A DNA stretch of 64,000 nucleotides, from contig NZ_CP021435.1 in the NCBI RefSeq assembly GCF_002549795.1, positions 744,001-808,000 on the forward strand, written 5' to 3'. The notes under the pieces are model-generated. The model saw nothing but the letters and a program-made list of their open reading frames with translations. It did no database searches and was not told the DNA's origin. This document shows, in pieces, positions 1-64,000 of this stretch. The stretch comes from Halomonas beimenensis (lineage in GTDB: Bacteria > Pseudomonadota > Gammaproteobacteria > Pseudomonadales > Halomonadaceae). Position numbers and translations under genes: made by a program. Within the stretch, counting starts at the first letter, position 1, and every line of letters starts with the position of its first letter.

Positions 1-1
1 G

Positions 2-97
2 AGCCATGTCGATATCCCGGCCCACCGTCGCCACCGGGTGGCCTGGACGACGCCGGTGACGGACACCATCTGGTTGGCGGTGCATTACGGGCCCTGA
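2..97 (+). CDS. C-terminal end of an unidentified protein (partial)
   Basis: An open frame enters from the left edge and runs 31 codons to a TGA at 95-97, ending in LAVHYGP. Third codon positions are strongly G/C, as in the neighbouring genes, which suggests real coding sequence. It converges on the fnr gene. I do not recognise the family from so short a tail; the frame could also be spurious. Confidence 0.4.
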   Translation, partial: SHVDIPAHRRHRVAWTTPVTDTIWLAVHYGP

Positions 98-109
98 TCC
101 GCCGGCCGT

Positions 110-127
110 GCCCCCTCGCCGGGGGGC
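110..127. terminator. GC-rich hairpin between converging genes
   Basis: GCCCCC at 110-115 pairs with GGGGGC at 122-127 around a six-base loop, between the left-edge frame and the end of fnr. There is no T tract on either strand, so termination is only inferred from position. Confidence 0.3.
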
Positions 128-128
128 G

Positions 129-872
129 TCAGCGGCAGCCTTCTTCCTCGGCCACCGCGATCAGCGCGTCCAGGTCGAGGATATTGACCTCACGACCGGA
201 GACCGCCACCAGCCCCTGCTGCTGGAACCGGCCGAGGATGCGGCTGACGGTCTCCACGGCCAGCCCCAGGTAGTTGCCGATATCGGCCCGGGACATGGAG
301 AGGCGGAAGCTGTAGGGCGAGTAGCCACGACGCCGGAAGCGGTCCGACAGGCTGGTGAAGAAGGTCGCCAGCCGCTGGTCGGCGGTCTTGCGCGACAGCA
401 GGCGCATCATCCGGCGATCATCGCGCATCTCCTTGCTCATGCTGCGATAGAGCTGGGCGCGCAGCTCCGGCAGGCGCTCCGACAGCGCGTCGAGCCGGTC
501 GAAGGGGATCTCGCAGACGGTGGTGGTCTCCAGCGCGATCACCGATCCCGGGTAGGCTTCCTCGTCGATGCCGTCGAGCCCCACCAGTTCGCTGGGCAGG
601 TAGAAGTTGGTGAGCTGGTCGTCCCCGCTGCCCTCGGTGGTGACCTGCTTGAGGCTGCCCGAGCGGACGGCATAGACGCTGGTGAAGGGGCCCCCCTGGC
701 GAAACAGCGACTCGCCCTTCTTGAGCGGCGCCCGGCGGCGGATGATGGCGTCGAACTCGTCCATGTCCTCGAGTTCCAGGGCCAGGGGCAGGCACAGTGA
801 ACTGAGGCTGCAGGTCTGGCAGCGGGTCTCGTTCAACAGTGAACGCCGCCTCCCGGCTGCGGTATCAGGCAT
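129..872 (-). CDS. anr: FNR/Anr-family oxygen-sensing transcription regulator
   Basis: A 247-residue CRP/FNR-family protein that activates microaerobic genes as an Fe-S dimer. Cys18, Cys21 and Cys27 near the N-terminus plus Cys120 match the four ligands of the FNR [4Fe-4S] cluster. A cyclic-nucleotide-like beta-roll follows, and a C-terminal helix-turn-helix carries ETVSR, the FNR-type recognition helix with E-xx-S-R. The start at 872 is chosen because AAGGAGG lies six bases upstream; an upstream in-frame ATG at 932 lacks such a site. It lies 68 bp downstream of hemN on the same strand, so it may be read through from the Anr-type hemN promoter. A CATAAT at 904-909 could be its own -10. The gene order next to ccoS and hemN matches pseudomonad anr. 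Confidence 0.95.
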   Translation of the reverse strand: MPDTAAGRRRSLLNETRCQTCSLSSLCLPLALELEDMDEFDAIIRRRAPLKKGESLFRQGGPFTSVYAVRSGSLKQVTTEGSGDDQLTNFYLPSELVGLDGIDEEAYPGSVIALETTTVCEIPFDRLDALSERLPELRAQLYRSMSKEMRDDRRMMRLLSRKTADQRLATFFTSLSDRFRRRGYSPYSFRLSMSRADIGNYLGLAVETVSRILGRFQQQGLVAVSGREVNILDLDALIAVAEEEGCR

Positions 873-940
873 GCGGTCCTCCTTGATGTTGGCTCTGCCC
901 GACATTATGGAGGAAACACGCCGAATCGGCATAGCATCCC

Positions 941-2299
941 TTAGGAGGTACCCCCCGGCGGCAGGCGGTAGGCATCCAGGACACCGGCCAGTTCATCCAG
1001 GCGCCAGCGACCGGCCGGTGTGACCGCCAGGCGTCGTCCCCGTCGCTCGATCAGCCCCGCGCAGGCCGGGCCCTCCAGCCGGGACAAGGCGCCCGCGAGC
1101 CGTCGTTCGGCGTCGATGCCCAGCGCCCTGTCCAGGGCATCGAGATCCAGCACCCGGTCCCCGTACAGCATGGCGATGGCCTGGCGGCGAAGCCGGTCTT
1201 CCTCGGTCAGCCGGCGCCCCGAGGCGGTGGCCAGCCGTCCGGCATCCAGGGCCGCCGCATAGCCGGCGAGATCCGTGGCATTGCGGGCGCAGGCGTCCGG
1301 CAGCCGCGATACCGCCCCGACCCCCAGTCCCAGGCGGTCCCGGGCGGCCTCTCGCTGTGCCTGGCGCAGGGCATCGTCCTGGGCGGCACCGCGCCGGGCA
1401 TAGTGCTCCCGTCCCAGGTGCACGTAGCCGGCCGTGACCAGCCGGGCATCGGCTTCGACGAGCATCTGGTGCGTCTCCGCCGGGAGGGGCAGGGTGGCGG
1501 GCGGTATATGGCGCTGACCGGGGTGGCGCTCGGGGCGATGACGGTAGGAGACCAGTCGTATGCGCGGCGGCGCCAGGGCGATGACCTGGCCCACGGTCTC
1601 GGCGATGCTGGTCCGGGTCTGGTAGGGCAGGCCGATGACCAGTTCCAGGGTCAGCGAGCGGAAACCGAGCCGGTCCGCCTCGTCGAGCAAGGGTTCGGTG
1701 AGTTGCCGGGGCTGCGGGCGGTTGATCGCCGCCTGGACGCGGGGGGCCAGGTCGATCAGCGGCAGGGTCAGTCGATTGAAGCCCAGCGCCTCGAGATGAC
1801 GCAGGGTGAAGACATCGGCCTCGCGGGCGTCGATCTCGATCGTGAAGTCCCGGTCGCGGCCGGTCTCGAGCGGAAAGCGCGCCGCCAGCCGATCAATCAG
1901 CTCGCCCATCTGGTCCAGCCCCAGCAGGGTCGGGGTCCCGCCTCCCCAATGCAGGGCCTGCAGGCGACGCCCGGGATCCAGCCACTGCCGCAGCAGGACC
2001 ATTTCCCGGTCCAGCCGGGCCAGGTAGGCGTCGGGGACCTGCCCGTCACCGGTGATGACCCGGCGCTCGCAATGCCAGCAGCCCTGCCGGCAATAGGGCA
2101 GGGCGAGGTCCATCGACAGGGGCCGACCGCCGGTGTTGCTGGCCGCCAGCGCCGCCCCGAAGGCCTCGGCGCCGAACTCGTCGCCGAAGGCCTCGGGCCT
2201 GGGATAGTCGTCATAGGTCGGCCCGGCTGCCGGCAGCGGGTGCCGTATCATCGCCTGGTGGGCAGGATGATCGCGCTCGGCTGGGGCGCTGAAGGGCAT
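941..2299 (-). CDS. hemN: HemN-family radical SAM protein (oxygen-independent coproporphyrinogen III oxidase-like)
   Basis: A 452-residue radical SAM protein of HemN length. Cys70, Cys74 and Cys77 form CxxxCxxC for the SAM-binding [4Fe-4S] cluster, and HWGGGTPT follows as in HemN. HemN converts coproporphyrinogen III to protoporphyrinogen IX without oxygen. By alignment to memory of E. coli HemN, residues equivalent to Tyr56, His58 and Cys71 are Asp64, Ala66 and Arg79 here, and the usual SLGVQD stretch reads TLPLID. Activity on coproporphyrinogen is therefore uncertain; it may be a diverged paralogue. The start has GGAG seven bases upstream. An Anr box lies upstream and the anr gene follows, so low-oxygen induction is likely. 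Confidence 0.8.
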   Translation of the reverse strand: MPFSAPAERDHPAHQAMIRHPLPAAGPTYDDYPRPEAFGDEFGAEAFGAALAASNTGGRPLSMDLALPYCRQGCWHCERRVITGDGQVPDAYLARLDREMVLLRQWLDPGRRLQALHWGGGTPTLLGLDQMGELIDRLAARFPLETGRDRDFTIEIDAREADVFTLRHLEALGFNRLTLPLIDLAPRVQAAINRPQPRQLTEPLLDEADRLGFRSLTLELVIGLPYQTRTSIAETVGQVIALAPPRIRLVSYRHRPERHPGQRHIPPATLPLPAETHQMLVEADARLVTAGYVHLGREHYARRGAAQDDALRQAQREAARDRLGLGVGAVSRLPDACARNATDLAGYAAALDAGRLATASGRRLTEEDRLRRQAIAMLYGDRVLDLDALDRALGIDAERRLAGALSRLEGPACAGLIERRGRRLAVTPAGRWRLDELAGVLDAYRLPPGGTS

Positions 2300-2328
2300 A
2301 GGGGCACTCCGGGATGACTGATGCCTTC

Positions 2329-2370
2329 ATGCTAGTGCCGCCGGGGCCGGAGCGGATTGAGCTGGGTCAA
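2329..2370 (-). promoter_or_regulatory. Anr/FNR-dependent promoter of hemN
   Basis: On the minus strand, TTGAC-CCAG-CTCAA (2370-2357) matches the FNR consensus TTGAT-N4-ATCAA at 8 of 10 positions. A TAGCAT (2334-2329) serves as -10. Placing the start seven bases past the -10 puts it at 2322, and the box centre (2363.5) then falls at -41.5, the class II FNR position. Confidence 0.72.
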
Positions 2371-2390
2371 GCGGGCCCGAGTTCGTCGGC

Positions 2391-3098
2391 TCAGTGGCCG
2401 CCGTGGGGGGCGCCGGCGGGCAGCAGGGCCCACAGCTGCCAGAGCGCGAAGCCGATGATCGCCAGGGCCGCCAGGCTGCGGGTGGCCGGATGGCGGATGA
2501 GGGCTCCCAGCTGGCGGGCGGCCAGGCCGGTCACCAGCAGGGCCGGCAGGGTACCCAGGCCGAAGGCGCCCATCAGCGCCGCGCCCCGGCCCGGTTCGGC
2601 GCTGGCCAGGCTCCAGGCCAGCATGGAATAGACCAGCCCGCAGGGCAGCCAGCCCCAGACGGCGCCCAGGGCGATAGCCTGGGGAATCTTCACGACCGGC
2701 ATCAGCCGCCGGCCGACCGGTTCCAGGTAACGCCAGAGTCGCCGGCCCAGGGCCTCGACTCGCAGCAGCCCCTTCCACCAGTCGGCGATGTAGAGGGCCA
2801 TCAGGATCAGCATCACAGCGGCCAGGACCTGCAAGGCCAGGCGTGCGCCGGGCGCGATCCCGATCAGGGTGCCGAGGCCGGCCACCAGGCCGCCGGCGAC
2901 CATGTAGCTGGCGATGCGCCCCAGGTTGTAGCCCAGCAGCAGGCCCGAGAGCCGGGCGGGGTGACGCATGCTGGGCGGCACGGCGAAGGTCAGGGCGCTC
3001 ATGATGCCGCCGCACATGCCGATGCAGTGGGCGCCGCCGAGCAGGCCGAAGACGAAGGCCGCGGCCAGCGGCGGCAGGTCGAGTCCGGTGGGATCCAT
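2391..3098 (-). CDS. TauE/SafE-like (COG2836) inner-membrane protein of the cbb3 locus
   Basis: A 235-residue polytopic membrane protein with about six hydrophobic segments. The N-terminus has a GGAHCIGMCGG stretch typical of the COG2836 'sulfite exporter TauE/SafE, cytochrome biogenesis-like' proteins. It is regularly found just downstream of ccoS in pseudomonads, and here its ATG overlaps the ccoS stop by one base. Its role is inferred, possibly metal (copper) or thiol handling during cbb3 oxidase assembly. The His/Cys/Met-rich first helix fits a metal role, but nothing here proves a substrate. Confidence 0.8.
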   Translation of the reverse strand: MDPTGLDLPPLAAAFVFGLLGGAHCIGMCGGIMSALTFAVPPSMRHPARLSGLLLGYNLGRIASYMVAGGLVAGLGTLIGIAPGARLALQVLAAVMLILMALYIADWWKGLLRVEALGRRLWRYLEPVGRRLMPVVKIPQAIALGAVWGWLPCGLVYSMLAWSLASAEPGRGAALMGAFGLGTLPALLVTGLAARQLGALIRHPATRSLAALAIIGFALWQLWALLPAGAPHGGH

Positions 3099-3316
3099 CA
3101 GGTGTCCGGGGAGTCGTCGTCTTGCCGTCCGCGCTCGCCGCGGGAGCGGTCCCGCTCCTCCGGGGGGCGGTCGTTGTCGTCCTCGTCGAAGAGGATGCGA
3201 TGGGCCGGGCCTTCCAGGTCCTCGAACTGGTCGTGCTTGACGGCCCAGAAGAAGGCCCAGACGGCCGCGCCCAGAAGGATCAGTGACAGCGGGATCAGCA
3301 GGTAGAGGATGGTCAT
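3098..3316 (-). CDS. ccoS: cbb3 oxidase maturation protein CcoS
   Basis: A 72-residue protein with one N-terminal transmembrane helix (about residues 3-27) followed by FFWAVKHDQFEDLEGPA, the signature of CcoS/FixS, and a highly charged, disordered tail. CcoS is needed to insert cofactors (heme b, copper) into CcoN. It overlaps ccoI by four bases (start) and the TauE-like gene by one base (stop), so translation is probably coupled. The charged tail, about 30 residues after ILFDEDDND, is longer than the minimum seen in the family. Confidence 0.92.
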   Translation of the reverse strand: MTILYLLIPLSLILLGAAVWAFFWAVKHDQFEDLEGPAHRILFDEDDNDRPPEERDRSRGERGRQDDDSPDT

Positions 3317-5778
3317 GCGTGCTCGGGTCTCGTAGCGGGCGTGGCGGTCGCGGGGGTCCAGCGCGCCAGGCGCAGGGCCTCGGCGGCGACCACCAGGGAG
3401 CTGGCCGACATGCCGAGGGCGGCGAGCCAGGGCGGTACCCAGCCCATCGCCGCGAGCGGCAGGGCGGCCAGGTTGTAGACCAGGGCCCAGCCGAGATTCT
3501 GGCGGATGATTCGCCGGGTGGCGAGGCCGATCTCGATGGCCTCGACGATACGCATGAGGCGCGGGCCGAGCAAGACGGCATCGGCCCGGGTGCGGGCCAG
3601 GTCGGTGGCGCCGTTCATGGCGATGGCCAGGTCGGCTCCGGCCAGCACCGGGACGTCATTGATGCCGTCGCCGACCATGGCCACCCGCTGGCCAGTGGAC
3701 TGGACGGCACGCAGCCGGGCGAGCTTGTCCTCGGGACTCGCCTTGGCGCGCCATTCCTCGATGCCCAGTCGTTCGGCCAGCGAGCGGGTGGCCCCCTCGG
3801 TGTCGCCGGACAGCAGCTCCACCGCCAGGCCACGGGCCCTGAGGGCGGCGATGGTCGTCTCCGCATCGTCGCGCAGCCGGTCGCGCAGGGCGAACCAGGC
3901 CCGCGGCTCGCCGGCCTCGGCGAGCAGCAGCCAGTGGCCGTCGTCCGGTGGCGCCGGCGCCGCCTCGGGGGCCGCGAATTCCGGGGTGCCCAGCCGCCAG
4001 GAATGGCCGTCGAGGCGCCCCTCCAGGCCCTGGCCCGGGCGGCTGATCACGTCCTCGGCCCGAAGCCCGCCCCGCCGGTGAGGGCGGAAGGCTCTCGCGA
4101 TGGGGTGCTCGGAGTGCGCCTCCAGGGCGGCGGCCACGGCGGCGAGGCGGTCCGGGTCGCCGTCCTGGAGCGGCTGGATCCGTTCCAGGCTGATTTCTCC
4201 GGCGGTGAGGGTGCCGGTCTTGTCGAAGATCACGCGATCCAGCTGGGCCAGGGTCTCCAGGGCATCGGCCCGGGTCAGCAGCACCCCGCGGCGATGGAGC
4301 TGGCCGTGGCCGGCGGTCACCGCGGTGGGGGTGGCCAGTGCCAAGGCACAGGGACAGGTGACCACCAGCACCGACAGGGTGACCCAGAAGGCCCGAGACG
4401 GCTCGATGAACCACCAGGCCAGCGCCACGGCGGCGGCGATCAGCAGCACCTGGAGCACGAAGTGGTGAGCCAGTCGGGCGGTGACCCGGGCGATCCGGGG
4501 CCGGCTGGCGAAGGCGCGGTCGGTGAGGTCCACCAGCCTGGCCGCCCGGGCGTCCTGCCCGGCCCGGGTCACGCGCACCGTGAGCGGGCTCTCGATGTTC
4601 TGGCTGCCGCCGGTCACGGGGTCGCCGGTCCGGCGGGTCACCGGCAGGGTCTCGCCGGTGAGCATCGACTCGTCGAGGCTGGACTCGCCATTCTCGATCA
4701 CCCCGTCGGCGGGGACTCCATGGCCGGGCCTGACCAGCACCCGGTCCCCGGTGGTGAGCTCGCTGGCCGGCAGGATGCGCTCCGTGCCGTCCGCGGCCAG
4801 GCGGATGGCCGAGAGGGGCAGGGCATCGGCCAGGGCATTGCCGGCGCGCCCGCTGCGCCGTCTCGCGCGAACTTCCACGTAGCGCCCGAAGAGCAGGAAG
4901 AAGGTGAACATGGCCACGGAGTCGAAGTACACATCCCCTTCTCCGAGGATCACCGCCCAGGCGCTGGCCAGGTAGGCCGAGCCGATGGCCAGCGACACCG
5001 GCACGTCCATGCCCAGGGTGCGCATCCGCAGGTCGCGCCAGGCGCCGGCGAAGAAGGGCTGGGCCGAGAACAGCACCACGGGGGTGGTCAGGGCGAAGGC
5101 CAGCCAGTGGAAGAGGGCGTCGAAGTCGGCATCGAGGCCATCCTGTCCGGCCACGTAGAAGGGGATGGAGAACATCATCACCTGCATCATCCCCACCGCG
5201 GCGACGATCAGGCGACGCACGTTCATGCGTTCCCGGCGTCGCAGGCGGCTCTGGGCGGCATCGGGCTCGTAGGGCTGGGCCTGATAGCCGATCGCGGCCA
5301 TCTCGGCCAGGATTCGCGAGAAGGCCAGGCGCTCGGGGTTCCAGTCGACCCTCACGCGATGATGGGAAAGGTTCACCGCACTGGCGGCGACCCCGTCCAG
5401 GGCATTCAGCCGATGCTCGATCAGCCAGGCGCAGGCCGCGCAGGTGATGCCGTCCACCGCCAGGGTCGCATGGACCCGGCCGCCCTCGCCGGGATGGACG
5501 AAGCGCGACTGCAGCCCGGGGTCGTCGAACACCGCCCAGGTCTCGGCCCGGGCCGCCTGGTGATCGTCCGGGCGTTCCGGCAGCTCGGTGCGGAAGCGAT
5601 AGTAGCTGGCAAGCCCGCCGTCGACGATGGCGTGGGCCACCGCCTCGCAGCCGGGGCAGCACAGGGGGTGGACGACGTCGTCCAGGGTGATCGTCCAGGG
5701 AGCGTCGCCCGGCACCCGACTGCCGCAGTGGTAGCAGGCGGGGGCCGCGACGGAAGAGCTCAGGGCGGTGGTGGTCAT
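3313..5778 (-). CDS. ccoI: Copper-exporting P1B-type ATPase CcoI/FixI for cbb3 assembly
   Basis: An 821-residue heavy-metal P-type ATPase that delivers copper across the inner membrane for cbb3 oxidase maturation. In order it shows an N-terminal Cys-rich region (CYHC, CCPGC), an HMA domain with GITCAAC, two leading membrane helices, the TGET actuator loop, the intramembrane CPC metal site (TCPCALALATP), the DKTGTLT phosphorylation site, the SEHP nucleotide-binding motif and the GDGINDVP hinge. The extra N-terminal Cys region before the HMA domain is typical of FixI/CcoI rather than CopA. The end overlaps ccoS by four bases, and ccoH lies 9 bp upstream. Confidence 0.95.
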   Translation of the reverse strand: MTTTALSSSVAAPACYHCGSRVPGDAPWTITLDDVVHPLCCPGCEAVAHAIVDGGLASYYRFRTELPERPDDHQAARAETWAVFDDPGLQSRFVHPGEGGRVHATLAVDGITCAACAWLIEHRLNALDGVAASAVNLSHHRVRVDWNPERLAFSRILAEMAAIGYQAQPYEPDAAQSRLRRRERMNVRRLIVAAVGMMQVMMFSIPFYVAGQDGLDADFDALFHWLAFALTTPVVLFSAQPFFAGAWRDLRMRTLGMDVPVSLAIGSAYLASAWAVILGEGDVYFDSVAMFTFFLLFGRYVEVRARRRSGRAGNALADALPLSAIRLAADGTERILPASELTTGDRVLVRPGHGVPADGVIENGESSLDESMLTGETLPVTRRTGDPVTGGSQNIESPLTVRVTRAGQDARAARLVDLTDRAFASRPRIARVTARLAHHFVLQVLLIAAAVALAWWFIEPSRAFWVTLSVLVVTCPCALALATPTAVTAGHGQLHRRGVLLTRADALETLAQLDRVIFDKTGTLTAGEISLERIQPLQDGDPDRLAAVAAALEAHSEHPIARAFRPHRRGGLRAEDVISRPGQGLEGRLDGHSWRLGTPEFAAPEAAPAPPDDGHWLLLAEAGEPRAWFALRDRLRDDAETTIAALRARGLAVELLSGDTEGATRSLAERLGIEEWRAKASPEDKLARLRAVQSTGQRVAMVGDGINDVPVLAGADLAIAMNGATDLARTRADAVLLGPRLMRIVEAIEIGLATRRIIRQNLGWALVYNLAALPLAAMGWVPPWLAALGMSASSLVVAAEALRLARWTPATATPATRPEHA

Positions 5779-5787
5779 GGCGGAGGA

Positions 5788-6300
5788 TCAGATCCCGGGG
5801 AGCAGGGCGATCTCGTCCTCGGTCGGGAAGCGGGCCTCGCCGGTCAGGCGCCAGGCCGCCTCGGGCCCCTCCTCGGGCTGCAGGTGCAGGTACCAGCGGT
5901 AGCGCAGCGGCTCCTCCAGCATGGTCACGTAGCGGCCGGCGCGCACGTGCTCGAGGGTCAGGGTGCGATCGCGAGCGCTCTCGGTGGGGAAGATCAGCTT
6001 CAGCACCAGCTGCTCGGGATACGGCTCGCCGTTCAGGTCGACGACGATGTCGCCGGTCGCCGGATCGGCGCGCAGGGTCGCCGCCAGGCCCAGGGCGCTG
6101 GCCTGCTCCTGCTTGGCGATCCGCTCGTTGATGGCCAGGCCTTCCTTGTAGTAGTCCTGGGCCACGGTGCCGTCGAAGTAGCGGATCGACAGGGTCAGGT
6201 AGACCAGGCTGAAGGCCACCGAGGAACCCAGCAGCCCGATCAGGAACCAGGGCCAGAACTGCTTGTACCAGGGCGGGATATGTTCGTGTTCCGCCGTCAT
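5788..6300 (-). CDS. ccoH: cbb3 oxidase assembly protein CcoH/FixH
   Basis: A 170-residue protein with a short cytoplasmic start (PPWYKQFWPWFLIGL), one membrane helix at about residues 16-38, then a periplasmic FixH domain including the conserved FDGTVAQDYYKEGLAIN. CcoH associates with the oxidase during early assembly and is required for its stability. The ATG overlaps the ccoG stop codon by one base, so the two are translationally coupled. Confidence 0.92.
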   Translation of the reverse strand: MTAEHEHIPPWYKQFWPWFLIGLLGSSVAFSLVYLTLSIRYFDGTVAQDYYKEGLAINERIAKQEQASALGLAATLRADPATGDIVVDLNGEPYPEQLVLKLIFPTESARDRTLTLEHVRAGRYVTMLEEPLRYRWYLHLQPEEGPEAAWRLTGEARFPTEDEIALLPGI

Positions 6301-7736
6301 CAGCGGGTCTCTCCTATGAAGCGGCTGTCGCGCTCGAGCCCGATGTCGGGGTCGTCGATGGCCTCGAGGCGCAGCAGGATCTCGTGACTGGGCAGGTCGA
6401 TGGATTCGGGGGGCACGGTGGCCTCGATCACCAGCTGACGGGACTCGCCGGCGGGCACACTGACCCGCTCGGTGTCCAGGACCAGGCCCGGCAGGCCGGA
6501 GGCCTCGAGCCGGTAGGTGTGATCCTCGCGGTCGAGGTTGCGCACCGTCAGGGTGTAGACATTACTGATCTCGCCGTCCCGCGTCATCCGGAACAGCTCG
6601 TTGCGGTCGCGTTCCACCTCGAAGCCCACCGCGGCGCGGTCGGCCACCGCCCAGGCGAACAGGCCGATCATCACCAGCAGTGCGGCCAGGTAGCCGAGCA
6701 GGCGCGGCCGCAGGATGTGGGTCGGCTTGCCCTCCAGGGCGTTCTCGGTCGTATAGCGGATCAGGCCGCGCGGATAGCCCATCTTGTCCATCACGCTGTC
6801 GCAGGCGTCGATGCAGGCCGCGCAGGTGATGCACTCGTACTGCAGGCCTTCGCGGATGTCGATGCCGGTAGGGCAGACCTGAACGCAGAGGTCGCAGTCG
6901 ATGCAGTCGCCGTGGCCGGCGGCCCGGGCCTCGTCGTGGCTGAGGCGCTTCTTGCGCGGGCCGCGGGGTTCGCCCCGGGCGCTGTCGTAGGACACGATCA
7001 GGGTGTCGCGGTCGAACATCACCGACTGGAAGCGGGCATAGGGGCACATGTAGATGCACACCTGTTCGCGCAGCCAGCCGGCGTTGAGGTAGGTGAAGAC
7101 GGTGAAGAAGCCCACCCAGAAGTAGGACCAGCCGTGGGCCTCCAGGGTCGGCAGTGCCACCACCAGGTCGCGGATCGGGGTGAAGTAGCCGACGAAGGTG
7201 ATGCCGGTCGCGGCGGCGATGGCCAGCCAGACGACGTGCTTGGCGGTCTTGCGCCGCAGCTTGTCGGCATCCATCTCGCGCTTGTCGAGCTTGATGCGGC
7301 GGTTGCGCGGACCCTCCAGGCGGTGCTCGACCCAGATGAACAGGAAGGTCCAGACGCTCTGGGGGCAGGTGTAGCCGCACCAGACCCGGCCGGCGAACAC
7401 CGTGATGAAGAACAGGCCGAAGGCGCAGATGATCAGCAGCCAGGAGAGCAGCATGAACTCCTGGGGATAGAAGGTGGCGCCGAAGATATGGAATTCACGC
7501 CCGGGCAGGTCGAACCACACCGCCGGCCGGTCGCCCCACTGGATCCAGGGAATCAGGAAGAAGGCGAGCATCAGCGCCCAGTTGGCGCTGCGCCGCAGGC
7601 GCTGGAAGACGCCCTTGATCTCGCGCACGTAGATATGGCGGCGGCTGGCGTACATCTCCTGGGTGACCGTCTCCCCGGGCTGGTGATGCTTCACGGGGTC
7701 CGGAGTCACGTCACGGGTGGGGATCTTCTCGCTCAT
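6300..7736 (-). CDS. ccoG: Cytochrome c oxidase accessory protein CcoG (RdxA/FixG)
   Basis: A 478-residue membrane ferredoxin-like protein. It has about five membrane helices, CGYTCPQ and CIYMCPY motifs in loops, a two-cluster ferredoxin region (CIDCDLCVQVCP, then CITCAACIDACDS) near residues 260-310, a further membrane helix, and a periplasmic Ig-like C-terminal domain. CcoG has been linked to copper reduction during cbb3 maturation. The start at 7736 (MSEKIPTRD) is preferred because an upstream ATG at 7814 would add an atypical leader that falls in the ccoP-ccoG gap; the ribosome site is weak. A TACAAT (7797-7792) could be a separate -10 for ccoGHIS. Confidence 0.92.
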   Translation of the reverse strand: MSEKIPTRDVTPDPVKHHQPGETVTQEMYASRRHIYVREIKGVFQRLRRSANWALMLAFFLIPWIQWGDRPAVWFDLPGREFHIFGATFYPQEFMLLSWLLIICAFGLFFITVFAGRVWCGYTCPQSVWTFLFIWVEHRLEGPRNRRIKLDKREMDADKLRRKTAKHVVWLAIAAATGITFVGYFTPIRDLVVALPTLEAHGWSYFWVGFFTVFTYLNAGWLREQVCIYMCPYARFQSVMFDRDTLIVSYDSARGEPRGPRKKRLSHDEARAAGHGDCIDCDLCVQVCPTGIDIREGLQYECITCAACIDACDSVMDKMGYPRGLIRYTTENALEGKPTHILRPRLLGYLAALLVMIGLFAWAVADRAAVGFEVERDRNELFRMTRDGEISNVYTLTVRNLDREDHTYRLEASGLPGLVLDTERVSVPAGESRQLVIEATVPPESIDLPSHEILLRLEAIDDPDIGLERDSRFIGETR

Positions 7737-7819
7737 GGCAGGCTCACGGCAGGCAAGGTGAGGGCAGGGCCAGGCCCTGTCGATGGGCCCGATTGTAGCG
7801 AGCGGGGGCTCCAACGAGA

Positions 7820-7846
7820 AAGGGTGCGACCCCAGGCCACACCCTT
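7820..7846 (-). terminator. Hairpin between ccoP and ccoG
   Basis: AAGGGTG and CACCCTT form a seven-base stem with a 13-base loop just after ccoP, followed on the minus strand by only a weak T-rich stretch (TTTCTCGTT). It may be a partial terminator or 3' end stabiliser separating ccoNOQP from ccoGHIS. Confidence 0.4.
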
Positions 7847-7869
7847 CGCTCGCGCCCGGGAGGCCGGGC

Positions 7870-8799
7870 TTATTCCTCTTGGCTCAGGCTATAGACATAG
7901 GCGGCCACCAGGTGGACCTTGTCTTCGCCGATGTAGGCGGCCTGAGCCGGCATGTGGCCGTTGCGGCCGTTGCGCAGGGTCTGGGCGATGGCCGCGTCCA
8001 GCGGCTGACCGGGCTGGCGATACAGCCAGGCATCGTCGGTCAGGTCGGGCGCGCCCAGGGCCTGATTGCCGGTGCCGTCGGGCCCGTGGCAGGCCGCACA
8101 GACGGAGGCGAAGACCGCCGCACCCTGTTCGGCGCGCTCGGGGTCCTCGGCCTGGCCGGAGAGCGACATCACGTACTGGGTCAGGTTGGCGATGTTCTCT
8201 TCGCCGAGCTGCTGCCAGGAGGGCATCAGGCCGTTGCGCCCGTTGGTGAGGGTCTGGACGATGTTCTCCGGCGCGCCGCCATACAGCCAGGCGTCGTCGG
8301 TCAGGTTGGGGAAGCCGTAGCCGCCCTTGGCGTTGGAGCCGTGGCAGATGGCGCAGTTGTTGAGGAAGATGCGCTCGGCCACCTTCATGGCCTCCCCGTC
8401 CCGGGCCAGCTCCGGGATCGGCACCTCTTCGTACTGGGCGAAGATCGGCGCGTACTGCTCCTCGGCGCGGGCCACTTCCTCCTCCCACTGGTTTTCCTGG
8501 GTCCAGCCCAGCAGGCCGGCGTAGTTGCCGAGGCCGGGGTAGAGCACCAGGTAGCCCAGGGCGAAGATCACGGTGCCCACGTAGAGCTGGAACCACCAGC
8601 GCGGCAGCGGGTTGTCGTATTCCTCGATCTCGTCCGCGGCGTGGCCGGTGGTCTCCACGTTGCCTTCCGCGTCGGGCGTCTTGTCGGTCTTCCGGTTGGC
8701 GAACAGCAGCCAGGCGCTGATGGCGATGGTGCCCAGCGTGATGACGATGATCCAGGCGCTCCAGAAGCCGGAAAGGGAGTCACCCCAAAGATTGTTCAT
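7870..8799 (-). CDS. ccoP: cbb3 oxidase diheme cytochrome c subunit CcoP
   Basis: A 309-residue membrane-anchored cytochrome c. Two hydrophobic segments (about residues 11-34 and 69-90) precede two CxxCH heme sites at C149/C152/H153 and C234/C237/H238. WLYGG and WLYRQ follow each heme domain with later Met ligands (LMPSW, HMPAQ). CcoP accepts electrons from soluble cytochrome c in the periplasm and passes them to CcoO and CcoN. It overlaps ccoQ by four bases. The two N-terminal helices are seen in many gammaproteobacterial CcoP proteins. Confidence 0.96.
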   Translation of the reverse strand: MNNLWGDSLSGFWSAWIIVITLGTIAISAWLLFANRKTDKTPDAEGNVETTGHAADEIEEYDNPLPRWWFQLYVGTVIFALGYLVLYPGLGNYAGLLGWTQENQWEEEVARAEEQYAPIFAQYEEVPIPELARDGEAMKVAERIFLNNCAICHGSNAKGGYGFPNLTDDAWLYGGAPENIVQTLTNGRNGLMPSWQQLGEENIANLTQYVMSLSGQAEDPERAEQGAAVFASVCAACHGPDGTGNQALGAPDLTDDAWLYRQPGQPLDAAIAQTLRNGRNGHMPAQAAYIGEDKVHLVAAYVYSLSQEE

Positions 8800-9008
8800 G
8801 CGTTCCTGTCTCCCTTGTTCTGTCGGGAATCGGCCTCGACGGAGGCGCTCTTGTCACGGTTCGGTCGTTCATCCTCGTCGGCGAAGGGCAGGTTGGCCGC
8901 TTCGTCGAAATCCTTCTTGCGTCGCTTCGAGTAGGCCCACCAGACGAGCCCCAGGAAGGCGACGATCAGGATGCCGGTGATGATGCCGCGAACGGTCCCG
9001 ATATCCAT
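8796..9008 (-). CDS. ccoQ: cbb3 oxidase small subunit CcoQ
   Basis: A 70-residue single-helix membrane protein: MDIGTVRGI start, a hydrophobic stretch at about residues 7-25 ending WWAYSKRRKKDFDEAANLPF, then a charged tail. The YSKRRKKDFDEAA segment is a recognisable CcoQ feature. The start at 9006-9008 lies 2 bp after ccoO, and the stop overlaps the ccoP start. CcoQ stabilises the complex, joining CcoP to CcoN-CcoO. Confidence 0.93.
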   Translation of the reverse strand: MDIGTVRGIITGILIVAFLGLVWWAYSKRRKKDFDEAANLPFADEDERPNRDKSASVEADSRQNKGDRNA

Positions 9009-9010
9009 GG

Positions 9011-9619
9011 TCAGCGCGTGTCCTTGAGCACGGTGCCGAGCTGTTGCAGGTAGGCCACCAGGGCAGTGATCTCTCGCTCGCCGCGGACCTCGTCGCGCGC
9101 GTTGGCGATCTGCTCGTCGGTGTAGGGCACGCCGAGGGTGCGCATGGCCCGCATCTTGTCGGCGATGTGCTCGCCGTCGAGGGTGTTCTCGAACAACCAG
9201 GGGTAGGCCGGCATCACCGACTCCGGCACCACGTCGCGCGGGTTGTACAGGTGGGCGCGGTGCCAGTCGTCGCTGTAGCGACCGCCGACCCGGGCCAGGT
9301 CCGGCCCGGTGCGCTTGGATCCCCACAGGAAGTTGTGCTCGTAGACGGACTCGCCGGCCACGCTGTAGTGGCCGTAGCGCTCGGTCTCGGCACGGAAGGG
9401 GCGGATCATCTGGGAGTGGCAGCCGACGCAGCCTTCGCGACGGTAGATGTCACGCCCGGCCAGTTCCAGGGCGGAGAGCGGCTTCAGGCCCTCCACCGGT
9501 TCGGTCGTCTGCTTCTGGAAGAACAGCGGCACGACCTCGGCCAGGCCGCCGAAGCTGATCACCACCAGGACCAGCACGGCGAGCAGGCCGACGTTCTTTT
9601 CGACAATCTCGTGTCTCAT
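9011..9619 (-). CDS. ccoO: cbb3 oxidase monoheme cytochrome c subunit CcoO
   Basis: A 202-residue protein with an N-terminal membrane anchor (about residues 10-33) and one heme c site CVGCH at residues 64-68, followed by [10 protein letters not shown] and, later, a predicted axial Met in MPAYPWL. This is the standard CcoO/FixO layout and length. It takes electrons from CcoP and feeds the CcoN heme-copper centre. It lies between ccoN (22 bp gap) and ccoQ (2 bp gap). Confidence 0.96.
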
Positions 9620-9641
9620 TGGTGTCTCGTTCCCTGTTGGC

Positions 9642-11066
<1,425 letters not shown>

Positions 11067-11107
11067 GTCAGGTTCCCATCGAACGCGGTTTGGGGGTGGC
11101 CCGCGGC

Positions 11108-11149
11108 ATTCTGCCCCGAGTCGACCTCCCGCAGGATGATGCAGGTCAA
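11108..11149 (-). promoter_or_regulatory. Anr/FNR-dependent promoter of ccoNOQP
   Basis: On the minus strand TTGAC-CTGC-ATCAT (11149-11136) matches the FNR consensus at 8 of 10 positions, and CAGAAT (11113-11108) is a plausible -10. A start seven bases past the -10 falls at 11101, putting the box centre exactly at -41.5 and leaving a 34-base leader before ccoN. Confidence 0.78.
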
Positions 11150-11229
11150 TAACCACCCGGGATTCTAGCGCAGGCATGCCATAAGCTGAACAAGTGAATC
11201 GCCGGATTCTGAACCAAGGGAGCCCGAAA

Positions 11230-11961
11230 TTGTCCGACCATTCTTCTCAATCTTTTCCTCTCATCTCCCTCGACTCCCTGGGGGCCAGGCTGCGTGATGG
11301 CGTCTCGGGAGCCTGGTCGATCGAGGGGCTCGGCCCCCTCGAGGTGGAGGGGGATGGCCGCGCCGGGAGACTGCTGCTGACCCATGGTGCCGGGGCTGGT
11401 CAGGACACGGCCTTCCTGAGAGGACTGCGCCGGGCCCTCGCCGACTCCGGGGTCCAGACGCTCGCCATCGAGTTCGCCTACCTGCGTCGGATGCGCGAGG
11501 AAGGCCGCCGCCGTCCCCCGCCCAGGGTCGATCACCTGGTCGAGGAACTGGCCCAATGGTGCGACAGCGTGTCGCATCATTGTCCCTCTCCCCTGTGGCT
11601 GGGGGGCAAGTCCATGGGGGGGCGGGTGGCCAGCCTGCTGGCGGCTCGGGATGGCGCCCCCGGCCTGGTGCTCTGCGGCTATCCCTTCCACCCGCCCCGC
11701 AAGCCGGACAGGCTGCGTCTCGACCACTGGCCGCGGCTGGATTGCCCGACCCTGGTGGTACAGGGCACGCGGGATCCCTTCGGCACGCGTGAGGAAGTGA
11801 GCGGTTACCCCCTGCCGGGCGTCGCCGAATTGCACTGGCTCGAGGACGGGGATCATGACTGGAAGCCTCGACGTGCCTCGGGACGGACACAGGAGGACCT
11901 CATCCGCGAGGGAGGGCGCTGGATCGCCGAGGCCATGGGACGCCATGGCAGTACCGCCTGA
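11230..11961 (+). CDS. Alpha/beta-fold hydrolase (KANL3/Tex30-like, COG3571)
   Basis: A 243-residue alpha/beta hydrolase with an LTHGAGAG oxyanion-loop region, nucleophile elbow GKSMGG (Ser), the acid in GTRDPFG and the base His in GDHDWKP. This order and the LCGYPFHPP stretch fit the COG3571 'predicted hydrolase of the alpha/beta superfamily'. The substrate is unknown. The TTG at 11230 is chosen because AAGGGAG lies seven bases upstream; a GTG at 11194 is the alternative and would add 12 residues. It is divergent from ccoN and followed by the tRNA operon promoter. Confidence 0.8.
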
Positions 11962-12030
11962 ATCGGCCAAGTGGATGAATGGCCTGTGGTTCTCTTGCCG
12001 GGACGAAATGGGGCGGGATGAAAAAACGCG

Positions 12031-12058
12031 TTGACAATGCCGCCGGCCCCTGTAGAAT
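12031..12058 (+). promoter_or_regulatory. Sigma-70 promoter of the tRNA Val/Asp operon
   Basis: A perfect TTGACA (12031-12036), a 16-base spacer and TAGAAT (12053-12058) lie just ahead of the first tRNA, with a GC-rich discriminator typical of stable RNA promoters under stringent control. Confidence 0.85.
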
Positions 12059-12076
12059 GCAGCGCCACGTGACCGG

Positions 12077-12152
12077 GGGTGGTTAGCTCAGCCGGGAGAG
12101 CACCAGCCTTACAAGCTGGGGGTCACAGGTTCGATCCCTGTACCACCCACCA
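12077..12152 (+). tRNA. tRNA-Val (anticodon TAC)
   Basis: A 76-base cloverleaf with acceptor GGGTGGT pairing ACCACCC, D arm AGCTCAG, anticodon stem CCAGC/GCTGG around CTTACAA, GGTTCGATCC T arm, and an encoded CCA. The anticodon TAC reads valine codons. First gene of a five-tRNA operon. Confidence 0.97.
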
Positions 12153-12192
12153 TTGCCCTGCAATGGCCCGATCATGTCGCAGAAACGAGTGC

Positions 12193-12269
12193 GGACCGGT
12201 AGTTCAGTTGGTTAGAATGCCGGCCTGTCACGCCGGAGGTCGCGGGTTCGAGTCCCGTCCGGTCCGCCA
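12193..12269 (+). tRNA. tRNA-Asp (anticodon GTC), copy 1
   Basis: A 77-base cloverleaf: acceptor GGACCGG/CCGGTCC, discriminator G and encoded CCA, with anticodon loop CTGTCAC giving GTC. Two further copies in this operon appear identical through the mature region. Confidence 0.97.
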
Positions 12270-12295
12270 GCGTTTCCTGCACCGCATCATCTTGC

Positions 12296-12372
12296 GGACC
12301 GGTAGTTCAGTTGGTTAGAATGCCGGCCTGTCACGCCGGAGGTCGCGGGTTCGAGTCCCGTCCGGTCCGCCA
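12296..12372 (+). tRNA. tRNA-Asp (anticodon GTC), copy 2
   Basis: Same 77-base sequence as copy 1, separated from it by 26 bases, including the discriminator G and encoded CCA. Two bases upstream (GC) are also shared, suggesting the duplication included a short flank. Confidence 0.97.
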
Positions 12373-12403
12373 CGATGACGCACACAATCGATGCAGTACG
12401 CGT

Positions 12404-12480
12404 GGGCGATTAGCTCAGTTGGTTAGAGCACCAGCCTCACATGCTGGGGGTCACTGGTTCGAGTCCAGTATCGCCCACCA
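12404..12480 (+). tRNA. tRNA-Val (anticodon CAC)
   Basis: A 77-base cloverleaf with acceptor GGGCGAT/ATCGCCC, anticodon stem CCAGC/GCTGG around CTCACAT (CAC), and encoded CCA. It complements the TAC isoacceptor at the head of the operon. The CAC anticodon reads GUG, a heavily used codon in this GC-rich DNA. Confidence 0.96.
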
Positions 12481-12483
12481 CGC

Positions 12484-12560
12484 GGACCGGTAGTTCAGTT
12501 GGTTAGAATGCCGGCCTGTCACGCCGGAGGTCGCGGGTTCGAGTCCCGTCCGGTCCGCCA
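12484..12560 (+). tRNA. tRNA-Asp (anticodon GTC), copy 3
   Basis: Third copy of the same tRNA-Asp, only three bases after tRNA-Val(CAC), with encoded CCA. It is the last gene before the operon terminator. Confidence 0.97.
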
Positions 12561-12579
12561 TCTGCAAAGCGAATTCCCG

Positions 12580-12608
12580 GCCCCGAGTCTCAAGACTCGG
12601 GGCTTTTT
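12580..12608 (+). terminator. Rho-independent terminator of the tRNA operon
   Basis: A perfect ten-base GC-rich stem (GCCCCGAGTC / GACTCGGGGC) with loop TCAA is followed directly by TTTTT at 12604-12608, 19 bases after the last tRNA. Confidence 0.95.
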
Positions 12609-12701
12609 CGTGTGGTTGACTTCCTCTTGGGCTTTACGTTTCGCGAACGGCTATCATACAGTTGTTTGAATTCTGGACGCCCGAGAGCGAGGAGCTTGAC
12701 C

Positions 12702-14714
12702 GTGACCGATTTCCCCCACCTGTTCCGTCCCCTGGCACTGGGACCGCTGACGTTGCCCAATCGGGTGCTGATGGGGTCGATGCACACCAACCTGGAGGAG
12801 CTTCCCGACGGCCTCGATCGCCTGGCGGCCTTCTACGCCGAGCGAGCTCGGGAAGGCGTGGCGCTGATCGTCACCGGCGGCATCGCGCCCAACCCCGAGG
12901 GGGCGGTCGCCGAGGGCGCGATGACCCTGGAGCGCCCCGAGCAGGTGGCAGGCCATCGGCGGGTGACCGGAGCCGTGCACGCCGAGGGCGGCCATATCTG
13001 CCTGCAGATCCTGCATGCCGGTCGCTACGCCTACGCCGCCGAGCCGGTGGCACCCTCGCCGCTGAGGGCTCCCATCAACCCCAGCACGCCTCGGGAACTG
13101 ACCGCGGACGAGGTCGAGCGGACCATCGACGACTTCGTGCGCTGCGCGAGCCTGGCCCGGGAGGCCGGCTACGACGGCGTCGAGGTGATGGGTTCCGAGG
13201 GCTATCTCATCAACCAGTTCGTCTGCCGGCGCACCAACCACCGCCAGGACGCCTGGGGTGGCGGCTTCGAGCGACGCATCCGCTTCCCGGTGGAGATCGT
13301 GCGGCGGATACGCGAGGCCCTGGGGCCGGATTTCCTGATCATCTTCCGGTTGTCGATGATCGACCTGGTGGAGGAGGGCAGCACCCAGGACGAGGTGGTC
13401 GCCCTGGGGCGGGCCATGGCGGCCGCGGGCGCCGATGTCATCAACACCGGCATCGGCTGGCACGAGGCCAGGGTGCCCACCATCGTCACCAGCGTTCCCC
13501 GGGCCGCGTTCAGCGAGGTCACCCGGCGCATGAAGGCCGAGCTCGACGTGCCCCTGGTCGCCACCAACCGCATCAACATGCCCGAGGTGGCCGAGCGGCT
13601 TCTGGCCGAAGGACATGCCGACCTGGTGTCCATGGCCCGGCCCTTCCTGGCCGACCCCGCCTGGGTGACCAAGGCCCGCGAGGGCCGGCCCCAGGAGATC
13701 AACACCTGCATCGCCTGCAACCAGGCCTGCCTGGATCACACCTTCCAGGGCAAGCTGACCTCCTGCCTGGTCAATCCCCGGGCCTGTCACGAGACCGAGC
13801 TGGTCGTCGCCCCGGCCGCCGAGTCGCGGGCCATCGCCGTGGTGGGGGGCGGCCCGGCCGGGCTCGCCGCGGCCGTCACCGCCGCCCGGCGTGGCCATGC
13901 CGTGACCCTCTTCGAGCGCCAGTCGGCGCTCGGCGGCCAGTTCAACTATGCTCGGCGAATCCCCGGCAAGGAGGAGTTCGACGAGACCCTGCGCTACTTC
14001 CGGGTGATGCTGGACAAGCATGGCGTCCGGGTCCGCCTGGGGAGCGAGCCCGGCCTGCACGAGCTCCGGGACTTCGACGAGGTGATCCTGGCCACCGGAG
14101 TGCGCCCGCGCAAGCTCGACCTGCCGGGGATCGAGCATCCCAAGGTGCTCGCCTATCCGACGGCCATCCTGCATCCCGAGCGGGTCGGGCCGAGGGTGGC
14201 CATCATCGGCGCCGGCGGCATCGGCTTCGACGTGGCGGAGCTGCTCACCCATGTCGGCCATCCGGCCCTGGATATCCAGGCCTGGTGCGACGAATGGGGC
14301 GTGGATCTGGCGGTGAGCACGCCGGGCGGGCTGCGCGAACCCGAGCGTCCGCCGGTGCCGCGCCGGGTGACCCTGCTGCAGCGCAAGGCCTCCAAGCCCG
14401 GCAAGGGGCTCGGCGTCACCACTGGCTGGGTCCATCGGGCATCACTGCGCCATCGTGGGGTCGAGGCCCTGGCCGGCTGCGAGTACATGGGCATCGACGA
14501 CGCGGGCCTGCACATCCGGATCGACGGCGAGCCCCGGCTGCTCGAGGTCGACTCGGTGGTGATCTGCGCTGGCCAGGTATCGGTACGTGACTGGCTCGAG
14601 CCGCTGCGCGAGGCCGGCGTCTCGGTGCATATCATCGGCGGCGCCGATGAGGCCGCCGAGCTCGACGCCAAGCGGGCCATCGACCAGGGAACCCGGCTCG
14701 CGGCCGCCCTCTAA
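12702..14714 (+). CDS. fadH: NADPH-dependent 2,4-dienoyl-CoA reductase
   Basis: A 670-residue flavin and iron-sulfur enzyme that reduces 2,4-dienoyl-CoA during beta-oxidation of unsaturated fatty acids. The N-terminal Old Yellow Enzyme-type TIM barrel is followed by a Cys cluster (CIACNQAC, then TSCLVNPRAC) for [4Fe-4S], then a Rossmann FAD/NADPH region with VVGGGPAGLAAA and IIGAGGIGFDVAE. The GTG at 12702 is chosen because GAGGAG lies eight bases upstream and gives the length of E. coli FadH (672). An ATG at 12612 would place the start next to the tRNA terminator. TATCAT at 12652-12657 is a possible -10. Confidence 0.95.
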   Translation: MTDFPHLFRPLALGPLTLPNRVLMGSMHTNLEELPDGLDRLAAFYAERAREGVALIVTGGIAPNPEGAVAEGAMTLERPEQVAGHRRVTGAVHAEGGHICLQILHAGRYAYAAEPVAPSPLRAPINPSTPRELTADEVERTIDDFVRCASLAREAGYDGVEVMGSEGYLINQFVCRRTNHRQDAWGGGFERRIRFPVEIVRRIREALGPDFLIIFRLSMIDLVEEGSTQDEVVALGRAMAAAGADVINTGIGWHEARVPTIVTSVPRAAFSEVTRRMKAELDVPLVATNRINMPEVAERLLAEGHADLVSMARPFLADPAWVTKAREGRPQEINTCIACNQACLDHTFQGKLTSCLVNPRACHETELVVAPAAESRAIAVVGGGPAGLAAAVTAARRGHAVTLFERQSALGGQFNYARRIPGKEEFDETLRYFRVMLDKHGVRVRLGSEPGLHELRDFDEVILATGVRPRKLDLPGIEHPKVLAYPTAILHPERVGPRVAIIGAGGIGFDVAELLTHVGHPALDIQAWCDEWGVDLAVSTPGGLREPERPPVPRRVTLLQRKASKPGKGLGVTTGWVHRASLRHRGVEALAGCEYMGIDDAGLHIRIDGEPRLLEVDSVVICAGQVSVRDWLEPLREAGVSVHIIGGADEAAELDAKRAIDQGTRLAAAL

Positions 14715-14716
14715 TG

Positions 14717-14746
14717 CGCCCGGCCCGGCTCCTCGCCGGTCGGGCG
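14717..14746 (+). terminator. Likely terminator after fadH
   Basis: CGCCCG (14717-14722) and CGGGCG (14741-14746) close a long hairpin with an inner CGGC/GCCG stem two bases after the fadH stop. A pyrimidine-rich but interrupted T stretch follows later (CTCCCTCCTTCTTTCTC), so this is a weak terminator. Confidence 0.45.
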
Positions 14747-14995
14747 GGGCCGGCCCTCCCTCCTTCTTTCTCACCTGCCGCCTCGCCCGCGTCCGCCCCC
14801 GCCGGGACCGGGCATGACAATTTGCACAGTTGATAACGAACCGGCGACCACCTTCGGGGTTCATAGGAATTAGTAGCATGATGCGTTGAAGGCGAGAGCC
14901 CCCCTGGTCCGGTTGGGCTGACTACGCTGAAGCTACCGATCCCGGCTGGCAGGCTGGTCCGTCAGGCCGGAGCTCCGGGCTTTAAGGAGGCATCC

Positions 14996-16918
14996 ATGAG
15001 CATCTTCGATCATGTGCAGAACCGCTATGAACGTATCCAGCAGGAGGAGATGAGCCTGCAGGAGTATCTGGAACTCTGCCGTGAGGACCCCTCGGCCTAT
15101 GCCAGCGCGGCCGAGCGCATGCTGGAGGCCATCGGCGAGCCCGATGTCATCGACACGGCCAAGGATCCTCGCCTGTCGCGGATCTTCTCCAACAAGGTCA
15201 TCCGCCGCTACCCGGCCTTCTCCGAGTTCTATGGCATGGAGGAGGCGATCGAGCAGATCGTCGCCTACTTCCGTCATGCCGCCCAGGGGCTGGAGGAGAA
15301 GAAGCAGATCCTCTACCTGCTCGGTCCGGTGGGGGGCGGCAAGTCGTCCCTGGCCGAGCGCCTCAAGCTGCTGATGGAGCATATCCCCTTCTACGCGATC
15401 AAGGGCTCGCCGGTGCAGGAATCGCCGCTCGGCCTGTTCTCGCCCGAGCACGACGGCGAGCTGCTGGAGAAGGAGTACGGCATTCCCCAGCGCTATCTGA
15501 AGAGCGTGATGTCGCCCTGGGCGGCCAAGCGACTCAAGGAGTATGGCGGGGACATCACCCAGTTCCGGGTGGTGCGCCTCTACCCGTCGCGGCTCAACCA
15601 GATCGCCGTCTCCAAGACGGAGCCCGGTGACGAGAACAACCAGGACATCTCCTCGCTGGTCGGCAAGGTCGACATTCGCCAGCTGGAGCTCTATTCCCAG
15701 GACGACCCGGACGCCTACAGCTTCTCCGGCGGCCTGTGCAAGGCGAACCAGGGCCTGATGGAGTTCGTCGAGATGTTCAAGGCGCCGATCAAGGTGCTGC
15801 ATCCGCTGCTGACCGCCACCCAGGAGGGCAACTACAACCCCACCGAGGGCATGGGCGCGATCCCCTTCGACGGCGTCGTGCTGGCGCACTCCAACGAGAG
15901 CGAGTGGCAGACCTTCCGCAACAATCGCAACAACGAGGCCTTCCTCGACCGGGTCTACATCGTCAAGGTGCCCTATTGCCTGCGGGTGACCGAGGAGATC
16001 AACATCTACAAGAAACTGCTCGAGCACTCCTCGCTGGCCGAGGCGCCCTGCGCGCCGGACACCCTGCGGATGCTGGCGCAGTTCTCGGTGTTGTCGCGGC
16101 TCAAGGAGCCGGAGAACTCCAGCATCTATTCCAAGATGCGGGTCTATGACGGCGAGAATCTCAAGGATACCGATCCCAAGGCCAAGTCGATCCAGGAGTA
16201 TCGGGATGCCGCCGGGGTCGACGAGGGGATGGACGGGCTCTCCACCCGTTTCGCCTTCAAGATCCTGGCCAAGGTCTTCAACTTCGACAACCACGAGGTG
16301 GCGGCCAATCCCGTGCACCTGCTCTACGTCCTCGAGCAGCGCCTCGAGCAGGAGCAGCTGCCCAAGGAGACCTTCGAGCGCTACCTGCGCTTCATCAAGG
16401 AGTTCCTGGCCCCGCGCTACGTGGACTTCATCGGCAAGGAGATCCAGACGGCCTACCTCGAGTCCTACTCCGAGTACGGCCAGAACATCTTCGATCGCTA
16501 CGTCACCTATGCCGACTTCTGGATCCAGGACCAGGAGTACCGGGACCCGGAGACCGGCGAGCTCTTCGATCGCCAGTCCCTGAACGAGGAGCTGGAGAAG
16601 ATCGAGAAACCGGCCGGCATCTCCAATCCCAAGGACTTCCGACACGAGGTGGTGAACTTCGTGCTGCGGGCCCGGGCCCAGAACAACGGCATGAACCCGA
16701 GCTGGCAGTCCTACGAGAAGCTGCGCGGCGTGATCGAGCACAAGATGTTCGCCAACACCGAGGAGCTGTTGCCGGTGATCTCGTTCAATGCCAAGGCGTC
16801 GACGGCGGATCAGAAGAAGCACGAGGACTTCGTGGCCCGCATGGTCGAGCGTGGCTACACCGAGAAGCAGGTGCGCCTGCTCTCCGAGTGGTACCTGAGG
16901 GTGCGCAAGTCGCAATAG
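14996..16918 (+). CDS. prkA: PrkA/YeaG stress serine protein kinase
   Basis: A 640-residue AAA+-like protein of the PrkA family. The P-loop GPVGGGKS lies at residues 110-117, the N-terminal AAA domain is complete, and a kinase-like C-terminal region follows. AAGGAGG sits eight bases upstream of the ATG. In E. coli the homologue (yeaG) is induced by starvation and general stress through sigma-S; PrkA proteins have been described as protein kinases and, in Bacillus, as AAA+ proteases, so the exact activity is open. It heads the prkA-yeaH-spoVR set. A CTACGCT at 14922-14928 resembles a sigma-S-type -10 but without a clear -35. Confidence 0.94.
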
Positions 16919-16985
16919 CCCTCCGGGGCGTGACGGGGCGGCCTTCGCCGCTCCGTCCCCGCGAGTTGCAGCCAAGGAGGTCCGC

Positions 16986-18269
16986 ATGACCTACTTCATC
17001 GATCGCCGTGCCAATGCCAAGCACAAGAGCGCGGTCAATCGCCAGCGGTTCCTCGATCGCTATCGCACCCACATCAAGCGTTCCGTCGAGGAGGCGGTCA
17101 ATCGGCGCTCCATCACCGACATGGAGCGTGGCGAGAAGGTGTCGATTCCCACCCGGGACATCTCCGAACCGGTCTTCCAGCATGGACCGGGCGGCAAACG
17201 CACCATCGTCGCGCCCGGCAACAAGGAATTCGTCGAGGGAGATCGGCTGCGTCGTCCAGGCGGCGGAGGCGGAGGCGGCGCCGGCGAGGGAGGCGCCTCC
17301 AACCAGGGCGAGGGCATGGACGAGTTCGCCTTCACCCTCTCCCGGGAGGAATTCCTCGACTTCGTCTTCGACGGCCTGGAGCTGCCGCACCTGGAGCGCA
17401 AGAACCTCGTGGACCTCGACGAGGTCCGTCCGGTGCGGGCGGGCTTCACCCGGGAGGGGGTGCCGGCGCGAATCAACATCGTGCGCTCCATGCGCGAGGC
17501 TCATGCCCGGCGTATCGCCATGCGCGGGCCCATTCGCCGCGCCCTGCGCGAGGCACGCGAGGCGCTGGAGGCCGAGGAGCGCAAGGATCCCGTGTTGCGC
17601 AACCCCGCGCGCATCAGCGAGCTCAAGGCGGAGATCGAGCGACTCAAGCAGCGCCTGGAGGCGGTGCCCTTCATCGACACCTACGACCTGCGCTACAACA
17701 ACCTGGTCAACCAGCCCCAGCCCTCCAGCAAGGCGGTGATGTTCTGCGTCATGGACGTCTCCGGCTCCATGACCCAGGCCCACAAGGACATCGCCAAGCG
17801 CTTCTTCCTGCTGCTCTATCTCTTCCTCGAGCGCAACTACGAGAAGGTCGAGCTGGTCTTCGTGCGCCATCACACCGCCGCCAAGGAGGTCGACGAGGAG
17901 GAGTTCTTCTACTCCCGGGAAACCGGCGGGACCATCGTCTCCAGCGCCCTGACCCTGGTCGACGAGATCATCCGCGACCGCTACCCGCCGACCCAGTGGA
18001 ATCTCTATGTCGCCCAGGCCTCGGACGGCGACAACTGGGACGATGACTCCCTGACCTGCCGCGATCTGCTGGCCAACGCCTTGATGCCGCGGCTGCAGTA
18101 CTTCACCTATGTGGAGATCACGCCCCATGCCCACCAGGCGCTGTGGGAGGAATACGAACGGGTGGAGGCCGAGTATCCGGACCGTTTCGCCATGCGCCAG
18201 ATCGTCGAGGCCGGCGACATCTACCCGGTGTTCCGCGAGTTGTTCCGGCGCCGCTCCGCCCAGCAGTGA
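16986..18269 (+). CDS. yeaH: YeaH/YhbH family protein (DUF444) with von Willebrand-type domain
   Basis: A 427-residue protein typically found between prkA and spoVR. A central Gly-rich low-complexity linker ([11 protein letters not shown], about residues 90-102) precedes a conserved core with [13 protein letters not shown], a MIDAS-like DxSxS metal site, and later [22 protein letters not shown] lies five bases upstream of the ATG. The role is not established; it is needed with PrkA and SpoVR homologues in stress survival or sporulation contexts. Gap to prkA 67 bp, to spoVR 20 bp, all on one strand. Confidence 0.93.
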
Positions 18270-18289
18270 GGCGGGGCCAAGGAGGCAGC

Positions 18290-19843
18290 ATGACCCAACG
18301 CAAGCCCATCGCCAGCGGTTCCGACTGGAACTTCGAGCTCCTCGAGCGGTTCGAGACCGAGATCGCCCGGCTCGCCGACGAGTATCGCCTGGACACCTAC
18401 CCCAACCAGATCGAGATCATCACCTCCGAGCAGATGATGGATGCCTATGCCAGCGTGGGGATGCCGGTGGGCTACCATCACTGGTCCTTCGGCAAGCAGT
18501 TCCTGGCCGTGGAGCAGGCCTATCGCCGGGGCCAGATGGGGCTGGCCTACGAACTGGTCATCAACTCCGATCCCTGCATCGCCTACCTCATGGAGGAGAA
18601 CACCTTGATGATGCAGGTGCTGGTGATGGCCCACGCCTGCTATGGCCACAACTCCTTCTTCAAGGGCAACTACCTGTTCCGCACCTGGACCGACGCCGGC
18701 TCCATCGTCGACTACCTGCTGTTCGCCCGGCGCTACATCGCCGAGTGCGAGGAGCGTCACGGCGTCGCCGCCGTGGAGCAGCTGCTGGATGCCTGCCACG
18801 CCCTGCAGAACTACGGGGTCGACCGCTACAAGCGGCCCTCCCCAGTATCCGCCGAGGAAGAGGCGCGTCGCCAGAAGGAGCGGGAGGCCTACCTCCAGGC
18901 GCAGGTCAACACCCTGTGGCGGACCATCCCCGGGCGGCCCCGCGTGGACGGCCAGGACGAGCTGGCCGACGACGAGGATCCCCTGGGCCTGCATGCCGGG
19001 GGGCGCTACCCGCCCGAGCCCCAGGAGAACCTGCTCTACTTCATCGAGAAGAACGCGCCGCTGCTGGCGCCCTGGCAGCGCGAGGTGGTGCGCATCGTGC
19101 GCAAGCTCGCCCAGTACTTCTATCCCCAGCGCCAGACCCAGGTCATGAACGAAGGCTGGGCGACCTTCTGGCACTACACCCTGATGCACCGGCTGTTCGA
19201 CGAGGGGCTGGTGGACGAGGGCGTGATCCTGGAGTTCCTGCAGTCCCACACCGCGGTGGTCCAGCAGCCGCCCTTCGACAGCCCTCACTACAACGGCATC
19301 AACCCCTATGCCCTGGGGTTCGCCATGTTCACCGACCTGCGACGCATCTGCGAGCATCCCACCGAGGAAGACCGTCGCTGGTTCCCGGACACCGCCGGCA
19401 GCGACTGGCTGGACACGCTGCATTTCGCCATGCGCAACTTCAAGGACGAGTCCTTCATCCAGCAGTACCTGTCGCCCAAGGTGATCCGCGACCTCAAGCT
19501 GTTCATGGTGCTCGACGACGACCAGGACGAGATGCTCGAGGTCACGGCCATCCACGATGATCGTGGCTACCAGCGCATCCGCGAGGGCCTGGCCACCCAG
19601 TACGCCCTCTCGGTGCGCGAGCCCAATATCCAGATCTGGTCCGCCGACATCCGCGGCGATCGTTCCCTGACCCTGCGGCATGTCCAGGACAGCCGCCGGC
19701 CCCTGGCGCGTAGCGTCTACCCGGTGATGCGCCATCTGCATCAGCTCTGGGGGTTCCCGGTCAAGCTCGAGTCCATGGAGGGCGACGAGGTGGTCCGTCG
19801 CTACCACTGGCCGCTGCCGGAGGACGAGCAGCGAGACGATTGA
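18290..19843 (+). CDS. ycgB: SpoVR/YcgB family protein
   Basis: A 517-residue soluble protein matching the SpoVR family in length and motifs (SDWNFELLERFE, MPVGYHHWSFGK, HACYGHNSFFK, MNEGWATFWHY). The HxxxH- and E-containing stretches look like a metal site, but no activity is established. The ATG at 18290 is preceded by GGAGG and gives the family's usual start; an upstream in-frame ATG overlaps yeaH. Third gene of the PrkA stress operon; a strong hairpin follows. Confidence 0.93.
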   Translation: MTQRKPIASGSDWNFELLERFETEIARLADEYRLDTYPNQIEIITSEQMMDAYASVGMPVGYHHWSFGKQFLAVEQAYRRGQMGLAYELVINSDPCIAYLMEENTLMMQVLVMAHACYGHNSFFKGNYLFRTWTDAGSIVDYLLFARRYIAECEERHGVAAVEQLLDACHALQNYGVDRYKRPSPVSAEEEARRQKEREAYLQAQVNTLWRTIPGRPRVDGQDELADDEDPLGLHAGGRYPPEPQENLLYFIEKNAPLLAPWQREVVRIVRKLAQYFYPQRQTQVMNEGWATFWHYTLMHRLFDEGLVDEGVILEFLQSHTAVVQQPPFDSPHYNGINPYALGFAMFTDLRRICEHPTEEDRRWFPDTAGSDWLDTLHFAMRNFKDESFIQQYLSPKVIRDLKLFMVLDDDQDEMLEVTAIHDDRGYQRIREGLATQYALSVREPNIQIWSADIRGDRSLTLRHVQDSRRPLARSVYPVMRHLHQLWGFPVKLESMEGDEVVRRYHWPLPEDEQRDD

Positions 19844-19857
19844 GGGGGCGGAAACGG

Positions 19858-19889
19858 CGACGGCCCGCACCGGGAGGTGCGGGCCGTCG
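19858..19889. terminator. Bidirectional hairpin between ycgB and the HiPIP gene
   Basis: A perfect 14-base stem (starting CGACGGCCCGCACC) with loop GGGA lies between two converging genes. T tracts are weak on both sides, but its strength and position fit a shared terminator. Confidence 0.7.
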
Positions 19890-19903
19890 TCCTGATGGGG
19901 GTG

Positions 19904-20218
19904 TCAGGCCTGGGCGGTCCAGGACTGGCACCAGCCGCCCGGGTTGACGCTGTTCTGCGGGAACAGCTGGCATCCCTGAGTGTCGGCCTGGAAGAACATG
20001 CAGTTGGCGCAGGTCTCGCCTTCCGCGTAGGCGGGGTGGTCGCTGGCCTCGGAGGCCGTTTCCACGTAGTTCAGGGCCTTCGCCTGGTCGCTGTCGGGGT
20101 CCAGGGGAGGCAGTTCCTGGGCGAACGCGGTCCTGGACAGGATGCCCGCCCCCAGCGGCAGGGCGGCCAGGCCCAGCAGGCTGTGGCGCATGAAGTCACG
20201 ACGGCTGTGATCGGCCAT
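19904..20218 (-). CDS. High-potential iron-sulfur protein (HiPIP), Tat-exported
   Basis: A 104-residue precursor. SRRDFMRHSL plus a hydrophobic stretch ending SRTAFAQ is a twin-arginine signal, so the folded protein is exported to the periplasm. The mature part has four Cys in CANCMFF, GCQLFPQ and GGWCQSW, the HiPIP [4Fe-4S] ligand pattern. HiPIPs shuttle electrons, for example from the bc1 complex to oxidases or photosynthetic centres. AAGGAGA lies seven bases upstream of the start. It stands alone, convergent with ycgB, so its partner is not given by context. Confidence 0.93.
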   Translation of the reverse strand: MADHSRRDFMRHSLLGLAALPLGAGILSRTAFAQELPPLDPDSDQAKALNYVETASEASDHPAYAEGETCANCMFFQADTQGCQLFPQNSVNPGGWCQSWTAQA

Positions 20219-20409
20219 GGTCTCTCCTTGTCATCTCTAGGGCTTGTCACGGTGGCCGGTGTGCCGGCCTTCTTTCCATCCTGCGGGTGGTGGCCCCACC
20301 TCTGTTGCCCGCGGGTCGCGCCCCCGGTATTCGATCCCTTCATGGTAGCCAATGGGCGGGACGCTGACGATGTCTGCGTCAATCCGCCGCGAGCCCCCGC
20401 GGCGGCAGA

Positions 20410-20438
20410 TTCTGTCCGCCCGGTGACGCTGCTATACT
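20410..20438 (+). promoter_or_regulatory. Sigma-70-like promoter of the RAM-domain gene
   Basis: TTCTGT (20410-20415), a 17-base spacer and TATACT (20433-20438) lie 56 bases upstream of the ATG. The -10 is good and the -35 weak. Confidence 0.5.
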
Positions 20439-20494
20439 CGCCGCATTGGCGGCGGTCCCCGCCGCGGAGCCTGAACCCGGATGGAGATTGCCCG

Positions 20495-20770
20495 ATGCAG
20501 AATGCCGTGATCCTGATCAACGCCGAGAAGGGGCAGGTCAAGTCCGTGGCCGAGCGGCTGGCCGAAGTGGAAGGCATCAGCGAGGTGTTCTCCACCTGCG
20601 GTCGCTACGATCTGGTGGCCATCGCCCGGACCCGCGACTTCGAGAGCCTGGCCGAGCTGGTCACCGGCCGCCTCAATGACGTGGAGGGGATCCGCGAGAC
20701 CGAGACCCTCAATGCCATGCAGGTGCATTCCCGGCACGACCTGGAGACGATGTTCTCCCTGGGTTGGTAA
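20495..20770 (+). CDS. Stand-alone Lrp/AsnC-type ligand-binding (RAM) domain protein
   Basis: A 91-residue protein corresponding only to the C-terminal regulator-of-amino-acid-metabolism domain of Lrp/AsnC proteins: MQNAVILIN beta strand, the helix VKSVAERLAEVEGI, then STCGRYDLVAIART and ETLNAMQVH. There is no helix-turn-helix. Such lone domains form ring-like oligomers and may sense small molecules or pair with full-length Lrp proteins; the ligand here is unknown. The start has GGAG upstream, and the nuclease gene follows after 27 bp. Confidence 0.85.
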   Translation: MQNAVILINAEKGQVKSVAERLAEVEGISEVFSTCGRYDLVAIARTRDFESLAELVTGRLNDVEGIRETETLNAMQVHSRHDLETMFSLGW

Positions 20771-20797
20771 GCCTCCGGCCGCCTCGTCCGCCAGCCC

Positions 20798-21664
20798 ATG
20801 CCTCGACGACGTATCAGGCCCTCCTGGTGGCGGCGCTCGCTGCGTCGCCTGGGCGTCGCCGCGCTCTTCGCCGCGGTGGGCAGCGGCCTGTGGTATCTCG
20901 AGGAGCGCGAGGTCCGCGACCGGCTCAGCTGGATGGGCGTGCCGACCTGGGAGCGGTCGTCGCCGCTGAGCCTGCACCGGGTGCTGCGTAACGACGGTTT
21001 CCTGGTGGGCTGGTCGGACCTGCGGGTCAGCCCGCTCTGGGCCAGCTACGCACTGGAGCCCGGTGCGGCGCGCGGGGTCGGCGAGCGTCCGGCGTTTCGG
21101 CGGGACTGGCGTACCCTCTGGCCCGTCACGCCGGACAGCTACCGGCGCAGCGGCTATGACCGTGGCCATCTGGCCCCCAACTACGCCATCGCCCGGGTCC
21201 ACGGGCCTGCCGCCCAGCAGGACACCTTCCTGATGAGCAACATGGTACCCCAGCGCCCCAACCTGAACCGGCGGCTCTGGCAGCGCCTGGAGGAGGTGGT
21301 CATCGACCACTTCGTGCCGCGCTTCGGTCGTCTCCAGGTGATCGCCGGGCCGGTGTTCGCGGACGAATTCATGGAGGGCGCGCTGCGACGGGTCGGCCTG
21401 GTGGAGGTGCCCGAGGCCTTCTACAAGATCCTGGTGGTGCCAGGGCCCCGCCCCCGGGCGCTGGCCTTCCTGATGCCCCAGGGAGTCGGCGGCGGGGAGC
21501 CGTTGGACCGTTACCTGGTGAGCATCGACCGCATCGAGTCCCTGACCGGCCTGGACTTCTTCCCGCAGTTGCCGTCCGGGGTCGAGACCGTCCTGGAAGG
21601 GCGGGTGGAAGCCTCGGGATGGGGGCTGGCGGCGGTGGCCAACCTGCCGGGACGCTTCGACTGA
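20798..21664 (+). CDS. DNA/RNA non-specific endonuclease (NucA/EndoG family), membrane-anchored
   Basis: A 288-residue beta-beta-alpha-metal nuclease. DRGHLAPN carries the catalytic His, with the metal Asn downstream in NMVPQRPNLNRR. An Arg-rich start and one hydrophobic helix (about residues 17-34) predict an N-in, periplasm-facing anchor. Family members cut DNA and RNA without sequence preference; a periplasmic anchor suggests scavenging or protection of incoming nucleic acid, but that is inference. It follows the RAM-domain gene on the same strand. Confidence 0.88.
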   Translation: MPRRRIRPSWWRRSLRRLGVAALFAAVGSGLWYLEEREVRDRLSWMGVPTWERSSPLSLHRVLRNDGFLVGWSDLRVSPLWASYALEPGAARGVGERPAFRRDWRTLWPVTPDSYRRSGYDRGHLAPNYAIARVHGPAAQQDTFLMSNMVPQRPNLNRRLWQRLEEVVIDHFVPRFGRLQVIAGPVFADEFMEGALRRVGLVEVPEAFYKILVVPGPRPRALAFLMPQGVGGGEPLDRYLVSIDRIESLTGLDFFPQLPSGVETVLEGRVEASGWGLAAVANLPGRFD

Positions 21665-21763
21665 GCCTCGGCCCGCTACCCGGGGTGGCGTGAAGGCGGC
21701 GGCGTTCGGGATGGCCGGTCACGGTGCCTGGCGCCGAGTCCGGGCAGGGAAACGACGGGCACG

Positions 21764-21785
21764 CAAAGAACCGCAACGAGTGCGG
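21764..21785 (-). terminator. Possible terminator of the tRNA-Leu cluster
   Basis: On the minus strand CCGCA-CTCGT-TGCGG is followed by TTCTTT about 55 bases beyond the last tRNA-Leu. The stem is only five bases, so support is limited. Confidence 0.35.
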
Positions 21786-21839
21786 CCGATGATCTGAGAC
21801 ACAGTGATGGGAGGGCTCTGCTCGTTACATGACGCGAAA

Positions 21840-21926
21840 TGGTGCCCAGGAGAGGACTTGAACCTCCACGTCCGTAAGGACACTAGCACCTGAAGCTAGC
21901 GCGTCTACCAATTCCGCCACCTGGGC
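21840..21926 (-). tRNA. tRNA-Leu (anticodon CAG), copy 3 in transcript order
   Basis: An 87-base class II tRNA with a long variable arm (GTGTCCTTACGGACGT region), acceptor GCCCAGG/CCTGGGC, anticodon loop TTCAGGT giving CAG, and encoded CCA. It looks identical to the other two copies. Confidence 0.97.
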
Positions 21927-21971
21927 GCGTCATGCATCTCGTCGTGTTCCGGGCCATCGCGAGCGCGATGA

Positions 21972-22058
21972 TGGTGCCCAGGAGAGGACTTGAACCTCCA
22001 CGTCCGTAAGGACACTAGCACCTGAAGCTAGCGCGTCTACCAATTCCGCCACCTGGGC
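21972..22058 (-). tRNA. tRNA-Leu (anticodon CAG), copy 2 in transcript order
   Basis: Same 87-base sequence as its neighbours, with encoded CCA, separated by 45 bases from copy 3 and 65 from copy 1. CAG reads CUG, by far the main leucine codon in this GC-rich DNA, which explains the triplication. Confidence 0.97.
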
Positions 22059-22092
22059 GAAACACGAGCGAGTTCGAGCTGATAAAGAGCGG

Positions 22093-22122
22093 GATACCGA
22101 AGTATCGTGATACCGAAGTATC
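22093..22122 (-). repeat. Two tandem UUCG hairpins in the tRNA-Leu spacer
   Basis: The 14-base unit GATACCGAAGTATC occurs at 22093-22106 and 22109-22122, two bases apart. In the transcribed (minus) direction each reads GATAC-TTCG-GTATC, a five-base stem capped by the extra-stable C(UUCG)G tetraloop, between tRNA-Leu copies 1 and 2. Confidence 0.85.
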
Positions 22123-22123
22123 T

Positions 22124-22210
22124 TGGTGCCCAGGAGAGGACTTGAACCTCCACGTCCGTAAGGACACTAGCACCTGAAGCTAGCGCGTCTACCAATTCCG
22201 CCACCTGGGC
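22124..22210 (-). tRNA. tRNA-Leu (anticodon CAG), copy 1 in transcript order
   Basis: First gene of the cluster in the direction of transcription; 87 bases, same sequence as the other copies with encoded CCA. Its 3' end is one base from the double UUCG hairpin. Confidence 0.97.
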
Positions 22211-22221
22211 AAGTGGCGCGT

Positions 22222-22249
22222 ATATTACCGTACCTCGCCGGAATTGCAA
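22222..22249 (-). promoter_or_regulatory. Promoter of the tRNA-Leu cluster
   Basis: On the minus strand TTGCAA (22249-22244), a 16-base spacer and TAATAT (22227-22222) lie 11 bases before the first tRNA-Leu, followed by a GC-rich stretch. Confidence 0.6.
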
Positions 22250-22313
22250 CCCCCGATCCGCATCGTGATCGAGATTTCCGGCTCCTCGGAGTCGCCGGGC
22301 ATGCTCGTCATGG

Positions 22314-22359
22314 TTGGGTGCGACCCCCGGCGACGCTATACTGCCGCCATGACAGTATA
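22314..22359 (+). promoter_or_regulatory. rnr promoter with inverted repeat over the -10
   Basis: TTGGGT (22314-22319), a 17-base spacer and TATACT (22337-22342) form a sigma-70-like promoter about 100 bases before rnr. A perfect inverted repeat TATACTG (22337-22343) / CAGTATA (22353-22359), nine bases apart, overlaps the -10 and the start region and could be an operator. Confidence 0.55.
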
Positions 22360-22443
22360 CCCCAGACGCCTTTTCGCATGTCCGCGGCGCTCCGGCGCCC
22401 CCTTCCTCATGCCGTCCCCGACCCTGCCAAGGATGCACCCTGC

Positions 22444-24828
22444 ATGAATCACTGGACGCTCAGCGACGATCCTCACGCCAGCCGCGAGGCCCACAAGTAC
22501 GACAAGCCGGCGCCCAGTCGCGAATACCTGCTGGCGCGCCTGGAAGAGCACGGCAAGCCCATCACCCACGAGGCGATGAGCCGCATGCTGGGCCTGGACG
22601 ACGAGGACCTGCAGGAGGCGGTCCGTCGCCGCCTGTCCGCCATGGAGCGCGACGGCCAGGTGCTGCGCAACCGCCGCGGCGCCTATGCGCTGATCGACAA
22701 GCTCGACCTGATCAAGGGGCGGGTGCTCGGTCACCGTGACGGCTTCGGCTTCCTGCTGCGCGACGACGGCAAGAAGCCCGACCTGGTGCTGCCCCCGCGG
22801 CAGATGCGTCGTGTCTTCCACAACGACCATGTGCTGGTCCGCGTCAGCGGCCGTGACCGGCGGGGGAGGGACGAAGCCACCATCGTCGAGGTGCTGGCGC
22901 GCAACACCCAGGCCATCGTCGGCGTCTATCGCGAGAATACTCCCGAGTTCGGCGTGCTGATCCCCGAGAACCCCCGCATCGCCCAGGAGGTGATCATCCC
23001 CCACCATGCCAACGGCGGGGCGCGGGACGGCCAGGTCATCTCGGCCAACATCGTCCAGCAGCCCGAGACGCGGGTGCAGCCGGTGGGGGAGGTCGCCGAG
23101 GTACTCGGCGAGCGCATGGATCCCGGCATGGAAATCGACATCGCCATCCGCAGCTACGAGATTCCGGCCGAGTTCCCGCCGGAGGTCCACGACCAGATCG
23201 CCGGCATGTCCGCCGAGGTGGCCGAGGAGGACAAGGCCCATCGCGTCGACCTGCGTCACCTGCCGCTGGTGACCATCGACGACGAGACCGCCAAGGACTT
23301 CGACGATGCCGTCTGCGCCTGGAAGACCAAGTCCGGCAGCTGGAAGCTGGTGGTGGCCATCGCCGACGTCTCTCATTACGTGCGACCGGGCAGCCCGCTC
23401 GACCAGGAGGCGATCAGCCGGGGGAACTCCGTCTACTTCCCCGGCCAGGTCGTGCCCATGCTGCCGGAGTTGCTGTCCAACGGCCTGTGTTCACTGAACC
23501 CGGACGTGGATCGCCTGGCCATGGTCTGTGAGCTGAACATCTCCAAGACCGGGGCGATCAGTCGCTATCGCTTCTATGAGGCGGTGTTCCGTTCCCATGC
23601 GCGGCTGACCTACAACAAGGTGGCCGCCATCCTCGATGACGACGGGGAGCAGGGCGACGCGCTGCGCGAGGAGTATGCCGAGCTGGTGCCGTCGATGAAG
23701 AACCTGCACTCGCTCTACACGCTGCTGCGCGAGGCCCGCGAAGCCCGCGGTGCCATCGACTTCGAGACCACCGAGACGGCCATCGTCTTCAACGACGAGC
23801 GCAAGATCGAGAAGATCGTCCCGCGCTCGCGCAACGATGCCCACAAGATCATCGAGGAGTGCATGCTGGCGGCCAACGTCGCCACCGCTCGCTTCCTCGA
23901 CAAGCACGACCTGCCGGCCCTGTACCGCATCCACGAGCGACCGTCCCCGGAACGCCTCGACAAGCTGCGCCTGTTCCTCAACGAGCTCGGCCTGTCGCTG
24001 GGCGGGGGCGACGAACCCACGCCCCAGGACTACCGCGACCTGGCCGAGGCCATCAAGGACCGCGAGGACGCCGACATCATCCAGACGGTGATGCTGCGCT
24101 CCATGAGCCAGGCCGTGTATTCCCCCCAGAACGAGGGACACTTCGGGCTTGCCTATCCGGCCTATGCCCACTTCACCTCGCCGATTCGCCGTTATCCGGA
24201 CCTGATCGTGCATCGGGCCATCCGCTCGGTCATCCGAGGCCCCCGCCAGACCGCCACCGTGCTGCGGGCCGATGGCGCGCCGGTGGAACCGCCGAGCAAG
24301 TGGTGCCCCTATACCTTCGAGCAGATGCTCGAGCTCGGGGAGCATTGCTCGATGACCGAGCGCCGCGCCGACGACGCCACCCGGGACGTGGAGAGCTGGC
24401 TGAAGTGCGAGTTCATGTCGGACAAGCTCGGCGAGGTCTACGAGGGCTCCATCGCCTCGGTGACCCAGTTCGGCATCTTCGTGCGCCTCGACGAGGTGTT
24501 CGTCGAGGGCCTGGTCCATGTCACCTCGCTGCCGTCCGACTACTACCACTACGAGCCCGAGAAGCACCGTCTCAAGGGCGAGCGCAGCGGCATGAGCTAT
24601 CGCCTCGGGGATGGCGTGTCGGTGCAGGTGGCCCGGGTCGATCTGGACGAGCGCAAGATCGATTTCGAGCTGGCCGACGACAAGCCCCGTCCGCGCCGCG
24701 CCCCGCGCAAGCGACGGGGAGCAGGCCCGACCGAGACCGCCAAGAGCGAGGGGCGGGGCAAGGCCACTTCCGGCGAGGGTGACAACGGCGGCAGGAAGCG
24801 TCGCCGTCGCGGTCCCCGCCGCCGCTGA
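22444..24828 (+). CDS. rnr: Ribonuclease R
   Basis: A 794-residue 3'-to-5' exoribonuclease that degrades structured RNA and takes part in rRNA and tmRNA quality control. The layout is an N-terminal winged helix, cold-shock domains, an RNB catalytic domain with the DDETAKDFDDAV acid cluster, an S1 domain (YEGSIASVTQFGIFV) and a Lys/Arg-rich tail (KRRRRGPRRR). The start MNHWTLSDDPHA is chosen by similarity to the RNase R N-terminus (REAHKYDKPAPSREYLL); the ribosome site is poor, and upstream in-frame ATGs at 22213 and 22378 exist. It is followed after 26 bp by rlmB, the usual partner. Confidence 0.95.
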   Translation: MNHWTLSDDPHASREAHKYDKPAPSREYLLARLEEHGKPITHEAMSRMLGLDDEDLQEAVRRRLSAMERDGQVLRNRRGAYALIDKLDLIKGRVLGHRDGFGFLLRDDGKKPDLVLPPRQMRRVFHNDHVLVRVSGRDRRGRDEATIVEVLARNTQAIVGVYRENTPEFGVLIPENPRIAQEVIIPHHANGGARDGQVISANIVQQPETRVQPVGEVAEVLGERMDPGMEIDIAIRSYEIPAEFPPEVHDQIAGMSAEVAEEDKAHRVDLRHLPLVTIDDETAKDFDDAVCAWKTKSGSWKLVVAIADVSHYVRPGSPLDQEAISRGNSVYFPGQVVPMLPELLSNGLCSLNPDVDRLAMVCELNISKTGAISRYRFYEAVFRSHARLTYNKVAAILDDDGEQGDALREEYAELVPSMKNLHSLYTLLREAREARGAIDFETTETAIVFNDERKIEKIVPRSRNDAHKIIEECMLAANVATARFLDKHDLPALYRIHERPSPERLDKLRLFLNELGLSLGGGDEPTPQDYRDLAEAIKDREDADIIQTVMLRSMSQAVYSPQNEGHFGLAYPAYAHFTSPIRRYPDLIVHRAIRSVIRGPRQTATVLRADGAPVEPPSKWCPYTFEQMLELGEHCSMTERRADDATRDVESWLKCEFMSDKLGEVYEGSIASVTQFGIFVRLDEVFVEGLVHVTSLPSDYYHYEPEKHRLKGERSGMSYRLGDGVSVQVARVDLDERKIDFELADDKPRPRRAPRKRRGAGPTETAKSEGRGKATSGEGDNGGRKRRRRGPRRR

Positions 24829-24854
24829 GTCCGCGACTGCCCGCTGGTGACGAC

Positions 24855-25661
24855 ATGCCCATGAAGAAGAAACCGACTCACCGCCGGGGCCCGCGGGTCC
24901 CGGGTGGCCTCGAGGCCGTCTACGGCGTCCACGCGGTGCGCGCCCTGCTGGAGCGGGGTGAATCGCCTCGCGAGCTCTGGGTCCAGGAGGGAGAGGCCGG
25001 TGGCCATCGCCGAGGCCTCCTCGACCGGGCCCGGGCTCGCGGGGCCCGGGTGACCTCCCATCCCCGGGACGAGCTCGATCGTCTCGCCCAGGGCGCCGCC
25101 CACCAGGGGCTCGTGGCCTTCTGCCCGCCATTGGCCTTCGAGGCCGAGGCCGCCCTCTGGCATCGCCTCCAGGGCTGGACGGCACCCGAGGCGCCGCTGC
25201 TGCTGGTGCTCGACGGCATCACCGACGTGCACAACCTCGGCGCCTGCCTGCGCAGTGCCGATGCCGCCGGCGCCCATGGCGTGGTGGTGCCCAAGGACAA
25301 GTCGGCGCCGCTCAATGCCACGGTGCGCAAGGTGGCCTGCGGGGCCGCCGAGAGCGTGCCGGTCTACCAGGTCACCAACCTGGCCCGGGCCCTGGCCAGG
25401 CTGAAGGAGCTCGGCGTCTGGATCACCGGGACCGCCGGGGAGGCCGAGACGAGCCTCTATGAGGCCGACTTCACCGGGGCCACGGCGCTGGTGATGGGCG
25501 CCGAGGGCAAGGGCATGCGGCGGCTGACCCGGCAGGCCTGCGACGGCCTGGTCAAGCTGCCCATGGCCGGGCAGGTGTCCAGCCTCAACGTCTCGGTGGC
25601 CACCGGCATCTGCCTGTTCGAAGCCGTCCGCCAGCGGTCTAGCACGCCTCCGGCGCGCTAG
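24855..25661 (+). CDS. rlmB: 23S rRNA (guanosine-2251 2'-O) methyltransferase RlmB
   Basis: A 268-residue SPOUT-class enzyme. The N-terminal substrate-binding domain (VYGVHAVRALLERG) precedes the knotted SAM domain with DGITDVHNLGACLRSADA, VMGAEGKGMRRL and LPMAGQVSSLNVSVATGI. It methylates G2251 in the ribosomal P loop. The N-terminus is Lys/Arg-rich. A second ATG two codons in (24861) is an alternative start. It lies just after rnr, as in many gammaproteobacteria, and is followed by a repeat/hairpin region. Confidence 0.95.
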   Translation: MPMKKKPTHRRGPRVPGGLEAVYGVHAVRALLERGESPRELWVQEGEAGGHRRGLLDRARARGARVTSHPRDELDRLAQGAAHQGLVAFCPPLAFEAEAALWHRLQGWTAPEAPLLLVLDGITDVHNLGACLRSADAAGAHGVVVPKDKSAPLNATVRKVACGAAESVPVYQVTNLARALARLKELGVWITGTAGEAETSLYEADFTGATALVMGAEGKGMRRLTRQACDGLVKLPMAGQVSSLNVSVATGICLFEAVRQRSSTPPAR

Positions 25662-25680
25662 ACCGCGAGCTATCAGCCAT

Positions 25681-25763
25681 AAGCTTGAAGCTGGAAGTCC
25701 CCGGCTTCGCCGGGAGCCGGAAGATCGTCCGATGCGTGGCCGCAAGCTGGCTTCCAGCTTGCG
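25681..25763. repeat. REP-like hairpin element after rlmB
   Basis: AAGCTTGAAGCTGGAAG at 25681-25697 is found again, inverted, at 54569-54585. It is followed by a CCCGGC-TTC-GCCGGG hairpin (25700-25714) and a ten-base palindrome CGCAAGCTGG-CTT-CCAGCTTGCG (25741-25763). The cluster of GAAGCTGG-type words looks like a repetitive extragenic palindrome that may also act as the rlmB terminator. Confidence 0.65.
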
Positions 25764-25787
25764 CCTTCGGCGCCCAGTCTTTAGAAT
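25759..25787 (+). promoter_or_regulatory. Promoter of the rpsF operon
   Basis: TTGCGC (25759-25764), a 17-base spacer and TAGAAT (25782-25787) lie about 115 bases before rpsF. The -35 overlaps the right arm of the CGCAAGCTGG palindrome. Confidence 0.6.
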
Positions 25788-25843
25788 GCCTGCGCCCGTT
25801 CGTCCCGCGAGCGGGCGTCGTGTATTTCGATAATCACCTCCTT

Positions 25844-25879
25844 GCTTCCCCTGGAGGGCGCCATGCCCCCACCGGAAGC
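25844..25879 (+). promoter_or_regulatory. Candidate S6:S18 autoregulatory leader in the rpsF mRNA
   Basis: GCTTCC (25844-25849) pairs with GGAAGC (25874-25879), enclosing GGGC/GCCC, and leaves an unpaired ACC-type bulge on the 3' side, 22 bases before the rpsF start. S6:S18 leaders known from many bacteria carry a CCG in such a bulge. Recognised by eye only. Confidence 0.4.
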
Positions 25880-25901
25880 TGCCAAACCGCAAGGAGAACC
25901 C

Positions 25902-26276
25902 ATGCGTCACTACGAGATCGTCTTCATGGTCCATCCGGACCAGAGCGAGCAGGTTCCGGCGATGGTCGAGCGCTATACCAGCATCGTCACCGAGAACGGC
26001 GGTACCGTGCATCGTCTCGAGGATTGGGGCCGCCGTCACCTGGCCTACCCGATCAACAAGATCCACAAGGCTCACTACGTGCTGATGAACGTCGAGTGCA
26101 GCGGCGAGACCCTCGAGGAAATCGAGAACATCTTCCGCTTCAACGACGCCATCATCCGCAGCCTGGTCGTGCGCTGCAAGGAAGCCATCACCGAGGCTTC
26201 CCCGATGATGAAGCCGGCGGAAGACAAGCGCGCCCGTCGTGACGAGAAGCCGTCACGCACCGCCGAGTCCGCCTGA
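25902..26276 (+). CDS. rpsF: 30S ribosomal protein S6
   Basis: A 124-residue S6 with the [17 protein letters not shown] start, [14 protein letters not shown] and HYVLMNVEC, and a charged C-terminal extension (about residues 106-124, [16 protein letters not shown]). The ATG at 25902 has AAGGAGA upstream and the standard S6 start; an in-frame ATG at 25842 would add 20 atypical residues and overlap the leader hairpin. First gene of rpsF-rpsR-membrane protein-rplI. Confidence 0.97.
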
Positions 26277-26309
26277 CCCATACCGTCGCACGTCTAAGGA
26301 GTCTTCCCC

Positions 26310-26537
26310 ATGGCACGCTTTTTCCGTCGCCGCAAGTTCTGCCGTTTCACCGCCGAAGGCGTGAAGCAGATCGACTACAAGGATCTGGACACCCTCAAGG
26401 CCTACATCACCGAGACCGGCAAGATCGTTCCCAGCCGCATCACCGGGACCAAGGCCCGTTACCAGCGTCAGCTGTCCACCGCCATCAAGCGGGCTCGCTA
26501 CCTGGCGCTGCTGCCCTACACCGATAGCCACCAGTAA
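26310..26537 (+). CDS. rpsR: 30S ribosomal protein S18
   Basis: A 75-residue S18 with [10 protein letters not shown], the conserved [22 protein letters not shown] region and [11 protein letters not shown]. It binds S6 in the 30S platform. AAGGAG lies upstream of the start, and the gap to rpsF is 33 bp. Confidence 0.97.
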
Positions 26538-26549
26538 GACGTCGGCGTG

Positions 26550-27401
26550 ATGCTCCCCGTCGCTCGCTGGATGATGCGCGGCGTGCCCCAGGCCGCTACC
26601 GGGGCGGCCGCGGCCACCCTGGTGCCCTGGCTGTTCTGGCTGGGCGCCGCCATCACCGGCCTGGTCACCCTGCGGCGGGGGCTGTCCCCGGCGCTGCCGG
26701 TGATCGTCGCGGCCGCCTTGCCCGCGGGCTGGTGGTGGATCCGGGGTGACGTCATCCCGCTGGCCAGCATCCTGCTGGTCACCTTGATGGCCGTGGTGCT
26801 ACGGGCACGGTTGCGCTGGAGCGAGACGCTGATCATCGGCGCCCTGGCCGGGGCGGTGATGATCCAGCTGGGGATCTTCCTGCCACCGGGCGGGACCGGT
26901 CCGGTACTGGAGCAGATTCGCCAGGGCTCGCCGGAAGTGGCGGCGATGCTCGACGAGTTCGCCCGCCAGGGCATGAACACCGAACGGCTCGCCGGCTTGC
27001 TGATCGGCGGCGTCACCGGGCTGGTGGTGCTGCTGGCGGCAGTGGCCTGCCTGGCCCTGGCGCGGGGCTGGCAGGCCGGTCTGTACAACCCCGGCGGCTT
27101 CCGCGAGGAGTTCCATGCCCTGCGCCTGGCGCCCCGCGAGCTGCTGGTGCTGGCCGGTGTCGGCGGCGCGGGCATGGTGCTCGGGCTGCCGGCCCTGGGC
27201 ATGCTGCTCTGGGTCCCGCTGCTGGTGGCGGGTATCGCGCTGGTACATGGTGTCATCGGATTGAAGGGAATGAACGGGCTGTGGCTGGTCGCCTTCTATG
27301 TGTTGCTGATCACCACCTGGCCCATGATTCTCATCGTGCTGCTCGCGGCCCTGATCGACTCGTTCGCGGATTTCCGTGCACGACTCGGCCGCAGCGACTG
27401 A
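26550..27401 (+). CDS. DUF2232/YybS-like polytopic membrane protein
   Basis: A 283-residue hydrophobic protein with about eight membrane segments. Genes of this kind often sit between rpsR and rplI in pseudomonads and halomonads. The role is unknown; a soluble loop near residues 110-150 (EQIRQGSPEVAAMLDEFARQG) lies between helices. The ATG at 26550 is taken; a GTG one codon earlier (26547) is equally possible, and the ribosome site is weak. The gap to rpsR is 12 bp and to rplI 15 bp, so it is cotranscribed. Confidence 0.78.
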   Translation: MLPVARWMMRGVPQAATGAAAATLVPWLFWLGAAITGLVTLRRGLSPALPVIVAAALPAGWWWIRGDVIPLASILLVTLMAVVLRARLRWSETLIIGALAGAVMIQLGIFLPPGGTGPVLEQIRQGSPEVAAMLDEFARQGMNTERLAGLLIGGVTGLVVLLAAVACLALARGWQAGLYNPGGFREEFHALRLAPRELLVLAGVGGAGMVLGLPALGMLLWVPLLVAGIALVHGVIGLKGMNGLWLVAFYVLLITTWPMILIVLLAALIDSFADFRARLGRSD

Positions 27402-27416
27402 CAAGAGGTTTACGAG

Positions 27417-27863
27417 ATGGAAGTCATTCTGCTCGACAAGATTGGCAAGCTGGGCGGTCTGGGTGACAAGGTCACCGTCAAGCCCGGTTATGGCCGTAAC
27501 TACCTGGTGCCCTACGGCCTCGCCGTGCCGGCCACCAAGGACAACATCGTGGCCTTCGAGGCCCAGCGTGCCGAGCTCGAGGCCCAGGCCGCCGAGCGCA
27601 AGGCCGAGGCCGAGGAACGCGCCGCCCAGCTCAACGACATCGAGCTGTCCCTGGTCGCCAAGGCCGGTGACGAGGGCAAGCTGTTCGGCTCCATCGGTCC
27701 GCGCGACCTGGCCGAGGCGATCTCCTCCGCCGGCATCGAGGTGGCCAAGAGCGAGGTCCGCATGCCGGAGGGCCCGATCCGCCAGACCGGCGAGTACGAC
27801 ATCGACCTGCACCTGCATGCCGAGGTCGAGGCCACCGTTCGCGTGGTGGTCGTGGCCGAATAA
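27417..27863 (+). CDS. rplI: 50S ribosomal protein L9
   Basis: A 148-residue L9 with the N-terminal [19 protein letters not shown] and [12 protein letters not shown] rRNA-binding lobe, a long Ala/Glu-rich connecting helix (about residues 42-75) and the C-terminal domain with VVVVAE at the end. It binds 23S rRNA near the L1 stalk. AGAGG lies upstream. Last gene of the rpsF operon, followed by a strong terminator. Confidence 0.97.
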
Positions 27864-27889
27864 GCCCGACTCCCGCCGACGCGGTCCGG

Positions 27890-27919
27890 GGGCGCGAGGA
27901 GAGATCCTCGCGCCCTTTT
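27890..27919 (+). terminator. Rho-independent terminator of the rpsF operon
   Basis: An 11-base stem (GGGCGCGAGGA / TCCTCGCGCCC) with loop GAGA followed by TTTT at 27916-27919, 26 bases after rplI. Confidence 0.9.
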
Positions 27920-28007
27920 CGTTGCGCTCGACCCGGGGTCGGGCATGGGGTCGGCGCGACCCTTCGGGTAGAATGTGCCGGCTTATCCTGCGGAGGTTCC
28001 CGTCCCG

Positions 28008-29396
28008 ATGAACGAATCCCTCGAGCTCGACCAGGAAACCGCGGCCCTCAAGGTGCCGCCTCACTCGCTGGAGGCCGAGCAGTCGGTGCTCGGCGGCCTG
28101 ATGCTCGACAACCAGGCCTGGGACAGCGTGGCCGATCGCCTGGTGGCCGACGACTTCTATCGCTACGAGCACCGCCTGATCTTCAACGTCATGGCCGGGC
28201 TGGCCGAGGAGGCCCGCCCCATGGACGTGGTGACCCTGTCCGAGGCCCTGAAGGGCCGGGATCAGCTGGATACCGTGGGGGGGCTGGCCTACCTGGCCGA
28301 GCTGGCGCGCAACACGCCCTCGGCCAGCAACATTCGCGCCTATGCCGACATCGTTCGGGAGCGGGCCACCCTGCGCAAGCTGATCCGTGCCGCCAACCAG
28401 GTGGCCGAGAGCGCCTTCGCCCCCCAGGGGCGACCCGCCGACGAGCTGGTCAACGAGGCCGAGCGGCTGGTCTTCCAGATCAGCGAGGAGCGGCCCAAGT
28501 CCGGCGGCCCCATCGGCATGAGCGACCTGCTGGCCAAGGCGGTGGATCGCATCGACGAGATGTTCAACATGCAGGGCGAGATGACCGGCCTGTCGACCGG
28601 CTTCCGGGACCTGGACGACATGACCTCCGGCCTGCAGCCCTCGGACCTGGTGATCGTCGCCGGGCGCCCCTCCATGGGCAAGACGACCTTCGCCATGAAC
28701 CTCGTCGAGCACGCGGTGATCTCCAGCGACAAGCCGGTGATGGTGTTCTCCATGGAGATGCCGGCGGAGGCCCTGATGCTGCGCATGCTGTCGTCGCTGG
28801 GGCGGATCGACCAGACGCGGGTGCGAACCGGCCAGCTCGAGGACGAGGACTGGCCGCGGCTGACCTCGGCGGTGAACCTGCTCAAGGACAAGCAGTTGTT
28901 CATCGACGACACCGCCGCCCTGTCGCCCAACGAGATGCGCTCGCGCATCCGGCGGGTGGTGCGCGAGCACGGCAATCTGGCGCTGATCATGATCGACTAC
29001 CTGCAGCTGATGCAGATCCCCGGCTTCTCGGAGAACCGCACCGGCGAGATCTCGGAGATCTCGCGCTCGCTCAAGGGCCTGGCCAAGGAGTTCGGCTGCC
29101 CGGTGGTGGCGCTGTCCCAGCTCAACCGCTCGCTGGAGCAGCGGCCCAACAAGCGGCCGGTGATGTCGGACCTGCGCGAGTCCGGGGCCATCGAGCAGGA
29201 CGCCGACCTGATCGGCTTCGTCTATCGCGACGAGGTCTACAATCCGGATAACCCGGACAACCAGGGGCTGGCCGAATTCATCATCGGCAAGCAGCGGAAC
29301 GGCCCCATCGGCACCGTGCACATGGCCTTCATCGGCAAGTACACCCGTTTCGAGGACCTGGCGCCGGACAGCTACGGCGAAGCCTTCGGCGACTGA
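28008..29396 (+). CDS. dnaB: Replicative DNA helicase DnaB
   Basis: A 462-residue hexameric helicase that unwinds DNA at the fork. The N-terminal domain (VPPHSLEAEQSVLGGLMLD) is followed by a linker and the RecA-like motor with Walker A GRPSMGKTT (residues 219-227), Walker B IMIDYLQLM, and the DLRESGAIEQDAD and arginine-finger region. The ATG at 28008 is used because it gives the standard start and has GGAGG 12 bases upstream; an in-frame ATG at 27975 is less likely. No intein or insertion is present. rplI-dnaB is a common gene order. Confidence 0.97.
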   Translation: MNESLELDQETAALKVPPHSLEAEQSVLGGLMLDNQAWDSVADRLVADDFYRYEHRLIFNVMAGLAEEARPMDVVTLSEALKGRDQLDTVGGLAYLAELARNTPSASNIRAYADIVRERATLRKLIRAANQVAESAFAPQGRPADELVNEAERLVFQISEERPKSGGPIGMSDLLAKAVDRIDEMFNMQGEMTGLSTGFRDLDDMTSGLQPSDLVIVAGRPSMGKTTFAMNLVEHAVISSDKPVMVFSMEMPAEALMLRMLSSLGRIDQTRVRTGQLEDEDWPRLTSAVNLLKDKQLFIDDTAALSPNEMRSRIRRVVREHGNLALIMIDYLQLMQIPGFSENRTGEISEISRSLKGLAKEFGCPVVALSQLNRSLEQRPNKRPVMSDLRESGAIEQDADLIGFVYRDEVYNPDNPDNQGLAEFIIGKQRNGPIGTVHMAFIGKYTRFEDLAPDSYGEAFGD

Positions 29397-29403
29397 TCGT
29401 CCC

Positions 29404-29431
29404 TTGAGGCCGACGGCCGGGACCGTATAAT
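29404..29431 (+). promoter_or_regulatory. Sigma-70 promoter after dnaB
   Basis: TTGAGG (29404-29409), a 16-base spacer and a perfect TATAAT (29426-29431) lie 33 bases before the small gene at 29465. Confidence 0.75.
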
Positions 29432-29464
29432 CCCTCCCCCTGAACAACACTCTGGAGGCACACC

Positions 29465-29758
29465 ATGGCAGGCGGATTTCGGCGCGGCAATCGGCGGCGC
29501 ACCCCCAAGCTCGAGGCTCGCGGCGAATTGCAGTCCGTGGAGCGGGAAGGCCCGTTCAAGGAATGGCTGGGCATGCCGGATCTCTACCGCTACCACCTGG
29601 TGGTGGACGGCGAGAGCTACAGCTACCAGACCGAGGACGCCGAGCTTCCCGTCGCCATCGGCGATCGGGTGGTGTTCCGCTACAAGGAGACCAAGGCCGG
29701 CAAGTGGGTGGATCGCAACTCCCTGGGCAAGGCCATCGACCCTGCCGATTACCAGTAG
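29465..29758 (+). CDS. Small conserved-looking basic protein, unknown function
   Basis: A 97-residue protein with a very basic N-terminus (GGFRRGNRRRTPKLEAR) followed by a compact beta-rich segment (YRYHLVVDGESYSYQTED, GDRVVFRYKETKAGKWVDR) that could be an OB- or SH3-like fold. TGGAGG sits seven bases before the ATG, and a consensus promoter precedes it, so it is very likely expressed. The basic tail suggests nucleic-acid or ribosome contact; this is inference. I do not recognise a family. Confidence 0.72.
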   Translation: MAGGFRRGNRRRTPKLEARGELQSVEREGPFKEWLGMPDLYRYHLVVDGESYSYQTEDAELPVAIGDRVVFRYKETKAGKWVDRNSLGKAIDPADYQ

Positions 29759-29876
29759 GCGGAACCCTGGCTCCCTCCATCGGTCACAGAGTCGACATGG
29801 ACCAGTCATCCGAGTGTCATCGGGCACCCTCAGGCTGTGTCCAGTTCGTCCGACATAGACGCTTCCGGAGGGAACC

Positions 29877-30179
29877 ATGGACTTCAATGAACTCAAGGCC
29901 TTCGTGGCCCACCACGACAACTTCGAGATCCGGGTGATCGGCCATGCGGGCAGCCACTGCTACCAGGTCGAGCTCGAGGACGTCGAGGGGCGACGTCACA
30001 TGCTGACCCGCACCGGCAAGCCGGTGCTGTTTCGCTCCCTCGACGACGTCTACCTGGAGCTGAAGCGCGCGGGCATCCATCGCGCCTACCTGGTCCAGCA
30101 GGTACCCCATGACGAGATGATCGGCCGTGAGGCCCATTATCGCGATCCCCTGGCCTCGCGCATGCCGCTGGTCTTCTGA
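29877..30179 (+). CDS. Small protein, probably DUF6482-like
   Basis: A 100-residue soluble protein: MDFNELKAFVAHHDNFEIRV, then GSHCYQVELEDVEGRRHMLTRTGKPVLFRSLDDVYLELKRAG summarised as an alternating beta-strand pattern with a GKPVLFRS turn. The layout resembles the DUF6482 proteins of pseudomonads and halomonads, from memory. GGAGG lies upstream of the start. The function is unknown. It lies 118 bp after the previous small gene and converges on the DCC gene. Confidence 0.7.
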   Translation: MDFNELKAFVAHHDNFEIRVIGHAGSHCYQVELEDVEGRRHMLTRTGKPVLFRSLDDVYLELKRAGIHRAYLVQQVPHDEMIGREAHYRDPLASRMPLVF

Positions 30180-30192
30180 CCGGCCGGCGCCG

Positions 30193-30585
30193 CTAGCGAC
30201 GACGCCCCGATACCCGGCGCCCCAGGCGCTCCCGATGGCGGGCAAAGATCCGGTAGCCCCCATCGAGTAGGCCGGCCACGCCCGGCAGGCAACTCCACCA
30301 CACCAGCCGGCGGTGCCCCAGCACCGCATACAGTGCCCGGCTGGCCTCCATCCCGACGAACCACCTTCCCGCCGCGTCGCGTACGTGCAGGCGCCCCCGC
30401 ATGGCCTCGAAGGTTCGCCCCCAGGCCGCGGCCTCGAAGCCTGAAGCCCGGATGTCCACCAGCACCAGGCGATCCGCGCGGGGATGCCGACGCAGCCAGG
30501 CGACCTCGCACCGGCAGAATGGACACTCGCCGTCGTGGAAGAGCGTGACCGGCGACGCCGCCTCGAGGGGCGCGAACCGGCTCAT
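30193..30585 (-). CDS. DCC-family thiol-disulfide oxidoreductase-like protein (DUF393)
   Basis: A 130-residue protein with the defining FHDGECPFCRCEVAWL at residues 15-30, where the D-G-x-C-xx-C motif is the thioredoxin-like redox pair. Later WFVGMEASRALYAVLG matches the family. Its ATG overlaps the photolyase stop by four bases (ATGA), so the two are translationally coupled. Such DCC proteins often accompany photolyases and cryptochromes, but the reaction is not known. Confidence 0.88.
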   Translation of the reverse strand: MSRFAPLEAASPVTLFHDGECPFCRCEVAWLRRHPRADRLVLVDIRASGFEAAAWGRTFEAMRGRLHVRDAAGRWFVGMEASRALYAVLGHRRLVWWSCLPGVAGLLDGGYRIFARHRERLGRRVSGRRR

Positions 30586-32168
30586 GCCGGGGGCTCCCCG
30601 GCATCCGCGTAGCCCTCCCGATGTGGTCCGCGGCCATAGGCCGGCTCGGTAGCGAGACCGGCCAGGAAGGCATCGGCCTGGTCGCGCAGGGCGGCGCGTC
30701 GGGCCTCGGACATTCGCGCGAGGGTGCCGTAGATCGGCTTCATGCGCGGATTCGCCGATAGCCGCTCGGCGTGGCGCTCCAGGAAGCGCCAGTAGAGGCT
30801 GTTGAAGGGGCAGGCGTCCTCGCCGAGGCTCTGTCGCGGGTCGAAGCGACAGCGGGCGCAATGATCCGACATGCGATCGATGTACTTGCCCGAGGCGCAG
30901 TAGGGTTTGGAGCCCATCAGGCCGCCGTCGGCGTGCAGGACCATGCCCAGGGTGTTGGGCAGCTCCACCCACTCGCAGGCATCGGCATAGACCGCCAGGT
31001 ACCAGTCGCACAGCGCGTCGGGCGCCACGTCGCAGAGCAGCGCGAAGTTGCCGGTCACCATCAGCCGCTGGATATGGTGCGCATAGCCGTTCTGGCGGGT
31101 CATCTCGATCGCTCGTCTCAGGCAGCGCAGTTCCGTCTCGCCCGTCCAGTAGAAGGCGGGCAGGCCGCGGGTCGTGCCCAGGTGGTTGGCCCGCTTGTAG
31201 TCGGGCATCCGGGTCCAGTACAGGCCGCGCACGTATTCGCGCCAGCCGAGGATCTGGCGGATGAAGCCCTCGACGGCATTCAGCGGGGCCAGGCCATCCT
31301 GGTAGGCGGCCTCGGCGGCGTCGCAGACCTCACGGGGAGAGATCAGCCCCAGGTTGAGGGCGGCGGACAGGCGCGAGTGGAAGAGGAAGGGCTCGTCGTC
31401 GCTGATCGCGTCCTGGTAGTGGCCGAAGTGCGGGAGCAGGTGCCCGAGGAAGTGCCGGAGGTCCACCATGGCCTGGCGCCGGGTGACCGGCCAGTGGAAG
31501 CCCTCCAGGTCGCCGAAGTGATCGCCGAAGTGTTCCGCGACCTGGTCCAGGACGGCGCGGGTGATGGCATCGCGACGGTGCCTTGGAGGGCGCGGCACCT
31601 CGAGCTGGCCGGGCAGGGGCTTGCGGTTGTCGGCATCGTAGTTCCAGCGCCCACCGGCGGGGCCCCCGGCCTCCATCAGCAGGCCGGTGCGCCGGCGCAT
31701 CTCCCGGTAGAAGGGCTCCAGGCGCAGCGCCCGCCGACCCCGGCTCCAGGCGGCGAAGTCTTCCGGGGTGGTGAAGAAGCGCTCATCCTCGATCACCCGC
31801 CAGGGCGGGTCGGCGTCGCGACGCTCCTGCATCGTCCGCCACAGCCGCCATTCCCCGGGCCGGGTGACACGGATCTCGTCGCACTCGTAGAGGGCTGACA
31901 GGCGTTCGGCCTCGCCCACCAGCGACTGGACGTTGTCGGGATCGTCCAGGGCGCTGTAATGGACTCGCCAGCCCTTGGCACGGAGCTCTCCGGCGAAATG
32001 GCGCATGGCGGCCAGGATCAGTGCGATCTTCTGGGGGTGATGCGGCACGTAGCGGCCTTCCTCGGCCACCTCGCAGAGGGCGATGACGGCCTCCCGGGGG
32101 GCGTCTCGCAGGCTGGACATCTCGTGGCTCAGCTGGTCGCCGGTGAGCAGGATCAGGGGGCGGGACAT
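30582..32168 (-). CDS. phrB: Iron-sulfur bacterial cryptochrome/photolyase (FeS-BCP, (6-4) photolyase type)
   Basis: A 528-residue protein of the cryptochrome/photolyase family related to Agrobacterium PhrB, which repairs (6-4) photoproducts with light. It has an N-terminal antenna-type Rossmann domain (LILLTGDQLSHEM) and a helical FAD domain (LNAVEGFIRQILGWREYVRG, NGYAHHIQRLMVTGNFALL). Four Cys (one in TELRCLRR, then YCASGKY, HCARCRF and ACPFN) match the [4Fe-4S] cluster region. The start at 32168 fits the family; an in-frame ATG at 32255 would run through the putative operator. It is divergent from hemH and coupled to the DCC gene. Confidence 0.92.
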   Translation of the reverse strand: MSRPLILLTGDQLSHEMSSLRDAPREAVIALCEVAEEGRYVPHHPQKIALILAAMRHFAGELRAKGWRVHYSALDDPDNVQSLVGEAERLSALYECDEIRVTRPGEWRLWRTMQERRDADPPWRVIEDERFFTTPEDFAAWSRGRRALRLEPFYREMRRRTGLLMEAGGPAGGRWNYDADNRKPLPGQLEVPRPPRHRRDAITRAVLDQVAEHFGDHFGDLEGFHWPVTRRQAMVDLRHFLGHLLPHFGHYQDAISDDEPFLFHSRLSAALNLGLISPREVCDAAEAAYQDGLAPLNAVEGFIRQILGWREYVRGLYWTRMPDYKRANHLGTTRGLPAFYWTGETELRCLRRAIEMTRQNGYAHHIQRLMVTGNFALLCDVAPDALCDWYLAVYADACEWVELPNTLGMVLHADGGLMGSKPYCASGKYIDRMSDHCARCRFDPRQSLGEDACPFNSLYWRFLERHAERLSANPRMKPIYGTLARMSEARRAALRDQADAFLAGLATEPAYGRGPHREGYADAGEPPA

Positions 32169-32182
32169 TATTGACCAAAAGC

Positions 32183-32206
32183 TATACATGTTTGTCCTGT
32201 AGTATA
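32183..32206. promoter_or_regulatory. Possible operator in the photolyase/hemH divergent region
   Basis: TATACA (32183-32188), 12 bases, then AGTATA (32201-32206); the inner TATAC/GTATA halves form a perfect inverted repeat. It resembles the T(G/A)TACA-N12-TGTACA arrangement I recall for LitR/PplR-type light regulators, with two mismatches. It lies in the 117-bp gap between divergent photolyase and ferrochelatase genes. Confidence 0.4.
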
Positions 32207-32285
32207 ACTCGATTCCGCCGTCGCGCCTGGGGTGATAGGCTAAGGTCGCAGACAAGGTTCCGGTCCATCACAGGGAAGGCGCATC

Positions 32286-33371
32286 ATGGCATCCACATCG
32301 CACTCCGTCGTCAGCGAGCTGGTACAACCGGGCGAGGGCCGTCTCGGCCATGCCCCCGGCGATCATCCCCCCGTGCCACGCAGCCGGGTCGGGGTGGTCC
32401 TGGCCAACCTCGGGACGCCCGATGCCACCGACTACTGGGCCATGCGTCGCTACCTGAACGAATTCCTGTCCGACCGGCGTGTCGTCGACTACTCCCGATG
32501 GCTCTGGCAGCCGCTGCTGCAGCTGGTGATCCTCTCCAGGCGGCCCTTCGCCTCGGGCAGGGCCTATCGCAGCATCTGGAACCAGGCCCTGGACGAGAGT
32601 CCCCTGTTGACCATCACCCGGGAGCAGACCGAGAAGCTGGCGGTGCGACTCGAGGCCGCCTTCGGGGATCGCGTCGTGGTGGACTTCTGCATGCGCTACG
32701 GCAACCCGTCCACCGAGAGCGTGCTGCGCCGACTGCAGGCTCGGGGCTGCGAACGGATCCTGTTCTTTCCCCTCTATCCCCAGTACGGCTCCCCCACCAC
32801 CGCCACCGCCTGCGATCAGGCCTTCCGCACCCTGATGGCCCTGAAGTGGCAGCCGGCGATCCGCACCGTGCCGGCCTACTTCGCCCACCCCGACTACCTG
32901 GAGGCCCTCGCGGCCTCGGTCCGTGAGGCCTATGACGCTGCCACGCCACGTCCCGAGGTGCTGGTGGCCTCCTATCACGGGGTACCCAAGCGCTACCTGG
33001 AGGAGGGAGATCCCTATTATTGTCACTGCCGCGAGACCACGCGCCTGCTCCAGGAGCGCCTCGGCCTGGACGACGAGGCCATCGAGACGACCTTCCAGTC
33101 GAAGTTCGGGCCCGAGGAATGGGTGGGGCCGGCCACGGTGGAGCGAGTGGCGGAACTGGCCCGACAGGGCAGGAAGCACATCGCCGTCGTCTCGCCGGCC
33201 TTCGCCGCCGATTGCGTGGAGACCCTGGAGGAGATCCAGCAGGAGATCCGCGACGCCTTCCTGGAAGCCGGCGGGGAGACCTTCACCTATGTGCCTTGCC
33301 TGAACGCCCGCGAGGACCACGTCGCGGCGCTCGAGGCCATCGCCCGCCACGAGCTGGCGGGTTGGCTGTAG
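32286..33371 (+). CDS. hemH: Ferrochelatase
   Basis: A 361-residue enzyme that inserts ferrous iron into protoporphyrin IX, the last step of heme synthesis. Characteristic stretches are GVVLANLGTPD, MRYGNPS, FFPLYPQYG, VASYHGVPKRY (catalytic His), YYCHCRETTR and QSKFGPEEWVGP (conserved Glu). About 34 residues precede the usual start (GVVLANLG), so an extended N-terminus or a later start is possible. Divergent pairing with a photolyase is notable because loss of ferrochelatase causes light-sensitive porphyrin build-up (the visA phenotype in E. coli). Confidence 0.96.
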   Translation: MASTSHSVVSELVQPGEGRLGHAPGDHPPVPRSRVGVVLANLGTPDATDYWAMRRYLNEFLSDRRVVDYSRWLWQPLLQLVILSRRPFASGRAYRSIWNQALDESPLLTITREQTEKLAVRLEAAFGDRVVVDFCMRYGNPSTESVLRRLQARGCERILFFPLYPQYGSPTTATACDQAFRTLMALKWQPAIRTVPAYFAHPDYLEALAASVREAYDAATPRPEVLVASYHGVPKRYLEEGDPYYCHCRETTRLLQERLGLDDEAIETTFQSKFGPEEWVGPATVERVAELARQGRKHIAVVSPAFAADCVETLEEIQQEIRDAFLEAGGETFTYVPCLNAREDHVAALEAIARHELAGWL

Positions 33372-33395
33372 CGGCTTGGCGTCCGGCGACCGATC

Positions 33396-33421
33396 GTCGC
33401 GAGGGTCACGGATTTCGCGAC
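33396..33421. terminator. Weak inverted repeat between hemH and the mnh operon
   Basis: GTCGCGA (33396-33402) and TCGCGAC (33415-33421) form a seven-base stem in the 96-bp gap between converging transcripts. There is no T tract, so termination is only inferred. Confidence 0.3.
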
Positions 33422-33467
33422 CCGGTTCTCGATCAAGGCGACTGGCGCGCCATTCGACGATGCGCCG

Positions 33468-33893
33468 CTAGCGTCGAAGCGGCCTCTGTTCGTGGGTGAT
33501 GTGGGCATGGTCCGGGGTCGGGTGCGGCACCGGCTTGTCGCCGACCTCTTCCGGCTGCAGTTCCGCGGGGCGGCCGCGGGTCTTGTCGGCGTGGGGCAGC
33601 TTGAGGTGCAGCCCGGTCTTGGCCAGCAGGTGGGCACTCACCGGTGCGGTGATGAACAGGAAGAGGGTGATCAGCATCTCCTGGACCACCGGTTCGTGGT
33701 TGATCACCCCGAAGTAGAGCATGGAGGCCACCAGCATGCAGCCGATGCCCATGGTGGTGGCCTTGGTCGGTCCATGCAGGCGCATGTAGAAGTCCCGCAG
33801 GTGGGCCATGCCCAGCGAGCCGATGAAGGCGAAGGCGCCGCCGGCGATCAGGAGCAGCGAGATTATCCCTTCGAGGATCACAAAGGTCGTCAT
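33468..33893 (-). CDS. mnhG: Mrp/Mnh Na+/H+ antiporter subunit G (operon 1)
   Basis: A 141-residue protein with three membrane helices and the family stretch GSLGMAHLRDFYMRLHGPTKATTMGIG, summarised by RLHGPTKATT. The C-terminal tail from about residue 100 is hydrophilic and His/Pro-rich (PHPTPDHAHITHEQRP). The Mrp complex exchanges cytoplasmic Na+ (or K+) for protons across the inner membrane. Last gene of the minus-strand operon. Confidence 0.93.
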   Translation of the reverse strand: MTTFVILEGIISLLLIAGGAFAFIGSLGMAHLRDFYMRLHGPTKATTMGIGCMLVASMLYFGVINHEPVVQEMLITLFLFITAPVSAHLLAKTGLHLKLPHADKTRGRPAELQPEEVGDKPVPHPTPDHAHITHEQRPLRR

Positions 33894-33909
33894 GGTCGCG
33901 CCTCCGGTG

Positions 33910-34179
33910 CTATTCGATGATGTCGCCGCGCAGCAGGTACTTGCACACCGCCACGGTGCCGATGAAGCCGAGCATGGCGATCAGCACCGCCGCCTCGAAG
34001 TAGGTCTTGGTGTTGAGCCAGAGACCGAGCAGCACGATCAGGGCGATGGAGTTCACGTACATCGTGTCCAGCGCCAGGATGCGGTCCGGCAGGCTGGGGC
34101 CGATCGTGAGGCGAAAGGTGTTGAGCACGATGGCCAGCATCACCAGCGTCAGGCTGATCTTGAGGGCGAGGTCTAGCAT
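33910..34179 (-). CDS. mnhF: Mrp/Mnh antiporter subunit F (operon 1)
   Basis: An 89-residue protein with three membrane helices and the conserved FRLTIGPSLPDRILALDTM start of the F family. It overlaps the end of mnhE by seven bases and lies 16 bp before mnhG. Confidence 0.93.
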   Translation of the reverse strand: MLDLALKISLTLVMLAIVLNTFRLTIGPSLPDRILALDTMYVNSIALIVLLGLWLNTKTYFEAAVLIAMLGFIGTVAVCKYLLRGDIIE

Positions 34180-34703
34180 GTTTCGGCCTCCTTGAGCGGG
34201 AGCTTGTCCGCTTCGTAGATCTCCATGAGGGGGCGCTCGTAGCGTTCCCGGATCTCCTCGATGAGACTCGCCTCGTCCTGGGTATCCAGGCTGTGGATCA
34301 GCAGGGTCTTGCCGTCCAGGCGAACGTTCGCCGAGACGGTGCCGGGGGTGAGGCTGATGGTGCTGGCCAGCAGGGTGATGGTGAAACGCTCCTCCAGCAT
34401 CAGCGGGTACACGACGAAGTGCGGCCGCGAGCGGCGCCAGGGGTTGATGATCAGCCAGGCGACCTGGAAGTTGGCCACGATGATGTCTCCCAGCACCCGC
34501 CCCGCATAGCGCAGCAATAGCCAGGGACGCTTGACCCGGGGCTGGACGTCCCAGAAACGATGGGTGAACAGCGGGATGACGATGGCCAGGAAGCCGCCCA
34601 GCAGCAGGTGGCCGAAGGCCAGGCTGCGCACCAGCAGCAGCCAGACCACCAGCAGCAGGGCCGACAGCAGGGGGATCGGCAACCAGGGGCGAGGCTTGAT
34701 CAT
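34173..34703 (-). CDS. mnhE: Mrp/Mnh antiporter subunit E (operon 1)
   Basis: A 176-residue protein with two or three N-terminal helices and a cytoplasmic domain with TLLASTISLTPGTVS, the E-subunit signature. Start at 34703, overlapping mnhD by four bases. Its tail is about 19 residues longer than the operon 2 paralogue. Confidence 0.92.
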   Translation of the reverse strand: MIKPRPWLPIPLLSALLLVVWLLLVRSLAFGHLLLGGFLAIVIPLFTHRFWDVQPRVKRPWLLLRYAGRVLGDIIVANFQVAWLIINPWRRSRPHFVVYPLMLEERFTITLLASTISLTPGTVSANVRLDGKTLLIHSLDTQDEASLIEEIRERYERPLMEIYEADKLPLKEAETC

Positions 34704-36211
34704 GGGGTCTCTCCAGCATCGGACAGCAGGGCGCGCACGATGGCGTCGGGTTCGGCCAGCTGCTCGGCGGCGGCCCGGGTATAGTCGCTGATCGGACCGG
34801 CCAGCGCCACCAGCAGGGGAGCGGCCGCCAGCAGCAGCCCCGTGCCCGCCCATTGCTCGCGGGGCAGCGGCTCGCCGACCCGCTCTCCCGCATGACTGCG
34901 CCAGAACAGCGTCGAGCCGGCCCGGGACAGGGCGATCATGGCCCCCAGGCCGCTGGCCAGCAGCAACGGCCAGAGCCAGGGCTGCTGGGCGGGCGTGGCG
35001 GCATCCAGCAGCAGCGCCTTGCCGATGGCACCCGACAGCGGGGGCAGGCCGGCCACGGCGATGGCGCCGCCCAGGAAGCACAGGGCCAGGGGCCCCCCCT
35101 GGAGAAGCGGCTTGCCCTTGACGATGCGGGTCCCCGCCTTGCCGCGCTGCTGGCCGATCATCTCGGCGAGCAGGAAGAGGCCGCCGGTCACCAGGGTGGT
35201 ATGTACCAGGTAGTAGAGCAGGGCGCTGGTGGCGGCCACGGTGCCCATGCCGACGCCCACCAGCAGCGTACCCACCGAGACCAGCACCAGGTAGGCCACC
35301 ATCAGGCGCAGGTCCCGGGACGCCAGCACCCCTAGGGTCGCCACGGCCAGGGTGGCCAGCGACAGCCACCAGATCCATGGCTGGTCCAGGTCGGCCAGGG
35401 GGCCCGCCTGCTCGCCGAAGACCAGGCTGTAGACCCGCAGGATGGCGTAGATCCCTACCTTGGTCATGATCGCGAACAGCGCCGCCACCGGGGCGGGGGC
35501 CGCCGCATAGGCGCGGGGCAGCCAGAAGTAGAGCGGCAGCACGGCGGCCTTGAGGCCGAACACCACCAGCAGCATCAGGGCGCCGGCGGTCACCAGGCCG
35601 GCCCGCTCCTCGGGCAGCTCGGCCAGGCGCACCGCCATGTCGGCCATGTTGAGGGTGCCGGTCGCGCCGTAGAGCGTGCCCACGGCGATCAGGAACAGCG
35701 CGGACCCGGCCAGGTTGAGCACCACGTAATGGACCGCGGCCTGGATGCGTGCCTTCCCCCCGCCATGCAGCAACAGGGCGTAGGAGGCCAGCAGCAGTAC
35801 CTCGAAGAACACGAAGAGGTTGAAGAGGTCGCCGGTCAGGAAGGCGCCGTTGATCCCCATCAGCTGCAGCTGGAAGAGGCCATGGAAGTTGCTGCCCTTC
35901 TCGTCGTCCCCGGCGCAGGCGAAGATCACGCAGCCCAGCGCCAGCACGGCGGTGACCAGCACCAGCAGGGCCGAGAGGCGGTCCAGGACCATGACGATGC
36001 CGAAGGGGGGCTGCCAGTCCCCCAGCGCATAGTAGGCGACCTCGCCGCCGGCGGCCCGGGCCAGCAGCAGGGCGGCGACGATCACCAGCGCCAGGGTCGA
36101 GCCGACCCCGGCGAGACGCTTGAGGCGAGTGCCGCCGACCCGGGAGGTCAGCAGCAGCAGGCCCGTCAGCAGCGGCAGGACGACGGGAAGGATGATCAGA
36201 TGCTGGGTCAC
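34700..36211 (-). CDS. mnhD: Mrp/Mnh antiporter subunit D (operon 1)
   Basis: A 503-residue, about 14-helix proton-translocating subunit related to complex I NuoM/NuoN. It has FLTGDLFNLFVFFEVLLLASYALL with the conserved Glu, and GLKAAVLPLYFWLPRAYAAAP with the conserved Lys. A and D are the likely ion-translocating subunits. It overlaps both neighbours by four bases. Confidence 0.94.
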   Translation of the reverse strand: MTQHLIILPVVLPLLTGLLLLTSRVGGTRLKRLAGVGSTLALVIVAALLLARAAGGEVAYYALGDWQPPFGIVMVLDRLSALLVLVTAVLALGCVIFACAGDDEKGSNFHGLFQLQLMGINGAFLTGDLFNLFVFFEVLLLASYALLLHGGGKARIQAAVHYVVLNLAGSALFLIAVGTLYGATGTLNMADMAVRLAELPEERAGLVTAGALMLLVVFGLKAAVLPLYFWLPRAYAAAPAPVAALFAIMTKVGIYAILRVYSLVFGEQAGPLADLDQPWIWWLSLATLAVATLGVLASRDLRLMVAYLVLVSVGTLLVGVGMGTVAATSALLYYLVHTTLVTGGLFLLAEMIGQQRGKAGTRIVKGKPLLQGGPLALCFLGGAIAVAGLPPLSGAIGKALLLDAATPAQQPWLWPLLLASGLGAMIALSRAGSTLFWRSHAGERVGEPLPREQWAGTGLLLAAAPLLVALAGPISDYTRAAAEQLAEPDAIVRALLSDAGETP

Positions 36212-36555
36212 CGGCGCGTCTCCTCTCCCTCTTCATGCTTGCGACCGTCCACATGGTCGTTGCCCATGTCGCCCCGGGCACGCATCGCCAGGATGACCGC
36301 GAAGGCGGTCATGGCGAAGCCGATGACGATCGCGGTGAGCACCAGGGCCTGGGGCAGGGGATCGGCATAGTCGCGGGGGCCGTCGATGATGGCCGCGCCG
36401 TGGGTGGTCAACCCGCCCATGGAGAACAGGAAGAGGTTGACCGCATAGGACAGCAGGGTCAGTCCCACCACCACGGGGAAGGTTCGGCCCCGCAGCGTCA
36501 GGTAGAGCCCGCAGGCACTGAGCACGCCGGTGGTGATGGCGTAGAGGCTTTCCAT
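36208..36555 (-). CDS. mnhC: Mrp/Mnh antiporter subunit C (operon 1)
   Basis: A 115-residue, three-helix protein homologous to NuoK: LYLTLRGRTFPVVVGLTLLSYAVNLFLF, a middle loop with [19 protein letters not shown], and a charged tail (HVDGRKHEEGEETRR). Its start overlaps the mnhAB stop by one base. Confidence 0.94.
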   Translation of the reverse strand: MESLYAITTGVLSACGLYLTLRGRTFPVVVGLTLLSYAVNLFLFSMGGLTTHGAAIIDGPRDYADPLPQALVLTAIVIGFAMTAFAVILAMRARGDMGNDHVDGRKHEEGEETRR

Positions 36556-39377
36556 CAACGTTTCTCCTTGACGAAGGCCGTGGCGGGCGCCACGTCGTCC
36601 TTGGCCGGGCGGTGGGGGGTGGTCACCTTGCCGAGGTTGGCCAGGATCATCAGCGTCGCTCCCACCACGGCCAGGTAGACGCCCAGGTCGAAGATCAGGG
36701 CGGTGGCGAGTTCGAGATCGCCGATCAGCGGCAGGTGGAAGTGGCCGAAGGCCGAGGTCAGGTAGGGGTGGCCGAACAGCCAGCTGCCCGCCCCGGTCAG
36801 GGCGGCGATGCCCACCCCGGCGATCGCCACCGGCTGGTACTGGAAGTCGAGCCGGGCCTGGGCCCACTCCACCCCGCGGGCCATGTACAGCAGGATCAGC
36901 GCCACCGCGCTGATCAGGCCGGCGATGAAGCCACCGCCGGGCAGGTTGTGGCCGCGCAGGAAGATGAACACCGAGACCAGCAGCGCCAGCGGCAGCAGCG
37001 TCTGGGAGATGGTGGTCAGGATCATCGGGTAACGGTCCGGGGCCCAGACGCGGCCCTCGGCGTCGCTGTGCGGCATGAACAGCCGCAGGCGGTTGAGGAG
37101 CTTGAAGATGGCCAGGCCGGCCAGCGCCAGTACGGTGATCTCGCCGAGGGTATCGAAGCCGCGGAAGTCGACCAGGATGACGTTGACCACGTTGTGGCCG
37201 CCGCCGCCGGGCACGCTGTTGTCGATGAAGAAGCCCGAGATGCTGGGAGTGTCCCGGGTCAGGACGGCGTAGTTGAGGCTGGCGATGACCATGCCCAGGG
37301 CGCCGGCCAGGGCGACGTCCCGCACGTTGCGCGGCATCGAGGATTCCCGCGGGGTCTTCTGGGGCAGGAAGAACAGCGCCAGCATCAGCAGGATGATGGT
37401 CACCACCTCCACCGAGAGCTGGGTCAGAGCCAGGTCCGGGGCGGAGAAGCGGGCGAAGGTCAGCGAGACCAGCAGCCCCACCATGGACAGCAGCAGCAGG
37501 GAAATCAGCCGGTAGCGATGGGCGACCACGGTGCCGATGGCGCCGAAGATCAGCAGCGCCGCGCCGGTCAGCAGGACGCCATCGGCCGGGCGCTGGGGCC
37601 GGTCGCCGGCCAGGCTGGGCATCATGCCCAGCCCCAGGGCGGTCAGCGCGAGGGCGGCGAACAGCAGCAGGGCCATGTAGCGTTGCAGGGAAGCATTGTC
37701 CAGGCGCTTGAGCAGGCGTTCCGAGCGCAGCGCCAGGCGCTGCATCGCGGCCTCGAAGACCAGGCGGGCATCCACCGGCTCGAAGCCCTTGAGGAAGCGG
37801 CGCAGGTGGCGATGCAGGTGGTAGAGCCCGACCCCGCCGAGCAGGGCGACGACGCTCATGCCGAGCGGCAGGTTGATGCCGTGCCAGATCGCCAGGTGGA
37901 AGTCCAGCGGCTCGAGCAGCACGGCGCGGGTGGCCAGGTCGAGCAGGCCGCCGGCCATTGCCGAGGGGAAGAGCCCGACCAGCACGCAAAGCGCGGCGAA
38001 GATCTCCACGGGCAGGCGCATCAGCCGGGGAGGCTCATGGGGCGACTTGGGCGGGGCCTGCCGGGCGGGCTTGAAGAAGACCGCATGCACCAGCCGGCCC
38101 GAATAGGCCACCGAGAGTACCCCGCCCAGGGTCGCCAGCAACGGCATCAGCCAGCTCAGTCCCCCGAGCACCGGCGTGGCCAGGGCCTCGGCGAACAGCA
38201 TCTCCTTGGACAGGAAGCCATTGAACAGCGGCACGCCGGCCATGGCGGCGCCGGCGATCGAGGTCAGCAGGGCGGTGATCGGCATGGCGCGATGGAGGCC
38301 GCCGAGGCGGCCGAGTTCGCGGGTGCCGGTTTCGTGGTCGATGATGCCCGCGCTCATGAACAGGGCCGCCTTGAAGGTGGCGTGGTTGAGGATATGGAAG
38401 AGGGCGGCCAGCACCGCCATGGGGCTGCCGATGCCCAGCAGCACCGTGACCAGGCCCAGATGGCTGACCGTGGAGAAGGCCAGGATGCCCTTGAGCTCCG
38501 TCTTCATCAGTGCGAACCACGCGCCGTACAGCAGGGTGACCATGCCCACCAGGGAGACGGTCAGGGTCCACAGCTCGCTGCCGGCCAACGCCGGATGCAG
38601 GCGGGCCATCAGGAAGATGCCCGCCTTGACCATGGTGGCGGAGTGCAGGTAGGCGGAGACCGGCGTCGGCGCGGCCATGGCATGGGGCAGCCAGAACTGG
38701 AAGGGGAACTGGGCGGACTTGGCGAAGGCGCCCAGCAGCACCAGCCCGAGCAGCCAGGGATAGCGGGGGTCGGCGAGGATGAGATCGCCGCTCTCGAGCA
38801 CCGGATCCAGGGCGTAGCTGCCGACGATGTCGCCGATCAGCAGGAAGCCGGCCAGCAGCGCCAGGCCACCGGCCCCGGTGACCGCCAGGGCCATGCGCGC
38901 GCCCTTGCGGGCGTCGCTGCGGTGGGACCAGAAGCCGATCAGCAGGAAGGACGACAGGCTGGTGAGCTCCCAGAACAGCCACAGCAGCAACAGGTTGTCG
39001 GCCATGACGATGCCGACCATGGAGGCCATGAACAGGATCAGGTAGGCATAGAAGCGCGCGTAGGGCTCTTCGGGGGCCAGGTAGAAATGGGCATAGAGCA
39101 GGATCAGCAGGCCGATGCCGAGGATCAGCAGGTTGAACAGCAGGCTCAGGCCATCCAACCGGAAGGCCAGCTCGAGCCCCAGGGTCGGAATCCAGTCCAC
39201 GGCGACCCGCAGCGACTCGCCGTCGAGCAGGGCGGGGACCTCGAACAGGGTCAGGAGCAGGGCCAGGGCAGGCAGCGCGGCGGTGGCCAGGGAACACTCC
39301 CGTCGCCTGAGCCCGGCGCCGAGGGCCGGCACCAGCACGCCGAGTAGGGGTAGCAGGGCTATCCACAGCAATGTCAT
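36555..39377 (-). CDS. mnhA: Fused Mrp/Mnh antiporter subunit A+B (PhaAB type, operon 1)
   Basis: A 940-residue protein, the first gene of operon 1. Residues 1 to about 770 are subunit A: NuoL-like helices with [21 protein letters not shown] and [20 protein letters not shown], plus the A-specific C-terminal extension. From about residue 800 a subunit B domain follows ([33 protein letters not shown]). This A-B fusion is the group 2 (Pha1-type) architecture, and no separate mnhB is present in this operon. Key Lys/Glu in the antiporter domain are kept, so the complex is predicted functional. Confidence 0.95.
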
Positions 39378-39625
39378 CGGTCGGTCATCCTGCGCGTTTG
39401 CGTTGGCTGAGGGGCATCATCTTGCCGTCGAGAAGGGCGAACGCAAGCGCCATGGCGTCGCATCCTTCCCTGGCCAGGGGGCCCGTCATTGGCATTCGAG
39501 CCCACACTGTACCCTAATGAAGGACGTCTCGCGCCCTCCTTGCCTTTCAACTGATTGGCTCTCTAGAGTTGATCCTGAGGCGGGGGCGGCGCCCCCTGAG
39601 CCTCGACGAGGCGCGGAGGTGCATG
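39378..39625. promoter_or_regulatory. Divergent regulatory region between the two mnh operons
   Basis: A 248-bp gap between divergently transcribed antiporter operons. On the plus strand TTGCCT (39540-39545), an 18-base spacer and TAGAGT (39564-39569) are a candidate promoter; a GGGGGC-GGC-GCCCCC hairpin (39582-39596) falls in the leader. I see no clear minus-strand promoter or conserved regulator site. No coding sequence is supported here. Confidence 0.45.
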
Positions 39626-41926
39626 ATGCAACTGGCTGTGCTGGCAGGTTTCGTGGTGGCGGGCCTCACTCCCTGGCTGCATCGCGTGGCGGGCGCCCGG
39701 ACCCCGTTGCTGCTGGCACTGCTGCCCGCCGCCATCGTCGGCTGGCTGCTCCAGCACTGGTCCCTGCTCGCCGGCGGGGGCGCCCTGATGCTGGAGCAGG
39801 CCTGGGTCCCGGCCCTGGACATCACCCTCACCTTCCGCCTCGATGGCCTGGCCTGGCTGTTCGCCTGCCTGATCGCCGCCATCGGCGTCCTGGTGCTGGT
39901 CTATACCGGGGGCTACCTGCGCGGCCACCCGGACCTGCCGCGCTTCCTGGCCGTGCTGATGGCCTTCATGATGTCGATGCTGGGGCTGGTGCTGGCCGAC
40001 AACCTGGTGGCGCTGTTCGTCTTCTGGGAGCTCACCAGTCTGACCTCCTACCTGCTGATCGGCTTTCGTCACACCGACCCCCTCGCGCGTCAGGCCGCCC
40101 TGCAGGGGCTGCTGGTCACGGCGGGCGGCGGTCTCGCGCTGCTGGTGGGGTTCGTGCTGCTGGCCGAGGCCGGCGGCAGCTGGTCGCTGGCCGAGCTGGC
40201 GAGCCGGGGCGAGGCCATCCGCGGCCATGTCCTCTACCTGCCGTTGCTGGTGGCGATTCTCATCGGGGCCTTCACCAAGTCGGCCCAGTTTCCCTTCCAC
40301 TTCTGGCTGCCCAATGCCATGGTCGCGCCGACCCCGGTCTCCGCCTACCTGCACTCCGCCACCATGGTCAAGGCGGGCATCTACCTGCTCGCCCGGCTGC
40401 ATCCGGCGCTGTCCGGGACCTCGGCCTGGACGCTGGGGCTCGCCCTGATCGGCGGAGTGACCCTGCTGCTGGGGGCGGTGATGGCGCTGCGCCAGACCAA
40501 CCTCAAGCTGATGCTGGCCTACTCCACGGTGATGGCGCTCGGCACCATGACGTTGCTGCTGGGCATCGGCACTCGGGCGGCGCTGGCCGCCTGCCTCGTC
40601 TTCCTGCTGGCGCATGCCTTCTACAAGGGCGCACTCTTCCTGGTGGCCGGCATCCTCGATGTCATGACCGGCACCCTGGACGTCACCGCCATGGGGGGCT
40701 TGCGCCGGCTCCTGCCCTGGACCGCGCTGACGGCGGCGGTGGCCGCGCTGTCCCTGGCCGGGCTGCCGCCCATGCTCGGCTTCGTCGCCAAGGAGGCGCT
40801 GTTCGGCGCCCTGCTGGAGGCCGGCGGGACGGGCTGGGTGGCCGTCGTCGCGGTGACCCTGGCGGCCGGGCTGACCCTGTCGGTGGCGGCCATCGTCGCC
40901 ATCCGGCCCTTCCTCGGCCCCCTTCGGGACCCTCCACGGCGTCCCCGGGGCACGCCCCCCGCGTTGCTGGTCGGCCCGGCGCTGCTGGCCGCCTTGTCGC
41001 TGCTGACCGGCGTGGCCCCGGGACTCTTCGACGAGTTGGTGACCGTCACCCTGGCCGGCCTGGGCGCTTCCGGCGAAGCGCTGCACCTGGTGCCCTGGCA
41101 TGGGGTCGGGGGGCCCCTGGCCCTGTCGCTGGCCGGCCTGGTCCTGGGCGTCGCGGTCTTCCTGCGCTGGGAATCGGTGCGCGCCCGGCTGGTCGATGTC
41201 CTGGCGCCGCTGGTGGCCCGGGGGCCCGAGGTCTGGCACTCGACCCTGGGCTGGCGCACGCTCCAGCTGGCCCATTGGCAGACCCGGATCCTCCAGAACG
41301 GCCACCTGCGCACCTACCTGGTCACCATCCTGATGGCCTGGCTGGGGCTGGTCGGGCACGCCCTGCTGGTGCGGCACGGCAGCCTCTCCTGGCCCGGCAG
41401 CGCCTGGCAGGCCCATGAGCTGGTGGTCGCGGCCCTGATGGCCGCCGGGGCGCTGACCGCCTGCATGGTGCGCTCGCGGCTCGCCGCGGTGGCGGCGCTG
41501 GGCAGCATGGGGTTCTCCATCGCCCTGACCTTCGTGCTGTTCAGCGCGCCCGACCTGGCGATCACCCAGCTGCTCGTCGAGACCCTGACCGTGGTGCTGC
41601 TGGCCCTGGTGCTGTTCCGCCTGCCGCACTTCACGGTGCTGTCCACGCCTCTGCAGCGGTGGCGTGACCTCGGGGTGGCGGCCCTGGTCGGCGCCCTGAT
41701 CACCACCCTGATGCTGGCGGTGCTGGGCGGCGAGCGCCTGCCGAGCGTTTCCCACTACATGGTGGCCAACGGGCAGCCCCTGGGCCATGGCCACAATCTG
41801 GTCAACGTCATCCTGGTGGACTTCCGGGCCCTGGATACCCTGGGGGAGGTCTTCGTGCTGGCGCTGGCCGCGGTCGGCGTCTACGCCATGCTGTGCTTCC
41901 GGGCCGAGGAGGCGGGACATGGTTAA
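39626..41926 (+). CDS. mnhA: Mrp/Mnh antiporter subunit A (unfused, operon 2)
   Basis: A 766-residue subunit A: NuoL-like core with LVALFVFWELTSLTSYLLIGF and [24 protein letters not shown], then the A-specific tail ending near [21 protein letters not shown]. Unlike the operon 1 A subunit it lacks the B domain, which is a separate overlapping gene. The ATG at 39626 lies six bases after GGAGG; an adjacent ATG at 39623 would be too close. An upstream in-frame ATG (39569) precedes the ribosome site and is not preferred. Confidence 0.94.
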   Translation: MQLAVLAGFVVAGLTPWLHRVAGARTPLLLALLPAAIVGWLLQHWSLLAGGGALMLEQAWVPALDITLTFRLDGLAWLFACLIAAIGVLVLVYTGGYLRGHPDLPRFLAVLMAFMMSMLGLVLADNLVALFVFWELTSLTSYLLIGFRHTDPLARQAALQGLLVTAGGGLALLVGFVLLAEAGGSWSLAELASRGEAIRGHVLYLPLLVAILIGAFTKSAQFPFHFWLPNAMVAPTPVSAYLHSATMVKAGIYLLARLHPALSGTSAWTLGLALIGGVTLLLGAVMALRQTNLKLMLAYSTVMALGTMTLLLGIGTRAALAACLVFLLAHAFYKGALFLVAGILDVMTGTLDVTAMGGLRRLLPWTALTAAVAALSLAGLPPMLGFVAKEALFGALLEAGGTGWVAVVAVTLAAGLTLSVAAIVAIRPFLGPLRDPPRRPRGTPPALLVGPALLAALSLLTGVAPGLFDELVTVTLAGLGASGEALHLVPWHGVGGPLALSLAGLVLGVAVFLRWESVRARLVDVLAPLVARGPEVWHSTLGWRTLQLAHWQTRILQNGHLRTYLVTILMAWLGLVGHALLVRHGSLSWPGSAWQAHELVVAALMAAGALTACMVRSRLAAVAALGSMGFSIALTFVLFSAPDLAITQLLVETLTVVLLALVLFRLPHFTVLSTPLQRWRDLGVAALVGALITTLMLAVLGGERLPSVSHYMVANGQPLGHGHNLVNVILVDFRALDTLGEVFVLALAAVGVYAMLCFRAEEAGHG

Positions 41927-42350
41927 GTCGGGCACCCTCATCCTCGGCGTGGCGGCCCAGCTGCTGTTGCCGCTCCAGCTGATGTTCTCGGTGTTCCTGT
42001 TGCTGCGCGGCCACGACGCGCCGGGGGGCGGCTTCATCGCCGGGCTGGTCGCCGCCGGAGGCTTCGCCCTCTACCTCTTCGCCCATGGGCGGCGAGCCAT
42101 GCACTCCCTGCTCAAGGTGGCGCCACGGGACCTGATCGGCCTGGGGCTGCTGCTCGGCGTCCTCTCGACCCTGCCGGCCTGGTGGCGGGGCCAGCCCTTC
42201 TTCACCGCCCAGTGGTGGGACCTGCCGCTGGGCATCACGCTCTCCACGCCACTGCTCTTCGACATGGGCGTCTACCTGGTGGTGCTCGGGGCCCTGCTCA
42301 CCGCCATCACCGCCCTGGTGGAGATCGATCAGGCCGACGACTCGCGATGA
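41919..42350 (+). CDS. mnhB: Mrp/Mnh antiporter subunit B (operon 2)
   Basis: A 143-residue, four-helix protein with [31 protein letters not shown] and [17 protein letters not shown]. The same sequence blocks appear fused to A in operon 1. The ATG overlaps the mnhA stop by eight bases, so translation is coupled. Confidence 0.94.
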
Positions 42351-42361
42351 CAGGAGGTCCC

Positions 42362-42709
42362 ATGGAAGCCGTGCTGGCCGTGACCATCGGCATTCTCTTC
42401 GCCGCCGCCATCTACATGCTGCTGCGCCGCTCCATCGTCAAGCTGGTGATCGGCCTGATACTGCTGTCCAACGCCGCCAACCTGCTGATCTTCGTCACCG
42501 CGGGGCTCGAGCGGGGGGCGCCGCCGCTGGTGCCTCGGGGGATGGCCGCGCCGGCCTGGGCGGTGGCCGACCCGCTCCCCCAGGCGCTGGTGCTGACCGC
42601 CATCGTGATCTCCTTCGGGGTGCTCTCCTTCGCGGTGGTGCTGGTGCGTCGCGCCTGGGAGCTGGTGCGCACCGACGACCTGGACCACCTGCAGGACACC
42701 GACCGCTGA
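42362..42709 (+). CDS. mnhC: Mrp/Mnh antiporter subunit C (operon 2)
   Basis: A 115-residue NuoK-like protein, the same length as the operon 1 paralogue, with [27 protein letters not shown] and [24 protein letters not shown] lies four bases upstream; its final A is shared with the mnhD ATG. Confidence 0.94.
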
Positions 42710-44208
42710 TGTCGCCGCTGGCCCTGCCCGTCCTCATCCCGCTGTTCGCCGGCTCGCTGTCGCTGCTGGCCTGGCGGTGGCGGCCGGCCCAGCGGGGGAT
42801 CGCCGTGGTCGGCACGGCGGGACTGCTGGTCGCCGCCCTCTGGCTGCTGGTCGAGGTGGAGCGCGACGGTATCCGGGTGCTGCAGGTCGGGGACTGGCCG
42901 GCGCCCTTCGGGATCAGCCTGGTGGCCGACCTGCTGGGGGCCATCATGGTGGTGATCACCGGTCTCATCGGCCTGGCCGTGGCGCTGTACTCCCTGGCCA
43001 CCACCGGCCGCGGCCACGAGGCCTTCGGCTACTTCCCCCTGATGCACCTGTTGCTGGGCGGGGTGGCCGGCGCCTTCCTCACCGGCGACATCTTCAACCT
43101 CTATGTCTGGTTCGAGGTGATGCTGGTGGCGTCCTTCGCGCTGCTGACGCTCGGCAGCGAGAAGGCCCAGATGGAGGGGGCCATCAAGTACGTGACCCTG
43201 AACCTGCTGTCGTCGGTGACCTTCCTGGTCGCGGTGGGGCTGCTCTACGGCCTGGTCGGCACCCTGAACATGGCGCATATCGCCCAGCGGCTGGCGACGC
43301 TGGACTCGGGGCTGGTCGATGTGCTGGCGCTGATGTTCATGGTCGCCTTCGGGATCAAGGCGGCGGCCTTCCCCCTGTTCTTCTGGCTGCCGGCCTCCTA
43401 CCACACCCCGCCGGTGGCGGTCTCGGCCCTGTTCGCCGGCCTGCTGACCAAGGTGGGGGTCTATGCCCTGTTCCGGGTCTTCACCCTGCTCTTCCCCCAT
43501 CATCCCGGCTACACCCACGAGATCCTGCTGTGGGGGGCGGCGCTCACCATGCTGACCGGGGTGATGGGCGCCATGGTCCAGTTCGAGTTCCGGCGCATCC
43601 TGTCCTTCCACATCGTCAGCCAGATCGGCTACATGCTGCTGGGGCTGGCGCTGTTCACGCCGCTGGCGGTGCTCGGCGGGCTCTTCTACATCGTCCATCA
43701 CATCATCGTGAAGGCGAACCTGTTCCTGATCAGCGGCATCGTCCATCGCCTGCGCGGCAGCTATCGACTGGAGCGTCTCGGTGGCCTCTACCGCACCCAC
43801 CCCTGGCTGGCGGTGCTGTTCCTGATCCCCGCCCTGTCGCTGGCCGGCATGCCGCCGCTGTCCGGCTTCTTCGCCAAGTTCATCGTGATCCGGGCCGGCC
43901 TCGAAGCCGGAGCCTACGGGGTGACCGCCGTCGCCCTGCTGGTCGGCCTGCTGACCCTCTTCTCGATGGTCAAGATCTGGGCCGAGGTCTTCTGGAAGGC
44001 GGCGCCGGAAGAGCAGGACCGGGCGTCGGCTCCCGGCCAGGGAGAGCTGTGGCTGATGGCCCTGCCGGCGGCGGGGCTGGCGCTGTGTACCCTGCTGATC
44101 GGGCTGCAGGCCGGCCCGCTGTATGCCCTGGTCGAGGCCTCGGCCGAGCAGTTGCTCGCACCGGAGCGCTATATCGAGGCGGTGCTCGGCGTGGAGGGAC
44201 GACCATGA
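42709..44208 (+). CDS. mnhD: Mrp/Mnh antiporter subunit D (operon 2)
   Basis: A 499-residue, about 14-helix NuoN-like subunit: [27 protein letters not shown] with the conserved Glu, [21 protein letters not shown] with the conserved Lys, and [22 protein letters not shown]. It overlaps mnhE by four bases. Confidence 0.95.
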
Positions 44209-44678
44209 TCGGGGCGTTCTGGAACCTGCTGCTGGGGCTCGCCTGGATGGTCCTCAGCGGCGATTTCAGCGGCACCAACCTGCTGGCTGGCCTGGGCTTC
44301 GCCTACCTGGCGCTGGCGATCCTCCAGCCCCAGGTGCCCGCGCTGGCCGGTTACGCCCAGCGGCTGCCGAGGATCCTGGCCTTCCTGGGCTTCTTCCTGC
44401 GCCAGCTGCTGCTGGCCAACCTCAAGGTGGCCTACGACATCGTCACCCCGCCCTGGTACATGCGCCCCGGGGTGATCGCCATGCCCCTGGCCGCTCGCAG
44501 CGACTTCGAGATCGCCCTGGTCGCCAACCTGATCTCCCTGACGCCGGGCACCCTCAGCCTGGACGTGTCCGACGATCGACGGGTGCTCTACATCCATGCC
44601 ATGTTCCTCGACGACGAGCCGGCGCTGCGCCGCAGCCTGGCCGAGCTCGAACGGCGCACCCTGGCCCTGTTCCACTAG
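44205..44678 (+). CDS. mnhE: Mrp/Mnh antiporter subunit E (operon 2)
   Basis: A 157-residue E subunit with N-terminal helices and [19 protein letters not shown], equivalent to the operon 1 stretch STISLTPGTVS. The start at 44205 overlaps the mnhD stop (ATGA). Confidence 0.92.
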
Positions 44679-44694
44679 TCCCGGGAGGTAGCCC

Positions 44695-44964
44695 ATGACG
44701 CCCGTCCTGTCGATCTGCCTGCTGGCCCTGACCGCCGGTCTCGGCCTGGCCCTGGTACGGCTGGTCCGTGGCCCCAGCCTGCCGGACCGGGTGGTGGCCC
44801 TGGAGCTGTTCTCCACCATGGTGGTCGGGATCATCGGCATCGTCGCCATCGCCGCCGAGGACGTGCTGCTGCTCGACGTGGCCATCGTCATGGCGCTGAT
44901 GGGCTTCATGGCCACCATCGGCTTCGCACGGTTCGTCGAGCGGGGAGGGCAGGGCGATGATTGA
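44695..44964 (+). CDS. mnhF: Mrp/Mnh antiporter subunit F (operon 2)
   Basis: An 89-residue three-helix protein with VRGPSLPDRVVALELFS. GGGAGGT lies upstream. The stop overlaps mnhG by eight bases. Confidence 0.93.
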   Translation: MTPVLSICLLALTAGLGLALVRLVRGPSLPDRVVALELFSTMVVGIIGIVAIAAEDVLLLDVAIVMALMGFMATIGFARFVERGGQGDD

Positions 44965-45355
44965 GCTGCTCGAGGCGAGCCTGCTGCTCACCGGCACGGC
45001 CTTCATGCTGGTGGCGGCGCTCGGCGTGATCCGCCTGCCGGACCTGCTGACCCGCATGCATGCCACCACCAAGGCGGCCACCCTGGGCATCACCCTGATC
45101 ATGCTGGGGGTGGCGCTGCACTTCGGTCAGGCCACGGTGGTGGCCCGGGCCCTGGGCGTGGTGATCTTCGTGATGCTCACCGCCCCGGTGGCCGCCCATG
45201 TCATCGGCCGGGCCGGCTACTTCGTCGGCACCCGGCTGTGGAGCGGGACCCTCAAGGACGAGCTGCGTCCCCATTACGACCCCCTGACCCATCGGCTGCA
45301 CAGCGGCCTGGAAGAGGACGAGGAGGGCGGCCGCCGCCCTCGGGGCGACGGCTGA
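44957..45355 (+). CDS. mnhG: Mrp/Mnh antiporter subunit G (operon 2)
   Basis: A 132-residue G subunit with LPDLLTRMHATTKAATLGITL and a hydrophilic Asp/Glu/Arg-rich tail (HRLHSGLEEDEEGGRRPRGDG). Last gene of operon 2, followed by a strong hairpin. Confidence 0.93.
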   Translation: MIELLEASLLLTGTAFMLVAALGVIRLPDLLTRMHATTKAATLGITLIMLGVALHFGQATVVARALGVVIFVMLTAPVAAHVIGRAGYFVGTRLWSGTLKDELRPHYDPLTHRLHSGLEEDEEGGRRPRGDG

Positions 45356-45372
45356 TCCCCAACCAGTGAAAC

Positions 45373-45404
45373 CGCAGGCGGCCACCCCGAGGTGGCCGCT
45401 TGCG
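45373..45404 (+). terminator. Terminator-like hairpin after mnh operon 2
   Basis: A 14-base stem (CGCAGGCGGCCACC with one G-T wobble) and CCGA loop lies 17 bases after mnhG. Only TTCG follows, so T-run support is weak. Confidence 0.6.
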
Positions 45405-45420
45405 TTCGCGCCTGTCTCGC

Positions 45421-45451
45421 TTATCATGTACACAAGCTGTACAAAAATTAT
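45421..45451 (+). promoter_or_regulatory. MerR-type promoter with paired TGTACA operators before DUF2256-cry
   Basis: TTATCA (45421-45426) and AATTAT (45446-45451) are separated by 19 bases, the unusual spacer of MerR-family promoters. The spacer is filled by two TGTACA sites, 45427-45432 and 45438-45443, five bases apart (11-bp centre to centre). A third near-copy TGTCCA lies at 45456-45461. TGTACA words are the operator core reported for LitR/CarH-type B12 light sensors. Confidence 0.65.
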
Positions 45452-45475
45452 TTGTTGTCCATGATGAGGGGCGCC

Positions 45476-45628
45476 ATGCGGCGCAGGGCCGACCTGCCGA
45501 GCAAGCCCTGCCGAACCTGCGGGCGTCCCTTCCGTTGGCGGCGCAAGTGGTCTCGCTGTTGGGACGAGGTTCATCACTGCAGTGAACGCTGCCGCCGTCA
45601 GGCACGACGCCTGAGGAGGGCGCCATGA
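45476..45628 (+). CDS. DUF2256 small zinc-ribbon-like protein
   Basis: A 50-residue protein with CRTCGRPFRWRRKW and CWDEVHHCSERCRR: four Cys in paired motifs typical of DUF2256, probably a zinc-binding fold. Genes of this type are commonly found beside cryptochromes and photolyases. The start at 45476 has GAGGGG upstream; ATGs at 45461 and 45464 fall on the TGTCCA operator word. The stop overlaps the cryptochrome start (ATGA). The function is unknown. Confidence 0.85.
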   Translation: MRRRADLPSKPCRTCGRPFRWRRKWSRCWDEVHHCSERCRRQARRLRRAP

Positions 45629-47007
45629 GTACCGACATCGTCTGGCTGCGCCAGGACCTGCGCCTGGCCGACAACCCGCTGTGGCGCGGCCCGCTGGGCA
45701 GGCAAATGCTCTGTGTCTATGTGCTGGACGAACACTGGTTGGCCACTGGACGCATCGGACGGGCGCGGCTGGGCTTCCTGTGGCAGAGCCTGATCGCCCT
45801 GCGGGGGGAGTTGCTGAAGCGAGGTAGCGACTTGCTGGTGAGGGTGGGGGAGCCCGTGGCGGTGGTCGCGTCGCTGGCCGAGGCTCTCCAGGCCGACCGG
45901 GTGCGGGTGCGCGTGGACGCCGGCTGGGAGGAGGCCCGGGCGGTGAGCCGATCGAGGCGGCGCCTGGAGGCCGTCTGTGCCGTGGAGGAACTCGAGGGAG
46001 GCATGCTGCTCGCCCCCGAGCTCCTGCCGACGCCCCTCGAGGCCCTGCCGGCGAGCTTTTCCGCCTTCCGCCGCCGGCTTGGCCCCGCGCCGGCCTTCGC
46101 CGATCCGGAGCCGGCCCCGGTCACCCTGCCCCCCTGGCCGGAAGCCGCGCCCCGAGGCCTGCCCGCGTTGCGCGAGGTATGCTCTCGGTCGGCCGGCTGG
46201 CGGCCCGGCCCCCGCGGTGGCTTCCGCTTCGCCGGAGGCGAGTCCGCCGGACGGGCGCGCCTCGACGACTACCTCTGGAACAGCGGTGCCGTGGCCCGTT
46301 ACCGTGAGACCCGGGATGGCCTCGTCGGGCCCGACTTCTCCAGCCGCTTGTCCCCCTGGCTGGCCCAGGGCTGCCTCTCCGCCCGCCAGGTGAACGCGGC
46401 GCTGGGCGAGTGGGAGGCCGAGCACGGCGAGAGCGAGTCGAGTCGCTGGCTGCGTCTCGAGCTGCTGTGGCGGGACTATTTCCACTGGGCGGCCCGCCAG
46501 GCGGGCCGGACCCTCTTCGGCGGTCGCGAGCTCCCGTCGCCTCCCGCGGCCTTCTCGGCCTGGTGCCGAGGCGAGACCGGCGTGCCCTTCGTGGATGCGG
46601 CCATGTACGAACTCGCCGACACCGGCTGGTTGTCCAACCGTGCCCGCCAGAACGTGGCGAGCTATCTGGTCCATGACCTGGGCATGGACTGGCGCCTGGG
46701 CGCGGCCTGGTTCGAGCGCTGTCTGCTCGACTACGACGTCGCCAGCAACTGGGGGAACTGGGGCTATATCGCCGGGCGGGGGCGCCAGGGCCGGGCGCAT
46801 CGCTTCCATGTCCTGCGCCAGGCCGACCATTACGATCCCGAGGGCGCCTATGTCGCCCGGTGGCAGCCCGACCTGGAGCGGCTGCCGGCCGGAACGTCGC
46901 GTCACCAGCCCTGGCGAGTCGCCCCCGAGGCCTTCCCCGTGCCCCTGGCGGTGCCCGAGGACTGGCACGACGACCTGCTGCCTCCCGGCGACGGAGCGGG
47001 GCGATGA
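45625..47007 (+). CDS. cry: Cryptochrome DASH-type photolyase
   Basis: A 460-residue cryptochrome/photolyase: an N-terminal Rossmann antenna domain (IVWLRQDLRLADNPLW), then a FAD domain with GGESAGRARLDDYLW, YRETRDGLVGPDFSSRLSPWLAQGCLSAR, LLWRDYFHWAA, TGVPFVDAAMYELADTGWLSNRARQNVASYL and DYDVASNWGNWGYIAG. These stretches are those of the DASH clade, which repairs cyclobutane dimers in single-stranded DNA or acts as a light receptor. It is translationally coupled to DUF2256 and the damaged DUF3429 gene follows. Confidence 0.93.
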   Translation: MSTDIVWLRQDLRLADNPLWRGPLGRQMLCVYVLDEHWLATGRIGRARLGFLWQSLIALRGELLKRGSDLLVRVGEPVAVVASLAEALQADRVRVRVDAGWEEARAVSRSRRRLEAVCAVEELEGGMLLAPELLPTPLEALPASFSAFRRRLGPAPAFADPEPAPVTLPPWPEAAPRGLPALREVCSRSAGWRPGPRGGFRFAGGESAGRARLDDYLWNSGAVARYRETRDGLVGPDFSSRLSPWLAQGCLSARQVNAALGEWEAEHGESESSRWLRLELLWRDYFHWAARQAGRTLFGGRELPSPPAAFSAWCRGETGVPFVDAAMYELADTGWLSNRARQNVASYLVHDLGMDWRLGAAWFERCLLDYDVASNWGNWGYIAGRGRQGRAHRFHVLRQADHYDPEGAYVARWQPDLERLPAGTSRHQPWRVAPEAFPVPLAVPEDWHDDLLPPGDGAGR

Positions 47008-47473
47008 ACGTCGCGTCGCCCGATCGCCGTCCCGGGGGGCGCCGTCATCGGCCCGGCGTCTCGCCGAGGGACTCGGTCTGGCCGGATTGCTGCCCTTCGG
47101 GGGCGCCCTGGCGGCGGCCTGGCTGGCCCCGACCTTCTGGCAGTTGCTCGCCATCCAGGCGTTTCTGGCCTATGGCGCCCTGATCCTTTCCTTCCTCGGC
47201 GGTGTCCACTGGGGGCTGGCCCTGGCGCATGGCCAGCGGCATCGCCTCGTCGCGGGAATCCTGCCGAGCCTGGTCGCCTGGCCGTCGCTGCTGATCGATG
47301 CGCGGCTCGGCGCCTGGATCCTGCTGGTCGGCTTCCTCGCGTTGCGGGCCTACGAGGCCGGGCCTGGCGCGCCGGGACTGCCGGCCTGGTACCGCCGCCT
47401 GCGAACGCGGCTGACCCTGGTGGTGGCGGCCTGCCACCTGGGGGTGATCGCTCGCCTCCTGCTACTGGTCTGA
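47004..47473 (+). pseudogene. DUF3429 family membrane protein, frameshifted near the start
   Basis: From about 47050 the frame encodes a four-to-five-helix DUF3429 protein (RLAEGLGLAGLLPFGG, LSFLGGVHWGLALAHGQ, ILPSLVAWPSLLI), but no start codon precedes it in that frame. The natural ATG at 47004 overlaps the cry stop (ATGA) in another frame. One extra G in the run of six at 47034-47039 would join MNVASPDRRPGG to APSSARRLAEGL. So the gene is broken by a one-base loss, misread in sequencing, or uses -1 slippage. DUF3429 genes often follow cryptochromes. Confidence 0.75.
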
Positions 47474-47527
47474 GACGGCGTTCTGGGCGATCATCGGGGC
47501 CCCGATATCGCTCAGGATGTTGTCTCC

Positions 47528-48766
47528 ATGATGCCTCGCTTGCTCCTTCCCGCCCTGATCGGCCTGGCGCTGGCGATCTGCCAGGGGGTCGCCGTCGATC
47601 AGGCCTCGGCCGCCGCCGAGGCGTCACCGGTCGCCGACTCCCGGGATTTCGCGGCCTGGCGGGCGGACTTTCGGCGCCGTGCCCTGGAGGAGGGCATCGA
47701 CGAGGCCGTCCTGGCGCCCGCCCTGGAGGCCATGCGCTACCGTCCCCGGGTCATCGAGCTCGACCGCCATCAACCGGAGTTCGTGAGGCCCATCTGGGAG
47801 TACCTGGACGCCGCCGTATCGCCGACCCGGGTCCGCAACGGCCGCGCTCGACTGGCGGAACACCAGGCGAGCGCAGCGCGAGCGGCCGAGCGCCATGGGG
47901 TCCCCGCGGAGGTCCTGGTGGCCATCTGGGGGATCGAGAGCAGTTACGGTGCCTACCTGGGGGACTTCTCGACCCTCGATGCCCTGGGCACCCTGGCCTT
48001 CGAGGGGCGGCGGCGCGACTTCGCCCGCGGGGAGCTGCTCGACGCCCTGCGGATCCTCGAGGCCGGCGACGTCACCCCCGGGCGCATGGTCGGGTCCTGG
48101 GCCGGCGCCATGGGCCACACCCAGTTCCTGCCCTCCAGCTACCTGGCCTATGCGGTGGACGCCGATGGCGACGGCCGCCGTGACATCTGGGCCAGCATCC
48201 CCGACGTGCTGGCCTCCACCGCCCACTATCTCGATCGCGCCGGCTGGCGCATGGACGAGCCCTGGGGCGCGGAGGTCGTGTTGCCGCCCGGCTTCGATCA
48301 TGCCCAGGCGGACGGGGCGCTTCGCCGTTCCTCCGCCGAGTGGGCGGCCCTGGGGGTGCGTGGCGTCGACGGAGGCCCCTTGCCGCGCCTCGAGGAGGCG
48401 GCGCGGACCGCGCCGGCGGGGGCCCGGGGGCCGGCCTTCCTGGTCGGCGACAACTTCCGGGTGATCCGCCGCTACAACAACGCCACCAGCTATGCCCTGG
48501 CCGTGAGCACCCTGTCCGACGTCATCGCCGGCCGCCCCGGCATACGCGGTGACTGGCCCCGTGAGGAGCCGGCGCTCAGGCAGGAGCAGGTGCGCGAGCT
48601 GCAGCGTCGGCTCAATGCCCGCGGCTTCGAGGTCGGCGCCGCGGACGGCATCCTGGGCCCCAACACGCGTCGGGGGCTGCGCGCCTTCCAGCGCGAGGTC
48701 GGGGTGACCCCGGACGGCTTCGCGACCCTCGGCCTGCTGGAGCGGCTGCGGAGGCTCGATCCATGA
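47528..48766 (+). CDS. Lytic murein transglycosylase (MltB/SltB family) with peptidoglycan-binding domain
   Basis: A 412-residue exported enzyme that cleaves the glycan strand to form anhydro-muramic ends. A signal peptide (about residues 1-28, ending SAAAEA) precedes a catalytic domain with WGIESSYGAYLG (catalytic Glu) and GSWAGAMGHTQFLPSSYLAYAVDADGDGRRDIW, then a C-terminal PG_binding_1 repeat (VRELQRRLNARGFEVGAADGILGPNTRRGLRAFQ). There is no lipobox Cys, so it is probably soluble in the periplasm. The start overlaps two adjacent ATGs (47528, 47531). The next gene overlaps by four bases. Confidence 0.93.
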   Translation: MMPRLLLPALIGLALAICQGVAVDQASAAAEASPVADSRDFAAWRADFRRRALEEGIDEAVLAPALEAMRYRPRVIELDRHQPEFVRPIWEYLDAAVSPTRVRNGRARLAEHQASAARAAERHGVPAEVLVAIWGIESSYGAYLGDFSTLDALGTLAFEGRRRDFARGELLDALRILEAGDVTPGRMVGSWAGAMGHTQFLPSSYLAYAVDADGDGRRDIWASIPDVLASTAHYLDRAGWRMDEPWGAEVVLPPGFDHAQADGALRRSSAEWAALGVRGVDGGPLPRLEEAARTAPAGARGPAFLVGDNFRVIRRYNNATSYALAVSTLSDVIAGRPGIRGDWPREEPALRQEQVRELQRRLNARGFEVGAADGILGPNTRRGLRAFQREVGVTPDGFATLGLLERLRRLDP

Positions 48767-49293
48767 GACGCCTCGGTGTCCTGGTGCTGGCCCTGTGGTC
48801 GGCCCTGGCCCCGGCCGACGAGCCCGAGCGGGTGGTCGGGTGGGTCGAGCGGGTCGCCCTGATGCCCTGGGGGGCGGTCCTCGAGGCCAAGCTGGACAGC
48901 GGCGCCCGCACCTCCTCGCTGGATGCCCGGGACCTCGCGACCTTCGACCGGGAGGGCGAGCCCTGGGTACGCTTCCGGCTGCGCCTGGAAGACGCGGCGG
49001 CCGGGGAGACCCTGTCGGTGACCCTGGAGCGGCCGTTGCAGCGCGACATGACGGTGCGCGGCGCCGGGGGACGGGACGAGCGTCCGGTGGTGCTGCTCGA
49101 GGTCTGCGTGGACGGGGTGCGCTACGAGGAGGAGTTCAGCCTGCGTGACCGTTCGGCCATGACCTACCCGATGCTGCTGGGGCGGCGCACCATCGGCCAC
49201 CTCGGCCGTCTCGACGTGGCCCGCACCCACCTGACCGAGCCCCGTTGCGACGAGGACTCGCCCTTGATCCCCCATCGGCCCGACGCAGAATAG
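48763..49293 (+). CDS. Retropepsin-like aspartic peptidase (COG4067, RimB-type)
   Basis: A 176-residue protein, signal peptide about residues 1-18 (LVLALWSALAPADEP). The catalytic LDSGARTSSL is the D-[ST]-G-A retropepsin core, with the conserved second half MLLGRRTIGHLG. Databases label the family 'ATP-dependent zinc protease', but the active site is aspartic. It overlaps the transglycosylase by four bases (ATGA), which suggests a periplasmic cell-wall job, by inference. Confidence 0.85.
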   Translation: MRRLGVLVLALWSALAPADEPERVVGWVERVALMPWGAVLEAKLDSGARTSSLDARDLATFDREGEPWVRFRLRLEDAAAGETLSVTLERPLQRDMTVRGAGGRDERPVVLLEVCVDGVRYEEEFSLRDRSAMTYPMLLGRRTIGHLGRLDVARTHLTEPRCDEDSPLIPHRPDAE

Positions 49294-49301
49294 CGGTTGG
49301 A

Positions 49302-50015
49302 TCAGAAGAGTCGGGCGAGCAGGGCGGTCACCGCCGTCTCCACGCGGAGGATGCGCGGGCCCAGGTGGATCCCCCGGCAGCCGGCCTCGAGCAGGCGCTC
49401 CACTTCCCAGGGAATGAAGCCGCCTTCCGGCCCCACCACCAGCAAGGTCTCGCGGTCGATGCCCCGCGGGCAGTCGTCCGGCATGCCGGGATGGGCCAGC
49501 AGTCCCTGGCGCCCGACGAGCAACCCCGGCAGGGTGTCCTCGACGAAGGGACGGAACCCCTTGGCCAGGGTCACCGAGGGCATGCGGGTGTCCCTGGCCT
49601 GTTCGAGCCCCAGCACCAGGTGGCGGCGGATCTTGGCCTCGGACAGCTCCGGCGACTGCCAGTAGCTCTTCTCGACCCGACGGGTATTGAGCAGCGTCAG
49701 CGCCTTCACCCCCAGCGCCGTGACATGTTCCAGGGTGCGGGCCAGCATCCGCGGCCGCGGCAGCGCCAGCACCAGGTGGACCGGCAGGGGCGGCGGCGGC
49801 GCCTGGTCGAGGCCGGCGATGTCGAACACCGCCTCCCGGTCGTCGAGCGACAGCAGCGCGCCCCGCCCCAGGGCGCCGTTCTCGATGCCCAGGGTCATGA
49901 CGTCGCCGCTCCGGGCCCGGTGGACCTCCCTCAGGTGGGCGAGCCGGCGCGGCTCGCGGACCCTGGCCAGGTGGTGGTTCTCGATGTCGTCGGGCGAGAG
50001 CAGGATCAGGTTCAT
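49302..50015 (-). CDS. rsmE: 16S rRNA (uracil-1498 N3) methyltransferase RsmE
   Basis: A 237-residue SPOUT methyltransferase with an N-terminal PUA-like domain (HHLARVREPRRLAHLREVHRARSGDV) and the knot region VVGPEGGFIPWEVERLLEAG, LGPRILRVETAVTALL. It methylates U1498 in helix 44 of 16S rRNA. The start at 50015 (MNLILLSPDD) is preferred to an in-frame ATG at 50066. It is divergent from phaR and converges with the peptidase gene. Confidence 0.93.
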   Translation of the reverse strand: MNLILLSPDDIENHHLARVREPRRLAHLREVHRARSGDVMTLGIENGALGRGALLSLDDREAVFDIAGLDQAPPPPLPVHLVLALPRPRMLARTLEHVTALGVKALTLLNTRRVEKSYWQSPELSEAKIRRHLVLGLEQARDTRMPSVTLAKGFRPFVEDTLPGLLVGRQGLLAHPGMPDDCPRGIDRETLLVVGPEGGFIPWEVERLLEAGCRGIHLGPRILRVETAVTALLARLF

Positions 50016-50119
50016 GGGGCCTCGTGGTGCCGGTATGCCTTGCATGGCGGGTGGCGCGGTGCACAATACTCGTAAAGGGACGGGCGTCCGCCCGTCCGAG
50101 ACGAACGAGGAGCAGCGCC

Positions 50120-50569
50120 GTGCGCGTGATTCGCAAGTATGCCAACCGCAGGCTCTATGATACCGAACAGAGCCGTTATGTGACCCTCGAGGACCTGCGC
50201 CAGCTGATCCTCGACGAGGTGCCCTTCCGGGTCGAGGACGCCAAGACCGGGGAGGACCTGACCCGCACCATCCTGCTCTCCATCATCATCGAGCAGGAAC
50301 AGGCCGACGGCGATGCCCAGGTGTTCTCCAACGACCTGCTGGCGCAGTTCATCCGGGTCTACAACATGGCCCAGCCGCTGCCGTTGTCCCGTTACCTGGA
50401 GCAGGGGACCCGGCTGATGCTGGAGCAGCAGAAGCACATGCAGGACCAGTGGCAGCAGGCCATGCGCCACACGCCCATGGAGATGATGCGCGAGCTGGCC
50501 GAGGAGAACATGCGTTTCTGGCAGCAGAATTTCGGCACGCCCGGCCGCAAGGACGACGACGACGCCTGA
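50120..50569 (+). CDS. phaR: PHB synthesis repressor PhaR-like regulator
   Basis: A 149-residue protein with the N-terminal DNA-binding domain VIRKYANRRLYDTEQSRYVTLEDL and a following PHB-accumulation domain (QFIRVYNMAQPLPLSRYLEQGT). PhaR binds polyhydroxyalkanoate granules and represses phasin genes. The GTG at 50120 is chosen because GAGGAG lies eight bases upstream; the open frame extends further without a good site. No phaC or phasin gene is in this window. The C-terminus is acidic (GRKDDDDA). Confidence 0.9.
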   Translation: MRVIRKYANRRLYDTEQSRYVTLEDLRQLILDEVPFRVEDAKTGEDLTRTILLSIIIEQEQADGDAQVFSNDLLAQFIRVYNMAQPLPLSRYLEQGTRLMLEQQKHMQDQWQQAMRHTPMEMMRELAEENMRFWQQNFGTPGRKDDDDA

Positions 50570-50650
50570 GGCGCCCCGGGGCGGCGTAGCCGGCCGGATT
50601 CTGACATAATGCCGCGACGTTTTTCCCCCGGTAGTGAGGTAGAGCAGCGG

Positions 50651-51940
50651 ATGAAGGTTCTGATCATCGGCGGCGGTGGCCGCGAACATGCCCTGGCCTG
50701 GAAGGTCGCCCAGTCCCCACGGGTCGAGACCGTCTATGTGGCGCCGGGCAACGCCGGGACCGCCCGTGAGCCCGGTCTCGAGAACGTGGCCATCGGCGCC
50801 GAGGACCTGGACGGCCTGGTGCGTTTCGCCCGGGACGAGGCCGTCGAGCTGACCATCGTCGGCCCCGAGGCGCCGCTGGTGGCCGGCGTGGTGGACCGTT
50901 TCCGGGAGGCGGGACTGGCGATCTTCGGGCCCACCGCCGGGGCGGCCCAGCTCGAGGGCTCCAAGGCCTTCACCAAGGACTTCCTGGCCCGTCACGCCAT
51001 CCCCTCCGCGGAGTACCGCACCTTCGTGGCCGTGGAACCGGCACTCGCCTATCTCGCCGAGAAGGGCGCGCCCATCGTCATCAAGGCCGACGGTCTGGCC
51101 GCCGGCAAGGGCGTGATCGTGGCCATGACCCAGGAAGAGGCCGAGGCCGCGGTGCGCGACATGCTCGAGGCCAATGCCTTCGGCGACGCCGGTGCCCGGG
51201 TGGTCATCGAGGACTTCCTCGAGGGCGAGGAGGCCAGCTTCATCGTCATGGTCGACGGCGACACGGTGCTGCCCATGGCCACCAGCCAGGATCACAAGCG
51301 CGCCTACGACGACGACCAGGGCCCCAATACCGGGGGCATGGGCGCCTATTCCCCGGCGCCGGTGGTCACCGGCGAGGTCTTCGAGCGGATCATGGATCGG
51401 GTCATCCGGCCCACGGTGCAGGGCATGGCCGAGGAAGGGCACCCCTACACCGGTTTCCTTTACGCCGGCCTGATGATCGACGACCAGGGCAACCCCCGGG
51501 TGATCGAGTACAACTGCCGCTTCGGCGATCCCGAGACCCAGCCGATCATGCTGCGCCTGACCTCCGATCTCGCCGAGCTGTGCCTGGCCGGGGCCCGTGG
51601 CGAGCTGGCCGGCCACCGCTGCGACTGGGACGAACGCGCCGCCGTGTGGGTGGTGATGGCCGCCGGCGGCTATCCCGGCGGCTACCGCAAGGGCGACGCC
51701 ATCCAGGGGCTGGTCGCCGCCGAGAGCACCGGCTGCAAGGTCTTCCATGCCGGCACCGCCGAGGGCGAGGATGGCGAGGTGGTCACCGCCGGCGGCCGGG
51801 TGCTTTGCGTCACCGCCCTGGGCGAGGGCGTCTTTGCGGCTCGCGAGCTGGCCTATCGCGGCGTGGCCGAGATCCACTGGCCGGACGCCTTCTATCGCCG
51901 CGACATCGCCCATCGCGCCATCGCCCGCGAGCAGGGTTGA
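50651..51940 (+). CDS. purD: Phosphoribosylamine-glycine ligase
   Basis: A 429-residue ATP-grasp enzyme for the second step of purine synthesis, joining glycine to phosphoribosylamine. Landmarks are [68 protein letters not shown] and [12 protein letters not shown]. Start at 50651, where the family N-terminus begins. CATAAT at 50605-50610 is a possible -10. purH is not in the window, so this is a single-gene unit. Confidence 0.96.
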
Positions 51941-51975
51941 GCCGAGCCGCCCGAGAACAACGACAAGGAGGCTGC

Positions 51976-52410
51976 ATGGAGCGCGTCAGACTGGAGTTCC
52001 CCGAGGCGGACGTCCGGCACCGTCATCCGCTGACGGTGCGCGTCACCGACATGAACTATGGCCATCACCTGGGCCATGACGCCCTGGTGTCGCTGCTCCA
52101 CGAGGCCCGGATCGCGGCGCTCGCCGACCTGGGACTGATCGAGTACGACATGGGAGGCTACCCCAGCGTGGTGGCGGATCTCGCCGTGCAATACCAGGCC
52201 GAGGCCCGCTGGCCGGAGGCGCTGGTGGTGGACACCGCCATTCCCGAGCCAGGGCGTCGTGCGATCACCGTCTATCACCGCGTGCGCCGCGAGGCGGACG
52301 AGCTGGTCGTGGCCACGGCGCGGCTCAACCTGATGCTGGTGGATCCCGGCACGGGGCGTCCCGTGGCGATTCCCCCGGCGGTTCGCCAAAGGCTGATGGG
52401 AGCGGGCTGA
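51976..52410 (+). CDS. Hotdog-fold thioesterase (acyl-CoA thioesterase/4HBT-like)
   Basis: A 144-residue protein with TDMNYGHHLGHDALVSLLHEARIAAL, the 4HBT-type segment in which Asp/Asn and Glu near YGHHLGHD could be catalytic, and a later VVADLAVQYQAEA strand. The substrate is unknown. AAGGAGG lies five bases upstream of ATG. The stop and the prkB start share one base. Confidence 0.85.
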   Translation: MERVRLEFPEADVRHRHPLTVRVTDMNYGHHLGHDALVSLLHEARIAALADLGLIEYDMGGYPSVVADLAVQYQAEARWPEALVVDTAIPEPGRRAITVYHRVRREADELVVATARLNLMLVDPGTGRPVAIPPAVRQRLMGAG

Positions 52411-53282
52411 TGTCACGGGAGTATCCGATCATCGCCGTGACCGGCTCCTCCGGGGCCGGCACCACCACGGTCAAGCGCACCTTCGAGCGGATGTTCGCCC
52501 GGGAGGACCTGCACGCCGCCTTCGTCGACGGCGACGCCTTCCATCGCTATACCCGCCAGGAACTGGCACGGATCTTCCGCGAGGAACCCGAGCGCAAGGA
52601 CAAGCTGTCGCACTTCGCCGTGGAGGCGAACCTGCTCGATCGCCTGGAGGAGCTCTTCCAGGAATACGGCGAGCACGGTACCGGCACCTATCGCCATTAC
52701 ATCCACGCCGAAGACAAGTCGATGATCGAGGCCGGCTACCAGGTCGGCACCTTCACCGAGTGGCAGCCCCTGCCCAGCGGCACCGACCTGCTGTTCTACG
52801 AGGGCCTCCACGGGGGGCTGGTCACCGCCGACCACGACATCGCCCGGCACGTCGATCTGCTGGTCGGGGTGGCCCCGACCATGAACCTGGAGTGGATCCA
52901 GAAGATCGATCGCGACATGCGCTATCGCGGCTACTCCCAGGAAGCGGTCATCGACACCATCCTGGGCCGGATGGACGACTACGTGCGCTACATCCAGCCG
53001 CAGTTCTCGCGGACCCATATCAACTTCCAGCGGGTGCCCACGGTGGACACCTCCAACCCCTTCGAGGTGCAGGACATCCCCACCGACGCCGAGTCCTTCG
53101 TGGTGATCCGTTTCCGGGATCCGGCCACGGTGGACTTCCCCTACCTGCTGGCGATGATCCAGGATGCCTTCATGAGCCGCCCCCATACCCTGGTGGTGCC
53201 GGGGTCCCGGATGCCGCTGGCCATGGAACTGATCCTCGGGCCGCTGGTGCGCCACCTGCTGGCCCAGCGGCGCTTCCGCTGA
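52410..53282 (+). CDS. prkB: Phosphoribulokinase-like protein (PrkB)
   Basis: A 290-residue P-loop kinase of the phosphoribulokinase family: GSSGAGTTTVKRTFERMF (Walker A), DGDAFHRYTRQEL, YRHYIHAED, LLFYEGLHGGLV (catalytic Asp/Glu region) and KIDRDMRYRGYSQEAVIDTILGRM. True phosphoribulokinases make ribulose 1,5-bisphosphate for Rubisco. No Rubisco or Calvin genes are near, so, as with E. coli prkB, the physiological role is unknown. It is coupled to the thioesterase gene (one-base overlap) and followed by the HIT gene after 35 bp. Confidence 0.92.
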   Translation: MSREYPIIAVTGSSGAGTTTVKRTFERMFAREDLHAAFVDGDAFHRYTRQELARIFREEPERKDKLSHFAVEANLLDRLEELFQEYGEHGTGTYRHYIHAEDKSMIEAGYQVGTFTEWQPLPSGTDLLFYEGLHGGLVTADHDIARHVDLLVGVAPTMNLEWIQKIDRDMRYRGYSQEAVIDTILGRMDDYVRYIQPQFSRTHINFQRVPTVDTSNPFEVQDIPTDAESFVVIRFRDPATVDFPYLLAMIQDAFMSRPHTLVVPGSRMPLAMELILGPLVRHLLAQRRFR

Positions 53283-53317
53283 GCCCCTTCCCGCCAACCG
53301 TCGAGGAGCTTGACCCC

Positions 53318-53662
53318 ATGGATTGCCTGTTCTGCAAGATCATCGATCGCGAGATTCCCGCCGACATCGTCTACGAGGACGACGAGGTCCTGGCCTTCAA
53401 CGACATCAACCCCCAGGCCCCGACCCACATGTTGATCGTGCCCAAGCGGCACATCGCCACCCTCAACGACATCGAGGAGGACGGCGACCTGGCCCTGGTG
53501 GGGCGCCTGCAGTTCACCGCCGCCAAGCTGGCCAGGCAGGAAGGCTTCGCCGAGGACGGCTACCGGGTGGTGATGAACTGCAATGAGCAGGGCGGCCAGA
53601 CCGTCTATCATATCCACATGCACCTGATGGGCGGTCGACGCTTTACCTGGCCGGCTGGGTAG
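53318..53662 (+). CDS. hinT: HIT-family purine nucleoside phosphoramidase HinT
   Basis: A 114-residue HIT protein: MDCLFCKIIDREIPADIVYED, DINPQAPTHMLIVPKRH, and the nucleotide-binding triad YHIHMHLMGGRRFTWPAG with HxHxH. HinT hydrolyses AMP-linked phosphoramidates. GAGGAG lies upstream of the start. The short 15-bp tandem repeat follows. Confidence 0.95.
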   Translation: MDCLFCKIIDREIPADIVYEDDEVLAFNDINPQAPTHMLIVPKRHIATLNDIEEDGDLALVGRLQFTAAKLARQEGFAEDGYRVVMNCNEQGGQTVYHIHMHLMGGRRFTWPAG

Positions 53663-53706
53663 TCGGCAACCTGCGGTTCGCCGCACGCTCCAGGCGCTCG
53701 ACGCAT

Positions 53707-53750
53707 CGGGTGCATCCACACCGGGTGCATCCACACCGGGTGCATCCCTC
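53707..53750. repeat. Three-copy 15-bp tandem repeat
   Basis: The unit CGGGTGCATCCACAC begins at 53707, 53722 and 53737, with the last copy diverging at its end. It lies between hinT and coq7, outside coding sequence. Confidence 0.9.
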
Positions 53751-53843
53751 GGCGCCGCCCACCGGGCGGCGTCGCCGCGTCCGGAACTGCCCCACCCGCG
53801 GTGACTCGGTTACAATGGCGTCACCATGAATCCAGGGGGTGTC

Positions 53844-54488
53844 ATGAACCGCCAGTATTCCCGCACCGATGACCTGGTGCGCCAGTTCGATGCCGTCCTG
53901 CGGACCCTGGTGCCCCGGGCGGCCCAGGCCTCGCGTCCCTCCCCGGCCACGCCGGAGGTACGCGACGAGGACATGGGCGACGCCGAGCGTCGCCATGCCG
54001 AGGGACTGATGCGCATCAACCACACCGGCGAGGTCTGCGCCCAGGCGCTCTACCAGGGGCAGGGCCTGACCGCCAAGCTGCCCGAGATCCGGCACCAGAT
54101 GGAGGAAGCCGCCCAGGAGGAGATCGACCACCTGGCCTGGTGCGAGGACCGCATCACCGAGCTGGGCGGCCATACCAGCCGCCTCAATCCGCTGTTCTAC
54201 GCCGCCTCCTTCGGCCTCGGGGCCCTGGCGGGAGCGGTCGGCGACCGGGTCAGCCTGGGCTTCGTGGCGGCCACCGAGGAGCAGGTGGGACGCCATCTGG
54301 ACGCCCACATGGACGCGCTGCCGCCGGGCGACCATCGCTCCCGGGCGGTGCTGCGCCAGATGGCCATCGATGAGGCCCACCACGCCGAGCAGGCGCTGGC
54401 GGCCGGCGGCGTCCGCTTCCCGGCCCCGGTCAAGGCCGGCATGACGCTGGCCTCCAGGGTGATGACCAGATCCGTGTACAAGCTTTAA
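53844..54488 (+). CDS. coq7: Coq7-type 2-polyprenyl-3-methyl-6-methoxy-benzoquinone hydroxylase
   Basis: A 214-residue di-iron hydroxylase for the final ring hydroxylation in ubiquinone synthesis. The four-helix carboxylate motif is seen in [45 protein letters not shown] and DEAHHAEQA, giving the E/ExxH ligands. The start at 53844 has AGGGGGT upstream and matches the family start; an in-frame ATG at 53826 is possible. TACAAT at 53811-53816 may be the -10. It is the Coq7 alternative to UbiF. Confidence 0.93.
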
Positions 54489-54585
54489 GCTTGAAGCCGG
54501 AAGCTGGAAGAAACCCCGAAGACAGAACCCCCACCTCGGCCTTGCCTTGAAGTGGGGGTTCGCTTTTTCTTCCAGCTTCAAGCTT
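54487..54585. repeat. Inverted GAAGCTGGAAG repeat enclosing the coq7 terminator
   Basis: AAGCTTGAAGC...GCTGGAAGAAA (54487-54513) is the inverse of TTTTTCTTCCAGCTTCAAGCTT (54564-54585); the left arm carries about a five-base insertion. The same word occurs at 25681-25697. The arms flank a GC-rich terminator stem. Confidence 0.75.
54525..54568 (+). terminator. Rho-independent terminator of coq7
   Basis: GAACCCCCAC (54525-54534) pairs with GTGGGGGTTC (54552-54561) around a 17-base loop, followed by GCTTTTT to 54568. The hairpin sits inside the larger inverted repeat. Confidence 0.85.
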
Positions 54586-54598
54586 ACGGCTTACAGCT

Positions 54599-54635
54599 CC
54601 CGCCTTGAGGCCGGCATTGCCGGCCTCAAGGCGGG
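54599..54635 (-). terminator. 17-base palindrome directly after speD
   Basis: A perfect 17-base stem (CCCGCCTTGAGGCCGGC) with loop ATT ends one base from the speD stop codon (54636-54638). There is no T tract on the minus strand, so it may be a 3' stabilising hairpin rather than a terminator. Confidence 0.7.
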
Positions 54636-55430
54636 TCAATCCATGTTGCGCGAGTAGAAGATCTCCAGCATCTCCTTGCGCAGCCGGCCCTCGATCTCCC
54701 GGGCCTCCTCGAAGGTGATGTCACGACGCGAGGTGCCGAACAGGTAGTTGTCCAGCTCGAAGTCCTTGAGCAGCATCTTGGTGTGGAACATGTTCTCCTG
54801 GTACACGTTCACGTCCATCATCTGGTAGGCCCGCTTGGTGTCCTCGGCCAGGTAGTCCTGGATGGAGGTGATTTCGTGGTCGATGAACAGCTTCTTGCCG
54901 TTCACGTCCCGGGTGAAGCCGCGCACCCGGTAGTCCATGGTGACGATGTCGGAATCGAAGCTGTGGATCAGGTAGTTCAACGCCTTCAGCGGGCTGATCT
55001 GGCCGCAGGTGGAGACGTCGATGTCCAGGCGGAAGGTGCTGATGCCGTTGTCCGGGTGGGACTCCGGATAGCTGTGCACCGTGACGTGGCTCTTGTCGAG
55101 GTGGGCCACCACGGTTTCCGGCAGCGGCCCGGGGCCGGGCTCCATCTGCTCGGGATCGGCCTCCTCCAGCTCGTGTTCGGCGATCAGGATGGTCACGCTG
55201 GCGCCGTGGGGTTCGTAATCCTGGCGAGAGATGTTCAGGACATGGGCGCCGATGATGTTGGTCACGTCCTTGAGGATCTGCGTCAGGCGCTCGGCATTGT
55301 AGAGCTCATCGATATAGTCGATGTAGGCCTTGCGCTGCTCCTCGGTCTTCGCATAGCAGATGTCGTAGATGTTGAAGCTCAAGGAGCTGGTCAGGTTGTT
55401 GAACCCGTGGAGTCGGAGATTGTCGGTCAC
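54636..55430 (-). CDS. speD: S-adenosylmethionine decarboxylase proenzyme
   Basis: A 264-residue pyruvoyl enzyme giving decarboxylated SAM for spermidine synthesis. [44 protein letters not shown] (self-cleavage at Lys-Ser in LDKSH) and [11 protein letters not shown] follow the E. coli-type enzyme closely, including total length (264). The GTG at 55430 is chosen because GGGAGG lies seven bases upstream and the ATG at 55535 lies well before the family start. A CATAAT in the upstream region is a possible -10. It converges with coq7. Confidence 0.96.
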
Positions 55431-55613
55431 GTCCGAACCTCCCAAAGTGGCAGATGTTGTCATCCCGACGGGCGGCGCCGGAACCCCTGGCGATCGAAAG
55501 GCGCGTATTATGCACACCCCGCCATGACGGCGCATCCGCCGCGAGGCATTTTTTTCGCCGTCCGGTCGTCACCGCTCGGGTAACGCATCGGCGCCGCGGC
55601 GTCGGGGGTGCCC

Positions 55614-56033
55614 TCAGTCCTCGACGATCGTGAAGGAATGCGTCACCTCCACCCCGCCCTGGGCCAGCATGATGGAGGCACTGCAGTACTTGTCGGCGGA
55701 CAGCTCGACGGCCCGCTTGACCTGCTTCTCCTTGAGCCCCTTGCCGCTGACCGTGAAGTGGACATGGATCCTGGTGAAGACGCTGGGCACGCTGTCGGCA
55801 CGCTCGGCCTCGATGCTGGCCACGCAGTCCGAGACCGGGGCCCGGGACTTCTCGAGGATCTCCAGGACGTCGAAGGACGTGCAGGCGCCGAGGCCCATCA
55901 GCAGCATCTCCATGGGGCGGGGGCCGGTGTTGCGGCCGCCGTGGTCGGGGGGGCCGTCGATGACCACGCTGTGGCCGCTGCCGGCCTCGGCGACGAACTG
56001 GCGACCGTCGGTCCACTTGACGCTGGCTTTCAT
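55614..56033 (-). CDS. OsmC family protein (YhfA-like)
   Basis: A 139-residue OsmC/Ohr-fold protein with the two redox Cys in GLGACTSFDVLEIL and KYCSASIMLAQGG, and the GGRNTGPRPMEMLLMGLG pre-motif. Members reduce organic or inorganic peroxides; the YhfA subgroup is less well characterised. It stands alone, between speD and murU, all on the minus strand. Confidence 0.9.
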   Translation of the reverse strand: MKASVKWTDGRQFVAEAGSGHSVVIDGPPDHGGRNTGPRPMEMLLMGLGACTSFDVLEILEKSRAPVSDCVASIEAERADSVPSVFTRIHVHFTVSGKGLKEKQVKRAVELSADKYCSASIMLAQGGVEVTHSFTIVED

Positions 56034-56099
56034 AGGCTGGGTGTCCTCGGTTGGGATTTCGCGTTGGGCTCGGCAGCATAGCAGCTGTCCGTCCTCGAC

Positions 56100-57950
<1,851 letters not shown>

Positions 57951-57976
57951 TCACTCCGCCAAGGACATCGTGGAAC

Positions 57977-60451
57977 ATGGCCAAGCGACCCTCCTGGACG
58001 GCCCTGGCAGGCCTGGTGACCTCGAGCCTGATGACGACGGGCCCGGTGCTGGCGTCGCCCCCCGAGCCCTTGCCGGCCGACCGGCTGGATTGGCGGCCCT
58101 GGGGCGACGAGCGTCCCGCCGGCGCCGTCTGCCGGGGACGCTACGTCATGCCGGACTATCGCCTGGCGGCGCCCCCCGAGGGGCGGGTGGCCAGCGAGGC
58201 CGATCGCGGCGAGTACGGGACGCAGGGCGAGACTCGGCTCGCCGGGGAGGTGGTGCTGCGCCGCGGGGACACCCAGCTGGAGGCCCCGGCGGTGCGCCTG
58301 CCGGCCGCCCGGGACCGGGTGCTGGCCGATGGGCCGCTGGCCATCCGCGACCGCAACCTGCTGGTTCGCGGCGAGGCCGCCGAGTTTTCCCTGGCGAGCG
58401 ATGCCGCGCGCATCGAGGGGGCCCATTACGTGGCGCACGCCCAGCGCCTGCGCGGCGATGCGGTGCGCCTGGCTCGGCTGGAGGACGGTCGCTATCGGCT
58501 GAGCGAGGCGAGCTTCACCACCTGTGAGCCGGGCAGCGACCTCTGGCGCCTGGTGGGACGGGATATCCTGCTGGATCGGGAGAGCGGGTTCGGGACCGCT
58601 CGGCATGCCCGCCTCGAGGTCGGCCGGGTGCCGGTGTTCTACTGGCCCTGGGTGCGCTTTCCCATCGACGAGCGTCGCCAGACCGGTTTCCTGTGGCCGG
58701 TGGTCGGCGTCTCGGGCGATGGCCTCGACTATGCCCAGCCCTTCTACTGGAACATCGCCCCCGACCAGGACGCGACCCTGACTCCCCGCTGGATCGGCGA
58801 GCGGGGCGAGTCGCTGGGGGGCGAGTACCGCTATCTCTTCCCGTCCGACGCCGGCACCCTGGAAGGGGCCTACATGGTCGACGACCGCCGTGCCGGCGAC
58901 GAGGCCGCCGCGGGCTCCTCTCTCGAAAACGGCGACGACCGCTGGTACCTGGACTTCCGCCACGCCGGGCGCTTCGGCTCGCGCACCCGCTATCGGCTGC
59001 GCTATGGCGCGGCCAGCGACGGGGCCTACTTCGAGGACTTCGGACGCAGTTTCGGCGAGACGGAGACCCGGAGCCTGTCGCGCCTGGCCGGGCTCGACTA
59101 CCGCGGGGAGGTCTGGCGGCTGGAGGCCAAGGCCCAGGGCTACCAGAAACTCGACGATCCCCTGGATCCGGGCGACAAGCCCTTCTATCGGCTGCCGAGC
59201 CTCAACGCCCGGGCCCGATGGAGCCAGGAGACCGGTCTCTATCAGGAGTGGGGGGCCAACCTGACCCACTTCTGGCGGGATGTCGGCACCGACGAGAACG
59301 GTCGCTACACCTTCCGCGACACCCAGCGCACGATCCCCATCCGCGAAGCGGCCGACGGGACCCGGCTGAGCCTGACGCCGGCCCTGGGCTGGCGCTTCGC
59401 CGAGAGCTGGGGCCATCTCGAGCCGCGCGCCGAGCTCACCCACCTCACCTACGACCTCGACTATGGCGATCGCGAGACCGACCGGCCCGAGGATCCCTCG
59501 CTGACCGTGCCGATCGCCTCCCTCGACGGCGGTCTGATCTTCGAGCGCGACCTCGGCCTCGGTGGGGAGGCCTTCCGCCAGACCCTGGAGCCCCGGCTGA
59601 ACTACGCCTATGTCCCGGCCCGGAACCAGCGGGACCTCCCCGACTTCGACACCAGCGAGCAGGCCTTCTCCTGGCAGCAGCTGTGGACGTCCCATCGCTT
59701 CACCGGTGGCGACCGAGTGGGGGACCTCAACCGTGTCTCCCTCGGCGTGGAGACGCGGCTGGTGGAAGACGCCAGCGGTCGCGAGCGGCTCTCGCTGGGG
59801 GTGGGCCAGGCCTACTACCTCGAGGATCGCACCATCGACCTGGCGGGCGACCCCGATACCCTGCCCTCGGAGGCCGACTTCCGACGCTTCTACGATGCCA
59901 CCCGGGACCGCTCGCCCCTGGTCACCCGGCTGGACTGGCGGCTCGGCGATCACTGGCAGACCTACTGGCAGTGGCTCTACGACGATCACCTGTCGCGCAC
60001 CGAGCGTGCCAGCTGGGATCTGCAGTACCGGGCCGAGGCGGGGCACGTGCTGAACCTGGGCTACCGTTGGGAGCTCCAGGGCTTCGATCCGGCCGAGGAG
60101 GGCGACGACGCACGCGGCTACGACCGGGAGGAGGTCGATGTCTCCGGGGCCTGGCGGGTCTCGCCGCGGCTCGACCTGATCGGCCGGGTGCTGTATGACC
60201 ACACCAATGACCGGGCCCTGGAGCGGCTGGCGGGTGTGCAGTGGAACGACTGCTGTTATGGTCTCCAGCTGGTGTGGCGCGAGTGGGTCGACGACGCCGA
60301 CACCGCCAGCACCATCGCCGATGACACCACCGACCGTGGCGCCTTCCTGCGCCTGGTGTTCAAGGGGCTCGGCGGCGTCGGGGGCGAGGCGGATGCCCAT
60401 TTCCGTAGCGCCGTCCCGGGCTATCGCAGTACCGCCTTCGGCCGGCCTTGA
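57977..60451 (+). CDS. lptD: LPS-assembly outer-membrane protein LptD
   Basis: An 824-residue protein: signal peptide about residues 1-27 (SSLMTTGPVLASPPEP), periplasmic OstA/LptA-like beta-jellyroll domain, then a 26-strand barrel region ending ...AVPGYRSTAFGRP. LptD with LptE inserts lipopolysaccharide into the outer leaflet. Cys52, a mid Cys (SFTTCEPGSDLWRL) and the late pair NDCCYGLQLVW fit the four Cys that form LptD disulfides. TATAAT at 57939-57944 is a probable -10, with a weak -35. Heads the lptD-surA-pdxA-rsmA-apaG-apaH set. Confidence 0.95.
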   Translation: MAKRPSWTALAGLVTSSLMTTGPVLASPPEPLPADRLDWRPWGDERPAGAVCRGRYVMPDYRLAAPPEGRVASEADRGEYGTQGETRLAGEVVLRRGDTQLEAPAVRLPAARDRVLADGPLAIRDRNLLVRGEAAEFSLASDAARIEGAHYVAHAQRLRGDAVRLARLEDGRYRLSEASFTTCEPGSDLWRLVGRDILLDRESGFGTARHARLEVGRVPVFYWPWVRFPIDERRQTGFLWPVVGVSGDGLDYAQPFYWNIAPDQDATLTPRWIGERGESLGGEYRYLFPSDAGTLEGAYMVDDRRAGDEAAAGSSLENGDDRWYLDFRHAGRFGSRTRYRLRYGAASDGAYFEDFGRSFGETETRSLSRLAGLDYRGEVWRLEAKAQGYQKLDDPLDPGDKPFYRLPSLNARARWSQETGLYQEWGANLTHFWRDVGTDENGRYTFRDTQRTIPIREAADGTRLSLTPALGWRFAESWGHLEPRAELTHLTYDLDYGDRETDRPEDPSLTVPIASLDGGLIFERDLGLGGEAFRQTLEPRLNYAYVPARNQRDLPDFDTSEQAFSWQQLWTSHRFTGGDRVGDLNRVSLGVETRLVEDASGRERLSLGVGQAYYLEDRTIDLAGDPDTLPSEADFRRFYDATRDRSPLVTRLDWRLGDHWQTYWQWLYDDHLSRTERASWDLQYRAEAGHVLNLGYRWELQGFDPAEEGDDARGYDREEVDVSGAWRVSPRLDLIGRVLYDHTNDRALERLAGVQWNDCCYGLQLVWREWVDDADTASTIADDTTDRGAFLRLVFKGLGGVGGEADAHFRSAVPGYRSTAFGRP

Positions 60452-60519
60452 GCGTCGCGCGATGCACGCCGCGCCGGCCCCGTGCCGGCCATCGATATTG
60501 AACGAGAGGAAAGACCGAC

Positions 60520-61155
60520 ATGCCTAGCCGACACCTCGCCCCCCTGCTGCTGAGCCTGCTGCTGGGACTGCCCCTGGCCGGCCTCGCCCAGGAGCGTCAG
60601 CCCCTGGATCGCATCGTGGCGGTCGTCAACGAGGGCGCCATCATGGCCTCCCAGCTCGAGGAGCGCGTCGACCAGGCCCGGCGGCAGCTCGGCAGTCGCG
60701 GCATCGAGCTGCCGCCCGAGGACGTCCTGCGCGAGCAGGTGCTCGATCGACTGATCGTCGAGGAGATCCAGCTGCAGCTGGCCCGGCAGGCCAACCTCAG
60801 CGTCGACGATACCGAGCTCAATCGCCAGGTGCGGGCCATCGCCGAGGGTAACGGCATGACCCTGGAGCAGTTCGCCGATGCCCTGGAGGCCGATGGCCTG
60901 TCGCTCGGCGTGATGCGCGACCAGGTGCGGCGCGAGCTGCTGATGCGTCAGCTGCAGCAGCGCCGGGTGGGCAGCCGAGTGAGCCTCTCCGAGCGCGAGG
61001 TGGATCGCTTCCTGGAGCAGCAGGGCGGCGGCATGAGTCGTGAACAGGCTCGTCAGGCGCTCTTCCAGCGCAAGGCCAACGACGAGATGGAGGCCTGGCT
61101 GCAGGAGATCCGCAGCGAAGCCTTCGTCGATGAGCGCCTCGAGCCGGACGCATGA
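60520..61155 (+). CDS. surA: Short SurA-like periplasmic chaperone lacking parvulin domains
   Basis: A 211-residue protein in the surA position. A signal peptide (about residues 1-23) precedes the SurA N-domain (LDRIVAVVNEGAIMASQLEERV, LDRLIVEEIQLQLARQ, REVDRFLEQQ); then, without a gap, the SurA C-terminal helix (EQARQALFQRKANDEMEAWLQEIRSEAFVDERL). Both peptidyl-prolyl isomerase (parvulin) domains of the about 430-residue canonical SurA are missing, and the reading frame is intact. It matches in outline the core fragment (N plus C) that keeps chaperone function in E. coli experiments, by established knowledge. Confidence 0.88.
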   Translation: MPSRHLAPLLLSLLLGLPLAGLAQERQPLDRIVAVVNEGAIMASQLEERVDQARRQLGSRGIELPPEDVLREQVLDRLIVEEIQLQLARQANLSVDDTELNRQVRAIAEGNGMTLEQFADALEADGLSLGVMRDQVRRELLMRQLQQRRVGSRVSLSEREVDRFLEQQGGGMSREQARQALFQRKANDEMEAWLQEIRSEAFVDERLEPDA

Positions 61156-62210
61156 CGCCTGCTCCCGTCCTGGCCCTGACCACCGGCGAGCCGGCCGGCA
61201 TCGGCCCCGAGCTCGCCGCGATGCTGGCGGACGGCATGCCGGCCGGTGGCGGCGCACCGGACCACCGGCTGGTGGCGGTGGGCGATCCCGCCTTGCTGGC
61301 CGAGCGTGCCGCGGCCATCGGGCGCGCCCTGGAGATCGTCGAGCTGGCCCCCGGCCAGCCCGTGCCGCCGCGGCGGCACGGGGTGCTGCCGGTCTGGCCG
61401 GTGCCCCTGGCCGCGCCCTGTCGGGCCGGGGTGCTGGACCCGCGCAATGCCGGGTACGTGCTCGAGACCCTGGACCGGGCGGTGGCCGCCTGCCGCGCCG
61501 GCGAGGCCGCCGGGCTGGTCACCGCGCCGCTGCACAAGGCGGTGATCCGCGAGGCCGGCCATGCCGGCTTCACCGGTCACACCGAGTACCTCCGCGACGC
61601 CTGCGGCGCCGAGGAGGTGGTGATGATGCTCGCCACCGACCACGCCCTGCACGGACGGGATCCGGCCTGGCAGGGGAGTGCGGCCCTGCGGGTCGCTCTG
61701 GCCACCACCCACCTGCCGCTGAGGGAGGTGGCGGACGCCGTGACCGGCGAGCGGCTGACCCGGCTCCTGCGCATCCTCGACGCCGACCTCAAGCGCTGGT
61801 TCGGCGTGGCCAAGCCGCGCATCCTGGTCTGCGGCCTCAACCCCCACGCCGGCGAGGGCGGCCACCTGGGGCGCGAGGAGCTCGAGGTGATCGCCCCGAC
61901 CCTGGAGGCGCTGCGCGGCGAGGGGCTGACCCTTGACGGTCCGCTGCCGGCCGATACCCTGTTCACCCCGCGTCATCTCGCCGACGCCGACGCCGTTCTG
62001 GCGATGTATCATGATCAGGGCCTGCCGGTGCTCAAGTACGCCGGCTTCGGCCGCGCCGCCAACGTCACCCTGGGCCTGCCGCTGGTGCGCACCTCGGTGG
62101 ATCACGGCACGGCGCTGGACCTCGCCGGCCGGGGCGTCGCCGATCCCGGCAGCCTCGCCGTGGCCGTGGCCCTGGCGGCCGAGATGGCACGGCGGGGTCT
62201 CCGCCACTGA
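61152..62210 (+). CDS. pdxA: 4-hydroxythreonine-4-phosphate dehydrogenase
   Basis: A 352-residue dehydrogenase in the DXP-dependent pyridoxal phosphate pathway. GEPAGIGPELAAML, HKAVIREAGHAGFTGHTEYL, NPHAGEGGHLGREE and MYHDQGLPVLKY contain the metal-binding His residues, and RTSVDHGTALDLAG ends the active site. It overlaps surA by four bases (ATGA), so they are coupled. Confidence 0.95.
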   Translation: MTPAPVLALTTGEPAGIGPELAAMLADGMPAGGGAPDHRLVAVGDPALLAERAAAIGRALEIVELAPGQPVPPRRHGVLPVWPVPLAAPCRAGVLDPRNAGYVLETLDRAVAACRAGEAAGLVTAPLHKAVIREAGHAGFTGHTEYLRDACGAEEVVMMLATDHALHGRDPAWQGSAALRVALATTHLPLREVADAVTGERLTRLLRILDADLKRWFGVAKPRILVCGLNPHAGEGGHLGREELEVIAPTLEALRGEGLTLDGPLPADTLFTPRHLADADAVLAMYHDQGLPVLKYAGFGRAANVTLGLPLVRTSVDHGTALDLAGRGVADPGSLAVAVALAAEMARRGLRH

Positions 62211-62256
62211 GGCGAGACGTCCTCGCCACGACCGTTCAACAGAAGGACTAGAGTGC

Positions 62257-63069
62257 ATGGCATCCCGCCCCCAGGGTCATCGCGCCCGCAAGCGCTTCGG
62301 ACAGAACTTCCTGCGTGACCCCGGCATCATCGCGCGCCTGGTGCGCGCCATCGGCCCCCGTCCCGGCGAGCGCCTGGTGGAGATCGGCCCCGGCCAGGGC
62401 GCCCTCACCGAACCGCTGCTCGAGGCGGCCGGCGGCCACCTCGAGGTCATCGAGCTGGATCGCGACCTCATCCCCGGGCTGCGCGTGCAGTTCTTCGACA
62501 AGCCGGGCTTCGTCATCCACGAAGGCGACGCCCTCAAGGTCGACTTCCGGGCGCTGCGTGGCGAGGGCCCCCCGCTGCGGGTGGTGGGCAACCTGCCCTA
62601 CAATATCTCCACGCCCCTGATCGCCCACCTGCTCGAGGCCGGGGATGCCGTGGCCGACATGCACTTCATGCTGCAGAAGGAGGTCGTCGAGCGGCTGGCC
62701 GCCGAGCCCGGCGGCGCCGACTGGGGACGTCTCTCGGTGCTGGCCCAGTACCACTGCCGGGTCGAGTCGCTGTTCACCGTGCCCCCGGAGGCCTTCGTGC
62801 CGCGGCCCAAGGTGGAGTCGGCCATCGTGCGCCTGACGCCCCACGCCACCCCGCCACACCGGGCCCGCGACGAGGCGCTGCTGTTCGCCCTGGTGCGCCA
62901 GGCCTTCGCCCAGCGGCGCAAGACGTTGCGCAACAACCTCAAGGGGCGCCTCGACGCCCAGGCCCTGGCGGCGCTGGGCATCGACCCGAGCCGCCGGCCC
63001 CAGACCCTCTCCGTGGAGGAGTTCGTGCGCATCGCCAATCACCTGGCCGCCGAGGAGGAAACGACATGA
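62257..63069 (+). CDS. rsmA: 16S rRNA dimethyladenosine transferase RsmA/KsgA
   Basis: A 270-residue methyltransferase that dimethylates A1518 and A1519. HRARKRFGQNFLRDP, EIGPGQGALTEPLLE and VVGNLPYNISTPLI (the NLPY motif) plus the C-terminal region with QRRKTLRNNLKG are characteristic. The start at 62257 fits the family; AAGGA is upstream. It overlaps apaG by four bases. Confidence 0.96.
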   Translation: MASRPQGHRARKRFGQNFLRDPGIIARLVRAIGPRPGERLVEIGPGQGALTEPLLEAAGGHLEVIELDRDLIPGLRVQFFDKPGFVIHEGDALKVDFRALRGEGPPLRVVGNLPYNISTPLIAHLLEAGDAVADMHFMLQKEVVERLAAEPGGADWGRLSVLAQYHCRVESLFTVPPEAFVPRPKVESAIVRLTPHATPPHRARDEALLFALVRQAFAQRRKTLRNNLKGRLDAQALAALGIDPSRRPQTLSVEEFVRIANHLAAEEETT

Positions 63070-63455
63070 CCGCACCGGTCCTGGGCGAGGAAATCCGTGT
63101 GGACGTGGAGCCGGCGTTCCGGGAGGACGAGTCGGCCCCCGAGGAGCAGCGCTTCGTGTTCAGCTACACCATCACGGTGCACAACCATTCCGGGCACAGC
63201 ATGCAGCTGTTGGCGCGCCACTGGAAGATCACCCAGGGCAGCGGCAAGGTGCAGGAGGTGCGCGGCAAGGGGGTGGTCGGCCAGCAGCCGCTGATCGGCC
63301 CCGGCCAGACCTTCCGCTACACCAGCCGGGCGATCCTCGATGGCCCGGTGGGGGTCATGGAGGGGGCCTTCACCTGCGTCGACACCGCCACCCAGCGTCC
63401 CTTCGAGGTCGCCATCGCCCCCTTCCGGCTGGCCGGCCCCAACCAGGTCCACTGA
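63066..63455 (+). CDS. apaG: ApaG/CO2+-Mg2+ efflux-like protein
   Basis: A 129-residue protein with the ApaG fibronectin-like fold: VHNHSGHSMQLLARHWKITQGSGKVQEVRGKGVVGQQP, summarised by NHSGHSMQLLARHWKIT, and YTSRAILDGPVGVMEGAFTCVD. The biochemical role is not settled. It overlaps rsmA by four bases and is followed after 18 bp by apaH. Confidence 0.94.
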   Translation: MTAPVLGEEIRVDVEPAFREDESAPEEQRFVFSYTITVHNHSGHSMQLLARHWKITQGSGKVQEVRGKGVVGQQPLIGPGQTFRYTSRAILDGPVGVMEGAFTCVDTATQRPFEVAIAPFRLAGPNQVH

Positions 63456-63473
63456 CGACGCCACGGAGTGCCC

Positions 63474-64000
63474 ATGACCACCTACGCCATCGGTGACCTC
63501 CAGGGCTGTCACGAGGAATTCGTGAGCCTGCTCGAGCACCTGGACTTCGACCCCCGCCGCGACCGGGTGTGGCTGGCCGGGGACCTGGTCAACCGCGGGC
63601 GAGGCTCGCTGGAATGCCTCCGCGAGGTGGAGGCCCTCGGCGAGGCCGCCCGGGTGGTGCTCGGCAACCACGACCTGCACCTGCTGGGCGTGGCCCGGGG
63701 CAAGGCCAGGACCAAGCACAAGGACACCCTGAACGCCATCCTCGAGGCGCCGGACCGGGAGCGCCTCCTGGACTGGCTGCAGAGCCGTCCCCTGGTGGTG
63801 CGCGAGGGCGAGACCCTGATGAGCCACGCCGGGCTCCCGCCGCGGTGGAGCCTCGACCGGGGCGAGGCCCTGGCCGGCGAGGTGGCCGAGCGGCTCGCCG
63901 GCGAAGCGGCCGAGGCCTTCCTCGAGGGCATGTACGGCAACGAGCCGGCCTGCTGGCGGGACGATCTGGAGGGACTGGACCGGCTCCGGGTGATCGTCAA
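63474..64000 (+). CDS. apaH: Bis(5'-nucleosyl)-tetraphosphatase ApaH (3' truncated by the window)
   Basis: The first 175 codons of ApaH, open at the right edge. TTYAIGDLQGCHEEF (GDxxG), WLAGDLVNRGRGSLECLR (GDxVNRG), VLGNHDLHLLGV (GNHD) and MSHAGLPPRWSL are the metallophosphatase motifs. ApaH cleaves Ap4A to ADP. ACGGAG precedes the ATG. Confidence 0.94.
   Translation, partial: MTTYAIGDLQGCHEEFVSLLEHLDFDPRRDRVWLAGDLVNRGRGSLECLREVEALGEAARVVLGNHDLHLLGVARGKARTKHKDTLNAILEAPDRERLLDWLQSRPLVVREGETLMSHAGLPPRWSLDRGEALAGEVAERLAGEAAEAFLEGMYGNEPACWRDDLEGLDRLRVIV

Follow-up and report, generated by a model that had tools for sequence, protein, structure and literature searches.

SurA of Escherichia coli is a periplasmic chaperone of outer-membrane proteins with an N-terminal domain (N), two parvulin-type peptidyl-prolyl isomerase (PPIase) domains, P1 and P2, and a C-terminal helix (C); P2 is the active isomerase domain, and the product of lptD is a SurA client. 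A core consisting of N joined to C has reportedly been engineered from the E. coli protein by Behrens et al. in 2001. Natural core-only homologues have been surveyed by Schiffrin et al. According to PMC11401910 (Nat Commun 2024), 73 of 14,244 SurA homologues are core-only, 49 of them from Halomonas, and the existence of this kind of SurA is therefore already published; from the rarity of the core-only form it is argued there that having one or more PPIase domains is important for survival or virulence. In uropathogenic E. coli the core module is described as carrying most of the in vivo activity, to which P1 adds, and the engineered E. coli core as largely restoring surA phenotypes; the PPIase domains are called ‘not expendable’ for novobiocin resistance in broth, and the core is not fully wild type (PMC2556385). 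Core and full-length SurA are reported to bind the BAM complex with similar affinity, and the roles of the isomerase domains are said to ‘remain more elusive’ (PMC11366764); a review states that SurA without one or both PPIase domains fails to keep OmpT from aggregating (PMC9820271). As described in PMC9578438, the double loss of surA and skp is conditionally lethal in E. coli, even the triple loss of surA, skp and degP is tolerated by Acinetobacter baumannii, and E. coli can be rescued by overexpressed PpiD, which acts through the SurA-core-like parts of PpiD and without its PPIase domain.

The Halomonadaceae provide natural variants and matched genomes that allow the purpose of the SurA isomerase domains to be tested; a whole genus has the bare core as its usual form, and each single-domain form is found in related genera. 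It is proposed, with about an even chance of being right, that this family is a natural domain-deletion series of SurA with all four architectures in similar numbers, about ten losses of P2, and a bare core able to serve as the principal chaperone of outer-membrane proteins even where Skp has been deleted; if true, the parvulin domains would be lineage-specific tuning modules and not parts of the essential mechanism. The locus considered here lies in the window, which is the whole stretch of 64,000 nucleotides that was analysed, from a genome assembled as one contig of 4.05 Mb.

The surA locus of the window and its product

The surA gene of the window (60520..61155, + strand) is an open reading frame of 211 codons located between lptD (57977..60451, +; PF04453, E 3e-82) and pdxA (61152..62210, +; PF04166, E 2.1e-102), with the start of pdxA overlapping the surA stop codon; the length and the lptD-surA-pdxA position given by a previous sequence-only reading are confirmed by the frame and by the matches of both neighbours. 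A further gene (62257..63069, +), its frame and start taken from the sequence, is presumed from sequence and place to be ksgA; it was used as a tree marker, and 248 of the 288 scanned sources contain a match to it. The order lptD-surA-pdxA-ksgA is also that of E. coli.

The 211 aa protein begins with a signal peptide (residues 1-23, MPSRH..LPLAGLA; 60520..60588, +), the cleavage site of which was placed by eye in a region of low AlphaFold2 confidence (residues 1-3 and 5-26). The SurA N-terminal domain occupies residues 29-145 (60604..60954, +), where the Pfam model SurA_N (PF09312) scores 126.2 bits against a cut-off of 30.8 (E 9.3e-37) and is found in the same place by a whole-genome search; the best PDB match of this domain in phmmer is E. 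coli SurA (E 6.5e-22). The C-terminal helix of the core lies at residues 174-200 (61039..61119, +); residues 172-203 align to residues 372-403 of E. coli SurA in the phmmer search against the PDB, a match that is weak alone at 8.2 bits. Profiles for N, P1, P2 and C were built from 29 two-parvulin SurA proteins; of these, N and C matched the window protein (C at 52.3 bits), while neither P1 nor P2 did, and the Rotamase/parvulin models of Pfam (PF00639) had no match in it at E <= 1. The junction lacking P1 and P2 falls at about residues 167-172 (EQQGGGM; 61018..61035, +) in the alignment with P1-only, P2-only and two-parvulin relatives. The proposed composition of signal peptide, SurA N-domain and C-terminal helix with both parvulin domains absent is thus upheld by Pfam and by the purpose-built profiles. 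With SurA_N, the C-terminal helix and its position between lptD and pdxA the protein is a member of the SurA chaperone family; it lies outside the full-length SurA isomerases (NCBIfam NF008038, 105.1 bits, below the equivalog cut-off of 394 bits), the parvulin PPIases (PF00639) and PpiD, and it fits the core-only SurA of Halomonas in having no PPIase domain and a predicted core fold.

The AlphaFold2 model of the protein, calculated from an alignment of 47 proteins (the window SurA and 46 from named loci), has a pLDDT of 85.3 and a pTM of 0.74; the N-terminal region mentioned above and the last block are poor. Residues 29-208 of the model superpose on the E. coli SurA chain of 1M5Y (25-428) over 172 residues (Z 19.2, rmsd 1.8), a superposition that includes the modeled helix 174-200 and extends to SurA residue 428, and the model aligns with BAM-bound SurA from 9HG9 (9hg9_F) over 183 residues (Z 18.2, rmsd 2.4). 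The best 15 rows from Foldseek are all SurA, and identity to E. coli SurA over the aligned core is about 24−30%. From these superpositions the N-domain and C-terminal helix are predicted to form the usual core despite the ~220 residues missing between them; the structure model, which had been suggested as a check, therefore favors an N+C core of the E. coli type. The residue equivalent to E. coli Y128, the position of the client-binding hotspot that was compared and named as the base of the crevice, is Met (residue 132) in the phmmer alignment of the window SurA; this position is also non-aromatic in 12 of the 13 two-parvulin rows of the representative alignment. In the periplasm the N-domain, made into a complete core by the C-terminal helix, would bind unfolded outer-membrane clients in its crevice, and the protein would pass them to the BAM complex; it would do so with neither P1, which in E. 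coli binds clients and has a regulatory role, nor the second isomerase domain, P2.

A full-length surA elsewhere in the genome would have offered a different explanation; none was found, as the only other SurA_N match over the cut-off is a PpiD-like protein, named by its architecture (locus L001; 606 residues, a parvulin domain, SurA_N at 38.7 bits), and a hidden second SurA is rejected by this whole-genome search. The native N+C core in a genome without full-length SurA supports the claim of a natural minimal SurA; this part of the sequence-only reading stands, but the form is not private to the strain, being the rule in the genus and already in print (PMC11401910). It is considered very probable that the window protein is a working, naturally minimal SurA; chaperone activity, docking to BAM, client range and the P1-then-P2 order of loss in its genus are what we infer for it. 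Points that weigh against this reading are the incomplete activity of the bare core in E. coli, the Met at residue 132 and the somewhat faster evolution of the core in its genus than in g11 (below).

SurA architectures in the Halomonadaceae and the losses of P1 and P2

SurA_N was found (E 1e-15) in 200 of 201 Halomonadaceae genomes, the loci being 180 with flanks, 30 short ones (11 of them fetched again) and that of the window's own genome; G137 (genus g4), a single contig with 93% completeness, is the sole genome without a match at this threshold. Both P1 and P2 are present in 52 of the 200 genomes, P1 only in 48, P2 only in 50 and neither in 50; a parvulin domain was identified as P1 or P2 by the better-scoring profile, with a margin of roughly 50−85 bits. 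In the window's genus, g1, 48 of 49 genomes have neither domain and one has P2 only; in g11, P2 only is seen in 47 of 49 genomes and neither domain in two. All sampled members of g4 (17 with SurA), g9 (2), g12 (7), g13 (5), g14 (1), g16 (10), g21 (2) and g23 (1) are P1-only, as are 3 of 14 in g20, and 2 of 10 in g2 are P2-only. A query-biased set of 70 named loci includes 47 from Halomonadaceae (36 with neither domain, 4 with P1, 4 with P2 and 3 with both) and 23 from other families, all of which carry both parvulins. The core-only named loci include Halomonas elongata, H. stenophila and several Billgrantia; the P2-only loci are two Vreelandella, Halomonas sp. LBP4 and H. heilongjiangensis, and the P1-only loci two Onishia, Aidingimonas and Bisbaumannia.

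The idea that the core-only form stems from faulty assembly or sequencing of one genome, with the parvulin part dropped at the junction near 61018-61035, has nothing in its favor beyond the short length of the protein; it is refuted, with a negligible probability left to it, because the same form is shared by 48 of the 49 same-genus genomes and 36 of the 47 named loci. The comparison with Halomonadaceae relatives that had been called for thus makes the core-only form the rule in the genus.

A different gene seems to follow surA in a number of loci, as there is no PdxA match in the 10-kb surA regions L206, L207, L213, L219, L243, L245, L246 and L252 (g16), L146 and L150 (g17), L166 (g18), L196 (g19) and L242 (g11); PdxA is present in two other g16 loci.

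In the representative alignment (57 rows, read by eye over the rows listed) the reduced forms are joined at domain edges: the end of P1 runs into the C-helix in P1-only proteins, the N-linker runs into P2 in P2-only proteins, and the N-linker (FLEQQGGG in the window) runs into the C-helix in core-only proteins, where the linker of two g11 proteins differs from the g1 linkers. An origin of the single parvulins as P1/P2 chimeras by unequal crossing-over was rejected, as none were seen by eye in the rows listed; pairwise DNA alignment gave no clear endpoints for the P2 loss in g11. P1 and P2 were probably lost by separate in-frame excisions.

Losses were counted on several trees, from which 19 of the 200 genomes, known only by 3.3-kb loci, were left out: a FastTree tree of LptD, PdxA and KsgA with 250 tips (L275 was too short and is omitted), an IQ-TREE tree of 74 selected rows, and two trees of 30 rows, one from Mfd and one from four genes (Mfd with LptD, PdxA and KsgA). 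If no regain is allowed, P1 was lost 3 times and P2 12 times on the FastTree tree; the P2 losses number 10 when branches with support below 0.95 are collapsed and loss-bearing children of one fork are counted once. On the 74-row IQ-TREE tree the label ‘neither’ needs 3 changes, 2 of which are forced by the starred branches, and the g11 core-only pair lies inside P2-only relatives (the two branches immediately around it have supports of 100 and 99); the core-only form is judged from these trees to have arisen at least twice. Since g1 contains a small P2-only clade and lies near the P2-only g11, and since the g11 pair is nested among P2-only relatives, the core-only origins appear to be from P2-only ancestors, with none from P1-only lineages. 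P1 would have been lost first, probably before g1 split from the mostly P2-only g11, and P2 later; other lineages would have lost P2, P1 or, in the two g11 genomes, both independently. Support for uniting g1 with g11 is low (0.189 in FastTree; an open fork with the P1-only g9 in IQ-TREE), so P1 may have gone separately in the two genera.

It is possible, though held at clearly less than even confidence, that g1 saw several losses of P2, or a single regain by recombination in its small P2-only clade (L076 together with G161 and L079, the latter two having seemingly identical rows in the representative alignment). This clade is placed among core-only genomes by FastTree (with one core-only group, 0.993), by IQ-TREE (with another, 81) and likewise by the four-gene tree (82/84), and among 200 bootstrap trees only 1% (Mfd) and 2% (four genes) need a single label change. 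However, each tree places the clade differently, and Mfd alone gives it no fixed place; one common core-only origin in g1 is not rejected (p-AU 0.0586 with 74 rows, 0.239 with Mfd, 0.145 with four genes), and 11 of 15 core-only rows (the genus and named kin) share the C-side junction (S/T)R(E/D)QA, where the P2-carriers in the rows listed have mostly RRDQI or QREQV/QREEV. This last argument is weak, because the P1-only g4 rows listed have SREQA too.

Constraint on the core, Skp and other candidate compensators

The dN/dS values of 11 core-only pairs, which were hand-picked and share members, range from 0.012 to 0.434; 10 of the 11 are at or below 0.21, and the highest belongs to a pair involving the window genome. 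In pairs from seven chosen genus groups (181 SurA proteins), the median ratio of the core rate to that of the flanking genes is 1.23 in g1 versus 1.12 in the P2-only g11, and 0.61−1.24 in the five other groups, with one two-parvulin genus at 1.24. By these values the core is conserved, perhaps with somewhat looser constraint, and is under purifying selection. With LptD present and the core so conserved, the parvulin domains may be dispensable for LptD biogenesis in this lineage, a reading qualified by the PpiD-like and FKBP-domain isomerases that the genome retains.

Skp (PF03938) was found in 188 of the 201 family genomes and in 46 of the 50 core-only genomes. The 13 genomes without a Skp match are nine with two parvulins (seven g20, two g3) and four core-only members of g1 (G141, G167, G189 and G195); Skp loss is thus not tied in any simple way to the retention of parvulins. 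The two g3 genomes, G076 and G086, consist of 230 and 260 contigs, are 95% and 77% complete, and may simply lack the skp region in their assemblies. Half of the sampled g20 genomes (7 of 14: G038, G073, G051, G083, G091, G110 and G118, all two-parvulin) have no Skp match, and the bamA-lpxD gap of G038 and G073 (L288 and L289) is 120 or 198 bases. One g11 genome, G190, has seven PF03938 (Skp/OmpH-type) matches; no other genome of the 201 has more than two.

The interval from the bamA end to the aligned lpxD start measures 571 bases in the window genome and, in G159, 566 bases, both with intact skp; the same stretch, with skp missing, is 148 bases in G167 (L290), 149 in G195 (L295), 171 in G141 (L292) and 242 in G189 (L291). 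A skp remnant of ~31 codons is left in G167 and G195, matching Skp residues 1-31/32 at 69−74% identity, and a search with the Skp protein of the window genome found no intact Skp elsewhere in the four genomes. G141 and G167 are single contigs, so the absence of skp is unlikely to be a gap. In IQ-TREE, G141 pairs with G189 and G167 with G195, and the skp-bearing G159 is nearest to the second pair; the simplest reading is two separate skp deletions. All four genomes keep the core-only SurA; Skp is therefore not what makes that form tolerable there, which speaks against Skp as a required compensating factor. These relatives are the sharpest cases, because E. coli shows conditional lethality when surA and skp are both lost, though A. 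baumannii does not; as the latter tolerates the triple loss with degP, conservation of surA without Skp is no proof that SurA is needed.

DegP-type proteases are present in all 14 genomes searched, with two or three in the Skp-less four; G167 and G195 have three such matches against two in the other 12. It has to be considered whether SurA is a fading relic in g1, less important there, with Skp and DegP carrying the outer-membrane protein traffic. The single Skp and two DegP-type proteases of the window genome and the constant presence of the latter are consistent with this, as is a core that evolves slightly faster in g1 than in g11; it is nonetheless improbable, given a frame that is open and under purifying selection throughout the genus, the four core-only genomes that dropped skp and kept surA, and the near-universal SurA_N of the family.

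The PPIase function could also have moved in trans, to PpiD-like and FKBP-domain proteins, and not have been lost; this is regarded as less likely than not. Other isomerases do remain in the window genome: besides five FKBP-domain places there are three PF00639 places, none of them at surA, namely the PpiD-like protein and two PpiC-like proteins, one of ~92 residues from its likely ATG inside a longer open frame and one of 272 residues beside a gene for a putative nitrate-reductase gamma subunit. Non-SurA parvulins average 2.62 per core-only genome versus 2.21−2.40 in the other classes, an excess that is small, uncorrected for kinship and dependent on the assumption that all SurA parvulins passed E <= 1e-6. 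Against the transfer, these are general components, and FKBP proteins show no compensating rise in the 49 of 201 genomes counted, a set that lies apart from the four Skp-less core-only genomes; 48 of these 49, from all four classes, have 4−6 and one has 8.

Comparison with known systems

The engineered E. coli core has the same domain composition as the window SurA, N joined to C; the window protein differs in being natural, nearly genus-wide and equipped with its own junction linker. E. coli SurA itself (1M5Y, 2PV3; BAM-bound 8PZV, 9HG9) shares the fold of N-domain and C-terminal helix, whereas both of its parvulin domains (~220 residues) are absent here. PpiD is membrane-anchored and shares with the window SurA a distant SurA_N-like domain; however, it is ~600 residues long, contains a parvulin domain and is encoded elsewhere in this genome. 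The SurA-like HP_0175 of Helicobacter pylori, described in PMC9820271 as a one-PPIase protein, resembles the window SurA in having fewer PPIase domains, but proteins of its type keep one such domain and belong to a distant lineage, while the window SurA has none.

The closest relatives are the core-only Halomonas proteins of PMC11401910, which are of the same kind and from the same genus as the window SurA and likewise have no PPIase domain. In the text of that paper drawn on here, proteins with a single PPIase domain are counted together with those that have more, and there is neither a phylogeny of the losses nor anything on Skp in these species; the titles and abstract starts of the open-licence papers listed gave no report besides it of a Halomonadaceae SurA series or of Skp loss. 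Beside PMC11401910, as far as these sources extend, what appears to be new is the family with four architectures, the roughly ten losses of P2 and the core-only relatives that are without skp.
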